The position numbers and the translations under genes were made by a program. The notes under the pieces were generated by a model. That model did no database searches. It saw only the letters and a program-made list of their open reading frames with translations, and was not told the origin of the DNA. A stretch of DNA of 64,000 bases from Oscillospiraceae bacterium (GTDB taxonomy: Bacteria; Bacillota; Clostridia; Oscillospirales; Oscillospiraceae): contig WRDH01000001.1 of the NCBI GenBank assembly GCA_009783555.1, positions 62,001 to 126,000 on the forward strand. Reading direction: 5' to 3'. Shown in pieces: positions 1-64,000 of this stretch (positions are counted from its first letter, which is position 1; each line of letters starts with the position of its first letter).

Positions 1-347
1 AAGCTTCCGGTAACAACCGAATCGCTGTCAATATAGAGTATTCTTTCTATGGATTGAGGAAGCAGCTCGTCAATAAAAAGCCTGTAGTACGGGGCTTTGC
101 TCTCGTGATAGCTAACGGCGTTATTTTCTACAAGGAATTTATCGATTTTTTCAGCATCAAGAATAATTATTTTTCTGCCGTATTTTTCCGCAGTCTTTTG
201 CAGTTTTAAGCTGTTTTCTTCACTTATGCCCTGTCCGGCAATAAATACATTGATTTCGCTTAAATCTTTGTTGTTTTCAAATAATGATGTGATAGAAATT
301 CCGGTATATGCACAGAATTTATCATCGCATGTGTATAATATATTCAT
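1..347 (-). CDS. Glycosyltransferase family 8, N-terminal part (runs off the window)
   Basis: The reading frame starts at an ATG at 347 and is still open at base 1, giving 115 residues that begin MNILYTCDDKFCAYTGISI. This opening, with CDDKF in the first beta strand and an LPQSIERILYIDSDSVV segment near residue 105, is typical of GT8 enzymes such as LgtC and glycogenin. DSD is the metal-binding DxD motif. The protein would use a UDP-sugar in the cytoplasm. It is the last visible gene of the minus-strand group and starts 40 bp after the end of the GT-C-like gene upstream. The C-terminal half is missing, so acceptor and sugar cannot be guessed. Confidence 0.85.
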   Translation of the reverse strand, partial: MNILYTCDDKFCAYTGISITSLFENNKDLSEINVFIAGQGISEENSLKLQKTAEKYGRKIIILDAEKIDKFLVENNAVSYHESKAPYYRLFIDELLPQSIERILYIDSDSVVTGS

Positions 348-386
348 AAGCCCTCTAAAAAGATAATCCTTTACCGTGGTATACTC

Positions 387-2360
387 TTATGCTTCCAACT
401 CGACATAAACAAGAACAATACGGCCGTCCCTCTCCGTTACTTTGAATAATGAACGATTACGAATTTGCGAAGTATCTTCAAACACCCCGCCGAATTCCTC
501 AATGAACAGTTCATCAATGCGCTCGAGATACACGTATGTGTAACCGTCTCTAAGCATATCCGCCCATTCATCCTGTGTAATGTATGTTGTCCAAACATCA
601 TCGTCGGAACGTATTGACCCTATACTCCAATGAAGCCATTCGGCTCCCTTGACCGGCGTAAGCTCATAATACGCAATAAAATGTTCGAAGCCGGATGAAC
701 CTATATGTATATAATGCACCCTGTCGGTCCGGTAGTCGAGTGAGAGTGAAGAAAGCCTGTATACAGTGACATTGTCGCGCACCCCGGGTTCGGGACTTTT
801 GAGAAGGTTTACAACGGGCCAAAAATAAAAAGTGAATGCAGCAACAACAAAAAAGACAACCATTCTTATAAACTTCATTCTTTTATTCAATTTCTTGTTT
901 TCATTGACATAATAAATGTACAGTATACTGAATAAACAAATCGCAGCCGTAAAGTATGTATTTATATATCTGCTGTAAGAAGCTAAAATACTTGCGACAT
1001 CTGTTGGGAATGTGAATACATACAATAGTATGAGTGTTAAATTATAGATAACCCAGCCAATAAACATTCCTGCGGCGCAATTGATTAATCTGCTTCGCAG
1101 AGGGTGGTCAACCTTTCTCAGCCAAATGAATAAAACCAAGGAAAAAATCAATGTCCACTGTAGATATGTATAACCTGTTTCACCTACATAAATTATGTAT
1201 GAGAAAAAAGCGGTTATATATCGTTCTATAATCGCATAATAAGCAGGGTCTGCTCTGCCTGCAAGAAGTTCCATAACAGCGGGTATAGTGAGATCGCTGA
1301 TGCCGCCCCATGCAAAGCCTGTGTTGGTGAATTGCCGGTATATACTCCAGGATTGATTAGCTATGACCGAGGAGACAATGACAATAGCCGGAATATAAAA
1401 TGCTTTTGATGTGAAAAAGATTTTTGTACGGCTTTTTATGGTCTGCTTTTCTTCGGAAACGTTACTGATACCTGCTATATCCTCATCTATTTTAGCCAAC
1501 CGCTTTTCTTTTACCGATTTGCGCGCCATAACGGCATAGTCTAAAATTATTATTAACCCGGCGGTTAAAGCAAGTCCGAAACCGGATGCTTTCACAAGAG
1601 TGAGAACAAATGAAGCAAGCGCCAGATTGATGCAGAAGGAAGCATCGAATTTTTTTTCCGTAAAGTAAGTAAATAGTATATAGGCGAATAAAATTCCTAA
1701 AATCCCGTCTACATAAATTTCCCTGTAGTAGTCATAGTACAGGTACATCGGAATCATCCCTATGAACAGCGCAATGAATGGAGTAACTCTAAAGTTATTC
1801 CAGTTTACATTTTTAAATACCGGCAGCACAAAGGAAAAGCTGAGAACACCAAACGCTCTGTAAAGATCGGGCTCGTAAAACTCATTAAACTGCATCCAAA
1901 AGTACTGAAACAACGCGGTCGAAGGGGGATAACCCCTAAAGAGTGTAGTGGCGTCGGGATGGTTTCCGAAGGCATCAAATACGTACATGTTCTTTACAAC
2001 CAAACCCCAATGGGAAAACTCATCCCAAAATGAAAGGATTCTTCCTGTATGCACATAGCAGATGAATATATAGAAAACACAAAAGACAACAAACCCGGGT
2101 GTGAAAATCCTTCCGAGCAAAAAGTCTTTGTTAACCGACCCCTTTACTATACCCCATGCACATAATCCAAGAGCAATTACGCATGCCGCGATTACCACAT
2201 AGATACCGGCAGACATAATTCCTGCAAGGCCGAGCAGATAAAAAAGGAAAATAGTACCGAAACAGGTTATGGCTAATGTTTGCTCAAACCTATACTTAAG
2301 CAAAAGTGCCAATGCCACGGAAATGATGAATAATATCAGAAAGATTACCGCTAAGTACAT
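387..2360 (-). CDS. Polytopic membrane protein, GT-C-type glycosyltransferase candidate
   Basis: A 657-residue protein with about a dozen hydrophobic segments. After the third or fourth helix, at residues 111-119, it has FWDEFSHWG in what should be the first extracytoplasmic loop. An acidic pair at that place is the usual catalytic mark of GT-C enzymes that use polyprenyl-phosphate sugars. A charged cytoplasmic loop lies near residue 290 and a soluble outer tail follows the last helix near residue 515. The gene lies 21 bp after the GT2-GtrA fusion, which could make and flip its lipid-linked donor. I recognise the architecture but not a named family, so the enzymatic role is inference. Confidence 0.6.
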   Translation of the reverse strand: MYLAVIFLILFIISVALALLLKYRFEQTLAITCFGTIFLFYLLGLAGIMSAGIYVVIAACVIALGLCAWGIVKGSVNKDFLLGRIFTPGFVVFCVFYIFICYVHTGRILSFWDEFSHWGLVVKNMYVFDAFGNHPDATTLFRGYPPSTALFQYFWMQFNEFYEPDLYRAFGVLSFSFVLPVFKNVNWNNFRVTPFIALFIGMIPMYLYYDYYREIYVDGILGILFAYILFTYFTEKKFDASFCINLALASFVLTLVKASGFGLALTAGLIIILDYAVMARKSVKEKRLAKIDEDIAGISNVSEEKQTIKSRTKIFFTSKAFYIPAIVIVSSVIANQSWSIYRQFTNTGFAWGGISDLTIPAVMELLAGRADPAYYAIIERYITAFFSYIIYVGETGYTYLQWTLIFSLVLFIWLRKVDHPLRSRLINCAAGMFIGWVIYNLTLILLYVFTFPTDVASILASYSRYINTYFTAAICLFSILYIYYVNENKKLNKRMKFIRMVVFFVVAAFTFYFWPVVNLLKSPEPGVRDNVTVYRLSSLSLDYRTDRVHYIHIGSSGFEHFIAYYELTPVKGAEWLHWSIGSIRSDDDVWTTYITQDEWADMLRDGYTYVYLERIDELFIEEFGGVFEDTSQIRNRSLFKVTERDGRIVLVYVELEA

Positions 2361-2381
2361 GGCTAACCAACTTTCATTTTG

Positions 2382-3449
2382 CTAGAATATCCACTTTTTC
2401 TGTATATAGTAACTGCAAAGGAACAATACTGTATCGACCAGGACCTTTGAACCGATTTCGTTAAAGAATGATATATTAAACAGTAGTGTTGTCAACACTC
2501 CCGAAGCCAGCATTATACTGACAGCAAGACCATAATATTTAAGTAACGTATTGCGTCCTTGATTTCCTGCGAAAACAATATTTTTATTTATCAGGTAGTT
2601 ATAAAACGACGAAATAATCCTTGCTGAAATTGTAGAAATGAGGATGTATGCAGATGATAACTCTCTTGTAACAAACACTATTACGGCAAACAAGGCGATG
2701 TCCAGCAAGAAGGAGGATAGAGCAGATATTATGTACTTTATAAATGTTTTGTAGATTCTGATTGAGTCAAGTACCGGATTAAAGTGCGAGCTTTTGTTAT
2801 TGTCAAGGTAAATTGTGTCGATTAATATTTCTTTTATTTTCGTTTTTTTGTTGCCGCAATCTATCAGCATATTCATCTCGTATTCGAACCGTTCTCCGGG
2901 TACTGTAATCATTTCCTTCACAATCTCAGTCGGCATGGCGCGCAGTCCTGTTTGAGTGTCTGATACTTTTATACCGCAGAGAAAGCTGAATACATTTCTT
3001 GTAAGCCTGTTGCCTAACATGTTCTTTGCGGGGATACCTTTTTTGCTGAAGTCACGGCAGCCTAAAATCAATGAATTGCTTCCGGGCAGTTCTTTAATGC
3101 ATTTTATGATATCTTTAGCAGCGTGTTGCCCGTCTGAATCTGCAGTTACCAACCCGCAGTAGTCGGGATACTCATTGAGATAGTAATTAAACGCTGTTTT
3201 AAGTGCACGCCCTTTCCCCAAATTGACAGCATGCCGTAATACAATACAGTTATATTGCTTTTCCGCAACTTCAAATATATTATGATACTCCTCGCCGCTG
3301 CCATCATCTATAATTAGGAGGTTTGCCTTAATGTCTGAATTTTCCGGATTTTTCAAACCTTCTTGCAAGTTTTCCAATAGCTCTAAAAACCTTGAACCGG
3401 GCTCAAGTGACGGGATAACAATAAGAGTTTTAATTGTTTTACCGGACAT
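2382..3449 (-). CDS. GT2 polyprenyl-phosphate glycosyltransferase fused to GtrA-like membrane domain
   Basis: A 355-residue two-part protein. Residues 1-225 form a GT2 catalytic domain of the dolichol-phosphate-mannose-synthase type, with TLIVIPSLEPG at the start, IDDGSG, and TADSDGQH as the DxD region. Residues 235-355 contain four hydrophobic helices resembling GtrA, including a YNYLINKNIVF segment typical of that family. The first part would load a sugar onto a polyprenyl phosphate and the second would help bring it across the membrane. The fusion joins two steps usually encoded by neighbouring gtrB and gtrA genes. It has its own promoter at 3508-3536. The GT-C-like gene downstream is the likely consumer of the product. 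Confidence 0.85.
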   Translation of the reverse strand: MSGKTIKTLIVIPSLEPGSRFLELLENLQEGLKNPENSDIKANLLIIDDGSGEEYHNIFEVAEKQYNCIVLRHAVNLGKGRALKTAFNYYLNEYPDYCGLVTADSDGQHAAKDIIKCIKELPGSNSLILGCRDFSKKGIPAKNMLGNRLTRNVFSFLCGIKVSDTQTGLRAMPTEIVKEMITVPGERFEYEMNMLIDCGNKKTKIKEILIDTIYLDNNKSSHFNPVLDSIRIYKTFIKYIISALSSFLLDIALFAVIVFVTRELSSAYILISTISARIISSFYNYLINKNIVFAGNQGRNTLLKYYGLAVSIMLASGVLTTLLFNISFFNEIGSKVLVDTVLFLCSYYIQKKWIF

Positions 3450-3507
3450 AAAACCTTCCTAAAATACCATTAAAAAACGTATGAAAACGTCTTTTCGCTG
3501 AATACGA

Positions 3508-3536
3508 ATTTTATATTGAGACGTATAAAATGTCAA
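3508..3536 (-). promoter_or_regulatory. Sigma-A promoter for the GT2-GtrA operon
   Basis: Read on the minus strand there is a perfect TTGACA (3531-3536), a 17-bp spacer and TAAAAT (3508-3513). Transcription would begin near 3501, about 50 bases before the ATG at 3449. It lies in the 90-bp gap after the flippase gene, so the last three genes of the minus-strand group can be expressed apart from the first two. Confidence 0.75.
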
Positions 3537-3539
3537 GCG

Positions 3540-4793
3540 TTATAGGACGCAGGACGAATCCCCTCTGAACAATTCGGGTTTTCTTTTTATTACCCAAAAC
3601 AATCTCACGAATGTGCAAAGCACCGCTGCACCCTGACTGATGATCATTACGTAGTTGGCGCCTTGCAGTCCATATCTTTTTAGCAGCAGCTCTGTTGTTG
3701 CAAAGCAAATTATCACACCAATCAAGTTGCATACAAATATCCCTTTTATATCTCTCACTGATGAAAATACAACATTCATAAACCACATAGTTGCAGTGAG
3801 TCCGGCAGCTATGGAGGCACCTGTCATCAGGTATGCGTATGCGGTTATTGATTCTTCAAATAAAATACCAAGTATCCATTCTCCGATTAAATAAAATCCT
3901 GCTGTAAATAGAACTGTGATTCCTATAATAACCGCGAAGCTTGCAGTAAATAGTTTGAAGAACTTTCTTTTATTAAGTTCTTTAAGTGATTCCGAAAGCA
4001 GATTAACAAGCGGGGTGAATAACAAGGACGCTGAAACTTGTATAAACATAGTAAGATTAACTGCTGTTCCGTAGATTCCCAAGGCTTCTTCTCCGTAAAT
4101 CCTTTCTATAGAAAATCTTGCAAAGGTGACGATGACCGTGCTTATCAAAAGAACCAGCATCAACGGGAAGCACCGTTTTAATAAGGAAAAGATTTTTTTG
4201 AAGGCAAAGGCTGTAAAGTGCGCAAGCTTTTTTGTTTTTTGGATATCAAACAAGAAACTTACCAATAAAGAGATTATCGCCATGCCTATAACAGCGGTCA
4301 ATAAATCAACAAGCCATGTCAACAGCGCAAATACAGCAAGCGTCGAGACGCCGCGGATGACCATCGAAATGCCGATATAGTCCATGCGCCAGTTTTTCTG
4401 GTCAATCCCGTAGAGTACGTCAACAAACGCTTCGCCGGCACGGTAAACCATATAACATATTATAATGGCTCTCTGCAAACCGGAATAATCTACAATAAAA
4501 ACAAAAACTGTGCAAATCAAAATTGATCCCGCACATGTAAGTAAGCGAGCTAACAAATATTCACTATCGTTGTATTCACCTTTGATATCAGAAACTTGAA
4601 AGTATCTGTTATTATACGCTGCCAAAACAAACAGGATGTTTGATATGTTCATTGCCAGCCACAAATTACCGGGATTACGGTAGTCTGCCGATAACCATAC
4701 AACAACGACCGTAACAAGCCACTGGCATGCAAAGTATGTCAGCATGCCAATCGAGTTCCAAACAGTATTTTTTACTACTTTTTCGTTAATCAT
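3540..4793 (-). CDS. wzx: Wzx-type oligosaccharide flippase (MOP superfamily)
   Basis: A 417-residue protein made almost wholly of hydrophobic helices (about 12) with a conserved amphipathic start. It belongs to the polysaccharide flippase branch of the MVF/MOP exporters, which move undecaprenyl-diphosphate-linked repeat units across the membrane. It is a clear paralogue of the protein at 8085-9383. Shared blocks include YFACQWL, QKNWRMDY, LLKRCFPLM, LWFMNVVFS and RDIKG. It follows the radical SAM gene by 12 bp and is probably cotranscribed with it. Confidence 0.88.
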   Translation of the reverse strand: MINEKVVKNTVWNSIGMLTYFACQWLVTVVVVWLSADYRNPGNLWLAMNISNILFVLAAYNNRYFQVSDIKGEYNDSEYLLARLLTCAGSILICTVFVFIVDYSGLQRAIIICYMVYRAGEAFVDVLYGIDQKNWRMDYIGISMVIRGVSTLAVFALLTWLVDLLTAVIGMAIISLLVSFLFDIQKTKKLAHFTAFAFKKIFSLLKRCFPLMLVLLISTVIVTFARFSIERIYGEEALGIYGTAVNLTMFIQVSASLLFTPLVNLLSESLKELNKRKFFKLFTASFAVIIGITVLFTAGFYLIGEWILGILFEESITAYAYLMTGASIAAGLTATMWFMNVVFSSVRDIKGIFVCNLIGVIICFATTELLLKRYGLQGANYVMIISQGAAVLCTFVRLFWVIKRKPELFRGDSSCVL

Positions 4794-4805
4794 ATAATGT
4801 ATTTA

Positions 4806-5768
4806 TCATGTTTCACGGTTATCGCTCTGCGAGGAGTGGAACGTAACCCACTCTTTATCATTGCGGTGCATTTCGATATAGTTACCAAAGCTGTCACAGT
4901 ACTTACACACATCCATTGTGTCCCTGCCTTGTTTAATCATTTCCCTGACTTTAGAGTATGTTTCAGAGAACCATATCTCCTTCAGGCTTTGCACGGAAGC
5001 ATCCCCCAATGTGTGTTTGTACAGTGCGTCTACGCAGCATAATCCGATTTTACCGTCCGGGCGGATATACAGATGATAAAACGGAAGAAGGCATGATAAC
5101 GGCAGAGCTTTTCTTTTGCTGTTGTTAGGGGCTTGCCCTCCTCTTGAGCTTAGGAGATTTGTCTCCCTGCGCATCCGTATGCTCACCTTTGATTTATGTT
5201 CGGGATTTTTTTTCAGATACGCTTGAATTGCTCTTGTCGGTTCGTTGAATCTCAGCTTATCGTTATAGTTATCGATTACAAGATGGTCCAGGTGCGGGAT
5301 GATTTCAATAAATCTATCAAGCTTAATAAGTGTACCGTTTGAGAATATTTCTATATATGCGTTTGGTAAAAGCTCTCTTGCTTTTTTTGCAAAGGCTTCA
5401 AGTCGTTTGTCCATGAATGGTTCGTTATTCGCAAACAGGCAAAACTGACCTGAAAAGTCCATTTCATGCAACTCGTTTACAATTTTATCAAATAGCTCAT
5501 CCGGCATTTGTATTAGCGGACGCGGGTCGTCATTTTTGTTTACCGGGCAGAATGTGCATTTACCGTTACACCGGTTGATAGTTTCTACCTCAACGCGCGA
5601 AAACAGAGGCATTCCATGCTTATCAATCCTTGAAAATACTTTTTCGATGTTCCTTCTCCGGCTTCCCATCGTCAGACATAAGGCGATTTCCATAGATATC
5701 CTGCTTATGATTTTGTTGCCGCTGAAAAAGTATGTATATGCCTTTGTTGAAAATTCTTTTGCTGTCAT
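4806..5768 (-). CDS. Radical SAM protein with SPASM-like C-terminus
   Basis: The core has the CxxxCxxC cluster-binding motif as CNGKCTFC inside a typical VEVETINRCNG context, then an ANNEPFMD segment matching the GGEP region. Near the end, RPDGKIGLCC and CKYC give cysteines of a SPASM/Twitch auxiliary cluster. Such enzymes cleave S-adenosylmethionine and do radical chemistry on sugars, peptides or small metabolites. I place the start at 5768 (MTAKEF) rather than at the upstream in-frame ATG at 5807, because the upstream ATG falls inside the predicted -10 box of the promoter at 5806-5834. The substrate is not known. It is the first gene of the minus-strand operon. Confidence 0.8.
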   Translation of the reverse strand: MTAKEFSTKAYTYFFSGNKIISRISMEIALCLTMGSRRRNIEKVFSRIDKHGMPLFSRVEVETINRCNGKCTFCPVNKNDDPRPLIQMPDELFDKIVNELHEMDFSGQFCLFANNEPFMDKRLEAFAKKARELLPNAYIEIFSNGTLIKLDRFIEIIPHLDHLVIDNYNDKLRFNEPTRAIQAYLKKNPEHKSKVSIRMRRETNLLSSRGGQAPNNSKRKALPLSCLLPFYHLYIRPDGKIGLCCVDALYKHTLGDASVQSLKEIWFSETYSKVREMIKQGRDTMDVCKYCDSFGNYIEMHRNDKEWVTFHSSQSDNRET

Positions 5769-5805
5769 TTTCTTCCCATCTTTCAGGTCATGATTAGCAC
5801 CGTTC

Positions 5806-5834
5806 ATCCTATCATATTAACATTGACTATGCAA
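5806..5834 (-). promoter_or_regulatory. Sigma-A promoter for the radical SAM/flippase operon
   Basis: On the minus strand, TTGCAT (5829-5834), a 17-bp spacer and TAGGAT (5806-5811). The transcript would begin near 5799 and leave a leader of about 30 bases before the ATG at 5768. The same TTGCAT -35 box occurs in the promoters at 7994 and 14986. Confidence 0.6.
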
Positions 5835-5890
5835 CCGCAATGAAATCTAATAAAATATTTGCGGTAATTATTTGATATGTGTTAAGATAA

Positions 5891-5920
5891 TTAAGGAATT
5901 AATAAATATAAACTTATAAT
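5891..5920 (+). promoter_or_regulatory. Probable promoter for the GT4 gene at 5939
   Basis: TTAAGG (5891-5896), an 18-bp spacer and a perfect TATAAT (5915-5920) lie just before the gene. The surrounding DNA is very AT-rich, so the -35 assignment is weak; the -10 box is good. It is divergent from the promoter at 5806-5834. Confidence 0.45.
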
Positions 5921-5938
5921 ATACAATTGGAGAAGAAA

Positions 5939-7114
5939 ATGAAGACGGTTTATATAGACTGCACAAGCTCTGTACCGATTAAAAACCAACCGTTTCACGG
6001 CGGTTTGAATTATACTCATTCGCTTTTACTTGAGTTAAATAAAAGAAACCATCCCGAGCATGAGTTTGTGCTGTTGCTTCCAACTGATTATAGTCCGAAA
6101 AACGCTGCTACGGAATTGATATATAACAGCGGATTCTTTAAAACTCAAGTTATAGAGGCATTATCGGACAATCTCAAGCTAAAAGAAAACAGTACACTTT
6201 TTCTGCCGTTGTTGTATAAACTCGCAGACTATAAATCCTTGAAAAAAATCAAGCACACAAACCCGACTGTAAAAATCGTTGCCACTATACACGATATGCG
6301 GCATCTATTCAGCAAGTTCGGAAACACATCTCGCTACTTCTATACAGGGTTGCTGTTTTATTTTTACTTTCTCTACAGGCCCATACATTGGCTGATGATT
6401 ACTCTTTTTTATTCCCCTGCAATCAGACGCGGCATGCGTGAAATAAATACCATATTTACGGATTCAAATTACTCATTACAAGAGATTATAAATGAGGGAT
6501 TTAAGGGTAATATACTACCGCATTATCTGGCGCCTAAACCAAGAGAATCAAATGACCCGGACAAACCGGAGCACAAGTATTTTTTATTTGTAAGCGGCAA
6601 CAGAGCTGTAAAAAATCTGCTGCGCACTCTTGAAGCGTTTTGTATGTTCAAAGAAACGGACAATAATGAATATTACCTGTATGTGACCGGCATTACAGGG
6701 TGCACAATGAATAATTTGCTCAGATACAAAAAAATCAACAAGGACATTGTTGAAAAATGGGTCCGTGTGTTCGGATATGTCGATGATGAAGAATTGGATA
6801 GCTTGTATAGAAACTGCTCAGTGCTGTTATTCACTTCATTGTCCGAAGGCTTTGGGTTGCCTATACTGGAGGCGGCACAATATAATAAACCTTCAATTTC
6901 ATCATATACATCATCGATGCCCGAGGTTCTTGGGAGCTGCACTTATTACATAGACCCGTACAGTGTAAAATCGATTTTTAAGGGAATGGAATATTTGTCA
7001 CAGGAAAATAATATTAAGCAATATGAAAAATGGTTATCGGAGTGTTATCCTATTTTGGAAAAAAGAAATAAAATAGATCTGGATGTTGTTTTTTACCATA
7101 TTACAAGTAGTTAG
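5939..7114 (+). CDS. GT4-family glycosyltransferase
   Basis: A 391-residue protein beginning MKTVYIDCTSSVP. The C-terminal half has the GT-B donor-binding core of family GT4: YFLFVSGNRAVKNLLRTLEAF, then LLFTSLSEGFGLPILEAAQY with the EGFGLPxxE acidic motif, then SSMPEVLG. It should transfer a sugar from a nucleotide donor to a lipid-linked acceptor on the cytoplasmic face. I chose the ATG at 5939, which has GGAG six bases upstream, over the in-frame TTG at 5927. Its stop codon overlaps the stop of the convergent methyltransferase. Confidence 0.87.
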   Translation: MKTVYIDCTSSVPIKNQPFHGGLNYTHSLLLELNKRNHPEHEFVLLLPTDYSPKNAATELIYNSGFFKTQVIEALSDNLKLKENSTLFLPLLYKLADYKSLKKIKHTNPTVKIVATIHDMRHLFSKFGNTSRYFYTGLLFYFYFLYRPIHWLMITLFYSPAIRRGMREINTIFTDSNYSLQEIINEGFKGNILPHYLAPKPRESNDPDKPEHKYFLFVSGNRAVKNLLRTLEAFCMFKETDNNEYYLYVTGITGCTMNNLLRYKKINKDIVEKWVRVFGYVDDEELDSLYRNCSVLLFTSLSEGFGLPILEAAQYNKPSISSYTSSMPEVLGSCTYYIDPYSVKSIFKGMEYLSQENNIKQYEKWLSECYPILEKRNKIDLDVVFYHITSS

Positions 7115-7824
7115 TTAATCTTTGCGAAAACAGTCATGCAGTTCCATAACGGGACTCTTTGCATTTTCAACTTGCAGTAAAGCTTGTTAAATCGTTTGAA
7201 GCAAATTACAAAACCGTTATTGTCGTATTCAATGCGGTAGTCCGCTGTATATTGTTTAAAAAGTTTTTTAAAGCACTTGCGCTTGACCATAAGCGCATTT
7301 TTTTCGTACACCCAGTTTCTTTTGACAATTGCGTTTGTATGCGAGAGTAAATCATATTTATGGTGCTCACCGAAAAATACAACTATTCCGCCCGGCTTCA
7401 GAAGCTTTATAAGCGACTCCAGTGATTTATACGGGTCTGACATATGATGTAAAACACCATATCCGTAAATTATATCAAACTTCTCCCCGGAGTTGAAAAA
7501 GCTGTCAAACATTTCCGTTTCGACGAGCCGGCAATCATAACCAAGTCCGGTCATTTTCTCAACAGGTTCTTTGCGCACCTCAAGCCCGATGAAGTGCGCA
7601 TTTTGATACATTCCGCTAAGCTCGCGGAAACGTGCTCCGTCACCAAACCCGATTTCAAGAACAGACAGGTTTCTACCGTCTGTTGTTTTCATTATATCAC
7701 CAATAAAATATTTAATTTGCGAAATGCTGTAATCTGCCCTGTTTTTATTGAGGGCTTTGTTTTTCATCAACGAATCATAGCTGACCGTTTCTGACGCTTG
7801 TATGCTGACATTGTTTTCTTCCAT
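7111..7824 (-). CDS. Class I SAM-dependent methyltransferase
   Basis: A 237-residue protein. The SAM-binding motif I appears as VLEIGFGDGARFREL near residue 56, the acidic residue of motif II in IGLEVRKEP, and motif III around FDIIYGYGVLHHMSDP. A LLKPGGIVVFFGEHH stretch matches the post-motif of ubiE/Methyltransf_11 proteins. It may methylate a sugar or a lipid-linked glycan, given its neighbours, but nothing in the sequence fixes the substrate. It has its own promoter at 7891-7919. It is convergent with the GT4 gene and the two stop codons share bases 7112-7113 in the string TTAG. Confidence 0.85.
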   Translation of the reverse strand: MEENNVSIQASETVSYDSLMKNKALNKNRADYSISQIKYFIGDIMKTTDGRNLSVLEIGFGDGARFRELSGMYQNAHFIGLEVRKEPVEKMTGLGYDCRLVETEMFDSFFNSGEKFDIIYGYGVLHHMSDPYKSLESLIKLLKPGGIVVFFGEHHKYDLLSHTNAIVKRNWVYEKNALMVKRKCFKKLFKQYTADYRIEYDNNGFVICFKRFNKLYCKLKMQRVPLWNCMTVFAKIN

Positions 7825-7890
7825 GCGTTTTCCTTTGTAATATGTAAATCAAAGCCTGTAATGCACCATACTCATAAGGCAACGTCCCTT

Positions 7891-7919
7891 ATTATACAGT
7901 TAAAACCAACAAAAAGCAA
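7891..7919 (-). promoter_or_regulatory. Sigma-A promoter for the methyltransferase gene
   Basis: On the minus strand: TTGCTT (7914-7919), a 17-bp spacer and a perfect TATAAT (7891-7896). Transcription would begin near 7884, 60 bases before the ATG at 7824, which has AAAGGA upstream. It diverges from the flippase promoter at 7994-8022. Confidence 0.7.
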
Positions 7920-7993
7920 ATTAACCAAACTGTTACCAAATGTAACAATAGCGCGAACAATCGAAGCAAATATTGCATAAAATAACATTTTGG

Positions 7994-8022
7994 TTGCATT
8001 GTTGTTACTTGTTGTGTATAAT
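7994..8022 (+). promoter_or_regulatory. Sigma-A promoter for the second flippase gene
   Basis: TTGCAT (7994-7999), 17-bp spacer, perfect TATAAT (8017-8022). The start would be near 8029, leaving a leader of about 55 bases. Between this and the divergent methyltransferase promoter lies a small palindrome, GTTACnnnnnGTAAC, near 7930, which could be an operator but is not supported by anything else. Confidence 0.7.
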
Positions 8023-8084
8023 ACCAAAACAGTTTATTTTTTCGAGTTCAAGGGTAGCGTTTAAGAGCAAAGTATAGCAGGTGA

Positions 8085-9383
8085 TTGGTTATTAAAGAAA
8101 TTGAAGGATTAAAACACAAATTCATAATTAGCACTATATGGAACTCATTCGGTGTGTTCGTATACTTTGCTTGCCAGTGGTTGACGACGATTTTTGTTGT
8201 TTGGTTATCTTATAACGGTACAAGCACAGGTTATGACTATATAAATGCCGGCTACCTTGCTCTCGCCATGAGTATGACAAATTTTTTTCACCTTGTGGCA
8301 CAATATAATATGCGGAACTTTCAAGTATCGGATATAAATACCGAATACAACGACAGTGAGTATGCGATGTCACGTCTAATGACTTGTGTGATTTCTATTT
8401 TATTGTGTGCGTTTTTTGTATTTGTTGCCGGATTTTCAGCAATCCAAAGAACTATTATCCTATGTTATATGGTTTTCCGTCTCAACGAGGCATTTGTTGA
8501 TGTCCTTCACGGTATTGCTCAAAAAAACTGGAGAATGGACTATGTTGGAATCTCACTTGCAGTCCGCGGGATTTCGATGCTGGTTGTATTTATAGTAATG
8601 CTCCGGTTCTTTGACCTGCTGTCTGCCATTGTTGGAATGGCTGTTATTTCATGGGCTGTGGTTCTGCTGTTTGATGTACAAAAGACAAGAAGACTTACCC
8701 GTTTTTCTACGTTCTCAATAAAGAAAGCCCTGACATTGCTGAAACGGTGTTTTCCCTTGATGATTGTGCTATTGTGCAGTGTTATAATTGTAAGCTATTC
8801 AAGATATTCAATAGAAAGAATTTACAGCACTGCAGACCTTGGACTTTATGCATCGGTAACAACACCGGCGATAATTATCCAGGTTGGTATAGCCGTATTT
8901 TTTGCACCTCTGGCAAACCTTTTTACAATTTACTTAAAGGAAGGGGATAGAGCGAAGTTTATTAGAGTGTTTGCATTTGTTTCGGCTCTTATAATTGCGG
9001 TAACAGTGATTTTTATTGTTCTCTTCCACTTTTTCGGCGGCTGGGGCTTGAGTATTCTCTTTGAGGATTCCATTGTCCTGTATGCTCATCTGTTGCCGGG
9101 TGCAGCAGTCATTGCAGGGTTAACTGCTTCGTTATGGTTTATGAATGTTGTATTTTCCGCGATACGAGATATTAAAGGGTTGTTTTTCGGAAATGTTGCC
9201 GGTGTGGTAATTTGTTTTTCAACTGCCGATATTTTTCTGACAAGATATGGGTTGATGGGAGCAAACTATGTAATAATCGTAAGCATGGGAGCTGCTGTTT
9301 CATGCTTACTCCTTAGATTGCTTTGGTGCAATAAAAAGAAAGCGGAAATGTTTGAGTTGCCGTTAAATACAGCGGAAGTGTAG
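8085..9383 (+). CDS. wzx: Wzx-type oligosaccharide flippase, paralogue of the 3540-4793 gene
   Basis: A 432-residue multi-helix membrane protein of the MOP flippase superfamily, with about 12 helices. It aligns end to end with the flippase at 3540-4793, apart from a small insertion near residue 45, and the two are in opposite orientation about 3.3 kb apart. The start is unusual: the frame opens right after a TGA at 8082-8084, so TTG at 8085 is the first usable codon and no ATG is available before the conserved region. An AGCAGG lies just upstream. A second Wzx in one locus suggests more than one kind of repeat unit is exported, or recent duplication. Confidence 0.85.
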   Translation: MVIKEIEGLKHKFIISTIWNSFGVFVYFACQWLTTIFVVWLSYNGTSTGYDYINAGYLALAMSMTNFFHLVAQYNMRNFQVSDINTEYNDSEYAMSRLMTCVISILLCAFFVFVAGFSAIQRTIILCYMVFRLNEAFVDVLHGIAQKNWRMDYVGISLAVRGISMLVVFIVMLRFFDLLSAIVGMAVISWAVVLLFDVQKTRRLTRFSTFSIKKALTLLKRCFPLMIVLLCSVIIVSYSRYSIERIYSTADLGLYASVTTPAIIIQVGIAVFFAPLANLFTIYLKEGDRAKFIRVFAFVSALIIAVTVIFIVLFHFFGGWGLSILFEDSIVLYAHLLPGAAVIAGLTASLWFMNVVFSAIRDIKGLFFGNVAGVVICFSTADIFLTRYGLMGANYVIIVSMGAAVSCLLLRLLWCNKKKAEMFELPLNTAEV

Positions 9384-9418
9384 CATGTTTGAGATTTCGT
9401 TGCTCATTGCAGCGATAA

Positions 9419-9447
9419 TTGACATGCAAGCAGAAAATTTGTATAAT
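9419..9447 (+). promoter_or_regulatory. Consensus sigma-A promoter with a long leader
   Basis: TTGACA (9419-9424), 17-bp spacer, TATAAT (9442-9447): both boxes are perfect. The transcript would begin near 9454 and run about 95 bases before the ATG at 9549. The leader contains a GGCGCATTGCGC palindrome near 9521 and no riboswitch class that I recognise. Confidence 0.85.
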
Positions 9448-9548
9448 ATCGGACAGGTTTCGGGCAGGCGAGCTCTGAAGAAGCAAGTTTGAAAGATGAA
9501 CGTTAAAACCATAAGGAAGTGGCGCATTGCGCTATTGAGTAAAACAAG

Positions 9549-11480
9549 ATGCCGGGTAAGTTAAAGTCACTATTACCACCGAAATGGAAGATGGCAGCGA
9601 TACTGTCAATATCGTTTGCATTACCGTTTCTGGTGTTCATTTATACAGTTTTCGATTTGTACCTGCACAATCCGGCGGACTTTACCGTAAGCTGGAAATT
9701 TTTGCTGCCACCGTTATCGGGCGTATTTTTTCTTTCATTCTTTGCATTTACGTTTATACTGTTACTTTTATGGAACAAGAAATTAATAACAGGTCTGATT
9801 TTACTTTTGCTTTGCGGGATATTGGTTGTTGCCGCGAGATTTGTTTTAGGGATTTTTACGTTTGCATTCTTATATATAATAAGTGCTATCGTGATTATGA
9901 TGGTCATATGGGTTTTGATTGTAAAGCTGTTGAAAGAGGATGCGATTGATTATGCGATGCTATTGATGTGGGGGTCTCTTGTTGCAGCATACGTTCAAAC
10001 CTTGTTTTTAAACGGTAACATGGAAGCCATCATGGGACACCAAACGGACTATAGCGAACGAACAGCCGGTAATATCATCAACTTGTTTATCTGGGCTGTG
10101 ATTATACTCATTCCTTTGTGTGTTTTTATATTTTTTAAGATAAAAAAGAAGAGCTTTCATTACGAGAAAGCGTTTGTCTTTTCATTGGTTATTTTATCCG
10201 GTATGCAAATCGCCGGACTGGTTTCTACAGCCTTAACGACTGAATTGCCGGAAGGATATGATCAAGAGCCGGTGTATTTTACACACAATGCCGCCGTAAA
10301 CTTTAATTCCGATGAGAATATAGTAGTTTTTGTGATTGACACATTTGATGTTATTTTAGTGCGGCACGCATTAGAGCTAAACCCGCATTTATGGGAGTAT
10401 TTTACCGGTTTTACTTATTACGAGGACAATACTTCAGAATACTTCGATACCGTTGCATCAGTGACATCGATGTTGACACAGCATCATATACTGCCGTGGG
10501 AAAGCGGCTGGACGTACATTGACAGGGCGTGGGACAGGCATACAATGATCGACACTCTAAGAGATAACGGGTATAGCACAAACCTTTTTCTTGACCGGAC
10601 ATGCTCGTTTGGCAAATATGAGAATATAAGAGGCAGGACCGATAATACAATTGTGGCTGACAGGTTGAATATACACTTCAGGCATTTTATACCGGTGACT
10701 ACACGTCTGTCGCTTGGGAGGTGATCACCGTATTTTCTGAAAAACACATAACTTTCAACCATCGGTCCGGATTTTAGTAATGCCTTCTTCTTCCTTGATG
10801 CCGAAAATGATGACTCGACTTTTATTCCTGTCGTCAGCAGATATTCCGATATGCGATTTTACAGATATATTAAAGAAGCGGAGTTTTCGGCGGATCGCGA
10901 TGAAAATTTCTTTATGTTTATGCATATAAACGGTCCTCATTCCTACGGCGACAGAAATGATCCGGGTTCTTGGGGATTTCATTATGATGAAGTAAGCGGA
11001 CAAATGAGGTACGGCGGGGATATGTATGACATCATCCATGCGTGTTTTGAAATGCTTAACCTTTATTTCAACAAGATGAAAGAAATCGGGGTATATGACA
11101 ACAGTACGATCATTATACTCGGTGACCATGGACTAAGATGGCGTTATCCTGAAACCACAGCATTGCTTATTAAGCCAAAAGGCTCAACCGGAGCATTGAC
11201 GTTAGATACTACTACTTCGCTTTCAAACAAATACTTTACATCAAGCATACTGGAGGCGGCAGGATTACCGAACGGGGAGTTCGGGGTATCACATTTCGAC
11301 ATTATCGATGGCGCGGCACCCGCTTCTCCAAAAAGGATTATATATGTAAAAGGGCTAAACTCAACAACTCCAAACGGGCGTGTATACGGTGATTACGGGG
11401 TGTGGGAAATCGTCGGTGACGCTAATGCGAAAGAGAGCTGGACTTTTGTTCCCCGAGACCCATTAGACTTTTTCCCCTGA
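9549..11480 (+). pseudogene. Membrane-anchored sulfatase-like (alkaline phosphatase superfamily) protein, two compensating frameshifts
   Basis: The N-terminal 220 residues hold about six hydrophobic helices. The outer domain begins NIVVFVIDTFD, contains a YFDTVASVTSMLTQ segment where LTA-synthase-like enzymes have the catalytic threonine, and ends with IIILGDHGLRWR, a metal-binding DHG motif. The family includes lipoteichoic acid synthases and phosphoglycerol or phosphoethanolamine transferases. The frame stops at 10722-10724 and again at 10749-10751. Between about 10688 and 10760 the sensible protein continues in the +1 frame (TGDYTSVAWEVITVFSEKH), then returns to the first frame with IGPDFSNAFFFLD. 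One lost T in the TTTT run near 10685 and one extra base near 10760 would explain this. Sequencing error and recent gene decay are both possible. The promoter is perfect and the start ATG has a poor ribosome-binding site. Confidence 0.7.
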
Positions 11481-11484
11481 TGTA

Positions 11485-13038
11485 CTACTCTCGTTCCTTC
11501 AAATAACTGCCTGCATCCTTAAAGAAGCTTGCGACTATTATGCAGACGACTATTCCTATCGGGAATGCAGCTATGATTGCCACGCTTTGCAAGCTTTGCA
11601 ATGCGCTGTCAGAGAATATCAGACCAATTGGAAACATAATCAATAGAATAGCCCAAAATGCGCGAACCTTTCTACTTGGCTCCTGACCGGGGTCGAGTTT
11701 TTTATGTGAGTAACATGAGACGACCATTGTCAAAGCGTCGAAGGTAGTTGCATAAAAGATTACCATGTTTATTACTAATATGGTTAATGCGACCGAAGGT
11801 AATGGCAGAGTTTCGAAAATCCCGATTATGATACTTGAAATCGATTCGGGTGCCCAATCGGAAGCAGCTATTGATCCTGCTGCGTCAAATCCTTGTCCGG
11901 GATTGGCGTTAAATTTCATTTGCTGTGACAGTCCGTAGTTTCCGAGGATAATAAAAGAAGTGAAGGTTCCCGCCAGTCCCCAGAAATATGCGCCGAGTAC
12001 CGTGTTTTTGAGTGTTCTGCCTTTGCTTATCATACCTATGAAGAACGGTGTCGCTATGCACCATGCCATCCAGTATGCCCAGAAGAAGACTGTCCAGTCT
12101 TGAACGAAGGAGTGTTCTCTAAGCGGGTCGGTATATGTAGCTAGTCCTATGAAGTTTTGTGCCAGGTTTCCGATTGCGGCAACTCCTGTTTCCAGGATAT
12201 ACCGGGTTTCGCCACCCAGGAATAAGAAGTAAAACAAAAACGCAAAGAATAAGTATACCGAGAACCTCGCTAATCGTGCTATGCCTCCCATTCCTGTCAA
12301 TACCGCAATTGTATATACAATAGCAATGAGCAGTAATATGCATATAGTCAGTGCAGCACTTGTTGCAATTCCGAAAACATGAGCGAATGCGCCTGCGAGC
12401 AAGGGGGTCGCCAGCGAGAATGTTGTAGCTGTTCCGGCGATGAGGGAGAAGATTGCTACTGTGTCGATGATTCTGCCGACGATTCCATCCACCTTGTTGC
12501 CGAAGAGCGGGCGGCAGGCTTCGGAGAATTTTTGTTTGGTTCTGCCTCTTACGTGCAGCATAAACCCGAATGCTGCTGCCAGTACAATATAAAATGCCCA
12601 TGCAATAGGTCCCCAATGGAACAGCGGGAAAGTTGATGCCCAGACTTGCGTGCTGCCGAGTTCCGATATGCGGGGTTCGCTTGCATACATCGCCCATTCG
12701 CTGAGGGAATAGAATAAAATGTCTGCTGCCATTGTGGCTGTGAAGATCATTGAGCCCCAGGCAAATGAGCTGTATTGTGGGTTTTCGTCGATTGTGCCCA
12801 GCTTGATTTTTCCGAATCTTGAGAAGGCTATGTACATAGTCGCTCCCAGTGCAAACAATCCCATAAGGATATAATAGATTCCCATGTCATCGCCCAGAAA
12901 TCCTCTGATTATCAAGAGAACTCTGTCGGCTCCTTCGACAAATGCGAATAGCAGTGCTAATGTCAAAACTCCAACAAGCGGGACAATCATTGATATCCAG
13001 TCGATGTTTGACTTTTGTGTGTTTGTTTCGTTATTCAC
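11485..13038 (-). CDS. BCCT-family transporter, probable choline or betaine uptake
   Basis: A 517-residue protein with about 12 membrane helices. It carries the BCCT signature region FFWAYWMAWCIATPFFIGMI followed by SKGRTLKN, and other tryptophan-rich helices such as FPLFHWGPIAWAFY. The family uses sodium or proton gradients to import quaternary amines such as choline, betaine and carnitine. Position decides for choline here: the gene follows the fused cytidylyltransferase/choline kinase with an 8-bp overlap, so LicB's usual role as choline permease would be taken by a BCCT protein. The start is a GTG at 13038 with AGGAGG nine bases upstream. Confidence 0.9.
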   Translation of the reverse strand: MNNETNTQKSNIDWISMIVPLVGVLTLALLFAFVEGADRVLLIIRGFLGDDMGIYYILMGLFALGATMYIAFSRFGKIKLGTIDENPQYSSFAWGSMIFTATMAADILFYSLSEWAMYASEPRISELGSTQVWASTFPLFHWGPIAWAFYIVLAAAFGFMLHVRGRTKQKFSEACRPLFGNKVDGIVGRIIDTVAIFSLIAGTATTFSLATPLLAGAFAHVFGIATSAALTICILLLIAIVYTIAVLTGMGGIARLARFSVYLFFAFLFYFLFLGGETRYILETGVAAIGNLAQNFIGLATYTDPLREHSFVQDWTVFFWAYWMAWCIATPFFIGMISKGRTLKNTVLGAYFWGLAGTFTSFIILGNYGLSQQMKFNANPGQGFDAAGSIAASDWAPESISSIIIGIFETLPLPSVALTILVINMVIFYATTFDALTMVVSCYSHKKLDPGQEPSRKVRAFWAILLIMFPIGLIFSDSALQSLQSVAIIAAFPIGIVVCIIVASFFKDAGSYLKERE

Positions 13039-14869
13039 CTTTTTCTTCCTCCTGATTTTTGAAAATTCTATAATAATCCTTGGCGAATCTATACTGCCTC
13101 AAAGAGTATTCACCGAATTCTACGCCCATGTGGCTTTTGTATTCGCACCAGTTGCTCCAGAGCATGCCGCACATTGCTATGTATGCGTAGATTTTACGTC
13201 TGGTTACTTCGGAGCAGCCTTCCGTGAAGTAGCAATCTATCAATGTTTCGACCTGATCCCTGTCATACATTGCATAGACTGCGAACATGGCGATGTCTAC
13301 GTGCGGGTCTTGCATGGCGGAGTATTCCCAGTCTATGAGGCGGATTCTTTGTTCTTTTCCGGTTTCTTCAAAGAGGAAGTTGTCGGGGACAGCATCGATG
13401 TGGGTGAGAGCCCGGTCTTTGCTGATGGAGTCAATAAACTTTTTCATGCTCATTACATTGTCTTTTATTTCTTTATAATCACTGAAATATGAGTCGGGAG
13501 TAAGCCAGAGGCTTTCGTAGTATTCAATACGTTCAAAAATGTCGAATGTGTGGTCAACACTAAGCTTCATATTATGGAATTCTCTCAGCTTTTTCATGCA
13601 GGCTTTGACATCCTTTATATCAAACGGGTCACATACTCTTGCGGTTTCGAGGTATTTTGTAACTTTATAGCCGGTTTTCGGGTCGATATATATAACATCG
13701 TCACTGATGTTTAGGTTAGAAATGATTTCATAAACCCGAAACTCGTTCTCCCGGTCTATCATTTTGTCGGTGCCTTCTCCGGGGATGCGCATGATGTATT
13801 TTATGCTGTCATATGTAAATATGAATGAGTGATTTGTCATTCCTATTTTTATCGGCTCGATATTTTTTATTTTGTCTTCCGAACAGTTGAATACTTTTGC
13901 TATGGCTTTCATGATAACGCTGTTTGAGGTGTCATTGTATGTGTGGTCGAAAAGTCTCAGTTCCTCTAGGTTTTCAAACTCAAGGACGTTGCCGGTTTGT
14001 TTGTTCATGTATATGGGCATGGTTTTAATATTGTCAATAAGTATTTGCTCCCAGAAGTAATCGCCTGTTCCCGGTCTGTTAAAGTAGTTATTTAGGTGGG
14101 AACGAAATGCAGCGGACAGGTCGGATGTGAAGTAAGCCGGTCCAATCAGTGCCCAGGAGTTTTCACCGCCGACTTTTATACTTTCGATTTTGTCTGATGC
14201 TGATGAAGTTATGTACCATTCGCCTGTGTTATCTTCGATAAATACGCATGAGTACCAGCTCCGTGATTCATATAGATTGAAGATGTTTTTTTCGATGTAG
14301 AAATCTGACATGAGAAGGTATGAGTTGTCCAGCCACTCTCTTGCACAATACAGGCTGCTGAGGTTGTTTTTTGTTGTATACTCGGGGTTAAATACGAGCT
14401 TTACACCGTACTTGTCAATCAGATAGTCGAAGCTTTCTTTTTTGTAACCGACTACGATAATTATTTCATTGATGCCTTTTTCAATGAGTTGCTCAATCTG
14501 TCTTTCAATCATGGGCTGTCCGTAAACTTTGAGCAAACCCTTGGGTTTTTCGTAGGTGAGCGGCACAAAGCGGGAGCCGAAGCCGGCGGCGAGGATTATT
14601 GCATTCTTGACTTTGTATTTGTTAAGCTGCGTCTGCCCTTTTTTGGTGAGGCAAGACAGGGGACGGTTCTCTGTCTTACCGGCAGGAGAACAAGACAGAG
14701 AACCGTCCCCTGTCTTACTGTATTCGATTAATCCGGCATCAAGGCACTCTTTAAGAGTGCTGTTAACAAGACCAAGTGACAGCTTGGTTGCTGCAGCCAG
14801 TTCACGTTGTGTTGCACGAGGATTATCGAGCAGATATCTGCAAATTGGAACAAAATGTTTGATTTCCAT
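13031..14869 (-). CDS. licCA: Winged-helix / phosphocholine cytidylyltransferase / choline kinase fusion (LicC-LicA type)
   Basis: A 612-residue three-part protein. Residues 1-75 are a winged helix-turn-helix (helices in TQRELAAATKLSLGLVN). Residues 88-300 are a nucleotidyltransferase with AIILAAGFGSRFVPLTYEKP, the G-x-G-x-R and K-P signature of LicC. Residues 320-612 are a choline/aminoglycoside kinase fold with HIDAVPDN at 490-497 and IDWEY at 512-516. It should phosphorylate choline and activate it to CDP-choline. A 66-bp palindromic element is inserted in frame at residues 52-73, in the expected wing of the DNA-binding domain. I start at 14869: an upstream in-frame ATG lies on the -35 box. 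The operator-like repeat at 14889-14925 suggests self-regulation. No licD was found. Confidence 0.88.
   Translation of the reverse strand: MEIKHFVPICRYLLDNPRATQRELAAATKLSLGLVNSTLKECLDAGLIEYSKTGDGSLSCSPAGKTENRPLSCLTKKGQTQLNKYKVKNAIILAAGFGSRFVPLTYEKPKGLLKVYGQPMIERQIEQLIEKGINEIIIVVGYKKESFDYLIDKYGVKLVFNPEYTTKNNLSSLYCAREWLDNSYLLMSDFYIEKNIFNLYESRSWYSCVFIEDNTGEWYITSSASDKIESIKVGGENSWALIGPAYFTSDLSAAFRSHLNNYFNRPGTGDYFWEQILIDNIKTMPIYMNKQTGNVLEFENLEELRLFDHTYNDTSNSVIMKAIAKVFNCSEDKIKNIEPIKIGMTNHSFIFTYDSIKYIMRIPGEGTDKMIDRENEFRVYEIISNLNISDDVIYIDPKTGYKVTKYLETARVCDPFDIKDVKACMKKLREFHNMKLSVDHTFDIFERIEYYESLWLTPDSYFSDYKEIKDNVMSMKKFIDSISKDRALTHIDAVPDNFLFEETGKEQRIRLIDWEYSAMQDPHVDIAMFAVYAMYDRDQVETLIDCYFTEGCSEVTRRKIYAYIAMCGMLWSNWCEYKSHMGVEFGEYSLRQYRFAKDYYRIFKNQEEEKGE
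14653..14718. repeat. Palindromic element A1, in frame inside licCA
   Basis: Two inverted copies of a unit AAGACAGGGGACGGTTCTCT plus GTCTTAC, about 27 bp each, separated by a 12-bp centre. The whole 66 bp equals 22 codons and is read through as GDGSLSCSPAGKTENRPLSC on the minus strand. A near-identical element is at 60209-60276 inside another gene. Confidence 0.9.
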
Positions 14870-14888
14870 GGAAATTATTTCTCCCTGA

Positions 14889-14925
14889 TGTTCAATATTG
14901 GCGAGTATATACGGAATATTGAACA
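14889..14925. promoter_or_regulatory. Operator-like inverted repeat around the licCA -10 box
   Basis: TGTTCAATATT (14889-14899) and its exact reverse complement AATATTGAACA (14915-14925) are separated by 15 bases. The licCA -10 box lies in the gap and the upstream arm fills most of the spacer toward the -35 box. A protein bound to both arms would block RNA polymerase. The winged-helix domain of LicCA itself is the obvious candidate ligand. Confidence 0.75.
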
Positions 14926-14932
14926 TTGTCAA
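14904..14932 (-). promoter_or_regulatory. Sigma-A promoter for licCA and the BCCT gene
   Basis: On the minus strand: a perfect TTGACA (14927-14932), 17-bp spacer, TATACT (14904-14909). Transcription should begin near 14897, within the downstream arm of the inverted repeat, 28 bases before the ATG at 14869. Confidence 0.85.
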
Positions 14933-14945
14933 GATAAATTTTGAA

Positions 14946-14980
14946 GAAGACAGATGAACCGTCCCCGTGGCTCGTGTCTT
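14946..14980. repeat. Palindromic element A2 (half-length), between divergent promoters
   Basis: A degenerate single unit of the same family as 14653-14718: AAGACAGATGAACCGTCCCC, a short centre and GTGTCTT. It occupies the space between the -35 boxes of the licCA promoter and of the promoter at 14986. Confidence 0.65.
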
Positions 14981-14985
14981 TTTCC

Positions 14986-15014
14986 TTGCATTTCCATTGT
15001 ATACCTAATATAAT
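14986..15014 (+). promoter_or_regulatory. Sigma-A promoter at the head of the 41-kb plus-strand gene run
   Basis: TTGCAT (14986-14991), 17-bp spacer, perfect TATAAT (15009-15014). The predicted start near 15021 is only about 11 bases before the GTG at 15032, so the leader is very short and the GGGGTGAT ribosome-binding site sits right at the 5' end. Confidence 0.75.
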
Positions 15015-15031
15015 GTGCGGGGTGATTATAA

Positions 15032-16063
15032 GTGCTTAAGGATAAAACTTTACTTATTACCGGGGGGACGGGGTCTTTCGGGAATGCTGTTCTGCGGCGG
15101 TTTCTGGATTCGGATGTGAGTGAGATACGCATATTCAGCCGTGATGAGAAGAAGCAGGATGATATGCGCAACCTGTATGCAAATGATAAAATCAAGTTTT
15201 ATGTTGGTGATGTGCGTCAGCCGGAGAGTATCAAGGATGCTATGTCCGGAGTGGATTACGTTTTCCATGCGGCTGCACTGAAGCAGGTTCCTTCTTGTGA
15301 ATTTTTCCCGCTTGAAGCTGTACGTACAAATGTCCTTGGCACTGAAAATGTTCTTGAAGCAGCGATTCAATGCGGTGCAGAAAAGGTTATTTGCCTATCA
15401 ACAGATAAAGCGGTCTATCCTATTAACGCAATGGGAATGTCAAAGGCATTAATGGAAAAGCTCGCGGTTTCAAAATCGCGAACTCCCGGAAAAGCCAAAA
15501 CAACGATATGTGTTACCAGATATGGAAATGTTATGTGTTCAAGAGGTTCTGTCATACCTCTTTTTATAAACCAGATAAAAAACGGGAATGAACTGACCAT
15601 AACAGATCCGAACATGACACGATTTATGATGTCGCTTGATGATGCAATCGACCTTGTTTTATTTGCGTTTAGTAATGCAAAGGGCGGCGAGTTGTTTGTT
15701 CAGAAGTCACCGGCGTGTACGATAGCGGATTTAGCCGCAGCGGTCAACGAGATATTCGATGGTGATAAAGAGACGCGGATTATAGGTACAAGGCACGGCG
15801 AGAAGGTATATGAGTCGCTTCTTACACGTGAGGAAATGTCTAAGGCAGTCGATTTAGGCAGCTACTATATGATTCCGATTGATGCAAGGGATTTAAACTA
15901 TGCGAATTATTTTACGACCGGAGACCCTGCCGAGCAGAGTATGGACGATTATACATCACATAATACCTTACGTTTGAATAGTGACGAGGTCAAGGGCTTA
16001 CTGTTGTCGCTGGACTATGTGAAGGAAGCACTGCGAACAGGTAAAGCAGGAGAGGGTTATTAA
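15032..16063 (+). CDS. capE: UDP-GlcNAc 4,6-dehydratase/5-epimerase (CapE/FnlA/WbjB type)
   Basis: A 343-residue short-chain dehydrogenase. GGTGSFG at 11-17 is the NAD(P)-binding turn. STDKAVYPINAMGMSKALMEK carries the modified catalytic site in which methionine replaces tyrosine (M134 and K138), a mark of the FlaA1/CapE branch. CapE converts UDP-GlcNAc to a UDP-4-keto-6-deoxy-L-hexose. The start is a GTG. The 2-epimerase and reductase needed for the next steps follow immediately, so the three genes make a complete route to a UDP-L-6-deoxy-HexNAc. Confidence 0.9.
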   Translation: MLKDKTLLITGGTGSFGNAVLRRFLDSDVSEIRIFSRDEKKQDDMRNLYANDKIKFYVGDVRQPESIKDAMSGVDYVFHAAALKQVPSCEFFPLEAVRTNVLGTENVLEAAIQCGAEKVICLSTDKAVYPINAMGMSKALMEKLAVSKSRTPGKAKTTICVTRYGNVMCSRGSVIPLFINQIKNGNELTITDPNMTRFMMSLDDAIDLVLFAFSNAKGGELFVQKSPACTIADLAAAVNEIFDGDKETRIIGTRHGEKVYESLLTREEMSKAVDLGSYYMIPIDARDLNYANYFTTGDPAEQSMDDYTSHNTLRLNSDEVKGLLLSLDYVKEALRTGKAGEGY

Positions 16064-16064
16064 A

Positions 16065-17183
16065 ATGGCTAAATTGAAACTGGCTACTATTGTGGGTACG
16101 CGTCCTGAGCTTATAAAGCTGTCTGAGGTTATAAAGCTTGCTGATAAGCACTTTGAGCATGTTCTTGTCCACACCGGTCAAAACTATGACTACTCACTAA
16201 ACAAGGTTTTCTTTGAAGGACTCGATTTGCCTGAGCCTGACTATTATCTGGATACACCGGGAGAGCATCTTGGTGAATCGATTGGAAACATCATATCTAA
16301 ATCATATGAGCTGCTGGAGAAAATAGCACCGGATGCTGTATTGATTCTTGGGGATACAAATTCGGCACTTTCGGCAATATCGGCAAAACGTCTTAAGATT
16401 CCGATTTTTCATATGGAGGCGGGGAACCGGTGTTTTGATGAAAATCTGCCCGAAGAAGTGAACCGCCGCATTGTCGATCATACAAGCGATGTTAATCTGG
16501 CATATACGGAGCATGCGCGCCGCTATTTATTGGCAGAAAACATTAAGCCTGAATATGTGTTTGTTACAGGCTCGCCAATGCCTGAAGTCATAAATGCAAG
16601 CGCAGGACGACCGACAGATGTACTCGAAAGACTGCAGCTTGAACGGAAAAAGTATTTTCTGCTCTCGGCACACCGCGAAGAGAATATTGATATTGAAGCC
16701 AACTTCGCTGACCTGATGAATGCTGTAAATATGCTGGCGGAGCAGTACGGGTTGCCGATTATATATTCACTGCATCCGCGTAGTGAGAAGTTTATCAAGC
16801 AGCGGGGCATTGAGTTTCATCCACTTGTTAGAAAGCTTACACCATTTGGTTTTAATGATTACATAGCATTACAAAAGGCTGCATTTTGCGTTATATCCGA
16901 CAGCGGGACTCTTGCGGAAGAATCAAGTATATTGCGTTTCCCGGCAGTGTCGATACGGACAAGCACGGAACGTCCTGAAGCGGTTGACAAAGGTAGCTTT
17001 GTGATAGGCGGTATAAGCGCAAAGACGATTTTAAGCACTGTGGATCTGGCAGTTTCACTGATGGATTCAGGTAATGCAGATGTACCGGACTACCAAGATA
17101 CTAATGTATCGGCAAAAGTAATAAAGATTATACAGGGATATACAGAAATAATTATCGAGCGGGTTTGGAGAAAACGTACATGA
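16065..17183 (+). CDS. capG: UDP-N-acetylglucosamine 2-epimerase-like enzyme (CapG/FnlC/WbjD type)
   Basis: A 372-residue protein with the opening GTRPELIKLSEVI, the HTGQNYDYSLNKVFFEGL block and HMEAGNRCFDENLPEEVNR, all close to the non-hydrolysing WecB family and especially to the WbjD/FnlC branch. ISDSGTLAEESS and RTSTERPEA complete the GT-B-like active site. It would invert carbon 2 of the reduced 6-deoxy-L-sugar to give UDP-L-FucNAc or UDP-L-QuiNAc. It begins one base after the capE stop codon, and its own stop overlaps the next start as ATGA. Confidence 0.9.
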   Translation: MAKLKLATIVGTRPELIKLSEVIKLADKHFEHVLVHTGQNYDYSLNKVFFEGLDLPEPDYYLDTPGEHLGESIGNIISKSYELLEKIAPDAVLILGDTNSALSAISAKRLKIPIFHMEAGNRCFDENLPEEVNRRIVDHTSDVNLAYTEHARRYLLAENIKPEYVFVTGSPMPEVINASAGRPTDVLERLQLERKKYFLLSAHREENIDIEANFADLMNAVNMLAEQYGLPIIYSLHPRSEKFIKQRGIEFHPLVRKLTPFGFNDYIALQKAAFCVISDSGTLAEESSILRFPAVSIRTSTERPEAVDKGSFVIGGISAKTILSTVDLAVSLMDSGNADVPDYQDTNVSAKVIKIIQGYTEIIIERVWRKRT

Positions 17184-18049
17184 AACGCATAGCAATCCTC
17201 GGCGGAACCGGTATGGCAGGAAATGTCGCAGTCACATACCTTAGCGAGTTGGGGTATGACGTATTTTTTATGTCTCTGGACGCACCGGATACCGGTAAAA
17301 GCAAAGCACTGGATGCGACGGATTTTCCGGCTCTGACCAAATGGCTTGATACTGTTGTCCCCGATGTAGTTTTCAATTGCCTGGGAACTCTTGTGAAGGA
17401 CTCCGAAGCAAGACCTGATATTGCTATTTTACTGAACTCATATTTACCTCATTTTCTTGAATTTAAGTATCGAAATACCAAAACAAAAATCATCCATCTA
17501 TCAACTGACTGTGTATTTTCAGGTTCACGCGGCGGATATAAAGAGACAGATGTTCCTGATGGTGAAACAGTTTATGACCGCACAAAAGCTCTGGGTGAGA
17601 TAGTCAATGATAAGAATCTGACATTTCGTATGTCAATTATAGGACCTGACAGAAATGCTAAAGGCATCGGATTATTCAACTGGTTTATGAGTCAAAGCGG
17701 CATCATCCGAGGTTATTCCAAAGCAATGTGGACGGGGCTTACAACGATTGAACTGGCAAGAGCTGTTGATGCCGCAATCAAACAAGACCTGACCGGGTTA
17801 TATCATCTTGTGCCGGATAAATCGATAGATAAGTATAGCCTGTTAATTTTGTTTAAAAAAATCTTCGGCAAAGTAGATGTAGAGATAGAGGCTTATGATG
17901 GCTTTGTCACTGATAAAACGCTTATCAACACAAGAACTGATTTTGATTTTGTTGTACATGATTATCCGAAGCAGCTTGAAGATATGAAAGACTGGATAGA
18001 GAATCATAGTGAGCTTTATAAGCATTACAAGATGAGTATTACCGGCTAA
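17180..18049 (+). CDS. RmlD-like NDP-4-keto-sugar reductase
   Basis: A 289-residue short-chain reductase with GGTGMAGN near residue 8, LSTDCVFSG and YDRTKALGE (the YxxxK pair). In the L-FucNAc route the matching enzyme (CapF/FnlB/WbjC) is about 370 residues because it carries a C-terminal cupin that epimerises carbon 3. Here the cupin is absent and the protein looks like RmlD and WbvR, the reductase known from UDP-L-QuiNAc synthesis. I therefore favour UDP-L-QuiNAc as end product. The ATG at 17180 overlaps the upstream stop and has GGAG nine bases before it. Confidence 0.85.
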   Translation: MKRIAILGGTGMAGNVAVTYLSELGYDVFFMSLDAPDTGKSKALDATDFPALTKWLDTVVPDVVFNCLGTLVKDSEARPDIAILLNSYLPHFLEFKYRNTKTKIIHLSTDCVFSGSRGGYKETDVPDGETVYDRTKALGEIVNDKNLTFRMSIIGPDRNAKGIGLFNWFMSQSGIIRGYSKAMWTGLTTIELARAVDAAIKQDLTGLYHLVPDKSIDKYSLLILFKKIFGKVDVEIEAYDGFVTDKTLINTRTDFDFVVHDYPKQLEDMKDWIENHSELYKHYKMSITG

Positions 18050-18062
18050 AAGGTGAGATTTT

Positions 18063-19298
18063 GTGACTAAGACGGGAGATATGCAAAAACGGATACTTAT
18101 TGTCAGCCAGCATTTCTGGCCGGAGTCATTTAGAATAAATGATATTTGCGATGGCTTAGTTGAGAAGGGGTATGATGTTGAGGTGCTCTGCGGGATTCCT
18201 AATTATCCGACAGGGCAATTTTTTGATGGTTACGGTATTACAAAAAACAGGCGCCAAAATAAAAACGGGGTAAAAATCCGCAGGTGTTTTGAGATAAAGC
18301 GGGGAAATAATTCAAACATCAGGATTTTCTTGAATTACATATCATTTCCTGTCAGCAGTGTTTTTTCTCTGCCTTATTTATTAAGGCAGAGATATGACAA
18401 GATATTTTTGTTTAACACATCACCTGTATTGATGTCATATACGGGGATAGTTTTAGGCAGACTGAAAAAGATAGAAACAACAATGTATGTACTTGATCTT
18501 TGGCCGGAGAATCTTTATTCGGTGCTGAAGGTGAAGAATAAGCTGCTCAGAGCTATCGCTTTGCGGGTATCTAACTGGCATTACCGTAAAACAGACAAGC
18601 TTATAGCAAATTCAAAGAAACTACGCGAAATTCTTATTGACCGCATCGGTAAAGACGAAAGCAAGGTCATATACATACCACAGTTCTGTGAAAAAATATT
18701 TGAAGCGCAGCTTGTTGATGAAGTGTTGACAAATCGTTTTTCAGGCACATTTAATATGGTCTTTACAGGAAATCTCAGTCCCGCACAATCATTTGAAACG
18801 GTAATAGCCGCGGCAAAAAAACTAAAGAGCAAAGGGTATGATGATATAAAATGGATTATTGTCGGAGACGGTATGTCAAGGACGTGGCTGGAAGGTGACG
18901 TGGAAAAAGAAAACCTGTCCGGTGTTTTTGAGTTTATCGGGCGCGTGCCTATGGAAGACATTCCAAAATACACGCATATAGCTGACGGACTTTTTGCGTG
19001 CCTTAGCAAAACCGAACTGCTTGATTGTACATTGCCTGCAAAAGTATTTTCATATTACGCTGCCGGGCGTCCTCTGGTACTTGCAATGGATGGTGAGATA
19101 CAGCAGATAGTGCAGGAGTCGGGAGCGGGTTATATTGTTGATGCTGAAGATTCGGACGGTCTTGCAAACGCGGTGGTTAAGCTTTATGAAGCGAGTGAAA
19201 AAGAACGGGAAGTGATGGGGAAGTCGGCGAAGAAATACTACTTTGAGCATTTTGAGCGTGACAAGAATATGGCGAAATTGATAGAGTTTGTTGGGTGA
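18063..19298 (+). CDS. GT4 glycosyltransferase, WbuB-like (L-6-deoxy-HexNAc transferase)
   Basis: A 411-residue GT-B enzyme. RILIVSQHFWPESFRINDIC and GIPNYPTGQFFDGYG are characteristic of the WbuB group, whose members transfer L-FucNAc or L-QuiNAc and follow the capE-F-G genes in many O-antigen loci. The C-terminal half has MVFTGNLSPAQSFE and the GT4 donor site. It would use the product of the three preceding enzymes. The start is a GTG at 18063 preceded by AGGTGAG. The stop codon TGA abuts a palindromic element at 19297. Confidence 0.85.
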   Translation: MTKTGDMQKRILIVSQHFWPESFRINDICDGLVEKGYDVEVLCGIPNYPTGQFFDGYGITKNRRQNKNGVKIRRCFEIKRGNNSNIRIFLNYISFPVSSVFSLPYLLRQRYDKIFLFNTSPVLMSYTGIVLGRLKKIETTMYVLDLWPENLYSVLKVKNKLLRAIALRVSNWHYRKTDKLIANSKKLREILIDRIGKDESKVIYIPQFCEKIFEAQLVDEVLTNRFSGTFNMVFTGNLSPAQSFETVIAAAKKLKSKGYDDIKWIIVGDGMSRTWLEGDVEKENLSGVFEFIGRVPMEDIPKYTHIADGLFACLSKTELLDCTLPAKVFSYYAAGRPLVLAMDGEIQQIVQESGAGYIVDAEDSDGLANAVVKLYEASEKEREVMGKSAKKYYFEHFERDKNMAKLIEFVG

Positions 19299-19366
19299 AG
19301 ACAGGGGGACGGTCCATCTATCTTTACCCAAGGGCTAAAGACAAATGAACCGTCCCCGCTGTCTTC
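19297..19366. repeat. Palindromic element A3, intergenic
   Basis: A composite of two inverted units: GAAGACAGGGGGACGGTCCA leading to TATCTTTA, an 11-bp centre, then AAGACAAATGAACCGTCCCC leading to GTCTTC. It has the same build and a related sequence to the elements at 14653 and 60209 and lies directly after the stop codon of the WbuB-like gene. Confidence 0.8.
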
Positions 19367-19380
19367 TGAAACCATGAATC

Positions 19381-19410
19381 TTGCTTAATTTGTGCTATGT
19401 GTGGTAAAAT
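19381..19410 (+). promoter_or_regulatory. Possible internal promoter before the GT2 gene
   Basis: TTGCTT (19381-19386), 18-bp spacer and TAAAAT (19405-19410) lie between the repeat element and the ribosome-binding site AAGGAG at 19421. The match is fair rather than strong. Confidence 0.4.
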
Positions 19411-19433
19411 TGTTGGTTGGAAGGAGTGTGATG

Positions 19434-20474
19434 ATGATGGCTAAGGTTTCGTTTGTAATACCTTGTTATAAATCGGAGACGACTATCGAAGGGGTTGTCA
19501 GTGATATAAAGAGTGTTATCGGAACACGGTCTGAGGAGATGGATTATGAAATAATCCTTATCAACGATAATTCTCCCGATGATGTTTGGAGCGTCATAAC
19601 AAGACTTTCGGTAGAAGACAACAAGATTAAAGGATACCGTTTGTCCAAAAATTTCGGGCAATATGCCGCTTTGATGGCAGGGTATAAAAAAGCAAGCGGT
19701 GAAATTATCATCTCATTGGATGACGATGGGCAAACGCCTGCAATCGGAGCACTTGTTCTGATTGATAAGATTAATGAGGGTTATGATGTTGTTTTCGGAA
19801 GGTATCTTGAAAGGCGTGACAGCGGTTTTCGGAAATTTGGTACATATATAAATAAGCTAATGTCAGAGTCATTAATCGGAAAACCGAAGCACATCGATGT
19901 TACGAGTTATTATGCAATGAAACGTTATGTTGCAAAAAGTATGATAGAATACGATAACCCATATCCATACATTGCCGGATTGATTTTCCGTACAACAACC
20001 AACTGCGCAAATGTAGATATTAAACATGATTATCGAATAGAAGGTGAATCCGGTTACACTATAAGCAAACTTTTTTCGTTATGGCTAAACGGCTTTACGT
20101 CATTTTCCGTTAAGCCGCTTCGTATCGCGACAGTGCTTGGTTTTATTTGCTCTATTATCGGTTTTGCAGTTATTATTTATACAGTAATCGACAGGATAAT
20201 TAATCCGGACATGCCTGCGGGGTATAGCGCTCTGGCGTCTATGGTGCTTTTTATCGGCGGGATATTAATGATTATGTTAGGTGTTATAGGGGAATACTTG
20301 GGTAGGGCGTATATCAGTTTGAATAAGTCGCCGCAGTATGTGATAAAGGATTCAACAACGGAAACGTGTCAAGGGGACACACCTCCAGGGAGGAATGTCC
20401 CCGTTGACACTGGGTTGACGTGTCAAGGGGTTACGCCTCCGGGGAGGAATGTCCCCGTTGACACTGGGGGGTGA
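19434..20474 (+). CDS. GtrB-type GT2 glycosyltransferase, C-terminus extended by two repeat elements
   Basis: A polyprenyl-phosphate glycosyltransferase with MAKVSFVIPCYKSE, LINDNSPDDVW and SLDDDGQTP (DxD region), then two C-terminal membrane helices and a YLGRAYISLNKSPQYVIKD end, as in GtrB/YkcC proteins. It would make an undecaprenyl-phosphate sugar for use outside the membrane. Three ATGs in a row occur at 19431-19439; the middle one is seven bases from AAGGAG. The last 35 residues or so are encoded by two tandem copies of a 45-bp palindromic element (CQGDTPPGRNVPVDT), which probably replaced the original end. GtrA and a GT-C gene follow at 23958-26203. Confidence 0.85.
   Translation: MMAKVSFVIPCYKSETTIEGVVSDIKSVIGTRSEEMDYEIILINDNSPDDVWSVITRLSVEDNKIKGYRLSKNFGQYAALMAGYKKASGEIIISLDDDGQTPAIGALVLIDKINEGYDVVFGRYLERRDSGFRKFGTYINKLMSESLIGKPKHIDVTSYYAMKRYVAKSMIEYDNPYPYIAGLIFRTTTNCANVDIKHDYRIEGESGYTISKLFSLWLNGFTSFSVKPLRIATVLGFICSIIGFAVIIYTVIDRIINPDMPAGYSALASMVLFIGGILMIMLGVIGEYLGRAYISLNKSPQYVIKDSTTETCQGDTPPGRNVPVDTGLTCQGVTPPGRNVPVDTGG
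20366..20464. repeat. Two tandem copies of palindromic element B, in frame
   Basis: Copies at 20366-20410 and 20420-20464, each 45 bp (15 codons), with outer arms GTGTCAA...TTGACAC, inner GGGGAC...GTCCCC and centre CTCC..GGAG. They are separated by nine bases. Both are translated as CQGxTPPGRNVPVDT at the end of the GT2 protein. A third copy lies at 23846-23890. Confidence 0.92.
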
Positions 20475-21874
20475 GTTGTTTTTTGAAAGATAAGATAGTA
20501 AAAATTATTGAGTCGTGGGGGAATCTTGAGGGGAATGTTCATTCTGTTCAGGATATTCTGCAATGGATTGAAGAGATAAAAAAGACTACATTTGTCCGTA
20601 TAGATGAGTGCAGTATTCATGATAGTAAATTTTGGTTTTATGATGATTATAACGGTGAAATCCTCAACATCAGACGCAGCTTTTTTTCCATAACAGGTAT
20701 GCGATTTTTTCATAATAACCGGTTTGTATACGAGCAGCCTGTGATTATACAACCGGAAATCGGATATCTCGGTATTATCTGCAAGGAGATTGATGGCGTA
20801 CTCAACTTCCTTATGCAGGCAAAGATAGAGCCGGGCAATGTAAATTATGTGCAGATATCACCGACCATCCAAGCAACAAAAAGTAACTTCCTAAGAGCGC
20901 ATGGAGGTCGTCTGCCAACTTACTTTTCGTATTTTGAAAATGCATCCGATCATCAGATTATTTATGATCAAATCCAGTCCGAGCAGGCATCACGTTTCTA
21001 TAAAAAGCGCAATCGCAATATAATCATATATGTCGAAGAGGATATCGAGATTTATCCCGGATTCAAATGGATGACATTGGGGCAAATCAAAAAACTGATG
21101 GAAATCGACAATCTTGTTAATATGGACGCAAGAACAGTTATATCCGGGATTCCTCTGGTAACAATGAAATTGACGGAAAGTGAATTGGGTCATATTGAAA
21201 AGAAATTCACAGATGTTGACCTGTTCAAGTCTATTTTCCATAGTGAGCAAAGTGAGACTCTTTCCGGGATATATTATGAACTGAATAACTATAAAATGTT
21301 TCAAGATGTACGCATTTCAAGCATTCCTCTTAATCAGCTTGTTGATTGGGATGTTGATGAGTATGGCATTACAGGTCGTAAAAAGGCGAACTTTATGGTC
21401 AGGTATTACGATATTGAGATCTCCGGCAGGGAGGTTCAAAGCTGGACACAACCGTTGTTTAAAGCAATCGATATCGCTACATTCGGATTGATAATCAAAA
21501 AGACAACAGCAGGCACCGTATTTTTAGTGCGCGGCAAGCCGGAAATCGGCAGTTTTGATCGTCTTGAACTCGGGCCGTGCATACAATGGGAGCCGACACA
21601 TATTGCAGCCGATGATGACGAAGTTGAGAAAGTATTCAGAAGGCAACTGGATGTGAGAAGTAGTGTAAAAACAGATGTAATTCTTTCTGAAGAAGGCGGC
21701 AGGTTTTATCATGAGCAAAACCGCAATGTAATAATTGAAGTGCCGGAAGAAGTGCTTGTTAATGTACCGCAAGGTTATTCTTGGGCGAACTACGGTACTT
21801 TGAATTATTTGATACAGGTAAATAACTGTCTTAATATACAGTTACGAAACTTGTTGTCACTGTTAAAGATATGA
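20471..21874 (+). CDS. NDP-hexose 2,3-dehydratase (EvaA/TylX3 family)
   Basis: A protein of up to 467 residues made of two related halves. The first has FLMQAKIEPGNVNYVQISPT followed by IQATKSNF, then RFYKKRNRNIIIYVE and MDARTVISGIPL. The second has FLVRGKPEIGSFDRLELGPC and RFYHEQNRNVIIEV. This internal duplication and these motifs are those of the NDP-4-keto-6-deoxyhexose 2,3-dehydratases, which remove the 2-hydroxyl in making 2,6-dideoxy sugars in actinomycete antibiotic pathways. The two next genes fit the following reductions. The start is GTG 20471 or, more likely, TTG 20483, with GGGGGTGAG as ribosome-binding site at the edge of the repeat element. Confidence 0.82.
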   Translation: MSCFLKDKIVKIIESWGNLEGNVHSVQDILQWIEEIKKTTFVRIDECSIHDSKFWFYDDYNGEILNIRRSFFSITGMRFFHNNRFVYEQPVIIQPEIGYLGIICKEIDGVLNFLMQAKIEPGNVNYVQISPTIQATKSNFLRAHGGRLPTYFSYFENASDHQIIYDQIQSEQASRFYKKRNRNIIIYVEEDIEIYPGFKWMTLGQIKKLMEIDNLVNMDARTVISGIPLVTMKLTESELGHIEKKFTDVDLFKSIFHSEQSETLSGIYYELNNYKMFQDVRISSIPLNQLVDWDVDEYGITGRKKANFMVRYYDIEISGREVQSWTQPLFKAIDIATFGLIIKKTTAGTVFLVRGKPEIGSFDRLELGPCIQWEPTHIAADDDEVEKVFRRQLDVRSSVKTDVILSEEGGRFYHEQNRNVIIEVPEEVLVNVPQGYSWANYGTLNYLIQVNNCLNIQLRNLLSLLKI

Positions 21875-21910
21875 CAATATCAGACGATTGCGAAAAACTG
21901 TGAAATCTAT

Positions 21911-21936
21911 GTAGGGGCGACCGCCCCGGTCGCCCG
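21911..21936. repeat. GC-rich hairpin repeat, intergenic
   Basis: GGGCGACC GCCCC GGTCGCCC forms an 8-bp GC-rich stem within an 89-bp gap. It has no T-run and is unlikely to end transcription by itself. It looks like another dispersed palindromic element. Confidence 0.6.
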
Positions 21937-21963
21937 TGAGTTGGGTAATAAAGGGAGAAAACA

Positions 21964-22995
21964 ATGATACGAATCGGAATTATATGCCCATCGGAAATTG
22001 CGCTTAGAAGATTTATGCCGGCACTGGTCAAAAATGAAGAGTTTGTTTTTGCAGGTGTTGCCGTGCCGGGAGCGGATGAGTATTTTGTTGATGAAGATGA
22101 TGGCATGGATTTGCAAACGAAAAAAAGTATTCTTGACAATGAAAGAGAAAAGGCAAAGATTTTTACGGATAATTACGGCGGTGATATCTACGATAGCTAT
22201 GAGGCTATAGTAACATCTGAAAACATAGATGCAATTTATATACCCCTGCCTCCGGCATTGCATTACAAATGGTGCAGACGAGCATTAGAAAACGGTAAGC
22301 ATGTGTTATTGGAAAAACCGGCAACGCTTGAAGCGGCGCAGACAAAAGAGCTTGTCTCTATGGCATCGGAACGCTCCTTAGCATTGCATGAGAATTACAT
22401 GTTCGCGTTTCACAATCAACTTGAAAAGATTAGCTCTCTGGTAAAGGAAGGGATGCTTGGAGATATCCGGCTATATAGAATCACATTCGGCTTTCCGCGG
22501 CGGGAGGCTAACGATTTCAGATACAACAAGAGCCTGGGCGGTGGGGCTTTATATGATGCCGGAGGGTATACAATCAAATATGCATCAATGTTGTTGGGAA
22601 GCGGTGCGAAAATCGTATATGCGAACATGAGTTACATCGATGGGTTTGACGTTGATATATATGGTTCGGCTGCTTTGATTGATGACAGCGGCACCACGGT
22701 GCAGGTTGCGTTTGGGATGGATAACAGCTATAGATGCGATTTGGAAATATGGGGAAGTACAGGTCTGCTCACTACCGGCAGAATACTGACCGCTCCTGAC
22801 GGCTTCGTTCCGGAAGCTAAAATTAAAAGTGGCAACAAGGAAGAGATACTTTATCTACCGGTTGATGATTCATTCGGCAAATCCATTGCATGGTTCAGAC
22901 AATGCATTGATAGTGACAGGACGAGAGAAAAAAGTTATGCAAATATAATACGTCAGGCACTACTAGTAAATGAGTTTAAGGAAAAATCCGTATGA
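21964..22995 (+). CDS. Gfo/Idh/MocA-family oxidoreductase, probable NDP-hexose 3-ketoreductase
   Basis: A 343-residue protein with an N-terminal Rossmann fold (MIRIGIICPSEIALRRFMPAL), IPLPPALHYKWCRRALENGK and HVLLEKPAT, the EKP motif of the family. In deoxysugar pathways such proteins (EvaE/TylC2 type) reduce the 3-keto group left by the 2,3-dehydratase. It stands between that dehydratase and a short-chain reductase, so this role is the best guess. The ATG has GGGAG seven bases upstream. The stop overlaps the next start codon as ATGA. Confidence 0.82.
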   Translation: MIRIGIICPSEIALRRFMPALVKNEEFVFAGVAVPGADEYFVDEDDGMDLQTKKSILDNEREKAKIFTDNYGGDIYDSYEAIVTSENIDAIYIPLPPALHYKWCRRALENGKHVLLEKPATLEAAQTKELVSMASERSLALHENYMFAFHNQLEKISSLVKEGMLGDIRLYRITFGFPRREANDFRYNKSLGGGALYDAGGYTIKYASMLLGSGAKIVYANMSYIDGFDVDIYGSAALIDDSGTTVQVAFGMDNSYRCDLEIWGSTGLLTTGRILTAPDGFVPEAKIKSGNKEEILYLPVDDSFGKSIAWFRQCIDSDRTREKSYANIIRQALLVNEFKEKSV

Positions 22996-23924
22996 AAAAG
23001 AGCGCAATCATCATTGGTGCAAACAGTTATATAGCGAGGAATATGATACATGTTCTTAGTGAGTGTAAGGATGTGGAGGCGGTAGCGTTGTATGATTGTC
23101 AGAGTACGCATGATGATGGTGCTGCGAATTACAAGCAGATTAATATCTTAGATGAAGCTTCGTTTACTGATGTGGATTTGGATGTTGATTTAATTTTCTT
23201 TTTTGCGGGAAAAACAGGAACTGCCGTTAGTTTTGATAATTATGATATGTTTATCGATGTTAATGAGAAAAGCTTGTTAAACCTGCTTTCAGAGTACAGG
23301 AAGCAGCAATCACGGGCGAAAATTATTTTTCCTTCCAGCCGGCTTGTATACAAAGGCAAAGAAGGTTTGCTCAGTGAAGATTCCGAGAAGGAGTTTAAGA
23401 CTGTATATGCCATCAATAAATTCGCATGTGAGCAGTATCTGAGTATGTATGCAGCGGCTTTTGGCGTAAGATATTGTATCTTCAGAGTATGTGTACCGTA
23501 TGGTACTCTTGTCCCGGGTGCTTCTTCATATGGAACGGCGGAGTTTATGCTTGAGCGTGCTAAGAGCGGTGAGAATATTACACTCTATGGTAACGGTAGT
23601 GTAAGGCGTACATTGACTTATATTGAAGATTTGTGTGAAACGATGCTACTTGGGGCGTTGTCTTTAAAGTGTGAAAATGATGTGTTTAATATCGGTGGCG
23701 AGAACTACAGTTTGTTTGAAATGGCGTCTTTTATCGCGGAGAGATATAAGGTAGCTATTGAGTTTGAAGAGTGGCCGGAGCTTGCTTTGAGGATTGAGAG
23801 TGGGGATACCGTTTTTGATTCCGGGAAGTTGTATGGGTGTCTTGCGTGTCAAGGGGACACACCTCCAGGGAGGAATGTTCCTATTGACGCTATGACGTTT
23901 GAGAAGTGGATTTTACAGGATTAG
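22992..23924 (+). CDS. Short-chain NDP-sugar epimerase/reductase, probable 4-ketoreductase
   Basis: A 310-residue extended short-chain dehydrogenase. SAIIIGANSYIARNMIHVL holds the nucleotide-binding turn, PSSRLVYKGKEG the catalytic serine strand, and VYAINKFACEQYL the YxxxK pair. It probably reduces carbon 4 as the last step to the 2,6-dideoxyhexose. A 45-bp element B copy is inserted in frame near the C-terminus and reads CQGDTPPGRNVPID, after which the protein resumes with FEKWILQD. The end of the protein is therefore partly repeat-derived. Confidence 0.82.
   Translation: MKKSAIIIGANSYIARNMIHVLSECKDVEAVALYDCQSTHDDGAANYKQINILDEASFTDVDLDVDLIFFFAGKTGTAVSFDNYDMFIDVNEKSLLNLLSEYRKQQSRAKIIFPSSRLVYKGKEGLLSEDSEKEFKTVYAINKFACEQYLSMYAAAFGVRYCIFRVCVPYGTLVPGASSYGTAEFMLERAKSGENITLYGNGSVRRTLTYIEDLCETMLLGALSLKCENDVFNIGGENYSLFEMASFIAERYKVAIEFEEWPELALRIESGDTVFDSGKLYGCLACQGDTPPGRNVPIDAMTFEKWILQD
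23846..23890. repeat. Palindromic element B, third copy, in frame
   Basis: A 45-bp copy of the element at 20366, identical through the first two thirds and diverged in the right arm (TATTGACGC for CGTTGACAC). It is translated in the same frame as the other copies. Confidence 0.9.
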
Positions 23925-23957
23925 GAGTTTGATGACATTAAAAGTATTTTAAAAAGA

Positions 23958-24380
23958 ATGGGGATTGAGAATGCTGCTGATTTTAAAACTTTCTTGATTC
24001 AGTTTATTAAATTTGGTATGGTGGGTTTATTAAACACTGTTGTTGCCTTAGCTTTCTATTATTTGTTTATATTGATAAATCCGGCTTTATATCAAGTCGG
24101 TAATGCGGTTGGTTGGATAGTCGGTGTGTTAAACTCGGTTTTTTGGAACAGAAAACTTGTTTTTAAGGATTCTACGGAAAAACCTTTGAAAATACTCGGG
24201 AAATCATATGTTGCTTACGGCGGCAGTTTATTATTGACAATAATCTTGCTTCATATTCAAGTGGAGTGGATAGGAATTTCTACAGTGGTGGCTCCATTGA
24301 TTTGCCTGGTGTTTACGATACCGATAAACTTCCTGGTTAATAAATATTGGGCATTTAAAAAAGGAGGCAAAAAAGTTTGA
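23958..24380 (+). CDS. gtrA: GtrA-family membrane protein
   Basis: A 140-residue protein with four hydrophobic helices and the family features FIKFGMVGLLNTVVALAFYY, then NAVGWIVGVLNSVFWNRKLVF, then NFLVNKYWAFKK at the end. GtrA proteins are thought to help translocate undecaprenyl-phosphate sugars. The ATG at 23958 has no ribosome-binding site. A good AGGAG at 23923-23927 is followed nine bases later by an in-frame ATT (23937), so the true start may be upstream. The stop overlaps the TTG start of the GT-C gene. Confidence 0.88.
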   Translation: MGIENAADFKTFLIQFIKFGMVGLLNTVVALAFYYLFILINPALYQVGNAVGWIVGVLNSVFWNRKLVFKDSTEKPLKILGKSYVAYGGSLLLTIILLHIQVEWIGISTVVAPLICLVFTIPINFLVNKYWAFKKGGKKV

Positions 24381-26203
24381 AGGCGATTTTTAGAAACATG
24401 CAGACCGATGTTCGTTTTTCTTTTGTTTGCTTGCTTATTATAGTTGTTACGGCTGCGTTTTCTGCTGTTGTTAATTTATTAATGCGTGTATTAAGCGATT
24501 CGTCAATCAATATATCGTCGGGGATTCAAGCGTTTGCAGCAATTCCGGCAAGCTTTAGTTATTTATTGTTGTTTTTACTGCCGGGGTTTTTAGCATCCGT
24601 ACAGCTTGTAAAGAGAGAGCTTGTTAAGCGAAAATACTTGCTTTTAGTGACAATCATGCTGAGCTCGCTGCTGGCTTTTATTGTGCTTTGGTTTTTTTAT
24701 TTAAATCATATCGTTGGTAGAGTATGCTCTGTTATAATATTAGGTTCATGTTTTATTTGGATAATTTATAAGTTTAAATCACTAAAGGAATATTTTTGCG
24801 ACCCTTTGTTCATACGACCTCTTACACTTTGTTTTTTGGTCGGGTGTTTCTACTCGGGGCTCCTGCTTCTTTATAATTCATCCGGCGATATATCCTCTAT
24901 AGCGAACAACCGCTTTACCTGGACGCTGCCATCTGATAATATTATTCCGCGTTTCGGGTTTGAAGAGTTCTATAACGGTGGCAGAGATTACAGTATTGAC
25001 GGTTACTGGATGATTACGGACAGACCGCCGTTGGCAACAACTATTACACTGCTTTTATACAGGTTGAATATTTTTGTTGCGAATCATTCGTTTTTCCATC
25101 AATTTGTCGGAATGTATGTCCAGTTATTGTGGATTCCGGCGTTGTATTACTTATGTGATTTCTTTTCCTTCTCAAAACGTATACGTTGCTTTATTATGTC
25201 ATGTGCTGTGTTTTCGGGAGTATTCATTATAAACTCCGTTTATCTATGGCCCAAATTTTCTACAACAGTTTATTTCTGCTTGGTATTTTTACTCATACTT
25301 GAACTTTCTGATTATAAGAAAAATACTGCAAAAGCATCGGTTACTGCTGTTCTGATTGGTATAGCATCCGCAATGGCAATCTTAACGCACGGTGGTGCTA
25401 TGTTTTCATTTATTGCACTGGGACTTGCCTTGCTCTTTTGTGAAAAGAGATTCAAGTATAACTACAGAGACCTATTGTATGTTTTTGGAGCATTTTTTAT
25501 TGTCTACCTTCCATGGCATTTATTTACCATATCTGTAGATTCTACGGGAAACAAACTCCTTATAGTGTTGTTTGCGGGATACGATACAGGATATCTTTCT
25601 CTTGGTGAAGCTGTATCGGATTATTATATGGGAACTCCGATAAATGAGATTTTTTCAGCCAAGCTAATAAATATCCTTGATATGTTTGTACATGATATGT
25701 GGGAGTACACAAGTCTTGCGAATCTGCGTTTATTTGTATTTGCCAAGCCTGTTGCAACTGCACTTATTTTGAATATATTCCTGATAATTGCAATACTTTA
25801 CTTTATATATCGTTATTGCTTTAAGAAAGAACAGATGAGTTATAATAACCGTATTGTACTCTTATTTACCATTTTATCGTTTACGGTTTGGCCGATACTT
25901 GCAAATACTCAGGCAATATTGTATCAAGGGTCTTATTTTAATATCCTGCTGCTCTATTGCCTGATTGCTTTGGGGGTCAAGCATACGCATAGGATTGTTG
26001 CGAATACGATATTTGCAGCAAATATGATGTTGTTTTTTATCCTCTATTTCCTGCATAAGGACGCAACGGTTTCCGAGAGCTTCGCAGCAATGAATGCTGA
26101 TATGCTTGTGATGACATTGCTGGCAGCAGGCGGATATTTTGTGTATATTTACTTTTTTGAGAAGGATGAAGACAAGGGGACAGGTTCACTGTCTTCATTA
26201 TAG
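24377..26203 (+). CDS. Polytopic membrane protein, GT-C-type glycosyltransferase candidate
   Basis: A 608-residue protein with about 13 hydrophobic helices, an SIDGYWMITDRPPLATTI segment in an outer loop and no soluble domain. The layout and position after gtrA suggest it transfers a sugar from undecaprenyl phosphate to the exported glycan. It starts at a TTG with GGAGG nine bases upstream, overlapping the gtrA stop. The last ten residues (KGTGSLSSL) come from a short palindromic element at 26168-26196, which also seems to supply the end of the reading frame. Confidence 0.65.
   Translation: MKAIFRNMQTDVRFSFVCLLIIVVTAAFSAVVNLLMRVLSDSSINISSGIQAFAAIPASFSYLLLFLLPGFLASVQLVKRELVKRKYLLLVTIMLSSLLAFIVLWFFYLNHIVGRVCSVIILGSCFIWIIYKFKSLKEYFCDPLFIRPLTLCFLVGCFYSGLLLLYNSSGDISSIANNRFTWTLPSDNIIPRFGFEEFYNGGRDYSIDGYWMITDRPPLATTITLLLYRLNIFVANHSFFHQFVGMYVQLLWIPALYYLCDFFSFSKRIRCFIMSCAVFSGVFIINSVYLWPKFSTTVYFCLVFLLILELSDYKKNTAKASVTAVLIGIASAMAILTHGGAMFSFIALGLALLFCEKRFKYNYRDLLYVFGAFFIVYLPWHLFTISVDSTGNKLLIVLFAGYDTGYLSLGEAVSDYYMGTPINEIFSAKLINILDMFVHDMWEYTSLANLRLFVFAKPVATALILNIFLIIAILYFIYRYCFKKEQMSYNNRIVLLFTILSFTVWPILANTQAILYQGSYFNILLLYCLIALGVKHTHRIVANTIFAANMMLFFILYFLHKDATVSESFAAMNADMLVMTLLAAGGYFVYIYFFEKDEDKGTGSLSSL
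26168..26196. repeat. Short palindromic element A4 at the end of the GT-C gene
   Basis: GAAGACA AGGGGACAGGTTCAC TGTCTTC: a 7-bp perfect outer stem with a core related to the A family. It is translated as the C-terminal tail of the upstream protein. Confidence 0.7.
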
Positions 26204-26211
26204 GAGATACG

Positions 26212-26913
26212 ATGAAAATTCTTGCGGTTATACCGGCGTATAATGAGGAGCTTAGTATCACTAAGGTTATTGAGGATCTTTGTGAGTTTGCTCCCGATGT
26301 AGATATCTTAGTTATCAGTGATGGTTCTACAGATAATACTGCCGGGTTGTGCAGAGATAACCCTCATTGCAGACTTATCGATATGCCATTTAATGTCGGT
26401 CTTGCGTATGCGGTTCAAACAGGGCTGATTTACGCAGCCGTGAACGATTATGATTATGCGTTTCAATTTGATGGTGACGGTCAGCACAGGGCTGAGCATA
26501 TAAAGGATTTGCTGGAGGAGAGCCAAAAAGGGCATGATATAGTTATAGGTTCGAGGTTTATTACTAAAAAAAGGCCTTTTTCGCTACGGACAATGGGCAG
26601 CGGTCTGGTAAGAGCGGCGATGCGTCTGACGGCAAAAATCAAAATAACCGATCCGACTTCCGGTATGCGGTTGTATAACAAAAAGCTCTTGCATGAGTTT
26701 GCGAAGAACATTAACTACGAACCGGAGCCGGATACGCTTGCATATCTTGCGCGAAACGGTGTGAAAATAAAAGAAATACAAGTAACGATGGATGATCGTG
26801 AGTATGGCACCAGTTATTTTACCATTTTCAAGTCGATGGGATATATGACCAGAATGTGTTTTTCGATACTGGTGGTGATGTGGTTTAGAAAGAGAGAGGC
26901 GTCTGATGATTAG
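26212..26913 (+). CDS. GT2 glycosyltransferase, DPM1-like
   Basis: A 233-residue GT2 domain without membrane helices: MKILAVIPAYNEELSITKVI, LVISDGSTDNTA and FQFDGDGQH as the DxD region, then SGMRLYNKKLL. It resembles dolichol-phosphate mannose synthase and would load a sugar on a polyprenyl phosphate. The small DUF2304 membrane protein follows and is often found as partner of such GT2 enzymes. AGGAG lies six bases before the ATG. Confidence 0.87.
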   Translation: MKILAVIPAYNEELSITKVIEDLCEFAPDVDILVISDGSTDNTAGLCRDNPHCRLIDMPFNVGLAYAVQTGLIYAAVNDYDYAFQFDGDGQHRAEHIKDLLEESQKGHDIVIGSRFITKKRPFSLRTMGSGLVRAAMRLTAKIKITDPTSGMRLYNKKLLHEFAKNINYEPEPDTLAYLARNGVKIKEIQVTMDDREYGTSYFTIFKSMGYMTRMCFSILVVMWFRKREASDD

Positions 26914-26975
26914 TAATTTTGCTGTAGTTCCTATACTATAAAGAAACAAATTCCAGGAAAGAAAGGAGTCACCAA

Positions 26976-27335
26976 GTGAGTTTAGATTTGAGAATTCTAC
27001 TAATTGTTGCTTCCATATTGATGCTTTTGGCTGTTGTCCTGAAGATCAGGAAATCGAAATTTCAAATAAGGGACGGGGTGTTTTGGTTTTTACTTTCAGC
27101 CTTGTTTCTTGTAATGAGTGTCTTCCCGCAGCTTGTAATGAGCGTGTCCGGGTTGATAGGATTTGAATCTCCCGCCAACCTGGTATTTCTGGGTATCATT
27201 GCAATTGTGCTTGTAAAGAACTTTTTACTTTCGGCAAAGATATCGCAGCTTGAATACAATTTGATGAAGCTGACTCAGCATACAATGGTAGAGAGTGTCA
27301 AGGATGAAGGTGAAGCGTCGGCAAATGAGAAATAA
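26976..27335 (+). CDS. DUF2304 small membrane protein
   Basis: A 119-residue protein with three hydrophobic helices and a charged C-terminal tail. RKSKFQIRDGVFWFLLSALF and KISQLEYNLMKLTQ are typical of DUF2304, a family found next to DPM1-like GT2 genes. It may anchor the GT2 enzyme or help flip its product, but this is inference. The start is a GTG with AGGAG seven bases upstream. Confidence 0.8.
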   Translation: MSLDLRILLIVASILMLLAVVLKIRKSKFQIRDGVFWFLLSALFLVMSVFPQLVMSVSGLIGFESPANLVFLGIIAIVLVKNFLLSAKISQLEYNLMKLTQHTMVESVKDEGEASANEK

Positions 27336-27350
27336 AAAATGAGAAATTGT

Positions 27351-27417
27351 GGATTGCCACACCGTCTGCGGACGGTTCGCAATGACGAGGGGTTAGGACG
27401 GTTCGCAATGACGAGGG
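27351..27417. repeat. Dispersed repeat of the CGCAATGACG type, intergenic
   Basis: GGATTGCCACACCGTCTGCG leads to GGACGGTTCGCAATGACGAGG, and the last 21 bases are repeated after a short gap. Ends of this type (GGATTGC ... GCAATGACG) match the outer arms of the element inside the phosphohexomutase gene at 33791-33899. Confidence 0.7.
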
Positions 27418-27429
27418 AAATATTTATAT

Positions 27430-29268
27430 ATGGACATTAAGAGAGCCGCTGTATATGTGATATATGATAAGGATGGCATAGTTGACAGCTATGTAATTTA
27501 CATGTTGCGAGAGTTACTTAAGGTTTGTGACAAGCTTGTTGTAGTTTGCAACGGTTTGCTTAGTGATGAAGGACGGGCGTCGCTTGCGGGGCTTACTGAA
27601 GATATCGTGGTCAGAGCGAATGAAGGCTTTGACGCATGGGCATATAAGACAGGGATGGAGTATATCGGGTGGGACAAGCTTGGGGACTATGACGAGTTGA
27701 TTCTCCTGAACGATACTGTGTTCGGTCCGTTTTATCCGTTTCAGAGAATCTTTGATGAGATGGATACAAGGGATGTTGACTTTTGGGGAATGACAAAACA
27801 CGGACGGTTCCATAACCCCGACGGACTAACAAAAGGCGGAGTTTTTCCTGAACATATTCAAACATACTTTATCGTTATATGTAACAAAATGCTTGTATCC
27901 GGGGAGTTTCAAAATTACTGGAGCAGCCTCCCCGAACTCAAATCTTGGAATCAAACTGTTTCTTACGTCGAATCTCAATTTACCGGGTACTTTGCCGGCA
28001 TGGGATATAAGTGGGATGTTTTTGTCAATGCCGATAAAGAGCTTGCGGAATTTTACGATATTTCCCTGATGAGCCTCATGCCATATGAAATGGTGAGTGA
28101 TTACAAATGCCCGTTTATTAAGCGAAAATGCTTTACTATAGGGTATAGCACGGCTCTTACGTTTACCATCGGAAATAGTACGAGGAAAGCATTCGACTAC
28201 ATTTGCGAAAATACAAGCTATGATGTTGACATGATTTGGGAACATATCCTTCGCACTGCAAGCTTTAGACACATCAAAGATAATCTCCACCTTAACTATA
28301 TATTACCTGAAAAGGTGATAATGGATGACACATTAGATATAAGTAAGGCTAAGGTGGCAGTTTTTGCCCATATAACATATGAGGATTTAATTGATTTTTG
28401 TGCCGGCTATGTGAACTCGGCTTCCGATATAGCGGATGTGTATATTACAACGCTCTCGGAGGATTTGAAAACACACATAATTAACCGAATAGGTCAATCA
28501 GGATTAAACAAGCTTGAAGTAGTAGTGCTGCCGGAAAACAGCCGGGGCAGGGATGTAGGTGCTTTATGGGTGGCACTAAAGCCATACATGGCAGAGTATG
28601 ACTATATCTGCTGGATTCATAACAAAAAGTCACCCCAGGTCAGACCGCTGACTGTCGGACGTGATTTCGCACGGCGATGCATGGAAAACACTCTCGCAAG
28701 TAAGGAGTATGTTAAAAATATAATCGGGATGTTTGAAAAGAATCCAAGACTTGGAATGCTCTTTCCACCCCCGATAATACATGGGCCGTATATACAGCTA
28801 TTGTCATTCTTATGGACAGGGAATTATCATAACACGGTAGAACTTGCAAACAAACTAGGCATCAAAGTACCGATAGATGTCGGTTTTGACCCGATATTCC
28901 CGACGGGTGGCATGTTTTGGTTTAGAACAAAAGCTCTCAAAAAAGTTATTGATTATGATTTAAAATACGAAGATTTTCAGAGCGAGCCATTACCGGAGGA
29001 TGGAACATTCGGGCATGCGTTTGAAAGGATTTATTGTTTTGCTGCTCAAGACGAGGGTTACTATTCAGCATGGGTAATGACTGACAAGTTCGTGCTTAAT
29101 GAGATAACATCCTTAAGTTTTATTTTATCAAGCGCAAAACCGACACTATATGGCACAATAAGGAAAAGCTTAGTGGAAAGACTACGCAAGTTCCCCGGAC
29201 CTTTTGCGTTTTTGCAAAAGCGGTATAGGCGTTGCAAGCAGTTTATCAAGCGGTTGAGAGGAAGATGA
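27430..29268 (+). CDS. rgpF: RgpF-like glycosyltransferase (rhamnan synthesis protein F family)
   Basis: A 612-residue protein that matches RgpF in length and motifs: AAVYVIYDKDGIVDSYVIYM, NEGFDAWAYKTGM, LILLNDTVFGPFYPF, VVVLPENSRGRDVGALW and CWIHNKKSP, FPTGGMFWFR. The family takes part in rhamnose-rich wall polysaccharides and capsules. The ATG follows a stretch of dispersed repeats. It is not sure which sugar is transferred, but the GDP-D-rhamnose genes 2 kb downstream fit a rhamnan. Confidence 0.85.
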   Translation: MDIKRAAVYVIYDKDGIVDSYVIYMLRELLKVCDKLVVVCNGLLSDEGRASLAGLTEDIVVRANEGFDAWAYKTGMEYIGWDKLGDYDELILLNDTVFGPFYPFQRIFDEMDTRDVDFWGMTKHGRFHNPDGLTKGGVFPEHIQTYFIVICNKMLVSGEFQNYWSSLPELKSWNQTVSYVESQFTGYFAGMGYKWDVFVNADKELAEFYDISLMSLMPYEMVSDYKCPFIKRKCFTIGYSTALTFTIGNSTRKAFDYICENTSYDVDMIWEHILRTASFRHIKDNLHLNYILPEKVIMDDTLDISKAKVAVFAHITYEDLIDFCAGYVNSASDIADVYITTLSEDLKTHIINRIGQSGLNKLEVVVLPENSRGRDVGALWVALKPYMAEYDYICWIHNKKSPQVRPLTVGRDFARRCMENTLASKEYVKNIIGMFEKNPRLGMLFPPPIIHGPYIQLLSFLWTGNYHNTVELANKLGIKVPIDVGFDPIFPTGGMFWFRTKALKKVIDYDLKYEDFQSEPLPEDGTFGHAFERIYCFAAQDEGYYSAWVMTDKFVLNEITSLSFILSSAKPTLYGTIRKSLVERLRKFPGPFAFLQKRYRRCKQFIKRLRGR

Positions 29269-29280
29269 GGGAGTAGTTAA

Positions 29281-31128
29281 ATGGTGCAGATAGTAACATT
29301 AAATGTATCTTCAGAATCTACTGATTTAGCTGAATATAACAGGCTTGTTAGTGAGGCGGATAAAGCGGCTGACATATTGCTGTTATCTGAGTGCGTTTAT
29401 TTACATGGCGATATAATAAAAAGCATGACTACCTGTCTATATGCGGCTGAAAAGCATGCAATAGTCTACGGACAAGAGATTGAGAATAACCAAAGCTTGA
29501 TTAAAACAGCGAGGGAGTATTTACCCGAGTATGATTTGACCGTTAGGGGCAATGCTTGTTGCGTGCTGATAAAAAGAAGCGTTATCAATGCTTTTGGCTT
29601 TCTTGATACATCATTTGAAAGTCTGCAATATGCTCTTATGGATTTTTATTGTAGAGTAAACAAGTTTGGGTTCTCATCAGTAGTATCTTATCATTCTTTG
29701 TACTCGCAAGACAGTGAACCTGTCCCCCTGTCTAACGGTGATAAAGAACTCTTTAAATCGAGGTATGAGTATTGGGGAGATAAAATAAAGCGGTTTGAAC
29801 AGTACGGTGCCAATCCGTGTGTTGAGTTTTTGAAAGTGCTTGATAATGAGTATTATCCTAAAAAAAGGATTTTATTTGACTGTGTAATAATGCCGGCTAT
29901 GCACTGTGGAACTTCTGAGTATCAGTTGTCGATTTTTGACGCTTTTTACCGGCTGTTTAAAGATAAATATGATATTTGCTTGTATACCAATCATGAAGCG
30001 GAGGAGTATTTTGACCTCTGCGGTAAATATGACAATATATTCTTTCCTGAAACGCTGGAAGGTACATTTCACCTGGGATTTGCACCTAATCAGCTAATGT
30101 TTTTTGAACCTATGCGGACAATGAGCAAGCATTGCCTAAAGGTTGTTCAAACATTGTATGACATTATGATGGTAAGGATAGACGAGCATGTCGCTGATGA
30201 TGTCAGCAATAATGTAGAGACGGGAATTTACATAAGTGACGGCATAGTCTTTATTAGCAATTTTACAAAAAATGACTTCAAAGCATGTTATGCAAACAAC
30301 CTTGATCTACCGGATAAAAAGCTTATAGTTATTTATCCCGCAACCGGATTCAATGAGGATAAAAATACATATGATTTACCGTTTGAAGAGTATTTCATTG
30401 TGGTTGGCAACTCTTACAAGCATAAGTCAATAAAAGAAACTGTTGAAGTCATCTCAAAGCTGCATCAAAATTTCGTCATTATCGGGTATGGAGATTACGG
30501 GGTTGTCGCACCGAACATATACAACTATAAAAGCGGCAATCTCGATGAAGATTTTCTAAGTTTTTTATATGCAAAAAGCACAGCCGTTATATTCCCGAGC
30601 TTGTACGAAGGGTTCGGGTTGCCAACCGTTATAAGCCTTAAAAACAAGAAACGTATTATTCTAAATAATAATTCTCTAAACAGAGAGCTGATGGAACATT
30701 TCAAAGAGTTTAAGGACAACTTCCTGTTGTTCGACAATTTTGCACAAATCGGTGATATTATTGAGAACATGGATTTTTCCATTGAGCCTGTTTGTGCAGA
30801 ATATTATGATTCGTGGGATAGAGTCGCTATAGAACTTGAATCGTTCTTTGAGGAGATACTTAGAAAAAAAACTGACAAAGACAGGCTCATCAGGCGTTCA
30901 AATTTGTTTAGTATGGTTGATGCAAATCTTATTAACGCTGAGCCGCTAATAAAAACATTAAAGGAAGAGAATAAAAAACAACACGATCATATTGTGGAAC
31001 TGGGTCTTGCGTACAGACAGATAACCGATGAAAAGGGGCTTTTCAAGCTGTTAATATTTTCGATAAAAACGTTTATCAGGAATAGATTTCCCGGACTTGC
31101 CAAGCTATTGAAGCGCAAACCGAAATGA
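29281..31128 (+). CDS. Glycosyltransferase: degenerate GT2-like N-terminus plus GT4 domain
   Basis: A 615-residue protein. Residues 1-190 look like the second half of a GT2 fold (VLIKRSVINAFGFLDTSFES) without the usual N-terminal nucleotide site. Residues 195-540 are a GT4 domain with FDCVIMPAMHCGTSEYQLSI, IVVGNSYKHKSIKE and FPSLYEGFGLPTVISLKNK. A C-terminal helix-rich tail may bind the membrane. A short palindromic element (29708-29733) is read through as DSEPVPLS near residue 145. Cytoplasmic assembly of the repeat unit is the likely role. Confidence 0.8.
   Translation: MVQIVTLNVSSESTDLAEYNRLVSEADKAADILLLSECVYLHGDIIKSMTTCLYAAEKHAIVYGQEIENNQSLIKTAREYLPEYDLTVRGNACCVLIKRSVINAFGFLDTSFESLQYALMDFYCRVNKFGFSSVVSYHSLYSQDSEPVPLSNGDKELFKSRYEYWGDKIKRFEQYGANPCVEFLKVLDNEYYPKKRILFDCVIMPAMHCGTSEYQLSIFDAFYRLFKDKYDICLYTNHEAEEYFDLCGKYDNIFFPETLEGTFHLGFAPNQLMFFEPMRTMSKHCLKVVQTLYDIMMVRIDEHVADDVSNNVETGIYISDGIVFISNFTKNDFKACYANNLDLPDKKLIVIYPATGFNEDKNTYDLPFEEYFIVVGNSYKHKSIKETVEVISKLHQNFVIIGYGDYGVVAPNIYNYKSGNLDEDFLSFLYAKSTAVIFPSLYEGFGLPTVISLKNKKRIILNNNSLNRELMEHFKEFKDNFLLFDNFAQIGDIIENMDFSIEPVCAEYYDSWDRVAIELESFFEEILRKKTDKDRLIRRSNLFSMVDANLINAEPLIKTLKEENKKQHDHIVELGLAYRQITDEKGLFKLLIFSIKTFIRNRFPGLAKLLKRKPK
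29708..29733. repeat. Short palindromic element A5, in frame in the GT4 gene
   Basis: AAGACAG TGAACCTGTCCC CCTGTCT: outer arms AAGACAG and CTGTCT pair, and the core matches the reverse of element A4 at 26168. It is translated as part of the protein. Confidence 0.65.
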
Positions 31129-31150
31129 AGTGAGGCAGAGGATTTGTTGA

Positions 31151-32224
<1,074 letters not shown>

Positions 32225-32230
32225 GGTTTT

Positions 32231-33175
32231 ATGAAAGCTTTAATCATAGGTGTTGCCGGGTTTGTTGGCAGACATCTGGTGAATGAACTGATAGATTCCG
32301 GGTGGGAAGTGCAGGGTACAAGGTTGCCTACTGAAGCGGCGAATCTTGATATCCCGGTTTACGGACTTGATGTTCTTGATGCTGCTGCTATCAAGGGCAT
32401 ACTAAAAAAGACAAACCCTGACTGTATATTTCATTTGGCAGCGCAGAGTTCTGTTGCAGTTTCGTGGAAGCAGCCTTCATTGACGGTTGACATTAATGTT
32501 AAGGGTGCTGTTAATCTGCTGGAGGCTGTGCGGGAGATGGAGAAGCCTTCGAGAGTAGTGCTTATCGGTTCAGGTGATGAGTATGGATATGTATTACCGG
32601 AAGAGTTGCCAATCAATGAAGAGACGCCTCTTCGTCCGGGGAATGTTTATGCAGTAACAAAAATATCCCAGGGCAAACTGGGACAGGTTTATGCGAGAGC
32701 ATACGGGCTGGAGATTGTTATCGTCCGGGCGTTTAACCATATCGGGACAGGGCAGACAGATACATTTGTTGTGCCGGGTTTTTGCAAGCAGATTGCGGAA
32801 ATAGAAGCGAAGGGTAATGAAGGTGTGATTCGGGTCGGCAATCTCGAGGCAAGGCGTGATTTCACAGATGTTCGGGATGTTGTCAGAGCGTATAGATTGT
32901 TGGCGGATATGGGTATAAGCGGCGAGGTATATAATGTCGGAAGCGGTAATGCTGTTAGTATCGGTGAGATATTGGAGAGGTTGATAGGGTTATCAAAAGC
33001 GAAAATTGCTGTGGAACAAGATTCTGCGAGGATGAGACCGTCTGATACGCCGGAGATAAGGGCCGATGTTACGAAGCTTGCCCGGTGTACAGGGTGGAAG
33101 CCGGAGATAGTGCTTAAAGAGACGCTGGGGGATGTTCTTGATGAGTGGAGAGAGAACACCCTTTGGATTCCGTAA
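32231..33175 (+). CDS. rmd: GDP-4-keto-6-deoxy-D-mannose reductase (GDP-D-rhamnose synthase)
   Basis: A 314-residue short-chain reductase with ALIIGVAGFVGRHLVNEL, IGSGDEYGYVLPEELP, PGNVYAVTKISQGKLG (YxxxK) and VRAFNHIGTGQ. These are the features of Rmd rather than of the fucose synthase Fcl, which has a different active-site strand. It should make GDP-D-rhamnose. It lies six bases after gmd, the usual partner. Confidence 0.88.
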   Translation: MKALIIGVAGFVGRHLVNELIDSGWEVQGTRLPTEAANLDIPVYGLDVLDAAAIKGILKKTNPDCIFHLAAQSSVAVSWKQPSLTVDINVKGAVNLLEAVREMEKPSRVVLIGSGDEYGYVLPEELPINEETPLRPGNVYAVTKISQGKLGQVYARAYGLEIVIVRAFNHIGTGQTDTFVVPGFCKQIAEIEAKGNEGVIRVGNLEARRDFTDVRDVVRAYRLLADMGISGEVYNVGSGNAVSIGEILERLIGLSKAKIAVEQDSARMRPSDTPEIRADVTKLARCTGWKPEIVLKETLGDVLDEWRENTLWIP

Positions 33176-33219
33176 GTGCCCGAAAATACCCGCTGCTGAT
33201 AGAGGCACACTGAAGACAA

Positions 33220-33260
33220 CCCCCGGCTCTGCGGAGCCACCCCCTTCCGCGGAAGGGGGC
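33220..33260. repeat. Double GC-rich hairpin between rmd and the phosphohexomutase gene
   Basis: GGCTCTGCGGAGCC (33224-33237) and CCCCCTTCCGCGGAAGGGGG (33240-33259) are two adjacent palindromes in a 100-bp gap. Neither is followed by a T-run. They resemble dispersed repeats more than a terminator. Confidence 0.65.
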
Positions 33261-33275
33261 ATGGAAAGGCAATAA

Positions 33276-34925
33276 ATGGAAAATATAAGGTTTGGTACCG
33301 GGGGATTACGTGGAATAATGGGTGATGAACCCGGTAATATAAATAATATGGTTATACAGCGGGTTACTCAAGGGCTTGCGAAAGTGGTATTGTCAAGTGA
33401 TGCTCCAAAGAATGTCGGTATTGCGTATGATACCCGTTATAATTCTGATGTATTTGCGCAGGTTGCATGTGATACATTTTCGGCGTTCGGGATTGGGGTA
33501 TATGTATTTGATAAGCCGATGCCGACGCCGGCTTTGAGTTTTGCGATACGGTATTTAAAGCTGGGTTGGGGTGTTTGCATAACTGCGAGTCATAATCCGC
33601 AGGAGTATAACGGGTATAAAGTTTATGATGAGCATGGTGTGCAGGTGACCGATCGTTTAGCGATGAGGATAACAGATTCGATTAACTCGATTGGTGAGGA
33701 TGATGCTGCCGGTGTGCCGTTGGTGCGAAAAGATATTAAGAACTTTGATGATGAGGTTGCAGAAGCATATATAGACCAAATTGTTTCTTTCGTCATTGCG
33801 GGCTCGACCCGCAATCTCATAAGTAATGCTAATAACCCAGGGGATTGCGGGTATTTTTGGGCACTTACGCAACCCAAAGGCGCGGAGGCCGCAATGACGA
33901 GCATAGGTGTGACAGGCATCCTGACCTCTAACCCCTACCCCCTCATATATTCTGCGCTTCATGGTGCGGGGGCGAATGCTGTTCCTGCGGTATTGGAAAG
34001 GCTGGGCTTTTCTCCTGTTTGTATCCAACAAAATCCGGATGGAGCGTTTGGGGGCTTGAAAACGCCAAATCCGGAAGAGCCTGTTGTATATGAAAAAGCG
34101 ATTGAAAAAGCAAAAGAGATAGATGCGAAGCTGATACTTGCGACCGACCCGGATTGCGACCGTGTTGGTGTGATGATTAAAACGGAGGATGGCTTCGAAC
34201 TGTTAAACGGCAATCAAATTGGTGCACTGTTGATTGACTATCTTGCACAAACAAGAGACGTGTCAAAAGGAGACAACGCCACATCCGGTGGCGTGGTGAT
34301 TTCTACAATTGTGTCCGGTTTGCTTGGGGAATTAGTAGCGAAGGACTATGGATTAGATTTTGTGCGTCTGTTAACGGGGTTTAAGTATATTGGTGAGTAT
34401 ATTATAAATCTGCCTGAGGATAAGCAGTTCTTCTTCGGATATGAAGAAAGCTATGGATATCTTGCCGGTGATGGCGCAAAAGATAAAGATGCTGTCATAG
34501 CGTCAGCACTGATTGTGAAAATGGCAGAGTTCTATGATGTAAAAGGTATGACGTTGCTTGATAGGTGGGTAGAATTATGTGAGAAGCACGGATATTGCTT
34601 AGAGGTTCTACACAGTGTAAACATTTCGCAAGATAAGCAGAAAGAAATTCTGAGCAGACTGCGTAGCAGTGTTTCAATCGAAGGGTTGAAAAAGGTGGAG
34701 GACTACTTGCCGGGAATTAATGGATTACCAACTGCTGATGTATTAAAGCTGCACTTTACAGGAGACAGAGAAACATTGTATAATACAGCATGGGCCGCTA
34801 TCCGCCCGAGCGGAACAGAACCAAAGTTGAAGCTTTACTTCGGGGTACATGCGAAGTCATATGAAACAGCGAAAGTGTCTCTTGAAATACTAAAGGATGG
34901 CTTTCTAAAAGAATTGGAGATTTGA
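33276..34925 (+). CDS. Phosphohexomutase (phosphomannomutase/phosphoglucomutase) with a repeat-derived insertion
   Basis: A 549-residue alpha-D-phosphohexomutase. It has GTGGLRGIMG at the start, TASHNP with the phosphoserine at residue 105, DPDCDRVGV as the metal loop, GYEESYGY for sugar binding and RPSGTEPKLKLYF for phosphate. It would supply mannose-1-phosphate to manC, or glucose-1-phosphate. About 37 residues (172-209) are encoded by a palindromic element at 33791-33899. They fall before the metal loop in a region that differs between family members, so activity may survive. Gene order gmd-rmd-mutase-manC favours a mannomutase. Confidence 0.9.
   Translation: MENIRFGTGGLRGIMGDEPGNINNMVIQRVTQGLAKVVLSSDAPKNVGIAYDTRYNSDVFAQVACDTFSAFGIGVYVFDKPMPTPALSFAIRYLKLGWGVCITASHNPQEYNGYKVYDEHGVQVTDRLAMRITDSINSIGEDDAAGVPLVRKDIKNFDDEVAEAYIDQIVSFVIAGSTRNLISNANNPGDCGYFWALTQPKGAEAAMTSIGVTGILTSNPYPLIYSALHGAGANAVPAVLERLGFSPVCIQQNPDGAFGGLKTPNPEEPVVYEKAIEKAKEIDAKLILATDPDCDRVGVMIKTEDGFELLNGNQIGALLIDYLAQTRDVSKGDNATSGGVVISTIVSGLLGELVAKDYGLDFVRLLTGFKYIGEYIINLPEDKQFFFGYEESYGYLAGDGAKDKDAVIASALIVKMAEFYDVKGMTLLDRWVELCEKHGYCLEVLHSVNISQDKQKEILSRLRSSVSIEGLKKVEDYLPGINGLPTADVLKLHFTGDRETLYNTAWAAIRPSGTEPKLKLYFGVHAKSYETAKVSLEILKDGFLKELEI
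33791..33899. repeat. Palindromic element C, 109 bp, in frame in the phosphohexomutase gene
   Basis: Left end CGTCATTGCGGGCTCGACCC, right end GGCCGCAATGACG, with internal arms CCCGCAATC and GATTGCGGG. The outer CGTCATTGCGG and CCGCAATGACG are exact reverse complements. The same style of ends occurs in the intergenic repeat at 27351-27417, and a similar layout at 49543-49630. Confidence 0.85.
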
Positions 34926-34929
34926 TTTC

Positions 34930-36303
34930 ATGAAGATGATTATTATGGCCGGGGGCAGCGGGACGCGGTTGTGGCCGCTTAGCAGGACGCATTTTCCTAA
35001 GCAGTTTTTGAAGCTTTCGGGGATGGATAAATCAATATTCCAAATGACAATTGAACGCTGCTTATTAATGGGCAGCATGGAGGATATATATCTTGTCACA
35101 AGCAAGGATTATCTGCATCTGGTGCAAGGACAGATTGAAGAGATGGGTAAGAGTATTGCAATGGCGCAGATATTGTTGGAGCCGGAAGCAAAGAATACTT
35201 TGCCTGCCATTATGTACGCAGTTCAAGCCATCAGAGAAAAGGGTGAGGATATTTGCGCTGTATTTGCATCGGATCATGTTATTGATTATCCGCAGACACT
35301 TGCGAACATTATTCTCGGTGCAGTACCACTTGCAGCGAAAGGGTTTGTTTGTTTTGGAATTACCCCGACAAGTCCGGAAACAGGGTTTGGGTATATAAAA
35401 CCGGGTGACCCTGTTGAAGGCGGCTTTGTAGTGGCTGAGTTTAAGGAAAAACCGGATTATGAAACAGCCTGCCGGTATGTTCAGGACGGGTATCTCTGGA
35501 ACAGCGGCATTTTTATGTTTCATTCAAAACAATTCAACGACGCAGTCAAGAAGTACAATCCGGAGGTATATAAAGCGTTTCAAGAGGCAGGTGTTGAAGC
35601 AAAATTCAGGAAAACACCGAAAATATCGGTAGATTACGGATTGATTGAGAAAATGGGTGTTGTATATGGGGCACCCATGGTTATGGAGTGGAATGATTTA
35701 GGCAATTTTACTACATTATATGACAGATATCATACAAAAAAAGATGATAACGGCAATGTTTATTTTAACGATGAGATAATGCTCGACAGCAGTAACAATT
35801 TAGTATATTCCGAGGGTGATAAAGCCGTTGCCATGGTAGGAGTATCCGATATCGTCGTTGTGGATCAAAAGGACGCACTGTTGGTGTGTAAACGTGACCG
35901 GTCGCCGATGGTTAAGGATGTTGTGGATGTTCTGAAAGCGCGCAAGGATGTACGTGCTGACTACCATCTGACCGTGTACAAGCCATGGGGGTCGTACACG
36001 ATTCTGGAAGAGAATGATTTCTATAAAGTTAAGCGCCTGACAGTATTCCCGGGTCAGCGTCTGAGCTATCAAATGCATTATCACAGAAATGAACACTGGA
36101 TAGTAGTAAACGGCACTGCGAATGTGATAATCGATGATGTTGACAATATAGTCCGGTCCGGCGAAAGTATTTACATCAGGTCGGGCGAGAAGCACAGGCT
36201 GATTAATTCGGGGAATCTGATTTTAGAGGTTATAGAAGTACAAAACGGGCAGTACCTGGGTGAAGATGATATTATGCGGTATGAGGATGATTATGTGCGG
36301 TAG
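34930..36303 (+). CDS. manC: Mannose-1-phosphate guanylyltransferase / mannose-6-phosphate isomerase (type II)
   Basis: A 457-residue two-domain enzyme. MAGGSGTRLWPLSRTHFPKQ at the start is the guanylyltransferase signature, with FKEKPDYETA and DLGNFTTLYD further on. The last 110 residues are the cupin isomerase domain with PWGSYTILEENDFYKVKRL and QMHYHRNEHWIVVNGTA. It makes GDP-mannose for gmd. It follows the mutase gene by four bases. Confidence 0.95.
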   Translation: MKMIIMAGGSGTRLWPLSRTHFPKQFLKLSGMDKSIFQMTIERCLLMGSMEDIYLVTSKDYLHLVQGQIEEMGKSIAMAQILLEPEAKNTLPAIMYAVQAIREKGEDICAVFASDHVIDYPQTLANIILGAVPLAAKGFVCFGITPTSPETGFGYIKPGDPVEGGFVVAEFKEKPDYETACRYVQDGYLWNSGIFMFHSKQFNDAVKKYNPEVYKAFQEAGVEAKFRKTPKISVDYGLIEKMGVVYGAPMVMEWNDLGNFTTLYDRYHTKKDDNGNVYFNDEIMLDSSNNLVYSEGDKAVAMVGVSDIVVVDQKDALLVCKRDRSPMVKDVVDVLKARKDVRADYHLTVYKPWGSYTILEENDFYKVKRLTVFPGQRLSYQMHYHRNEHWIVVNGTANVIIDDVDNIVRSGESIYIRSGEKHRLINSGNLILEVIEVQNGQYLGEDDIMRYEDDYVR

Positions 36304-36751
36304 AGCGGGGATAGATGCAAAAAGCCTAATTGACGGGGTCAAGCAGGATATTTTGGACAAAGGGTATACGTATGATGACATAACTTTTTCGGATGTTCAG
36401 GAAGAAATGTTATTCGGAACGGTTAAACGTTCTGATAAGCTTTTAGAGAACATTTTTATACTAAAGGAACATGAAGGTGTATCCGCATACTGGGATTTGC
36501 GGACAACGAGCAAAGGTATACTTGGTTTAATTACCTTACCTGTAAAAAGAATTATTCGCAAGCTTGTGAGCTTCTATGTTGAACCGATTGTTGCTCAGCA
36601 AAATGAAGTTAACAGGCTTGTTGCGGATTCTGTGGCAGACCTGTACTTTGATATAAATCGGATGAGAGATAGAATTGAGTTTCTTGAAAAAGAGAATGAA
36701 AGCTTGAGCAGTATGCTGCATGATGAACCGGATGAGAGGACTGCAAAATGA
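36293..36751 (+). CDS. Small coiled-coil protein of polysaccharide loci, function unknown
   Basis: A 152-residue protein if started at the ATG 36293, which has GAGG six bases upstream and overlaps the end of manC by 11 bp. An amphipathic basic stretch (PVKRIIRKLVSFYVEPIV) is followed by QQNEVNRLVADSVADLYFDI and a predicted coiled coil to the end. Similar stretches occur at the N-termini of some methyltransferases and glycosyltransferases in capsule loci. Membrane attachment or scaffolding is a guess. Its stop overlaps the next start as ATGA. Confidence 0.65.
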   Translation: MCGRAGIDAKSLIDGVKQDILDKGYTYDDITFSDVQEEMLFGTVKRSDKLLENIFILKEHEGVSAYWDLRTTSKGILGLITLPVKRIIRKLVSFYVEPIVAQQNEVNRLVADSVADLYFDINRMRDRIEFLEKENESLSSMLHDEPDERTAK

Positions 36752-37824
36752 GAGTTATTCAAATGGTGTCAAATATAAGCTTCGGAGACGCTATCGGCAA
36801 TGATGTACTGGCCCTTAACGATTTGCTTAATTGCGCCGGATATGAAACTGCAATCTATGCGGAAGTCATTGATCCGCGAGTTGCTGAAAATCATACAATC
36901 TTCTCTGCGCTCCCGCTGCCCGGGCTTAATAAAGATGATGTATTAATCTATCATCTTTGTATAAATACCCCGGTGATTCAAAAAATCAAGCAAATGAAAT
37001 GCCGCAAGGTAGCGATATACCACAATGTGACACCTCATGAGTTCTTTTTAGATCATAGTTTTAGTTTATTTACTTCATGTAAGGACATCCGCGAGGAACT
37101 AAAAAAGCTTGCCGGTACATTCGATTACTGTATTGCAGTTTCGTCATTTAATCGTGATGACCTTATTAATAACGGCTTTACGTGTCAAATTGATGTACGC
37201 CCGATATTAATACCATTCGGAGACTATGAAAAGCCTCCAAGCCGGACAATTATCGATAAATACAACGATAATAATGTAAATATATTTTTTTTAGGGCGTG
37301 TTGTGCCAAACAAAAAACAAGAAGATGTCATAGCTGCGTTTTCATGCTATGTAAAGAACCATAACCCAAATGCAAGATTATTTATAGTCGGCAGCAGCGA
37401 AGGTATGGAATCATATAGAGAGCAACTGGATGAGTATATCAGTTTGCTTGGCATAGAAAATGTGATATTCACGGAAAAAGTACCGTTTGACGAAATTCTT
37501 GCATACTATAAAATTGCAGATGTTTTTTTATGTATGAGCGAGCATGAAGGCTTCTGTGTGCCGCTTGTAGAGGCAATGTACTTTGATGTGCCGATTGTGG
37601 CTTACGCAAGTTCAGCTATCCCCGAAACACTGGCAGGCTCAGGAGTTTTATTATACGAAAAAGACCCGCTGGTAACGGCAGGCATTATTGATAAGCTTGT
37701 AACAGACGAAAATCTTCGCAACTCGGTTATAGAAGGTCAACGTAAGCGGCTTATGGATTTTTCATACGAGAAAACGAGCAAGCTGTTTTTAGAATACATA
37801 GAGAATTTTATTGCTTGCAAGTAG
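36748..37824 (+). CDS. GT4-family glycosyltransferase
   Basis: A 358-residue GT-B enzyme. RVIQMVSNISFGDAIGNDVL at the start, NIFFLGRVVPNKKQEDVIAA for the donor domain, FLCMSEHEGFCVPLVEAMYF as the EGFxxPxxE motif, and SSAIPETLAGSG. It probably adds one sugar to the repeat unit, and GDP-mannose or GDP-rhamnose are available from the genes just upstream. The start ATG overlaps the stop of the coiled-coil gene. Confidence 0.87.
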   Translation: MRVIQMVSNISFGDAIGNDVLALNDLLNCAGYETAIYAEVIDPRVAENHTIFSALPLPGLNKDDVLIYHLCINTPVIQKIKQMKCRKVAIYHNVTPHEFFLDHSFSLFTSCKDIREELKKLAGTFDYCIAVSSFNRDDLINNGFTCQIDVRPILIPFGDYEKPPSRTIIDKYNDNNVNIFFLGRVVPNKKQEDVIAAFSCYVKNHNPNARLFIVGSSEGMESYREQLDEYISLLGIENVIFTEKVPFDEILAYYKIADVFLCMSEHEGFCVPLVEAMYFDVPIVAYASSAIPETLAGSGVLLYEKDPLVTAGIIDKLVTDENLRNSVIEGQRKRLMDFSYEKTSKLFLEYIENFIACK

Positions 37825-37834
37825 AGAGGTATTC

Positions 37835-39991
37835 GTGGACATATTAAGGATAAAAAAGCCGGATATAATAAGCATTATTAAACACGACCGATTTTATGTG
37901 TTTCTTATTGCGTTGTTTGTGTTCATTATATGTGCATGGCATATACCGCAACGCGAATCGATTTATCTCACGACGGATGAGTTTTCGCAGTATAGCATTG
38001 CCGCGTTTTTTGCCGGCTTTGATTGGAGCAACGTTACTTCATATATATTTTACTATCAATTCGGATATCCGCTCATTTTTATCCTGCCTCTCTTTTGGAT
38101 TTTCGGTGATGATATGCTTATGGTATATCGTGCTTCACTTGTTATAAACGCCCTTCTTGCGTCATCCATGGTACCTCTTGTGTACTATCTGCTAAAGCAT
38201 TGGGGGCTAAAAAGCTTTTGGGAAAATAAAGTATCTATACTGATTGCAGTAATGTTAACGCTGCAGGGATGTGTCGTTGCGTACTCAAATCTCGGTATAT
38301 CGGAAATCTTATTAATGGTCTTAGGATTGTTATCAACGGCACTCTTTGTGAAAATTCTAAAGACAGGCGCAACACACAAAATCGTAATGCTGCTTGCGTT
38401 TATACTGGCTTACGGGTATGCCGCACATATGCGTTTTTTGGGTGTTTTAATGTCGGGAGTCCTCGTATTATTACTGATAGTGTTCTTTAATAAGACATCA
38501 AAAAAGTATCTTTTATCATTCTTTGCAGTTTTATTAGTCTCTATTGTCCTGTCTGAGTTAATTAAACAATACAACCAGGCAAGCATATGGTTATATACAG
38601 ACACAGGTCTTTTTGGGAGCGACGATGTTAACGACATTGCTGCAACCTCCGGCCGTCTCGCAGAATTGTTTACCCGGCGGGGATTTGGCGGCTTTATCCG
38701 GGTTCTTTTCGGTCAAATGTGGTACATGGGATTTGCCTCGTTTTTACTGGTCTATGTAGGCGTGCTTGTTATATTGAGGGAAAATATATTAAGTATTAGG
38801 AGGCTTATAAAGGAAAAATCATGCACCGGCTATGACTTCACGGCTCTTTTCGTTTTTCTGGGTTTTATTGCGACCTTAACTATAAGCGCGCTTTTCTTTA
38901 TGCACTCAGGAACGGGTGTTATGACACGTGCCGACACGATTATGTACGGCAGGTATAACTCAATAATGTTGATACCTATTTCGCTTTATGCGATTTCATC
39001 AATTATCTACAGTAAGCTAAAGCCATATGTTATCGGTATATTTTCTGTGATTATCTTCTCGTGTCTTGCAGTTTTTCTGAACTCTTACATAGAACGGTTT
39101 TTATCGCAATCATGGTTTATGCATTTTAATGTTATAAACTTTATTGTTTTCGGGTCGGTTTATGTAAGCAGTTTCTTTGCAATAAATGTCTCCTTATTAG
39201 TTTTTATGAGCATGTTTACAAAGTACAAGCAAATGCTGCTGTCCATTGTAATGGCAATTATGATAATCTTTAGTATTCATGCCGGCTATCGTTTTATTTC
39301 AAGAGATGTGTTGAAATATAATGATAACATCACGCTTAACAGTTTTACGGAGTTCAAAGAATATGAAGAGATTTATTACTTCACCGGTGATCCTATAATT
39401 CTTCCGAGAATACAAATGGCACTTCCTAATACAAGAATTAATGTCGTTTCGGAGTTCCCTGAACTATCAAATGATGATATACTGTTTTCATGTTCTTATC
39501 TTTTATTTAATACAATAATAAGACATGGGATAAGTGTTAACGCAAGTATAGTGGAAAGCGGAGTGGCACAGATTCATGATTATTCAACCGGAGAAAATCC
39601 TGTTACGCTTCCGATATCTCTTTTTAGCTCACAAAATGGTGATATCCGCGGAAACTCAATAACGTCCGATGGAGTCTTAGGATTTCTGGTATACGGACCG
39701 AAAGCATTGTTGGACCCCGGCTCATACACATTCTCTGTACAACTGGAGTTGTTAAATCAAGACGAAGCACCTGATAACATAGGTTATGTTGAGTTAGCCC
39801 ATTTTATGTCAACTGTTATTATTGATCGCCGGTATTATTCTTTAGAGGACTTTGAGGATGGGGTACTTACTATCGTCCTTAATGTAGAAACTGATGAACC
39901 ATTACCGGACTTTGAAATCCGGGTGCTTTCCGCAGAAGGCATGAAAGTGAGAGTGCCGGACATTGCACTAATATTACCGGACTCTGAATAA
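37835..39991 (+). CDS. Polytopic membrane protein, GT39-like GT-C glycosyltransferase candidate
   Basis: A 718-residue protein with about 13 hydrophobic helices and a soluble outer domain of some 190 residues. The first outer loop has SIYLTTDEFSQYSIAAFF, with the Asp-Glu pair expected of GT-C enzymes, followed by FYYQFGYPLIFILPLFW. The GT2 gene downstream could make its polyprenyl-phosphate donor. I start at GTG 37835 with GAGAGG upstream; an in-frame TTG at 37811 overlaps the previous gene. The exact family is not certain. Confidence 0.65.
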   Translation: MDILRIKKPDIISIIKHDRFYVFLIALFVFIICAWHIPQRESIYLTTDEFSQYSIAAFFAGFDWSNVTSYIFYYQFGYPLIFILPLFWIFGDDMLMVYRASLVINALLASSMVPLVYYLLKHWGLKSFWENKVSILIAVMLTLQGCVVAYSNLGISEILLMVLGLLSTALFVKILKTGATHKIVMLLAFILAYGYAAHMRFLGVLMSGVLVLLLIVFFNKTSKKYLLSFFAVLLVSIVLSELIKQYNQASIWLYTDTGLFGSDDVNDIAATSGRLAELFTRRGFGGFIRVLFGQMWYMGFASFLLVYVGVLVILRENILSIRRLIKEKSCTGYDFTALFVFLGFIATLTISALFFMHSGTGVMTRADTIMYGRYNSIMLIPISLYAISSIIYSKLKPYVIGIFSVIIFSCLAVFLNSYIERFLSQSWFMHFNVINFIVFGSVYVSSFFAINVSLLVFMSMFTKYKQMLLSIVMAIMIIFSIHAGYRFISRDVLKYNDNITLNSFTEFKEYEEIYYFTGDPIILPRIQMALPNTRINVVSEFPELSNDDILFSCSYLLFNTIIRHGISVNASIVESGVAQIHDYSTGENPVTLPISLFSSQNGDIRGNSITSDGVLGFLVYGPKALLDPGSYTFSVQLELLNQDEAPDNIGYVELAHFMSTVIIDRRYYSLEDFEDGVLTIVLNVETDEPLPDFEIRVLSAEGMKVRVPDIALILPDSE

Positions 39992-40010
39992 ACCCTTCAG
40001 GAGGTATTAA

Positions 40011-40961
40011 GTGAAGCTGATAATTCAAATCCCATGCTATAATGAGGAAGTAACGCTTCCTGTTACAATTGCGGATTTACCACGGCACATTGACGGTGTT
40101 GATGTAATAGAATATCTTGTTATCAACGATGGGAGCAGTGACCGTACAGTTGAGGTTGCGCATGAGGCAGGCATTCATCATGTTGTGAGTTTTAAATCCA
40201 ATAGAGGGCTTGCTAATGCGTTTGCAGCAGGAATTGATGCGTGTTTGAGGCTTGGTGCCGACATTATTGTAAATACCGATGCGGATAATCAATATTATGG
40301 AGCAGACATTGAAAAACTAGTGCGTCCGATACTCGATGAGAAGGCAGAGATCGTTATTGGTGAACGCCCGATTGACGGCACGGAGCATTTTTCAAAGATG
40401 AAAAAGCGGATGCAAAGATTTGGCTCGTTTGTCGTAAGAGTGGCATCAGGTACAGACATACCGGACGCGCCGAGCGGGTTTAGGGCATATTCACGTGAAG
40501 CGGCACTAAGGTTAAATGTAATAAACTCTTACACATATACACTCGAAACGATAATCCAAGCGGGACTCAATCGCATACCGATGACAAGTGTGCCAATTAG
40601 GACAAATCCTGATTTACGAAAATCTCGTTTGTTCAAGAGCATGGCAACGTACATGAGACGATCCGCCGTCGTTATTATACGCTCATCCATGATGTACAAG
40701 CCGCTGAAGTTTTTCATTATACTTGGGGGATTGGTATCTTCTGTAGGTCTGGCATTTGTTATTCGTTGGCTTGTACTTTATATACAGGGGCTGGGCGACG
40801 GCAATATCCAATCTCTTATACTTGCCGCGATGCTGATAATGATTGGCGTGCAGTTTATTGTTGCGGGGCTTCAAGCTGATATCATTTCAGCAAACCGCAA
40901 AATACTTGAGGATGTGCAGTATAGAGTGAGGAAGATGGACAGTGAACATGGACAATTATAG
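40011..40961 (+). CDS. GT2 glycosyltransferase with two C-terminal membrane helices
   Basis: A 316-residue protein: KLIIQIPCYNEEVTLPVTIA, YLVINDGSSDRTVEVA, IIVNTDADNQYYGADIEKL (DxD), IGERP, then two helices at about 225-290 and a charged tail. It is close to the DPM1/GtrB group that makes polyprenyl-phosphate sugars. It follows the GT-C-like gene by 19 bp with a strong AGGAGG before a GTG start. The two genes probably act as a donor-maker and transferase pair. Confidence 0.87.
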   Translation: MKLIIQIPCYNEEVTLPVTIADLPRHIDGVDVIEYLVINDGSSDRTVEVAHEAGIHHVVSFKSNRGLANAFAAGIDACLRLGADIIVNTDADNQYYGADIEKLVRPILDEKAEIVIGERPIDGTEHFSKMKKRMQRFGSFVVRVASGTDIPDAPSGFRAYSREAALRLNVINSYTYTLETIIQAGLNRIPMTSVPIRTNPDLRKSRLFKSMATYMRRSAVVIIRSSMMYKPLKFFIILGGLVSSVGLAFVIRWLVLYIQGLGDGNIQSLILAAMLIMIGVQFIVAGLQADIISANRKILEDVQYRVRKMDSEHGQL

Positions 40962-40978
40962 TCTTTTATGTTAAGATA
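40950..40978 (+). promoter_or_regulatory. Possible promoter for the VTC-DUF4956-CotH genes
   Basis: TGGACA (40950-40955), 17-bp spacer, TAAGAT (40973-40978), overlapping the end of the GT2 gene and lying 70 bases before the GTG at 41049. Both boxes are imperfect. Confidence 0.4.
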
Positions 40979-41048
40979 ACTCTAGTTATGGTCTAAGTTA
41001 GATATCCGGTGGAGAAGAACTTTTTTAAATAGGGGAGAAATATATTCA

Positions 41049-41744
41049 GTGAAACCTACTGCCGAAAGATATCGTTTCGAGAGGAAGTACCTGCTTGACA
41101 AAGATGCCGCCTATGTGCTTTCACAAAGGGTGTCCAAGATATTACAACCTGATGCTTCCAACCCCGATGGGTTATACAATATCAGCAGTTTGTATTTTGA
41201 CGATTATTACAATACATCATTTTATGAAAAACGAAATGGCGTTGTAGAGCGGGACAAGTTTCGCGTCAGGTTTTACAACGGATGTTTGGATTTTCTACGC
41301 TTAGAGCGAAAACATAAATTTGACGCGTATATATACAAAGACAGCGCACCTGTCACGTTGGAACAGTTTGAAATGATGTGCCGTAAGGAATATCATTTTA
41401 TGAGGGAAAGCAGTGGCAAAGGGGACGTTTTTGACAAGTTTTATACTATCTTTACCACTAAAGGTATGCGTCCTGTCGCTATGATTAACTATCAGCGGCA
41501 AGCATATACATATCAGGCAGGAAATGTGCGTATAACGTTTGATTCTGATTTATCAGCAAGCACCGGCGTTAAGACGCACTCCGTTTCTATTTTGCCCTAT
41601 AACAATGTAATACTAGAGGTGAAGAACGACCGTTTTTTACCTTCCGTTATCACAGATCTGCTAACAGGCATACCATTTACACAGCAATTGTCAATATCAA
41701 AATTTATTATGGCAAAGATGGCTTTGCAAGGAAGGGCGATATAG
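41049..41744 (+). CDS. VTC-domain protein (polyphosphate polymerase-like)
   Basis: A 231-residue protein with RYRFERKYLLD at the start, NISSLYFDDYYNTSFYEKRN, FRVRFYN and LRLERKHK, and NVILEVKNDRFLP at the end. These are the basic and acidic strands that form the tunnel of VTC4-type polyphosphate polymerases, which polymerise the gamma phosphate of ATP. The first half of the strand pattern also occurs in CYTH phosphatases, but the length and neighbours support VTC. VTC, DUF4956 and CotH genes are often found together in bacteria; all three are here. The start is a GTG. Confidence 0.87.
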   Translation: MKPTAERYRFERKYLLDKDAAYVLSQRVSKILQPDASNPDGLYNISSLYFDDYYNTSFYEKRNGVVERDKFRVRFYNGCLDFLRLERKHKFDAYIYKDSAPVTLEQFEMMCRKEYHFMRESSGKGDVFDKFYTIFTTKGMRPVAMINYQRQAYTYQAGNVRITFDSDLSASTGVKTHSVSILPYNNVILEVKNDRFLPSVITDLLTGIPFTQQLSISKFIMAKMALQGRAI

Positions 41745-41870
41745 CGTGATAAATCACACTATACAAAAAATGTGCCAATTTCTCTCCGCCTTTGGCGGAA
41801 ACCGAAATAGATGCACGAAAAGACCATTCCTTTTTCATGATCTTTTTGTGCTTGGTATAAAACGAAAGGA
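41745..41870. other. Gap with inverted repeats before the DUF4956 gene
   Basis: The 126-bp gap holds TCCGCCTTTGGCGGA, a perfect hairpin near 41782, and a longer pair CCATTCCTTT ... AAAGGAATGG (about 41824-41833 and 41867-41876) whose right arm includes the likely ribosome-binding site of the next gene. A TGG-TATAAA string near 41854 could be an extended -10 box. Base pairing of the two arms could hide the start of the DUF4956 gene. Confidence 0.45.
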
Positions 41871-42542
41871 ATGGACTTTAATATGATTGAAGAACTAAGG
41901 GGTTTAATTGGGATTATCTCGCAATATGAGCATCTGTCTTTCAGAGCGCTGGCGACCACAATGGTTGTAGCGGTAAGCTGCGGTATGCTTATTTACTTAG
42001 TGTATAAGTTTTTTTACAGGGGTATGCTATACAGCGAAAACTTCGGTATACTTGTTGTGCTTGTTACCGGAGCCACCTCGTTCATCATTGTCACAATCGG
42101 GGCTAATCTAGTATTATCCCTTGGTATGGTTGGAGCGCTTTCTATTGTCCGCTTCCGTACAGCAATAAAGGAACCCCTTGATGTAGGTTTCCTGTTTATA
42201 GGGATTGCCGCCGGTTTAGCATCAGGAGCGAGGCTTTATCTGGTGGCGATTGTCGGAACAGTAGCACTGCTGTTGGTTTATACAGCACTAACATACATCC
42301 GGCGGGAAAAAAAGAGCTTTTTATTAGTGTTGCGATACCCATCTGATAAGGACTCAAGTGTCTCTCCGATGCTTAAGGATTTACGGTATAAATTGAAAAA
42401 CAAGACTTTCTCAAACGGTGAAGTTGAGCTTACTCTTGAGGTATATGTTAAGCGTAACAATACGGAGTTATTGACACCATTTACGTCCGCAGAATTTATT
42501 TCAAGTGCAGTATTGGTTGAATACAATGGTGACTATACATAG
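41871..42542 (+). CDS. DUF4956 membrane protein
   Basis: A 223-residue protein (219 if started at the second ATG, 41883). The first 145 residues have about four hydrophobic helices with LVVLVTGATSFIIVTIGANL, LSLGMVGALSIVRFRTAIKE and DVGFLFIGIAAGLASGA, a conserved GALSIVRFR core typical of DUF4956. A cytoplasmic alpha-beta domain follows. The function is not known. It is regularly coded next to VTC polyphosphate polymerases and CotH kinases, as here. Confidence 0.85.
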   Translation: MDFNMIEELRGLIGIISQYEHLSFRALATTMVVAVSCGMLIYLVYKFFYRGMLYSENFGILVVLVTGATSFIIVTIGANLVLSLGMVGALSIVRFRTAIKEPLDVGFLFIGIAAGLASGARLYLVAIVGTVALLLVYTALTYIRREKKSFLLVLRYPSDKDSSVSPMLKDLRYKLKNKTFSNGEVELTLEVYVKRNNTELLTPFTSAEFISSAVLVEYNGDYT

Positions 42543-42555
42543 AGGTTGAACTTAT

Positions 42556-44787
42556 ATGCGAAAAATAATTATTCTTGCCTTATTGGTCATTGGTACTTTA
42601 GGCTTTTTGTTTAGACTTGAATTCCCTGTACTGCCTGATTACATCCCGAAATTCAATGTTCTGCCTCCGGGGTTGGCATATGATTTATATCATGCGCAAT
42701 ATACCGATGAAGCAGAGTTGACGGTAAACTTTTCCAACGCCGGTTTTTTTCACACCGAAACCATATCAGTATCAATCTATGCCAGCGACCCGAATGCGGC
42801 AATATACTACACCACCGACGGTTCAACTCCAACATCAAACAGCAATAAGTTCATAGAGCCGATAGTTTTGGAAGCTGACGAAACAGTACAAGTAATCGTA
42901 TTAAAATCAATTGCAATAAATAGCATTGAAGAAAGCCGCGTGAATACTCAGACCTTTTTTATCGGAACCGGAGTTGATGAGCGTTTTTCAACCTATGTGT
43001 TTTCTATTTCCACTGACGGAAACAACTTATATGACTACGATACCGGGATTTTAGTTCCCGGCAGAATTCGCGACGAATGGCTGGATGCAAACCCTGATAC
43101 GGAACTGGGAACTCAGTCTTGGCCCAGTAATTACCGGGTGAAAGGAAGAGCAGGAGAACGTCCGGTTCACGTTGAGGTTTTTACCCAAAACGGGGGACGG
43201 GTCATTGCTCAAAATGCCGGGATACGGGTACATGGAGGAGCAACACGAGTATTTTGGCAAAAATCACTTCGCTTGATGGCCAGACGGGGGTACGAACCCG
43301 GTATAGGAAAGTTTCATCATGAATTTTTTGAAAACCATACGGATTTCAGATCGTTTGACAAGCCAATTGTATCGTATAATACCTTGATTTTAAGAAATGA
43401 CGGCAATGATTTCCTGAGAGCAAGGCTTCGGACACCGTTGGCTTCCATAATTGCATTAGAAGCCGGATTTCCGACAGTTTCTCCAACCGGCGTGGCAACG
43501 GTTTTTATCAACGGAGTATATCATGGATATTACACCTTAAATGTTCGAATCGACGAACAATATTTAGAGGATCTTTTTGATGCGCCACGACGCAGCTTTC
43601 AATTTGCAGATGGTGGTTGTTCGATTGTTTTTACCAATGATGAGAGCGTCCAATATAATTTTGCTCGTTTGTTGGAATATGCCGACCAAGGTTTTACCGA
43701 TGATACAGTACAAGCTGTGCGTGATTTTTTCGACATAGAGCATTTACTTTTCTACTATGCCATCCAATCCTACATTGGCAATTCTGATTGGCCCCGGTAC
43801 AATATCGGGATATGGAGATACACCGGTCCTCAAGATGAAAGTAACCTTGCCCCCGAACTGGACGGGCGCTGGCGGTTCGTAATGTGGGATCTTGATCGTA
43901 CGCTTAATTTTGACGGTCAGAACATTCCTGAAGCAATGACTATCAACCGACTGCTTGATGGTCGCAGCCCGATATTTGCAGCCCTCCTGCAACGCCCGGA
44001 ATATGCCGAAACGTTTGCCAACTATATTTCTGATTTAGCTTTTGAGCATTTTGGCATAGATAATGTGGAAAGGGTTATATATGAATTTAATAGCATGGGA
44101 TTCCAAGAACTAACAGAGCATTATTCATTCTTCGACTTAAATATTAATGAGATGTTGGAGCGTAGGGAAGCGATTCTGTATTTTGCAAAACTGCGCCCAA
44201 ATTACATTATGGATGAGCTGCGCGATTTGTTCGGGTATACGGAGACCTATCGCATAATATCTGACGGATCAGTCAAAATCAACACTCTAAATGGCAACGA
44301 AGGTGTTTACTTTATTGAAAACAGTGTCCCTGTTACCCCAATTATACCAAAACATCATGTCTTTGTTTATTGGCTTATTAACGGTGAAGTTCGATATGAT
44401 GAAGATTTGCGGATTTCATCGCAGTATGCAAACAGTGACGGGATTGTGCATGTACAAGCTGTGACACAGTTAGAAATACCGCCTCTGCTCTTCATAGACA
44501 CTTTCGACGACGGTGAGTTGTTCGGCTTTGATATGCACAACCCGACAGATACCGTACAAAACACACGGGGCTTATTCCTTAGCGATAATGTTAACAATCT
44601 GAAGAAATGGCAGTTTCCGGCATTAAATATACGGCCGGGTAGTTCTATGAGATTTGTCGGGCGAAGTTCTACATCCCTTGATGCATTATTTATGATTGCG
44701 CTTAATTTCAACCCCAGACATGGCGAAATTATATTTTTGTCGAATGAAGAAGGTGTTATATTGGACTATATTTTAATGAAGCGGTGA
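42556..44787 (+). CDS. cotH: CotH-family kinase, membrane-anchored, with chitobiase-like beta domain
   Basis: A 743-residue protein. One N-terminal membrane helix is followed at about 70-130 by a small beta domain with IYYTTDGSTPTSNS (CHB_HEX_C/FN3-like). The CotH domain runs from about 150 to 560 and contains YRVKGRAGERPVHVEVF, IRVHGGATR, FWQKSLRLMARR, NGVYHGYYTLN and WRFVMWDLDRTLNFDG, where DLD holds metal-binding aspartates. CotH proteins of Bacillus phosphorylate spore coat proteins. Here the kinase should face outward. The SLH-lysozyme gene 69 bp downstream is a possible substrate, though this is conjecture. Confidence 0.88.
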   Translation: MRKIIILALLVIGTLGFLFRLEFPVLPDYIPKFNVLPPGLAYDLYHAQYTDEAELTVNFSNAGFFHTETISVSIYASDPNAAIYYTTDGSTPTSNSNKFIEPIVLEADETVQVIVLKSIAINSIEESRVNTQTFFIGTGVDERFSTYVFSISTDGNNLYDYDTGILVPGRIRDEWLDANPDTELGTQSWPSNYRVKGRAGERPVHVEVFTQNGGRVIAQNAGIRVHGGATRVFWQKSLRLMARRGYEPGIGKFHHEFFENHTDFRSFDKPIVSYNTLILRNDGNDFLRARLRTPLASIIALEAGFPTVSPTGVATVFINGVYHGYYTLNVRIDEQYLEDLFDAPRRSFQFADGGCSIVFTNDESVQYNFARLLEYADQGFTDDTVQAVRDFFDIEHLLFYYAIQSYIGNSDWPRYNIGIWRYTGPQDESNLAPELDGRWRFVMWDLDRTLNFDGQNIPEAMTINRLLDGRSPIFAALLQRPEYAETFANYISDLAFEHFGIDNVERVIYEFNSMGFQELTEHYSFFDLNINEMLERREAILYFAKLRPNYIMDELRDLFGYTETYRIISDGSVKINTLNGNEGVYFIENSVPVTPIIPKHHVFVYWLINGEVRYDEDLRISSQYANSDGIVHVQAVTQLEIPPLLFIDTFDDGELFGFDMHNPTDTVQNTRGLFLSDNVNNLKKWQFPALNIRPGSSMRFVGRSSTSLDALFMIALNFNPRHGEIIFLSNEEGVILDYILMKR

Positions 44788-44811
44788 TTGGTGGACTTTT
44801 TTAGTCTTTTG

Positions 44812-44820
44812 TGGTATTAT
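44812..44820 (+). promoter_or_regulatory. Extended -10 promoter before the SLH-lysozyme gene
   Basis: TGGTATTAT is a TGn-TATTAT extended -10 box 25 bases after the cotH stop codon, with only a poor -35 region. A transcript from near 44827 would leave a leader of about 30 bases. Confidence 0.45.
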
Positions 44821-44856
44821 AGCATCGTAACGCAGACGATTGGATGGGATGAATAT

Positions 44857-46173
44857 ATGAAACAAAAACTTGTCAGGCTTATATGTTTATTTCTTGCAAC
44901 TATTCTTTTGCTTGGTTTTAGCATACCCGTTGCACCCGCTGCAGCTGCTACAGCCGCTGCATCGACGCCGTTTACTGATGTGCCGCAGGATTCGTGGTTT
45001 CATGATGCGATTGCCTGGGCATATAATGGCAATATAACTACAGGAACATCCCCAAGAACATTTTCTCCGCACCGTAATGTAACGCGCGGTGAGTTTGTCA
45101 CGTTCTTACATCGCATAGAAGGAACCCCTCCCGTAAGCAATACAATCCGGTTTAACGATGTGGCAAATTCGGAGCAATATTTTTTCAATGCTGTAAACTG
45201 GGCTTTTTCAAATCAGCTCGTAACCGGAATTGGGGATGGTCTTTTCGCTCCTGACAGGAACATAACAAGAGAAGAAATGGCAGTCATATTATTCAGGCTT
45301 GCAGGGTATCATAATAGAAACATATCAGCACCTTATACAGCACTCAATAATTTTGATGACAGACAAAATGTTTCCGGATGGGCTCTGGAAGGAATGCGCT
45401 GGGCGGCAAACGCCGACATTATCAGGGGCAATGATCAAGGCAGAGTAAATCCGGGAGACCGCGCAACACGGGCGGAAGCAATTGTTGTTTTGCATAGATA
45501 TGTTTTGGAATTACCCGGTTTACCACAACCTCCGGCATCCGGCTTTACTCATGGCTCCGTATTTAATGGTGCTTTAATCGGAGGTCCGGCATCGACAACC
45601 GCCAATGATCAACTAATCTGGAATTTCTTCAGAAACAGGGGTTTGAATACGTTTGCTGCTGCGGGCATTATGGGTAATTTATTTTCAGAAAGTAATATGA
45701 GACCGACTATTGTCGAACGGGCTCGCTGGCATGTAATACGAGACAACCATGGTATGCCCGGGTTAGATGAGCGTCCGGCGCATATTAATCTCCTAATGGA
45801 TGAATGGTACACTAATGCAATCAATAGCGGTGCCATAACAAGAGCCGCTTTTCAAGATGGGGTTGGGTATGGATTAAGCCAATGGACATTTTGGAGCAGA
45901 AAAGCCGCTTTGCATGACTTCATATGGGATTTTCACGCAGAGCGAGGTATGCCGTTTAATATCGGATGTTTGGATGCCCAGTTACATTACTTTTGGCATG
46001 AACTGACCACAGATTTTAGAACGACTGTTTTTTTGCCGCTCCAAAATGTCAACTGCGTATTTGAAGCTTCAAACATAGTGCTGACGCGATTTATGAGACC
46101 GGCTGACCAGGGACTCTCTGTTCAGGGCAGACGTGCCGGATATTCACTGGGATATTTTAACAGATATACATAA
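44857..46173 (+). CDS. SLH-anchored protein with phage-tail-lysozyme-like domain
   Basis: A 438-residue secreted protein starting MKQKLVRLICLFLATILLLG, a signal peptide with a likely cut after the alanine-rich stretch. Three SLH repeats follow (about 38-200): FTDVPQDSWFHDAIAWAYNG, FNDVANSEQYFFNAVNWAFS and the ATRAEAIVVLHR end. The C-terminal 200 residues (IWNFFRNRGLNTFAAAGIMG, SESNMRPT, GYGLSQWTFWSRKAAL) resemble the phage tail lysozyme domain, with a candidate catalytic glutamate in NLFSESN. It would attach to wall polymer and cut peptidoglycan. I start at 44857; the 23 residues upstream cover a promoter and are not signal-like. Confidence 0.87.
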   Translation: MKQKLVRLICLFLATILLLGFSIPVAPAAAATAAASTPFTDVPQDSWFHDAIAWAYNGNITTGTSPRTFSPHRNVTRGEFVTFLHRIEGTPPVSNTIRFNDVANSEQYFFNAVNWAFSNQLVTGIGDGLFAPDRNITREEMAVILFRLAGYHNRNISAPYTALNNFDDRQNVSGWALEGMRWAANADIIRGNDQGRVNPGDRATRAEAIVVLHRYVLELPGLPQPPASGFTHGSVFNGALIGGPASTTANDQLIWNFFRNRGLNTFAAAGIMGNLFSESNMRPTIVERARWHVIRDNHGMPGLDERPAHINLLMDEWYTNAINSGAITRAAFQDGVGYGLSQWTFWSRKAALHDFIWDFHAERGMPFNIGCLDAQLHYFWHELTTDFRTTVFLPLQNVNCVFEASNIVLTRFMRPADQGLSVQGRRAGYSLGYFNRYT

Positions 46174-46196
46174 TAGAGAAAGGCATGGTCATTCAT

Positions 46197-47321
46197 ATGG
46201 ATATAGTTATGATTGGCCCGGTCTACCCGTACCGGGGCGGTATCGCTCATTATACAGCCCTGATGGTGCAGGCGCTTTCAAAAAAACATAACGTAACAAC
46301 GGTTTCATATAAATTGCAATATCCAAAAATCCTCTATCCCCGTAATACACAAAAAGACTATGAAAACACCTCCTTTAAAATCGAAGATACCCAGTACCTG
46401 CTAAACACAATAAACCCTGTCTCGTACTTGCGGACAGCTAACTATATAAAAAAATTTAAACCGGATTTAGTCATCGTCCAATGGTGGCATCCGTTTTTCG
46501 CACCATCTTATCGCTGCATATTAGGCAAAATAAAGAAAAAATGCAAGATAATTTTTTTATGCCATAATGTACTTCCGCATGAAAAATTTCCCATGCAGAA
46601 GTTGCTTGCAAAAATGACACTGCGAAAAGGCAACGCTTTCGTAGTACAGTCAAAATCAGACGAGGAAGACCTGATAAAACTCATTCCGGACGCAAGGTTC
46701 ATCAGAACAGTCCTTCCGACTTACAATGCTTTCGATTTTACCGGCGTCAGCCGGGAACAGGCGCGCCTTAAGCTTAAATTAAACAAAGATGCAAAAGTAC
46801 TGTTATTCTTTGGATTTGTCCGTGAATATAAAGGACTTAAATATCTTATAGACGCAATGCCAAAAGTGATTGAAGCGCTGCCCGATTGCATGCTTTTGGT
46901 AGTTGGAGATATCCTTGAGCGTGAAAAAGAAGGCTACATACAACGAATAGAGCAAACAGGATGTAAAGATAGCATAAAACTCGTCAGCGATTATGTACCT
47001 GACAGCGAAGTAGAAAACTACTTTTCAGCAAGCGATCTGGTGGTGTTGCCATACGAATCCGCAACCCAAAGCGCAGTTGCACAGATTTCATTTGGCTTTA
47101 ATAAACCCGTGATTGTCACGAACGTTGGAGGGCTGCCCGAGGTCGTTTCTGAGGGAAAAACAGGTTACATTATCCCCCCAAAAGACCACAAACAACTTTC
47201 ATCCGCAATAATCAAGTTCTTCGGGGAAAACAATGCCGGGCAGTGGGAAGAAAACATCAAAGCAGAGTCCCATAGATTCTCCTGGGACAGGCTTGTGGAG
47301 ATAGTAGAAAAACTGTACTAA
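46197..47321 (+). CDS. GT4-family glycosyltransferase
   Basis: A 374-residue GT-B protein: MDIVMIGPVYPYRGGIAHYT, VIVQWWHPFFAP, IIFLCHNVLPHE, VLLFFGFVREYKGLKYLIDA, then LVVLPYESATQSAVAQISFG in place of the usual EGFGxPxxE loop, and NVGGLPEVVSEGKTGYI. The group is common in capsule loci and its sugar varies. ATG 46197 gives the usual start of the family, while an in-frame ATG at 46185 is right next to the AAGG and cannot be excluded. The related protein at 51795 shares the LPYxxATQSG loop. Confidence 0.85.
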   Translation: MDIVMIGPVYPYRGGIAHYTALMVQALSKKHNVTTVSYKLQYPKILYPRNTQKDYENTSFKIEDTQYLLNTINPVSYLRTANYIKKFKPDLVIVQWWHPFFAPSYRCILGKIKKKCKIIFLCHNVLPHEKFPMQKLLAKMTLRKGNAFVVQSKSDEEDLIKLIPDARFIRTVLPTYNAFDFTGVSREQARLKLKLNKDAKVLLFFGFVREYKGLKYLIDAMPKVIEALPDCMLLVVGDILEREKEGYIQRIEQTGCKDSIKLVSDYVPDSEVENYFSASDLVVLPYESATQSAVAQISFGFNKPVIVTNVGGLPEVVSEGKTGYIIPPKDHKQLSSAIIKFFGENNAGQWEENIKAESHRFSWDRLVEIVEKLY

Positions 47322-47338
47322 AACAAGGAGAACCAACA

Positions 47339-48331
47339 GTGAATATACTCGTAACAGGCGCAACAGGGTTTATAGGCAGTCATTTGGTTCCGCGTCTGCT
47401 CGATGATGGGCATAATGTATCTGTCCTTTGCCGTGATATAGACAAGGCTGAAAGTTTATTTAATGATGGTGTTCATTACATAAAAGGCGATATAACAAAA
47501 CCCGAAACGCTCAAAATTATACCGGAAAACGCAGAGTGCATTATTCATTTAGCAGCAGAAGGGCATGTTTCCGCAACATCACAAGAAGCCTATGATAAGT
47601 TTATTGAGACGAATGAAAAAGGTACGTTAAATCTAATCGATATTGCAAAACAGTTGCAAAGTCTGAAAATGTTTATTCATTTTAGCAGCACAGCCGCAAT
47701 GGGGGTTATTAATAAACCTGTATTGAATGAACAGTCTGTACCAAACCCGCTGACTCCATATCAAAAAAGCAAATTCCGCAGCGAACAAATCGTTAATGCA
47801 GCATATCATGAGCAAAATTTTCCTTCTGTTATCTTACGCCCCTGCATGGTATATGGTCCGGGAGGACTTGGCGAGTTCCATAAATTCTGTTGTCTTATGA
47901 AAAAGGGTCGTTTTCCAAAGATTGGGCTTGGAAAAAACTTGACGCCGATAGTTCATGTTAACGATGTCATTGAGGCAACTGTTTTAACAATGCAAAAAGC
48001 AATGATCGGGGAGACATATATTATAGCATCTGATTGCTCTTATCCTCTCGACGAGGTGCGCACCCATGTAATAGAAGCACTTGGTATCAAAGCACCATAC
48101 CCGTATGTTCCGGCTCCAATAGCTCTTTTAGGTGCTAAGCTCATTGAGACAGGGTATAACTTAATGGGAAAAGAGCCGATTGTTACATATAGGAATATAA
48201 GTTCTACAATCAGAGATCGCACATTTGATATCTCGCGTGCAAAAAAAGATTTGGGATATTCACAATCTATATCACTTAAACAAGGCATTAATAGTACAAT
48301 TGAATGGTTCAAGCAGCAAGGTCATATTTAA
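47339..48331 (+). CDS. NAD-dependent sugar epimerase/dehydratase
   Basis: A 330-residue extended short-chain dehydrogenase with ILVTGATGFIGSHLVPRLL (GxxGxxG), HLAAEGHVSATS, FSSTAAMGV for the catalytic serine and PYQKSKFRSEQ for YxxxK, then RPCMVYGPGG. The substrate cannot be read from the sequence. It lies between a GT4 and a radical SAM gene, and the three may modify one sugar or lipid intermediate. GTG start with GGAG upstream. Confidence 0.85.
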   Translation: MNILVTGATGFIGSHLVPRLLDDGHNVSVLCRDIDKAESLFNDGVHYIKGDITKPETLKIIPENAECIIHLAAEGHVSATSQEAYDKFIETNEKGTLNLIDIAKQLQSLKMFIHFSSTAAMGVINKPVLNEQSVPNPLTPYQKSKFRSEQIVNAAYHEQNFPSVILRPCMVYGPGGLGEFHKFCCLMKKGRFPKIGLGKNLTPIVHVNDVIEATVLTMQKAMIGETYIIASDCSYPLDEVRTHVIEALGIKAPYPYVPAPIALLGAKLIETGYNLMGKEPIVTYRNISSTIRDRTFDISRAKKDLGYSQSISLKQGINSTIEWFKQQGHI

Positions 48332-48365
48332 TATGACATATTCACACTAACCAAAAAGGTATTTT

Positions 48366-49511
48366 ATGAACAAAAGAGACCTGGGTTTTCGCCTATCTCC
48401 CAAGCTTTTTAAATATCGTCTGAATCGGTGGTTCGGGTACAAAAATATCAGCCCGATAACACTTACATTCTCAATTACCGCTGCATGTCAATCACGTTGT
48501 AAAACATGCAGGATCGGCGATATGTATCACGACGACCCTGCACGTGCAGCAAACGACTTGACAATTGATGAGATAGAGAAGATATTCAAATCCATGAACC
48601 CGGTTTACTTCTTTAATATCAGCGGCGGAGAGCCGTTTTTGCGCAAAGACCTTCCCAAAATCGTGGAGTTGGCATGTAAGTATTTAAGACCCCGGGTGAT
48701 CCACATTCCGACAAACGCAATCCAAACAGAAAAGATCGCACACGATACAAAAGCAATATTGGAAATCGTAAAAAAATACGACCCGACTGTCCCGTTCACG
48801 ATCAAACCATCCATTGACGGCATAGAGGATAAACATGATGAGATCCGCGGCGTAAAGGGAAACTTTGAAAAGCTGCTTGATACTATCAAAGAGTTGAAAG
48901 CCATTGAAAAGGAGTACGACAATTTTCATCTTGAGCTCGGTACGGTAATTTCAAACTACAATGTAAACCATTTGGATGAGATAGAGGACTTTGTTCATTC
49001 ATTAAACATAGAAAGCTACCGCAATGAAGTCGCCGAACAAAGAGCCGAGTTTTTTAACATAGGAGACCCCATAACCCCCGATGCCGCCACATACCGGCGT
49101 CTTATGCAAGGCTTCACAAAGAAAATAGAAGATAACATAGTAAAAAAAAGAAGTCAGGCAAAAACGACCGAAGCTTTGAGAGTAATTTACTACGCACTTG
49201 CGTGTAAGATACTTGAAACAAACACACAGGTGATTCCATGCTACGCAGGTATTTCAAATGTGCATATCAACTATGATGGCGGGGTATGGCCGTGTTGTGT
49301 TTTAGGTTATGAGCATCAAATGGGAAATTTAAGGGATTTCGAATATGATTTCAAGAAGTTGTGGTTGTCTGAGCATGCCCAAGAGACAATTGATTATATA
49401 AAAAAGAAAAACTGCGCCTGCCCGCTTGCGAACCAGGCATATTCGAATATTTTAATGAATGTACCGACGTTATTTAAAGCAGGGTTAAAAGTCATTAAAT
49501 ACAATGGATAA
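48366..49511 (+). CDS. Radical SAM/SPASM protein
   Basis: A 381-residue protein. ITAACQSRCKTCRIGDMYHD carries the CxxxCxxC cluster motif, FNISGGEPFLRKDL the GGEP motif, and SIDGIEDKHDEIRG the SAM-ribose region. C-terminal cysteines in CYAGISNVHINYDGG, PCCVLGYEH and KNCACPLA fit a SPASM auxiliary cluster. It is unlike the radical SAM protein at 4806 in length and detail. The substrate is unknown; sugar or lipid-linked intermediates are likely from the context. Confidence 0.85.
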   Translation: MNKRDLGFRLSPKLFKYRLNRWFGYKNISPITLTFSITAACQSRCKTCRIGDMYHDDPARAANDLTIDEIEKIFKSMNPVYFFNISGGEPFLRKDLPKIVELACKYLRPRVIHIPTNAIQTEKIAHDTKAILEIVKKYDPTVPFTIKPSIDGIEDKHDEIRGVKGNFEKLLDTIKELKAIEKEYDNFHLELGTVISNYNVNHLDEIEDFVHSLNIESYRNEVAEQRAEFFNIGDPITPDAATYRRLMQGFTKKIEDNIVKKRSQAKTTEALRVIYYALACKILETNTQVIPCYAGISNVHINYDGGVWPCCVLGYEHQMGNLRDFEYDFKKLWLSEHAQETIDYIKKKNCACPLANQAYSNILMNVPTLFKAGLKVIKYNG

Positions 49512-49515
49512 ATAA

Positions 49516-49667
49516 AAGAGGAGGTAACTGCTCAGTACCCCTCGTCATTCTGCGCGAAGTCGCAGAATCCGTGTCTCAATTAGAACACCTACGTACAGCA
49601 ATAGATTCTGCGACTAACGCGCAGAATGACGGGGCAGGTTGTACCCACTGAATAGTTACAAGAGGAG
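49516..49667. mobile_element. 136-bp MITE-like element with 8-bp target duplication of a ribosome-binding site
   Basis: The element proper is 49524-49659. Its ends are GTAACTGCTCAGT on the left and ACTGAATAGTTAC on the right, imperfect inverted repeats starting GTAACT. Inside are longer arms CGTCATTCTGCGCGAAGTCG (49543) and GACTAACGCGCAGAATGACG (to 49630). The 8-mer AAGAGGAG flanks it on both sides (49516-49523 and 49660-49667) as a target-site duplication. GTAA ends with 8-bp duplications are known for the IS66 family, so an IS66-type transposase may have moved it. It has no coding capacity. Confidence 0.8.
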
Positions 49668-49679
49668 ACTATAAGCAAA

Positions 49680-50720
49680 ATGCAAAATCAGGTTTTATCT
49701 GAAACAGAAGAGTTCTCACAACCTCTTATAAGCATTATTGTACCGGTGTTTAATACAGAGGAATATTTATCACGCTGTATAGACAGTATCCTTGACCAGT
49801 CTCACAAGAACCTGGATATCATTCTCGTTAATGACGGCTCTACAGACAGCAGCGGCGAAATATGTGACAGATATGCGGAAACCGATGCCCGCATTCAAGT
49901 CATCCATCAGGCAAATGCCGGTGTAAGCTTCGCGCGAAATACAGGATTGGATAATGCAAGGGGTGAGTGGATAGGCTTTGTGGATTCAGATGATTGGATA
50001 AAGCCGGACATGTACGCAGAGTTAATAAAAGCTGCAATCGAAAACAATAAAATGATCTCGTGCTGTGATTATATCCGGTACTTTTCAGCGACCAGACAGG
50101 AATACAGAAATCAACAACAAGACAATAATCCCATAACAATGACTCGGGAACAGTCAATTGAGTTCTCCCTTGATCCAAAGATCCCCAATTTGGAAGGATA
50201 TGCAGTGAGTTTGATTCTTCACCGTTCATTACTGGAGGCACTAAATCCATCACCTCTTAGGTTTGATACCGATATCCATTATGCGGAAGACTGGTTATTC
50301 ATTATTCAATTGTTGATCCAAGCTGATGGCATTGTACATGTTCCGATGGCTCTCTATTTTTATTTTCAGCGTGAAGGCAGTGCAATTTACTCTATAAATG
50401 AAAGAAGAATGACCGGTCCGGCAGCACTAAGGCAAATCATTAAACTTGTTCAGCCGATATCTTCTCATTTAATGATATTAGCACAATCGAGGTATGCCAG
50501 AGCTTCTCTTGTTTTGGTAGGTTTGTTATGTCATAATAAAAAATATGAAGATGTGCCAATGTTTCGCAAGCAAGCACGACCATATACATATGAATTGCTT
50601 TTTTCAAATATATTTAGTATAAAGATGAAAGCTGAACATATGGTCGCCTTGTTTTTTCCAAAACCCGTTATCAGACTCATCGGCAATAAAATCAAAGCAA
50701 GACCGGCAATATCATTATAA
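49680..50720 (+). CDS. GT2 glycosyltransferase (SpsA/EpsJ-like)
   Basis: A 346-residue GT-A enzyme: LISIIVPVFNTEEYLSRCID, IILVNDGSTDSSGEICDRYA, GVSFARNTGLDNARGEW and GFVDSDDWIKPDMY with the DxD motif SDD. The C-terminal third is helical and basic. It is one of three similar GT2 genes in this stretch. Its ribosome-binding site AAGAGGAG is the right-hand copy of the target duplication left by the element at 49524-49659. Confidence 0.88.
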   Translation: MQNQVLSETEEFSQPLISIIVPVFNTEEYLSRCIDSILDQSHKNLDIILVNDGSTDSSGEICDRYAETDARIQVIHQANAGVSFARNTGLDNARGEWIGFVDSDDWIKPDMYAELIKAAIENNKMISCCDYIRYFSATRQEYRNQQQDNNPITMTREQSIEFSLDPKIPNLEGYAVSLILHRSLLEALNPSPLRFDTDIHYAEDWLFIIQLLIQADGIVHVPMALYFYFQREGSAIYSINERRMTGPAALRQIIKLVQPISSHLMILAQSRYARASLVLVGLLCHNKKYEDVPMFRKQARPYTYELLFSNIFSIKMKAEHMVALFFPKPVIRLIGNKIKARPAISL

Positions 50721-50790
50721 GTGATGGCATACTTTTTTAGAAATTGATCGGGAGCATGAGAAAATTTCGTAAGTGAAGAGGAAATCATTA

Positions 50791-51798
50791 ATGCAAGGTC
50801 CGCTTATATCTATAATCATACCTGTTTATAACGGGGAGGCATTTCTGGAGAACTGTATCCAAAGTGTACTAGTGCAGACATATACAAATCTGGAAATTAT
50901 ATTAATTAACGACGGGTCATCCGATGGAAGCAGTGCGCTTTGTGATAAAATCGCTGCCGGTGATACGCGTGTAAAAGTAATTCACAAAGATAATGGCGGA
51001 GCAGCCAGTGCACGGAATTTTGGACTTGATATAGCTCAAGGTGAGTTTGTCGGGTTTGTTGATTGTGATGATACCATTGAACCAAATATGTACGAGTATA
51101 TGTACAATAAAATTGCGGACACCAACGCAGATATTTGTATATGCGGGCATACAGTAATAAAAAACGGCTATAAAGATGTTAAAAGAGTTCCTCAAGAGAA
51201 AATATTAAACCCAAAGAAGTTCTGGGAAACCTATGCAGACGAAAATACACTTTATTTATCGCTTTTTCTTTTATGGAACAAGCTTATACGAAGGACTCTG
51301 CTTAGCAAACGCACTCCTGACAGAGTACGTGCTGCTAATGATGTATGGTTAGTCACTGATTGTATCGCAGCAGCACCCGAAGAAACAAAAATAGTATTTT
51401 TGGATATACCGCTATATAACTATAAAACATTTAATAACCCCGGGTCATTGGCAACCGGCAATATGTATACAGATAGATTAGACTTTCTTGACCATCTGGA
51501 AAAGATTATATATAAAAAGCTGCCGCACAGATCTGATGATGCCAAAAGAGCTATACGATTTCTACAACTTACACAATTACAAGACGAGATTCACCACTCG
51601 TATTTATTTGGCAATAACACTCAGTATAAAATGACAATCAGTACCGTTAGAGAAATATGCAAATTGACTGTGCCGCTTAAAAAGAAATGTGAGGCGGTAA
51701 TGCTCTGTGTTTTTCCACCAATACTATACCGTTTTATATTCAAGGTACATAATCTGATAAGGAGAAAGTGTGAAAGAAATAAAGCGAGGTATGAATGA
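50791..51798 (+). CDS. GT2 glycosyltransferase
   Basis: A 335-residue GT-A enzyme with PLISIIIPVYNGEAFLENCI, LINDGSSDGSSALCDK, GAASARNFGLDIAQGEFVG and FVDCDDTIEPNMYEYM. It is close to the genes at 49680 and 52951. ATG 50791 has AGAGGA eight bases upstream and is preferred over GTG 50773. Its stop overlaps the start of the next GT4 gene as ATGA. Confidence 0.88.
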   Translation: MQGPLISIIIPVYNGEAFLENCIQSVLVQTYTNLEIILINDGSSDGSSALCDKIAAGDTRVKVIHKDNGGAASARNFGLDIAQGEFVGFVDCDDTIEPNMYEYMYNKIADTNADICICGHTVIKNGYKDVKRVPQEKILNPKKFWETYADENTLYLSLFLLWNKLIRRTLLSKRTPDRVRAANDVWLVTDCIAAAPEETKIVFLDIPLYNYKTFNNPGSLATGNMYTDRLDFLDHLEKIIYKKLPHRSDDAKRAIRFLQLTQLQDEIHHSYLFGNNTQYKMTISTVREICKLTVPLKKKCEAVMLCVFPPILYRFIFKVHNLIRRKCERNKARYE

Positions 51799-52931
51799 AT
51801 ATATTAATACTAATCACGGCCAGCAGAGGCGGGCTTACACGCGAGTCGTTTGAAATAGCAAAGGGTTTTGGCAGAAATAATTGTACTGTTTATGCGATTG
51901 TGCCAAATGATATTGAGAACAGACAGGATTGGGACAATGCAGGATTTATAGAGAAGGTGTTCCATTTACAACAACCATGGCGTGGTATGGGTTTCTTTAA
52001 AAGATGGATAACAAGAAGTCATTACGTGATATCACACAGGTTGCGTTTAGAAATAAAAAAATATTTTAATGATATACACTTTGATTTTATACTAAAATAC
52101 TGGTGGCATCCATTGATTGACAGTATTTTTAATCAGTTGAGCATAAAACATTCTTTCACATTTTGGCATAACCCGATACCACACTCGGGAGCACAATTAA
52201 AAACGACCTTTCTTGAGCGTAAATTCATTCAGCGAAGTGAAAATATTGTTGTGTTATCAAAACTTTTTATACCTTTATTAAATAAACAATATGGCAAACA
52301 AGTGAATAATATTTATTACTTCCCATTGGGTATCCAAGACTATAAAAGGTGCCAAAATTCTGAAATACCAATCAAATACAACAAAAAGACGAACTTTTTG
52401 TTTTTTGGTGAAATAAAAAATTATAAAGGCTTGTTTATACTTGCTGATGCATATAAGCAAGTATCCGAAAAATTAGGAGATGAAGTATCGTTGACTATTG
52501 CAGGCAGTGGTGATTTTACTAAATATGAAAACGACTTTGCTGCATTGAGGAACTTACAGGTGTTCAATAGATGGATACCTGACAATGAAGTAGGAAGTTA
52601 CTTCACAGGTCACAATATTATTGTTATTCTTCCTTATTTGGACGCAACCCAATCAGGTGTAGTCCCGATTACTATTGATTACAGTATACCGGTTATCGCA
52701 TCAAACACCGGAGGATTAAAGGAACAACTTTTAGATGGAGCGATTGGAATGTTTTTTGAAGCGGGAAACAGCGGCGAATTGGCAAAAAAAATGCTGTTCG
52801 CCGCCGAGGACCCCGAATGGAGAAACGAGCAAGTCAGATTAATTGAAAGCTTTAAACATAAATATCAATATGATAATATTGTGAAAGATTTTTTGGATAC
52901 CTGCCGTCAAAGGTATGCAGAGGGAAAATAG
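51795..52931 (+). CDS. GT4-family glycosyltransferase
   Basis: A 378-residue GT-B protein: NILILITASRGGLTRESFEI, LKYWWHPLIDSIF, FTFWHNPIPHSG, NFLFFGEIKNYKGLFILADA, VILPYLDATQSGVVPITIDY and SNTGGLKEQLLDG. It shares the WWHP, HNPIPH and LPYxDATQSG blocks with the GT4 at 46197, so both probably belong to one subfamily. Base composition is more AT-rich than in the genes around 15-35 kb. Confidence 0.86.
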   Translation: MNILILITASRGGLTRESFEIAKGFGRNNCTVYAIVPNDIENRQDWDNAGFIEKVFHLQQPWRGMGFFKRWITRSHYVISHRLRLEIKKYFNDIHFDFILKYWWHPLIDSIFNQLSIKHSFTFWHNPIPHSGAQLKTTFLERKFIQRSENIVVLSKLFIPLLNKQYGKQVNNIYYFPLGIQDYKRCQNSEIPIKYNKKTNFLFFGEIKNYKGLFILADAYKQVSEKLGDEVSLTIAGSGDFTKYENDFAALRNLQVFNRWIPDNEVGSYFTGHNIIVILPYLDATQSGVVPITIDYSIPVIASNTGGLKEQLLDGAIGMFFEAGNSGELAKKMLFAAEDPEWRNEQVRLIESFKHKYQYDNIVKDFLDTCRQRYAEGK

Positions 52932-52950
52932 TGAAGAGGATGTAAAACTC

Positions 52951-53976
52951 ATGGAGCATACCCTGATATCAATTGTGGTGCCGGTTTACAAAGCAGAAAA
53001 ATACCTGGAAAACTGTGTTCTGAGTGTTCTTAACCAAACACACAAAAATTTAGAAGTAATTTTGGTCAATGATGGTTCTCCGGATAAAAGCGGAGATATA
53101 TGCAACTCACTGGCGGTTAAAGATAAGAGAATAAAGGTTATAAACAAACAAAACAGCGGTGCCGCTGCTGCGCGTAATACAGGAATCAGAGTTGCGCAGG
53201 GTGATTATATTGCATTTGTAGACAGTGATGATACTATCGACTGTGATATGTACGAGCATATGTTAAAATGCATTAATAGAACCGGGGCGGATATTTGCAT
53301 ATGCGGATTCCAAAAATGCCATGAAACCTACAATGAATCCATAAAGGTTCCTCATGAAAATTTAATGAATACAGAAGAATTATGGACTGCTTTTCTCAAA
53401 GATTTTATAAGCTATCGATCTCTTATCACAAGCCCGTGGAATAAACTCATACGGACAAATCTGCTGCGCATGTTTAATAATGGAGATGAACCGATGGAAT
53501 ATTTTCCCGAGGAGCTTCGAAACGCAGAAGATATGTGGTTTGTTATTGATTGTATTTCTTTCTCCGATAACGGTATCATATTTGCGGATTTTACACCATA
53601 TAACTATAATGTAATGAACAACCCTTTGTCATTAAACAAGGAAAACACAAAAGCCTTTGTTGATAATAAAAATAACTCATTAAGTCATTTGGGTGAAGTT
53701 ATGATTAATTCTTTGCCTGACAAAAAACCCGATATCAATGATTTTATTAAGCAGCAACAAGCTTATAATGTAGTGGTTTCAATAAAAAGAGCTGTAATAA
53801 ACAAGGAGAAGCCATGTTTTAAAATGACCCGGGAAATTATGATATCAACATTGCAAATATCTCCCGGGCTAATGGAAAAGCTTTCGATTGCGGTATTGTA
53901 TTTTTTCCCGGACCCGGTTTTTAGATTTATAAGAAATCTTATAAATGGATTCAAAAAACGAAAGGACAGGTCATAA
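52951..53976 (+). CDS. GT2 glycosyltransferase
   Basis: A 341-residue GT-A enzyme with TLISIVVPVYKAEKYLENCV, VILVNDGSPDKSGDIC, GAAAARNTGIRVAQGDYIAF and VDSDDTIDCDMYEHM. It is the third of a closely related group (49680, 50791). The ATG at 52951 matches the start of its relatives and has GAGG 11 bases upstream; a longer version from 52915 would overlap the GT4 gene by 17 bp. Confidence 0.87.
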   Translation: MEHTLISIVVPVYKAEKYLENCVLSVLNQTHKNLEVILVNDGSPDKSGDICNSLAVKDKRIKVINKQNSGAAAARNTGIRVAQGDYIAFVDSDDTIDCDMYEHMLKCINRTGADICICGFQKCHETYNESIKVPHENLMNTEELWTAFLKDFISYRSLITSPWNKLIRTNLLRMFNNGDEPMEYFPEELRNAEDMWFVIDCISFSDNGIIFADFTPYNYNVMNNPLSLNKENTKAFVDNKNNSLSHLGEVMINSLPDKKPDINDFIKQQQAYNVVVSIKRAVINKEKPCFKMTREIMISTLQISPGLMEKLSIAVLYFFPDPVFRFIRNLINGFKKRKDRS

Positions 53977-53978
53977 GT

Positions 53979-54944
53979 TTGAAAATGATACAAAAAATAC
54001 ACTTTATAAACCGAATGCATTACGGCAACACCGGTGATTGGATTTGCTCACCGATTTGCTGGTATTATGACTACTTCAAAAACTATAATGTAATACGCCA
54101 TAATATTAGTTCTGTTGATTGGCACGTAATCGGTAAAAATGATTTGGTTATTTTGGGTGGCGGCGGGCTTTTATACGCCAGTGTTGAGTGGAACCGGACG
54201 ATTGAAAAACTCGTAGAGAAAACAGCAGGTGTCATCGCCTGGAGTGTCGGCCATAACTTTCAAACCAACATTAAATCCCTTAAAAAAAGCTCATTCGCTA
54301 AAATTGACTTCACTAAAATGGATATTGTAGGAATTCGCGATTATAAACATGAATCCGGATTGACATGGTTGCCCTGTGTGACATGCAAAAACCCTGAGTT
54401 AAATAAAAAATCTGATATCAAAAGACGAATCGGGATTGTCGAACACCATTATTATCCGATAAAAATAGCGAAAGAGCTTCATCTCGAAAAAATCAACAAT
54501 TCATACACAATAGAAGAAATAACAGATTTCATTGCATCTTCGGAAGTTATTATTACTAATGCATATCACATAATATACTTTGCACAGCTCATGGGCAAAA
54601 AGGTTATCTGTATCGATCCATTCAGCGATAAATATGATTATCTAAAGTACAAGCCTCTTGTGATATATGGCAAGTTGACAGAAAAAAAGCTGGAAGCAGC
54701 AACATCAAGACTAAGTTCACCGCCTGAAGGTTTTTTTGAAGAAGCGATAAAACTGAACGACGCCTTTTTTGAACAGGTCAAAAAAATAGTAGAACGAAAA
54801 ATCATTGAACCCGGAAACGAGTACAGCCATCTTTATAACACCGCTTTCGGAGGTGTTGGTTCCATGAGACGTGAGATAGAGACATTAAACAAACGAACAA
54901 GTGTCCGCGGTATATTGACCCGTGTATTTAAATGCTTCATCTAA
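53979..54944 (+). CDS. Polysaccharide pyruvyltransferase-like protein
   Basis: A 321-residue protein with HYGNTGDWICSPICWYYDYF at the start, DLVILGGGGLLY, VIAWSVGHNFQTN and EVIITNAYHIIYFAQLMGKK VICID in the second half. These match the NTGD, GGGG and late histidine region of the PF04230 family, which includes CsaB and ExoV. Those enzymes add pyruvate ketals to sugars from phosphoenolpyruvate, and pyruvylated wall polymer is the ligand of SLH domains. The start is TTG 53979 or ATG 53985. Confidence 0.72.
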   Translation: MKMIQKIHFINRMHYGNTGDWICSPICWYYDYFKNYNVIRHNISSVDWHVIGKNDLVILGGGGLLYASVEWNRTIEKLVEKTAGVIAWSVGHNFQTNIKSLKKSSFAKIDFTKMDIVGIRDYKHESGLTWLPCVTCKNPELNKKSDIKRRIGIVEHHYYPIKIAKELHLEKINNSYTIEEITDFIASSEVIITNAYHIIYFAQLMGKKVICIDPFSDKYDYLKYKPLVIYGKLTEKKLEAATSRLSSPPEGFFEEAIKLNDAFFEQVKKIVERKIIEPGNEYSHLYNTAFGGVGSMRREIETLNKRTSVRGILTRVFKCFI

Positions 54945-54954
54945 GGATATAAGT

Positions 54955-56385
54955 ATGCCAAGTATAAAAAAGAACTTTATATACCAAAGTGCATACCGGC
55001 TGCTTCTGGTCTTAGTGCCGTTTATACTCACCCCTTATATTTCAAGGGTGTTTGGAGCAGAGGGAATCGGTGTATTAGCATTTACATCATCGACAGTAAT
55101 GTACTTTGTTCTCTTTGCAATGCTGGGCATCGGACATCACGGCACAAGAGTTATAGCTTCAGTTCGTGACGATTCTGCCAAGTTGAACAAAGCGTTCAGC
55201 AATCTTGTTGTGCTGCACATGCTAATATCGCTTTTGGTTATATTTTTTTATGCGGTTTTCATAGTCTTTTTCGCACAGGAGTATAGATTTTTATTCCTTA
55301 TTCAATCACCAATTTTGCTTTCCGCATTATTAGACATAACCTGGTTTTTTGCCGGATTGGAGAATTTCAAGCTTGTTACTGTGCGAAATGCTATTGTTAA
55401 GGTCGGATCTGTCATTTGTGTGTTTATTTTTGTTAATGACAGAACCGATATATGGATTTACGCGCTGATCATGGCACTTAGTATGCTGCTTGGGCAGGCA
55501 TCCGTATGGTTTTTATTAAGACGGTTTGTAAAATTGGTAAAACCATCATGGAGTGAAATGAAACCTCATTTAAAGCCTATGCTGGTATTATTTGTGCCCA
55601 TAATCGCAATGAGTGTCTATAATGTGATGAATAAAATTCTGCTTGGTGCTTTTAGTGATAATACGGAGCTTGGTTATTTTGATAACTCATTAAAACTTAT
55701 TGCGTTGCCTATGGGTATAACAGTAGCTCTAAACTCGGTTATGATATCAAGGATTTCAAACATTAATGCCATGGGGAATGAAGCCGGAAAAAATAAGTTA
55801 ACTCTTTATTCAATGAAATATTTTATGTTGTTTGCTTATGCCATATCATTTGGGATAGCGGCTATAGCACGCGATTTTGCGCCAATCTTTTTCGGACCGG
55901 AGTTTGAAGATCTTGGAATACTAATAATGGTACTGACCATTTCAATACCTTTTGCTATTTTTGGTAATACGGTTATTTCACAATATATTTTACCGCATTC
56001 TAAAGATAATATTTATTTATATGCTGCAATAATTGCTGCTGTTTTGAGTTTAGTTGCTAATCTTATTTTAATTCCGTACTATGGTGCTATGGGTGCAGTA
56101 GCCGGTTTTATTGTAGCTGAAACCACCAGATGCGTGATATCGGCAGTTGCTTCGAAAAACGCGCTGCCGATATGGACATATGTCAAAAACAGCTTGTTTT
56201 TCATGGTACCCGGAGCTATGATGTTTTTACTCGTTCGTTTCATTAGCGGATTATTGGAGCGATCTGTGCTATCTGTAATAATGCAAATTTGCATCGGCGG
56301 GATTTTTTATCTTGGTATCAGTGCTATTTATCTGTATAAAACTAAGGACGAGGTTTTTTTCGGTTGGATAAGTAAGACAGGGTAA
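54955..56385 (+). CDS. wzx: Wzx-type flippase (PST family)
   Basis: A 476-residue membrane protein with about 14 helices: NFIYQSAYRLLLVLVPFILT, PYISRVFGAEGIGVLAFTSS, DITWFFAGLENFKLVTVRNA and GYFDNSLKLIALP. It is typical of Wzx/RfbX repeat-unit flippases and is not close to the two paralogues near 4 and 8.5 kb. ATG 54955 has AAGGAT upstream. The last residues (SKTG) and the stop codon TAA come from the palindromic element at 56373-56422. Confidence 0.88.
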   Translation: MPSIKKNFIYQSAYRLLLVLVPFILTPYISRVFGAEGIGVLAFTSSTVMYFVLFAMLGIGHHGTRVIASVRDDSAKLNKAFSNLVVLHMLISLLVIFFYAVFIVFFAQEYRFLFLIQSPILLSALLDITWFFAGLENFKLVTVRNAIVKVGSVICVFIFVNDRTDIWIYALIMALSMLLGQASVWFLLRRFVKLVKPSWSEMKPHLKPMLVLFVPIIAMSVYNVMNKILLGAFSDNTELGYFDNSLKLIALPMGITVALNSVMISRISNINAMGNEAGKNKLTLYSMKYFMLFAYAISFGIAAIARDFAPIFFGPEFEDLGILIMVLTISIPFAIFGNTVISQYILPHSKDNIYLYAAIIAAVLSLVANLILIPYYGAMGAVAGFIVAETTRCVISAVASKNALPIWTYVKNSLFFMVPGAMMFLLVRFISGLLERSVLSVIMQICIGGIFYLGISAIYLYKTKDEVFFGWISKTG

Positions 56386-56422
56386 GACAGGGGACGGTTC
56401 TCTGTCTTACCCCCTGTCTTAC
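56373..56422. repeat. Palindromic element A6 at the convergent gene end
   Basis: GTAAGACAGG occurs twice, followed by GGACGGTTCTCTGTCTTAC and CCCCTGTCTTAC. The outer GTAAGACAGGG and CCCTGTCTTAC are exact inverted repeats with an inner A-family unit. It gives the stop codon of the flippase gene and sits 2 bp from the stop of the convergent ATPase gene. It can form a long hairpin but has no T-run. Confidence 0.85.
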
Positions 56423-56424
56423 TG

Positions 56425-57855
56425 CTATTGCAGGAACATATCATCAAGTTTGACTTCAAATGGAATACCCGCTTGGTATTGGTTCTTGCGAAGCCCATAA
56501 GTTGTAATCATTGTCGTATGGGCTGCTTTGCGCGTTTTTGTTTCTGCTGTAAACGCAGAGCGTTTGTTTCGTAGATTAAAGTCCGTAGCTTTGTCAATCA
56601 CATACTCCGATGAAGCGTATTTTATTTCACATAGATTAATCACCCTGTCACCGCGTTCTATTACAAGGTCAATCTGTGCGCCCGGTTCAACGGCTTTACT
56701 CTTCCATGAGTAAACCTCTGTTAAAACGCCTGATATCCCAAGCGCTTTCCGGATTTGCTGTACATGTAAAAGACATAGGATTTCAAATGCATAACCAGCC
56801 CATGAAGAATGCGCAGGTGTAGTGCAGAAACGCAACCAGTAGTCAGTGGCATAAACCTTGCGCTTTGTGCCAAAGCGCAAGCAGAATAAAGTAAACGGGT
56901 CAACTAACTGGTATAGGCTGTCCCTCTTTTTCTTGCCGAACGCGCGGTACTCCCTCACAAACCCACTGACAATAAGTTCATTTATAATCTTACTTAGCCT
57001 ACCCCCCTCAGATAAGCCTGTAATAGCTGTGATTTCCTCACGTGTCTTCCCATAATTCCTTGAAGCAAGCGCTTCAATCACGCGCATATGTCCATCAGGG
57101 TTTTTATAAAGTGACCGGTAAAGATTCTCATATTCATTTCGAAGAGGAGCGTTATCTCTGAAAAATATCTCATCAACATTTTGCGCAAGGCTGTACATCG
57201 GTCTAAAACAATCCATATAAAAGGGAATCCCGCCAAAAATCATATACGCTTCCGCAACTTGGTATCTTGGAATATCAATTCCTTTTTTGCGAAAATATGC
57301 CTCACATTCATGCAAAGAAAAAGCACGTAAATAGATTTCCCCTGTCAATCGATTATGCAATCCACCCGTATTGTTTACGACATTCTCTATTATCCATGAT
57401 GCCGCCGACCCGCAGATGATGAGCAGTACATCTTTTCGCATGGAAATATAACGATTCCAGAAATGATCCAACGCTGACAGGAATCCCGACTTATGAGTAC
57501 TCATCCACGGCACTTCATCAAGAAAAACGACCTTTTTACCTTCCTTTGCTGACGATTCAATTAGAGTCTTTAAATTATCAAATGCTTCGCTCCAATTAGT
57601 CGCAGGCATCAATTTGCTTCCGCCAAAGTTCCCTATTTCCTTATTGAAGTTTGCTATCTGTTTTGCTCCTGTTCCGTTTAAAACACCTGCTGCATAGAAC
57701 AGAAAATCATCACCAAACATTTCTCTGACCAAAAATGTCTTACCAACCCGGCGTCTTCCATATATTGCAATGAACTCGGATTTTTCCGAAACAAAGTACT
57801 CATGAAGTAACTTCTGCTCTTCGCCTCTGCCGACGATTGCTGTTTTACTTTTCAC
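56425..57855 (-). CDS. AAA ATPase with DUF234 nuclease-like C-terminus
   Basis: A 476-residue protein. IYGRRRVGKTFLVREMF is the Walker A loop and KVVFLDEVPWMSTHK the Walker B strand of the archaeal-type ATPase family (PF01637). A winged-helix stretch near 265-310 (TREEITAITGLSEGGRLSKI) follows. The last 110 residues are DUF234, with QIDLVIERGDRVINLCEIKY giving the D and ExK pattern of PD-(D/E)XK nucleases. Its role is unknown. It is not a polysaccharide gene. I start at GTG 57855 with GGAGG five bases upstream. Confidence 0.85.
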   Translation of the reverse strand: MKSKTAIVGRGEEQKLLHEYFVSEKSEFIAIYGRRRVGKTFLVREMFGDDFLFYAAGVLNGTGAKQIANFNKEIGNFGGSKLMPATNWSEAFDNLKTLIESSAKEGKKVVFLDEVPWMSTHKSGFLSALDHFWNRYISMRKDVLLIICGSAASWIIENVVNNTGGLHNRLTGEIYLRAFSLHECEAYFRKKGIDIPRYQVAEAYMIFGGIPFYMDCFRPMYSLAQNVDEIFFRDNAPLRNEYENLYRSLYKNPDGHMRVIEALASRNYGKTREEITAITGLSEGGRLSKIINELIVSGFVREYRAFGKKKRDSLYQLVDPFTLFCLRFGTKRKVYATDYWLRFCTTPAHSSWAGYAFEILCLLHVQQIRKALGISGVLTEVYSWKSKAVEPGAQIDLVIERGDRVINLCEIKYASSEYVIDKATDFNLRNKRSAFTAETKTRKAAHTTMITTYGLRKNQYQAGIPFEVKLDDMFLQ

Positions 57856-57896
57856 GCTACCCTCCAATAAGATGTAAAAAATATGCATCTGAGGTT

Positions 57897-57905
57897 ATAA
57901 TATCA
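57897..57905 (-). promoter_or_regulatory. Extended -10 box for the ATPase gene
   Basis: On the minus strand the bases read TGATATTAT, a TGn-TATTAT extended -10. The -35 position would fall in the first hairpin copy (57910-57949), with no good hexamer. Transcription would begin near 57890, 35 bases before the GTG. Confidence 0.45.
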
Positions 57906-57909
57906 CATT

Positions 57910-57949
57910 ACTCGCCGTAAGTCTATATAATTCTATACTTATGGCTCAT
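57910..57949. repeat. Hairpin element D, imperfect copy
   Basis: ACTCGCCGTAAGTCTATATA and TATACTTATGGCTC form the two arms of an imperfect palindrome. It matches the first 18 bases of the copy at 58051 with one change. Confidence 0.7.
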
Positions 57950-58050
57950 TATTATATTTATTTACATTTTGCTCCTGATAACCTAAATGCAGATATATCA
58001 AGCAATCGCAAGCGATTCTCAGTGACTCTGCAATAATACATCATATTATA

Positions 58051-58090
58051 ACTCGCCGTATGTCTATATTTTACTATAGATACGGCGAGT
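58051..58090. repeat. Hairpin element D, perfect-armed copy
   Basis: ACTCGCCGTA and TACGGCGAGT are exact reverse complements at the ends of a 40-bp unit, with further pairing through TCTATA and TATAGA. It lies 141 bp from the other copy, in the same orientation, 41 bp before the -35 box of the SLH protease promoter. Confidence 0.8.
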
Positions 58091-58130
58091 TATCCTGTCT
58101 TATGCAAAAATGATGAAATGTGATTAATGC

Positions 58131-58159
58131 TTGAACAAATATTGGTAACGGTTTATAAT
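58131..58159 (+). promoter_or_regulatory. Sigma-A promoter for the SLH protease gene
   Basis: TTGAAC (58131-58136), 17-bp spacer, perfect TATAAT (58154-58159). The transcript would begin near 58166, 26 bases before the ATG at 58192. Confidence 0.75.
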
Positions 58160-58191
58160 GTTTATATTGCTGATTATGATTGGAGACGGAG

Positions 58192-59745
58192 ATGAAAAGA
58201 AAGCCGATAGCCGGAAAATTAAAGAGAAGCATTCTATTAGCACTTGTGTTTGTGCTGTTGTTTAGTGTGTTGATGCCGATGGCCGGTGCGAGTTCATCCT
58301 GGCGGGCAGTACCTTCGTCAAACCCGTTTGTGGATGTACAAACAAATCAGTGGCATCATAACTATGTTTCATGGGCATGGATTAATGGCGTGACCACAGG
58401 AACATCCCAAATAACATTTAATCCCAACTCCAATGTAACGCGCGGCGAGTTTGCTACATTTTTATGGCGCATTGCCGGAAGACCGCATGCAAACCCGTCA
58501 CACCGGTTTACGGACGTACCGGCAGGGAGGTTTTTTTCAACACCGATTGCCTGGGCGCAATTAAATAACATAGTTCAAGGTTTAAATCCGACAACGTTCG
58601 CACCCAACAGCCCGATAACGCGGGAGCAATTGGCAGCCATGCTGTTCAGATATATCAGATATATCGGAGGTGATACTTCGTCTTCACCGGGAGCAACCGA
58701 CAGGTACAATGATGCTAGAAATATATCTTCGTGGGCAAGAGAATATATGAACTGGGCAGCACATAAGGGAATCCTTGGCGTCGGGACATCATCACTGAAC
58801 CCGATGGGCAACGCTCATAGATCACATACTGTAGCTACATTAAGCAGAGTTGTGAATATGTTTGGCATAGAAGCGGAAAACCTGCCGCAAACACCACAGT
58901 CACCATTTGAAATTCCATGGCATATAAGATGGGGAGAGCAGACATTTATTCACGTCACAGAATACAGAACAATCGAAACCAAATATTATATTGCTCATTT
59001 GGAACCGGGCTTCATTTACTCCTCATGGCTGTTTCCGTTTTTTGACTATATAATTGACATTGTACATGATTTTACAGGATTGTATTTACCGGATAGCGGC
59101 GAGAAGTTTAACTTGTATTTTGCCCAAGATAATCCGGCGCGTAATATATGGGCACCCAGCGCAAGACGTAATCGAGATACCGGTAAATTAGAAATGTTTT
59201 TAAACGATGTGATTGTTGGAGTTGATTCTCGCGGTTGGATAGATAATGACTTTAATACCGGTGCAGCGTCAAGACTAATCTATGAGGGTTCTCACGAATT
59301 CGCTCACATACTGGATATAGCATTGATTAACGACTCGCCTAACAGATGGTCATGGATTCACGGCGAGGGTTTTGCGACATTTGTATCTTCATATTTGCAT
59401 GAATATTTAAATCCGGATGCCGGTACGGTTGAGGACTTTCCGTTAAGCGTGAACTTTAACTTAGATTTACTGCGTGATTTAATCCATAATCGCTTAGAAT
59501 ATGTGCTTAGGCTGGATGGTGGTACAAATGAATTTAACGGAAGGACACCCGGGAGTATTTTCTACTTATACATTTATGAAGAATTCGGCATGGAAAAAGT
59601 AATTGAAGTATTCAGCGTTATGGTAAATTGTCCATCCGGATCACGCGTAGCGATTGCTAACAATATCCTCGGGGTCAACATAACGAGAACATTCCCTGCG
59701 TGGTATGATACAAATGTACATAGAATATCGGGTAGGTACATTTAA
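58192..59745 (+). CDS. SLH-anchored protein with zinc-metalloprotease-like domain
   Basis: A 517-residue secreted protein. A signal peptide (SILLALVFVLLFSVLMPMAG) is followed by three SLH repeats (about 45-225), with FVDVQTNQWHHNYVSWAWIN, ITREQLAAMLFRYI and an end that has lost the usual TRAE (NAHRSHTVATLSRV). The C-terminal 280 residues carry YEGSHEFAHILDIALI with HExxH and, 25 residues on, HGEGFATFVSSY with a glutamate, the layout of gluzincin peptidases. It should act at the cell surface. ATG 58192 has GGAG six bases upstream. Its stop overlaps that of the convergent O-antigen ligase gene. Confidence 0.85.
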   Translation: MKRKPIAGKLKRSILLALVFVLLFSVLMPMAGASSSWRAVPSSNPFVDVQTNQWHHNYVSWAWINGVTTGTSQITFNPNSNVTRGEFATFLWRIAGRPHANPSHRFTDVPAGRFFSTPIAWAQLNNIVQGLNPTTFAPNSPITREQLAAMLFRYIRYIGGDTSSSPGATDRYNDARNISSWAREYMNWAAHKGILGVGTSSLNPMGNAHRSHTVATLSRVVNMFGIEAENLPQTPQSPFEIPWHIRWGEQTFIHVTEYRTIETKYYIAHLEPGFIYSSWLFPFFDYIIDIVHDFTGLYLPDSGEKFNLYFAQDNPARNIWAPSARRNRDTGKLEMFLNDVIVGVDSRGWIDNDFNTGAASRLIYEGSHEFAHILDIALINDSPNRWSWIHGEGFATFVSSYLHEYLNPDAGTVEDFPLSVNFNLDLLRDLIHNRLEYVLRLDGGTNEFNGRTPGSIFYLYIYEEFGMEKVIEVFSVMVNCPSGSRVAIANNILGVNITRTFPAWYDTNVHRISGRYI

Positions 59746-61409
59746 TCCTTTCTTATTCTTTCTTGTATCTCATCGAACTGCGATTGGTTTATCACTCCGT
59801 TGATTAACGCCGCCTCGGCGGTTTGCAGAAACAGCGATTGATTTTCATTTGAGTGCCTGCGGTTTTCGATTAAAATCTCGCACAGGGCGAGTGCATCTGC
59901 ATAGTTTCCGCGCTGTGATTCAATCATAACAAGAGCTGAGAGTGACTGTAAATCACGAGGGTTTCTTTCAATTGCTGTTTTGAGGAGCTCTTCTGCTGTC
60001 TCGATATCATGCGCTGACTGAGCCATCTGGTAATATAGCTCGGTTTTCAGAGGATTTAGGATAAGAGCAGTCCTATATCTGCTCATTGATACATCCCGAT
60101 TTCCCTGCAAGAGGTTGGTATCCGCATTTGAGGAATAAAGCTCGGAACACCAGAGTATCAGGACCACAAGCATTGGCAATAGTGCGATAAAGCGTAATTT
60201 GCCGATAATAAGACAGGGGACGGTTCTCTGTCTTACTCCGGTGGGAGAGTAAGACAGAGAACCGTCCCCTGTCTTATTTATAAGCTGAGACAGTGAGTAC
60301 ATAGCTATCATAGCGACAGCGGAAAATATCAAGTCAAAATCCAGGAATGCCTGCATCATAACAGCGATAAGTATAAAGGCGTGAAGATTCTTTTTTGATA
60401 TTCCCTTTATAATCGCGGGCAGAATCGCAGCAATAAACAGCAGTGGTGCAAGTATTCCTCCGTCCAGCAGAAGCTGCAGGTAATAGTTATGTATAAACCT
60501 GACATTGTACGGTGCGGTTTGGTACAAAAACTGCCACTCCTGCCAGTTCCCCGTTCCGATTCCAAGCAGCCAGTTCCCACGCATCATAGATATTGCGTCT
60601 TGAAAGGTAATAAAACGCTCTACCAGAGTTGCTTCAAAGATAGATATGCGGAAAATGCGGATATCGGTGAATAAATTAAAACCTACAACCGCGCAAACTG
60701 CAAGTACCACAGAGCCGGCAACAATAATTTTCCCGCGCCGCCCTGACATTATCAGCGCATATAAAGCGCATATGGCAAAAGTTACCATAAGAGTCGTACG
60801 GGAGCCTGTAAGTAAAAGTGCAACAGCAAAAACCAGGCAGCAAATCAGCTTCCCGATTTTTTTGTGTGAGATATAGCTGTGTACCGAGTAAAGGATGCCA
60901 ATAAGCATCAGCAAAGCGGTCGTATTTGCGTATTGTATTACCGACTGGAGACGGTTGGTGGTTTCAATAACAGCACCGGGAATATATATAATTGAAAAGA
61001 AAGCAAGCAAACCAAGGATTGCAATGCTCATTAGAGCTATGAATATTGCCCGCTCCGTTTTAACAGAGTTGCTAAAGGTGGTGTTGTAAAAAAATATCAA
61101 GGTCATGGGTAAAACAAGGATACGAAGCAGTTCTATCAGTCCGTTATAGTGGTTCTCAGTCAGTATTGGTAAGCTGATTGCATATAATACCGGTATACAG
61201 AACAAAAGGACCGCTTCCAACGGCACGGAAAGAGACTTGCCGAACATCGCAAATGCAAGCAGCATAAGGGCGAGCATAAGCATAAACTGAATCGGAAAAT
61301 ATGACCCCTGCCACAATGTAAAGCCAATGATACACGCAAAGGCGGCATATTCAGCAAGTCGCTTACGTTTATCCACTTGTACAGGCTTTTTTCTTTTCGA
61401 TTTTCCCAT
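59742..61409 (-). CDS. O-antigen ligase/polymerase (WaaL/Wzy) with C-terminal TPR repeats
   Basis: A 555-residue protein. About eleven helices fill residues 10-430. The family signature lies in ALLLTGSRTTLMVTFAIC and MMRGNWLLGIGTGNWQEWQF, then RFIHNYYLQLLLDGGILAPL, where the arginine and histidine of the large outer loop are conserved in PF04932. TPR-like helices follow (430-555: ALILNPLKTELYYQMAQSAH and ERNPRDLQSLSALVMIESQR). In a Gram-positive it would polymerise repeats or join them to a wall acceptor. Residues 378-400 are encoded by a palindromic element between two helices. This is the only such gene seen beside three flippases. Confidence 0.85.
   Translation of the reverse strand: MGKSKRKKPVQVDKRKRLAEYAAFACIIGFTLWQGSYFPIQFMLMLALMLLAFAMFGKSLSVPLEAVLLFCIPVLYAISLPILTENHYNGLIELLRILVLPMTLIFFYNTTFSNSVKTERAIFIALMSIAILGLLAFFSIIYIPGAVIETTNRLQSVIQYANTTALLMLIGILYSVHSYISHKKIGKLICCLVFAVALLLTGSRTTLMVTFAICALYALIMSGRRGKIIVAGSVVLAVCAVVGFNLFTDIRIFRISIFEATLVERFITFQDAISMMRGNWLLGIGTGNWQEWQFLYQTAPYNVRFIHNYYLQLLLDGGILAPLLFIAAILPAIIKGISKKNLHAFILIAVMMQAFLDFDLIFSAVAMIAMYSLSQLINKTGDGSLSYSPTGVRQRTVPCLIIGKLRFIALLPMLVVLILWCSELYSSNADTNLLQGNRDVSMSRYRTALILNPLKTELYYQMAQSAHDIETAEELLKTAIERNPRDLQSLSALVMIESQRGNYADALALCEILIENRRHSNENQSLFLQTAEAALINGVINQSQFDEIQERIRKD
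60209..60276. repeat. Palindromic element A7, in frame inside the ligase/polymerase gene
   Basis: Two inverted units, TAAGACAGGGGACGGTTCTC to GTCTTAC and AGTAAGACAGAGAACCGTCC to GTCTTA, around a short centre. Apart from the centre it is nearly identical to the element in licCA at 14653-14718. It is translated as GDGSLSYSPTGVRQRTVPCL. Confidence 0.92.
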
Positions 61410-61427
61410 GTGTTTTCCGGAATCCGC

Positions 61428-63245
61428 TTATGGAGAAGGTATTTTGAATGTCCCTACAACACGGTACAGCATTGTCACTGCTTCCGCTCGAGTGGCATTA
61501 CCTCTCGGATTGAGTGTATTTACATTTACTCCCATTATTCCGTTGTATACTGCCCAGTTCACTGCATCTCTCGCTCCTGCCCATGTTGATATAGTATTTC
61601 GGTCAGTATAACCACCCAGTACATCTATCGGAGCAGGTGTTCCGCCGCCTATATATCTGTGCAGCATTGTCGCTATTTCTTCTCGTGTTATATGCCTGTT
61701 AGGCATGAATGTATCGCTATTCGCAGGAGAACCGGTTGTGATACCTTTTTCAAATGCCCATGATATCGCATTTTGGAATGCCTCATTACCGGGCATATCA
61801 TCGAACGTGGCGTTTGTCGCATCGGGAGTACCATATATCCGATGAAGGAATGTTACAAACTCGGCGCGTGTTATACGATCATCCGGTTTGAATGTATTGC
61901 TGTTTGCAGGCGAGCCGGTTGTTATACCGTTTCTATCCGCCCATGATACGGCGTCATTTTGCCAGTTGTTGTTCGGCACATCACGAAACCGGTTTGTTGA
62001 CTCAGGTTGATTCCATCCTTCGGGGAGCACGACTCCTGCTAAGACGTATAAATTACCCCCGCGGGTAACAAATTGCCGATAACTTCGTCCGCCTCTTTCA
62101 ACAATTGCGTTGAACCGATTTGCGTTTAAAACGGTTATCCTTGGAACCGAATAGTTACCATCATCTTCATAAAAAATGATTTGAATATAGGTTGCTGCTG
62201 AAATGACTCCATTAACTGTAACGTTGTTATTATTACCGTCATCTCCGGAGGCGATGAAACCGACACCTATGCTATGCGGCTCGGTGAGTATTATATTCCC
62301 GTTTACTGTCACCGCACCGTCACTATGAACCCTAATGCCATAAGAAAAATTACCGGTGATATTACCATTGACCGTTATTGTTCCACCCCAGGCAGAGACT
62401 GTGCCGTTGCTATTACCGTTAATCGTAGCAGTAGCGCCATTCGAACAAGTTGTTGTTCCATTTAAAGTGCCATTAACTGTCACAACCGTTCCTTCACCTG
62501 AAGCACTTACCCAACCGTTGACATTGTCATTAACAGTCACAGTATTTCCTTCCCCCACTGCTACTATGCCGGTAACATCACCATTGACAGTCACAATAGC
62601 TCCGGTAGAAGCATGTATTCTTCCGGACACATTTATGCCTGTTGCAGTACCATTTGTAACAATCAATGAATCCCAACCTCTGGCAGCATTTATTACAGCT
62701 CCGTTGTTAGTTAAAATACTCCCATTTACATTGATAGCATTAAATGGATTAGCAAAAACATTAAGCGTACCCGGTCCGGTCACAGTTAGGGCTGCATTAT
62801 TTACAATTGACAAGCTCGGGTTCGGACTTGTGATGGGAGGGAGCGGTGATGGAGGCTCAATAGTTAATGTATTAGACCCCAGATTCAGCTCGATGGATAC
62901 ACCATCTATTACAATCCGGCTTGTATGAGTAAACGAAGCTGTTACATTGATAACACCACCACTGCCGGCAATCGACGCGAGTGCAGCGGTAAGTTGCGAA
63001 CTATCAGCAACACTAATTGGTGACAATGATGCCGTCTCTAGTGATGCCGTAGTCATCATGGGTGTGATGCTTTCGTCATCATCGATGTATTCGGTAATGT
63101 CAACCAAGCTTTCTTCCGCGAGAGTCTCATTGCCCGGATCATCGACCGGCTCATCAGCAACAGCAGTCATGCCTGTACCAAGCAACAGTGCAATGGCAAG
63201 TGTCAGTGCGAGGATCTTTTTGAGTTTGTTTCTTGAAAGTTCCAT
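61428..63245 (-). CDS. SLH protein with beta-helix-like repeat stalk
   Basis: A 605-residue secreted protein. The signal peptide (ILALTLAIALLLGTGMTAVA) is followed by an acidic linker, then at about 85-385 a series of short repeats around VTVNGxVNG, such as VTVNGDVTGIVAVGEGNTVT and VTVNDNVNGWVSASGEGTVV. These suggest a right-handed beta helix of the pectate-lyase or autotransporter type. Three SLH repeats end the chain (about 415-605: FRDVPNNNWQNDAVSWADRN, ATRAEAVTMLYRVV). No catalytic residues were recognised, so a structural or adhesive role is likely. AAAGGAG lies before the ATG. Its SLH end is closely related to that of the partial gene at 63724. Confidence 0.85.
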   Translation of the reverse strand: MELSRNKLKKILALTLAIALLLGTGMTAVADEPVDDPGNETLAEESLVDITEYIDDDESITPMMTTASLETASLSPISVADSSQLTAALASIAGSGGVINVTASFTHTSRIVIDGVSIELNLGSNTLTIEPPSPLPPITSPNPSLSIVNNAALTVTGPGTLNVFANPFNAINVNGSILTNNGAVINAARGWDSLIVTNGTATGINVSGRIHASTGAIVTVNGDVTGIVAVGEGNTVTVNDNVNGWVSASGEGTVVTVNGTLNGTTTCSNGATATINGNSNGTVSAWGGTITVNGNITGNFSYGIRVHSDGAVTVNGNIILTEPHSIGVGFIASGDDGNNNNVTVNGVISAATYIQIIFYEDDGNYSVPRITVLNANRFNAIVERGGRSYRQFVTRGGNLYVLAGVVLPEGWNQPESTNRFRDVPNNNWQNDAVSWADRNGITTGSPANSNTFKPDDRITRAEFVTFLHRIYGTPDATNATFDDMPGNEAFQNAISWAFEKGITTGSPANSDTFMPNRHITREEIATMLHRYIGGGTPAPIDVLGGYTDRNTISTWAGARDAVNWAVYNGIMGVNVNTLNPRGNATRAEAVTMLYRVVGTFKIPSP

Positions 63246-63283
63246 TGTTGTCTCCTTTTGTTTCTAACATTTATCATTGCACT

Positions 63284-63312
63284 ATTTAAACAATATTTGA
63301 ATATGATGTCAA
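63284..63312 (-). promoter_or_regulatory. Sigma-A promoter for the beta-helix SLH gene
   Basis: On the minus strand: perfect TTGACA (63307-63312), 17-bp spacer, TTAAAT (63284-63289). Transcription would begin near 63277, 32 bases before the ATG at 63245. Confidence 0.65.
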
Positions 63313-63321
63313 CAGGTTTTT

Positions 63322-63350
63322 ACATCGTACCCCGGAGAAAGGTGCGATGT
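63322..63350. other. Hairpin upstream of the beta-helix SLH promoter
   Basis: ACATCGTACC and GGTGCGATGT pair over ten bases with one G-T pair and a 9-base loop. It lies between the end of the Rpn remnant and the promoter. Read on the minus strand it has no T-run after it, so it is a weak terminator candidate at best. Confidence 0.45.
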
Positions 63351-63377
63351 GAGGTTGTGCTAATGGATCGCAACCCA

Positions 63378-63647
63378 TCAGAGTTCTTCGACTTCAGATA
63401 AAGACAGACCTGTGAATTGTGAAATTTCTTCGTTTGATAGTGCTTTTGCTCTCTTCAATTTGAGTGCAATTTCTATTTTGCCTTCGGCGAGTCCCTCGGC
63501 TTTGCCTTCGGCGAGTCCCTCGGCTTTGCCTTCGCGTTGCGCTACAATACGGTCATGTTGTTGGTCCATTTGGAATATACGACGTGAACGGAAGCGCGCA
63601 CGCTCAATCTCGTCCTTACTGATGGTTTGAAGCATCTCTTCTGCCAT
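63378..63647 (-). pseudogene. C-terminal remnant of a Rpn/PD-(D/E)XK transposase-family gene
   Basis: An 89-residue frame starting MAEEMLQTISKDEIERARFR and ending NEEISQFTGLSLSEVEEL, with EGKAEGLAEGKAEGLAEGK in the middle. This is the usual tail of the PF12784-type nuclease family (Rpn, transposase-related). The nuclease domain, normally about 200 residues before this, is missing. The upstream frame continues to 63743 and overlaps the end of the SLH gene at 63724, so the front half was lost at that junction. AAGGAG lies six bases before the ATG at 63647, but those bases are also codons of the original gene. Confidence 0.7.
63481..63528. repeat. 24-bp tandem duplication in the Rpn remnant
   Basis: Two perfect copies of a 24-base unit (63481-63504 and 63505-63528), beginning CCTTCGGCGAGTCCC, encode EGLAEGKA twice on the minus strand. 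Variation in number of this unit is common in this family. Confidence 0.9.
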
Positions 63648-63723
63648 TTTGATCTCCTTCCTCTCCGCAATCAGCTTGTTTATCAACTCCCTGTGGTCAG
63701 GGTCTGATGTCTTACCCCTCGTT

Positions 63724-64000
63724 TTACGGCGCGGGTATTTCAAACAACTCTACAACACGGTAGAGCATTGTCACGGCTTCCGCACGGGTGGCGTTGCCTC
63801 TGGGGTTAAGTTCAGTTACATTTCTGCCCATTATGCCGTGGTATGCAGCCCAGTTTACTGCTTCCCTCGCTCCTGCCCATGTTGAAATTCTATGTTCATC
63901 TGTATAGCCATCCAGTCTATCTACAGGAGCAGGTATCCCACCGCCTACATATCTGTATAGCATTGCCGCTATTTGCTCCCTCGTTATATTGGCATTAGGC
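63724..64000 (-). CDS. SLH-domain protein, C-terminal end (runs off the window)
   Basis: The last 91 residues of a surface protein: NANITREQIAAMLYRYVGGG ends one SLH repeat and a final repeat follows with STWAGAREAVNWAAYHGIMG and NPRGNATRAEAVTMLYRVV. The frame is open at base 64000. It is very like the end of the SLH protein at 61428-63245 and is probably its tandem paralogue. The last bases overlap the open frame of the Rpn remnant. Confidence 0.85.
   Translation of the reverse strand, partial: PNANITREQIAAMLYRYVGGGIPAPVDRLDGYTDEHRISTWAGAREAVNWAAYHGIMGRNVTELNPRGNATRAEAVTMLYRVVELFEIPAP

Follow-up and report, generated by a model that had tools for sequence, protein, structure and literature searches.

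Does a choline-activating enzyme that carries its own DNA-binding domain control transcription of the operon that encodes it? The question is raised by the gene licCA in the window, the 64,000-nucleotide stretch of DNA analysed here (Oscillospiraceae bacterium, contig WRDH01000001.1), where an inverted repeat overlaps the licCA promoter. Comparison with related loci makes it highly probable that LicCA is both a choline kinase/CTP:phosphocholine cytidylyltransferase and an autorepressor of its own choline-uptake-and-activation operon. The gene and the domains of its product are as follows.

13031 to 14869, stop codon included, minus strand: licCA open reading frame (wHTH-LicC-LicA, 612 aa, ATG start), from translation, Pfam, and homologues.
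14723 to 14839, minus strand: winged helix-turn-helix (wHTH), residues 11–49, from PF13412 (HTH_24) and models with a pLDDT of about 90.
14735 to 14776, minus strand: predicted recognition helix, residues 32–45, from the model helix and nearly invariant columns.
13943 to 14611, minus strand: LicC domain, CTP:phosphocholine cytidylyltransferase, residues 87–309, from 1jyk, PF00483, and PF12804.
13082 to 13918, minus strand: LicA domain, choline kinase, residues 318–596, from 4r77, 4r7b, and PF01633.

Alignment of homologues places the start of licCA at ATG 14869. The gene had previously been begun at TTG 14932; that codon lies inside the promoter, and the homologues support a protein of 612 rather than 633 residues. 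With the start at ATG 14869, the inverted repeat is wholly non-coding. The N-terminal winged helix proposed in the earlier note was borne out by a match to PF13412 (E 1.5e-9; 37.7 bits against a gathering cut-off of 21.9) and by AlphaFold models, which predict an H-H-H-beta-wing-beta-H arrangement with high confidence. A conserved S-L-G-x-V-N motif (S31, L32, G33, N36) is associated with the recognition helix. The LicC domain aligned with the solved pneumococcal LicC (1jyk) over residues 81–309 (E 3e-47; fold TMt 0.92), with PF00483 and PF12804 both above cut-off. Similarly, the LicA domain matched solved LicA 4r77 (E 8e-38; TMt 0.87 to 4r7b) and PF01633 (67.5 bits; cut-off 29). Its HxDxxxxN and DWE motifs (H490, D492, N497, and D513-W514-E515) are invariant in 61 sequences. 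Given the invariance of H490, D492, N497, and D513, the enzyme would be expected to be active. The union of enzyme and DNA-binding domain in a single chain is conserved among relatives; 80 loci were found in other genomes, nearly all with the same architecture.

Upstream and downstream of licCA, the window contains the following elements.

14904 to 14932, minus strand: sigma-70-type promoter, TTGACA-17-TATACT, 11 of 12 bases, with its -10 in the operator gap.
14915 to 14926, no strand: inverted-repeat half by the -35; the minus strand reads ATGTTCAATATT.
14888 to 14899, no strand: inverted-repeat half downstream of the -10; the minus strand reads AATATTGAACAT.
11485 to 13038, minus strand: BCCT choline/betaine-type transporter gene, the second gene of the operon (PF02028, E 4e-117).

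On the forward strand, ATGTTCAATATT occupies 14888–14899 and AATATTGAACAT 14915–14926; the halves are 12 bp each, 100% complementary, and 15 nt apart. A perfect repeat with the -10 box in its gap had been described at 11 bp, and the description holds at 12. The promoter had also been correctly recognised, and it ranks top among 11 promoter-like matches in the region. As a full pair (gap 10–20), the repeat occurs a single time in the 2.75-Mb genome. The BCCT gene lies on the same strand as licCA, with an 8-bp overlap at the end of that gene; its product scored 392 bits against PF02028 (cut-off 27) and 400.2 against TIGR00842, just under the cut-off of 407.55. A BCCT gene lies downstream of licCA in 71 loci, usually behind a second LicC gene. 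This conserved gene order, together with locus L075, where a second operator directly precedes BCCT, supports the earlier suggestion that the transporter would be controlled within the licCA operon. LicD (PF04991) was found in 12 of the 18 genomes searched for it; the window's genome, which is 92% complete, gave no match. Of 37 next genes, 5 encode choline-binding repeats, more than any other family. The downstream BCCT gene, LicD, and the choline-binding repeats point to the operon as a choline uptake and activation unit.

Across 83 distinct homologues, we located a conserved core, TGTTCA-N24-26-TGAACA, at the licCA promoter or start codon. Eleven or all twelve core bases were present at 68 of 83 licCA starts, compared with 3 of 1660 shuffles. 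In 805 kb of loci, exact GTTCA/TGAAC pairs numbered 40 at a gap of 24 and 16 at a gap of 25, with no other gap exceeding 6; those at 24 and 25 fell nearly all at licCA starts. Elsewhere in the licCA loci, 7 of 552 other ORF starts reached 11 of 12; five of these represent an opposite-strand view of the operator, a licCA paralogue (L066), or the site before BCCT in L075. A chance palindrome was rejected on the evidence of the shuffled sequences, the control with 552 ORFs, and counts over whole genomes. In three relatives (L007–L009; 73, 65, and 60% identity), TGTTCA and TGAACA are kept around the -10 at nearly equal spacing, with one base of the pair changed in L007, and the remaining upstream DNA has diverged. 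No operator site was found upstream of L010 (51% identity), in which the recognition helix is degenerate. The motif obtained from a mostly Bacillota set also correctly anticipated the site in Treponema relatives, in most of which 11–12 of 12 bases match at a gap of 26. We rejected the full 11-mer, TGTTCAATATT, as a family motif because there is no conservation beyond TGTTCA and the outer bases differ between clades (mostly TGTTCAYRAA). The expectation that the repeat would recur upstream of wHTH-bearing licCA homologues was thus right for the core, TGTTCA/TGAACA, and not for the full 11-mer.

The position of the operator relative to the gene is itself informative. In 57 loci, the right half reads A-TGAACA, that is, the start codon followed by an Asn codon, and the left half falls at -29/-30. 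This doubling of the right half as an ATGAAC start codon probably explains the conserved Met-Asn. That the right half is kept merely as Met-Asn codons was considered and rejected: the left half at -29/-30 is non-coding and matches at least 5 of 6 bases in 56 of 84 loci, and 16 loci, the window's among them, have an operator that lies entirely outside coding sequence. The flanking bases are not conserved. Among 55 assignable cases, 30 have the -10 within 20 bp (most often 2–20 bp) upstream of the left half. For L088 and the clade of the window, the -10 is inside the operator gap, and in L115 the left half is upstream of the -35 with the right half between the -35 and the -10. Operators so placed would collide with RNA polymerase, which suggests repression. 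The proposal that LicCA represses its own operon therefore stands in two unequal parts: comparative genomics gives strong support to an operator matched by the enzyme's own DNA-binding domain, and the position of that operator is what points to repression.

Regulator polarity is unreadable from sequence alone, and LicCA might bind the operator and activate transcription instead of repressing it, or do both. The left half upstream of the -35 in L115 would fit such a role. We nevertheless regard activation as quite unlikely, since most operators occupy positions expected to occlude polymerase, either from the -10 onward or across the start codon. The repeat could instead be no operator but an RNA hairpin, serving in translational control or as an attenuator. 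As a single strand, that of the window can fold (z -2.6, DNA parameters), and the repeat spans the ribosome-binding site and start codon in the same 57 loci that have the A-TGAACA arrangement. However, the left half is upstream of the -10 in the window, L007–L009, L088, and L115, and there it would not be transcribed. In addition, the arms keep the fixed letters TGTTCA/TGAACA without covariation, nothing but a spacing of 24–26 nt is kept between them, and presence of the site tracks a protein domain. A hairpin is thus very improbable, and we continue with the reading of the repeat as an operator for LicCA.

The tracking of a protein domain is seen most clearly in relatives that have lost it. 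HTH-less relatives were too few in the 398 sampled genomes of the phylum, and a second family of the phylum was therefore added. Among 120 relatives pooled, several of them loci from MAGs in which binning may be wrong, 96 had both wHTH and operator, 21 had neither, 3 had the wHTH only, and none had the operator only. The site was accordingly present in 96 of 99 relatives with an intact wHTH and in none of the 21 whose wHTH is lost or degenerate, where intactness is defined by a cut-off of 30 bits that was chosen after the scores had been seen and that decides the class of L131. This locus, from a 1.1-Mb genome, has a recognisable, lower-scoring wHTH and no site, and is counted as wHTH-lost only through that cut-off. 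All six phylogenetically independent losses (FastTree, LicC domain) were concordant (two-sided sign test, p 0.031), six contrasts being the minimum number that gives significance in this test. The wHTH-intact members without a good site are L035, in which the recognition motif is altered, L042, and L073. For loci that had taken no part in motif discovery, the site was present in wHTH-intact L094 and L100 and absent from 14 relatives with an absent or degenerate wHTH. Within the Treponema family, the site accompanies the wHTH at gaps of 24–26 (mostly 26), and no site was found in members with a degenerate wHTH. L121 matched at 10 of 12 bases at a gap of 26.

These losses bear on a further explanation, in which the operator belongs to an unlinked transcription factor and the wHTH of LicCA is vestigial or mediates protein contacts. 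Promoter palindromes are usually bound by dedicated regulators, and contact between LicCA and DNA is a sequence-based prediction. Yet operator presence follows the state of the LicCA wHTH over the six independent losses, and QR...SLGxVN, the HTH motif, is among the best-kept N-terminal parts of LicCA homologues, unlike a vestige. The distribution of sites in whole genomes argues in the same direction. We scanned 50 genomes with an extended pattern, GTTCAYGA-N17-19-TYCRTGAAM, and obtained 10 matches. Eight are known licCA operators, the ninth heads a second licC-wHTH-licCA operon in G209, and the tenth, in G777, is an unassigned match; apart from it, the extended sites are confined to wHTH-LicCA operons. 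An unlinked factor is therefore an unlikely owner of the operator, and LicCA remains the favoured candidate. Looser patterns gave whole-genome counts near the level of a reversed-pattern control, and no large regulon was seen; we make no claim of a broad regulon on the strength of such matches. Sequence comparison thus shows the domains, the operon, and a conserved operator with its position, which is lost together with the wHTH and is tied almost exclusively to wHTH-LicCA operons.

The window copy of LicCA has one peculiarity in its DNA-binding domain.

14653 to 14716, no strand: mobile palindromic repeat with 25-bp arms and a 14-nt loop, an in-frame insert in the wing at residues about 52–73.

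This 64-bp palindrome is one of a family whose arms have 11 matches in the window's genome, and it was not found in any aligned LicCA homologue. It was modelled as a low-confidence loop that leaves the helices intact. The insert could weaken DNA contact; given that the window operator is still perfect, binding probably survives it.

From these observations we infer physical binding, repression, oligomerization, and ligand gating by LicCA, in the following scheme. The N-terminal wHTH would recognise TGTTCA, and a dimer or higher oligomer would hold the two inverted half-sites on the same face of the DNA; the hexamer centres are 30–32 bp apart, about three helical turns. A distance of about 100 angstroms between half-sites would be unusual for a single wHTH dimer and leaves the oligomeric arrangement uncertain. 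Bound LicCA would block transcription of licCA-(licC)-bcct by covering the -35/-10, the start site, or the start codon. Occupancy of the catalytic domains by substrate or product would most likely set the affinity for DNA. In the simplest choice, apo-LicCA would repress and choline or a downstream intermediate would induce, because the operon encodes uptake. The more complete proposal is a widespread choline switch in a single polypeptide, in which the active sites of LicCA sense choline, phosphocholine, or CDP-choline and gate both the operon and uptake, with the right half-site mostly doubling as the start codon, and which is common to Bacillota, Spirochaetota, and probably Coriobacteriia. 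We give this fuller version an even chance of being correct.

The family occurs in many species, including gut Lachnospiraceae, Oscillospiraceae, and relatives of Treponema, and conservation maps its operator to base resolution. LicCA may thus offer a concrete model of choline sensing in bacteria with a choline-decorated surface. In addition, an operator that includes the start codon offers an explanation, testable with one base, for proteins that start with Met-Asn.

The fusion of the two enzymes has a precedent in Treponema denticola, where a LicC-LicA protein makes CDP-choline (Kent et al., 2004, cited in PMC8590670) and, like the window LicCA, holds LicC and LicA in one chain. The review PMC8590670 treats this protein as an enzyme of the phosphatidylcholine pathway and mentions no regulatory role for it. 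Treponemataceae relatives have the same kind of wHTH, with an operator gap of 26. The literature searched did not mention either a DNA-binding domain or an operator for LicCA, and for enzyme-regulators it yielded only analogues. The pneumococcal lic1 system (LicB, LicA, LicC) performs the same two reactions and provides the closest solved structures for both LicCA domains; in contrast, its genes are separate, LicB takes the place of BCCT, and its enzymes lack a wHTH. MarR-type EPS-associated regulators and HTH_24 proteins share the winged-helix fold, and MarR regulators are the nearest solved folds to the LicCA wHTH, which differs in being fused to enzymes. It scored below the cut-offs of MarR_2 (24.8 against 27) and MarR_EPS TIGR04176 (24.9 against 88).

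To our knowledge, only a few enzymes also act as transcription factors, and most of them are long-standing textbook cases. NadR combines a helix-turn-helix with NMN adenylyltransferase and ribosylnicotinamide kinase and controls genes of its pathway. LicCA appears analogous in that one chain joins a DNA-binding domain to two enzymes of a single salvage pathway, a nucleotidyltransferase and a kinase, and, as expected of NadR-like enzyme-regulators, a conserved operator is found at the promoter of its own pathway. The two differ in enzyme families, pathway, HTH sequence, and operator, and are not homologous as wholes. The LicCA fusion is already known; its wHTH and operator, as parts of a putative enzyme-regulator, appear to be new.

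In licCA, which encodes the proposed autorepressing choline enzyme, the coding sequence for the wing of the wHTH domain harbors a member of a dispersed repeat family.

Window 14653-14716: palindromic GACAGGGGACGGTTCTCTGTC repeat element, in frame within the wing-coding part of licCA

The arms of this element have eleven matches genome-wide, several of them arranged as paired inverted copies; contigs C1, C15, C17 and C21 of this genome (G000) also carry the repeat. A piece of the same family, GAACCGTCCCC (window 14956-14966), lies immediately upstream of the licCA promoter. A perfect long hairpin, GTTCATTGTCTTG...CAAGACAATGAAC, constitutes a second palindromic repeat family in G000 and is found on two contigs.

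G000 contig C44, 12212-12245: GTTCATTGTCTTG...CAAGACAATGAAC hairpin
G000 contig C65, 5116-5149: GTTCATTGTCTTG...CAAGACAATGAAC hairpin

Downstream of the BCCT transporter gene, the second gene of the licCA operon, are two ORFs that may represent a single broken sulfatase-like gene; a sulfatase match was obtained in the second ORF only and fell below the cut-off.

Window 9549-11480, + strand: two neighbouring ORFs

Among licCA relatives in other genomes, at loci L018, L033, L043, L050, L074 and others, the right half of the predicted operator at the start codon is lengthened to the full 12-bp palindrome TGTTCATGAACA or nearly so, hinting that each operator arm may bind its own dimer. Locus L075 has a further TGTTCA-N25-TGAACA site immediately 5' of its BCCT gene, ~2784 bases past the licCA start, which suggests that uptake is controlled separately. 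The LicCA of L131 (Treponemataceae, 1.1-Mb genome) retains a wHTH-like N-terminus and the operator is absent from this locus; regulation may have been lost in this reduced genome. Finally, Lachnospiraceae AC2029 carries a second wHTH-LicCA operon.

L115 591-5925: second wHTH-LicCA operon, licC first

This operon has its own operator, and neighbouring genes encode a transporter resembling CodB and a kinase resembling ThiD; the substrate may be other than choline.
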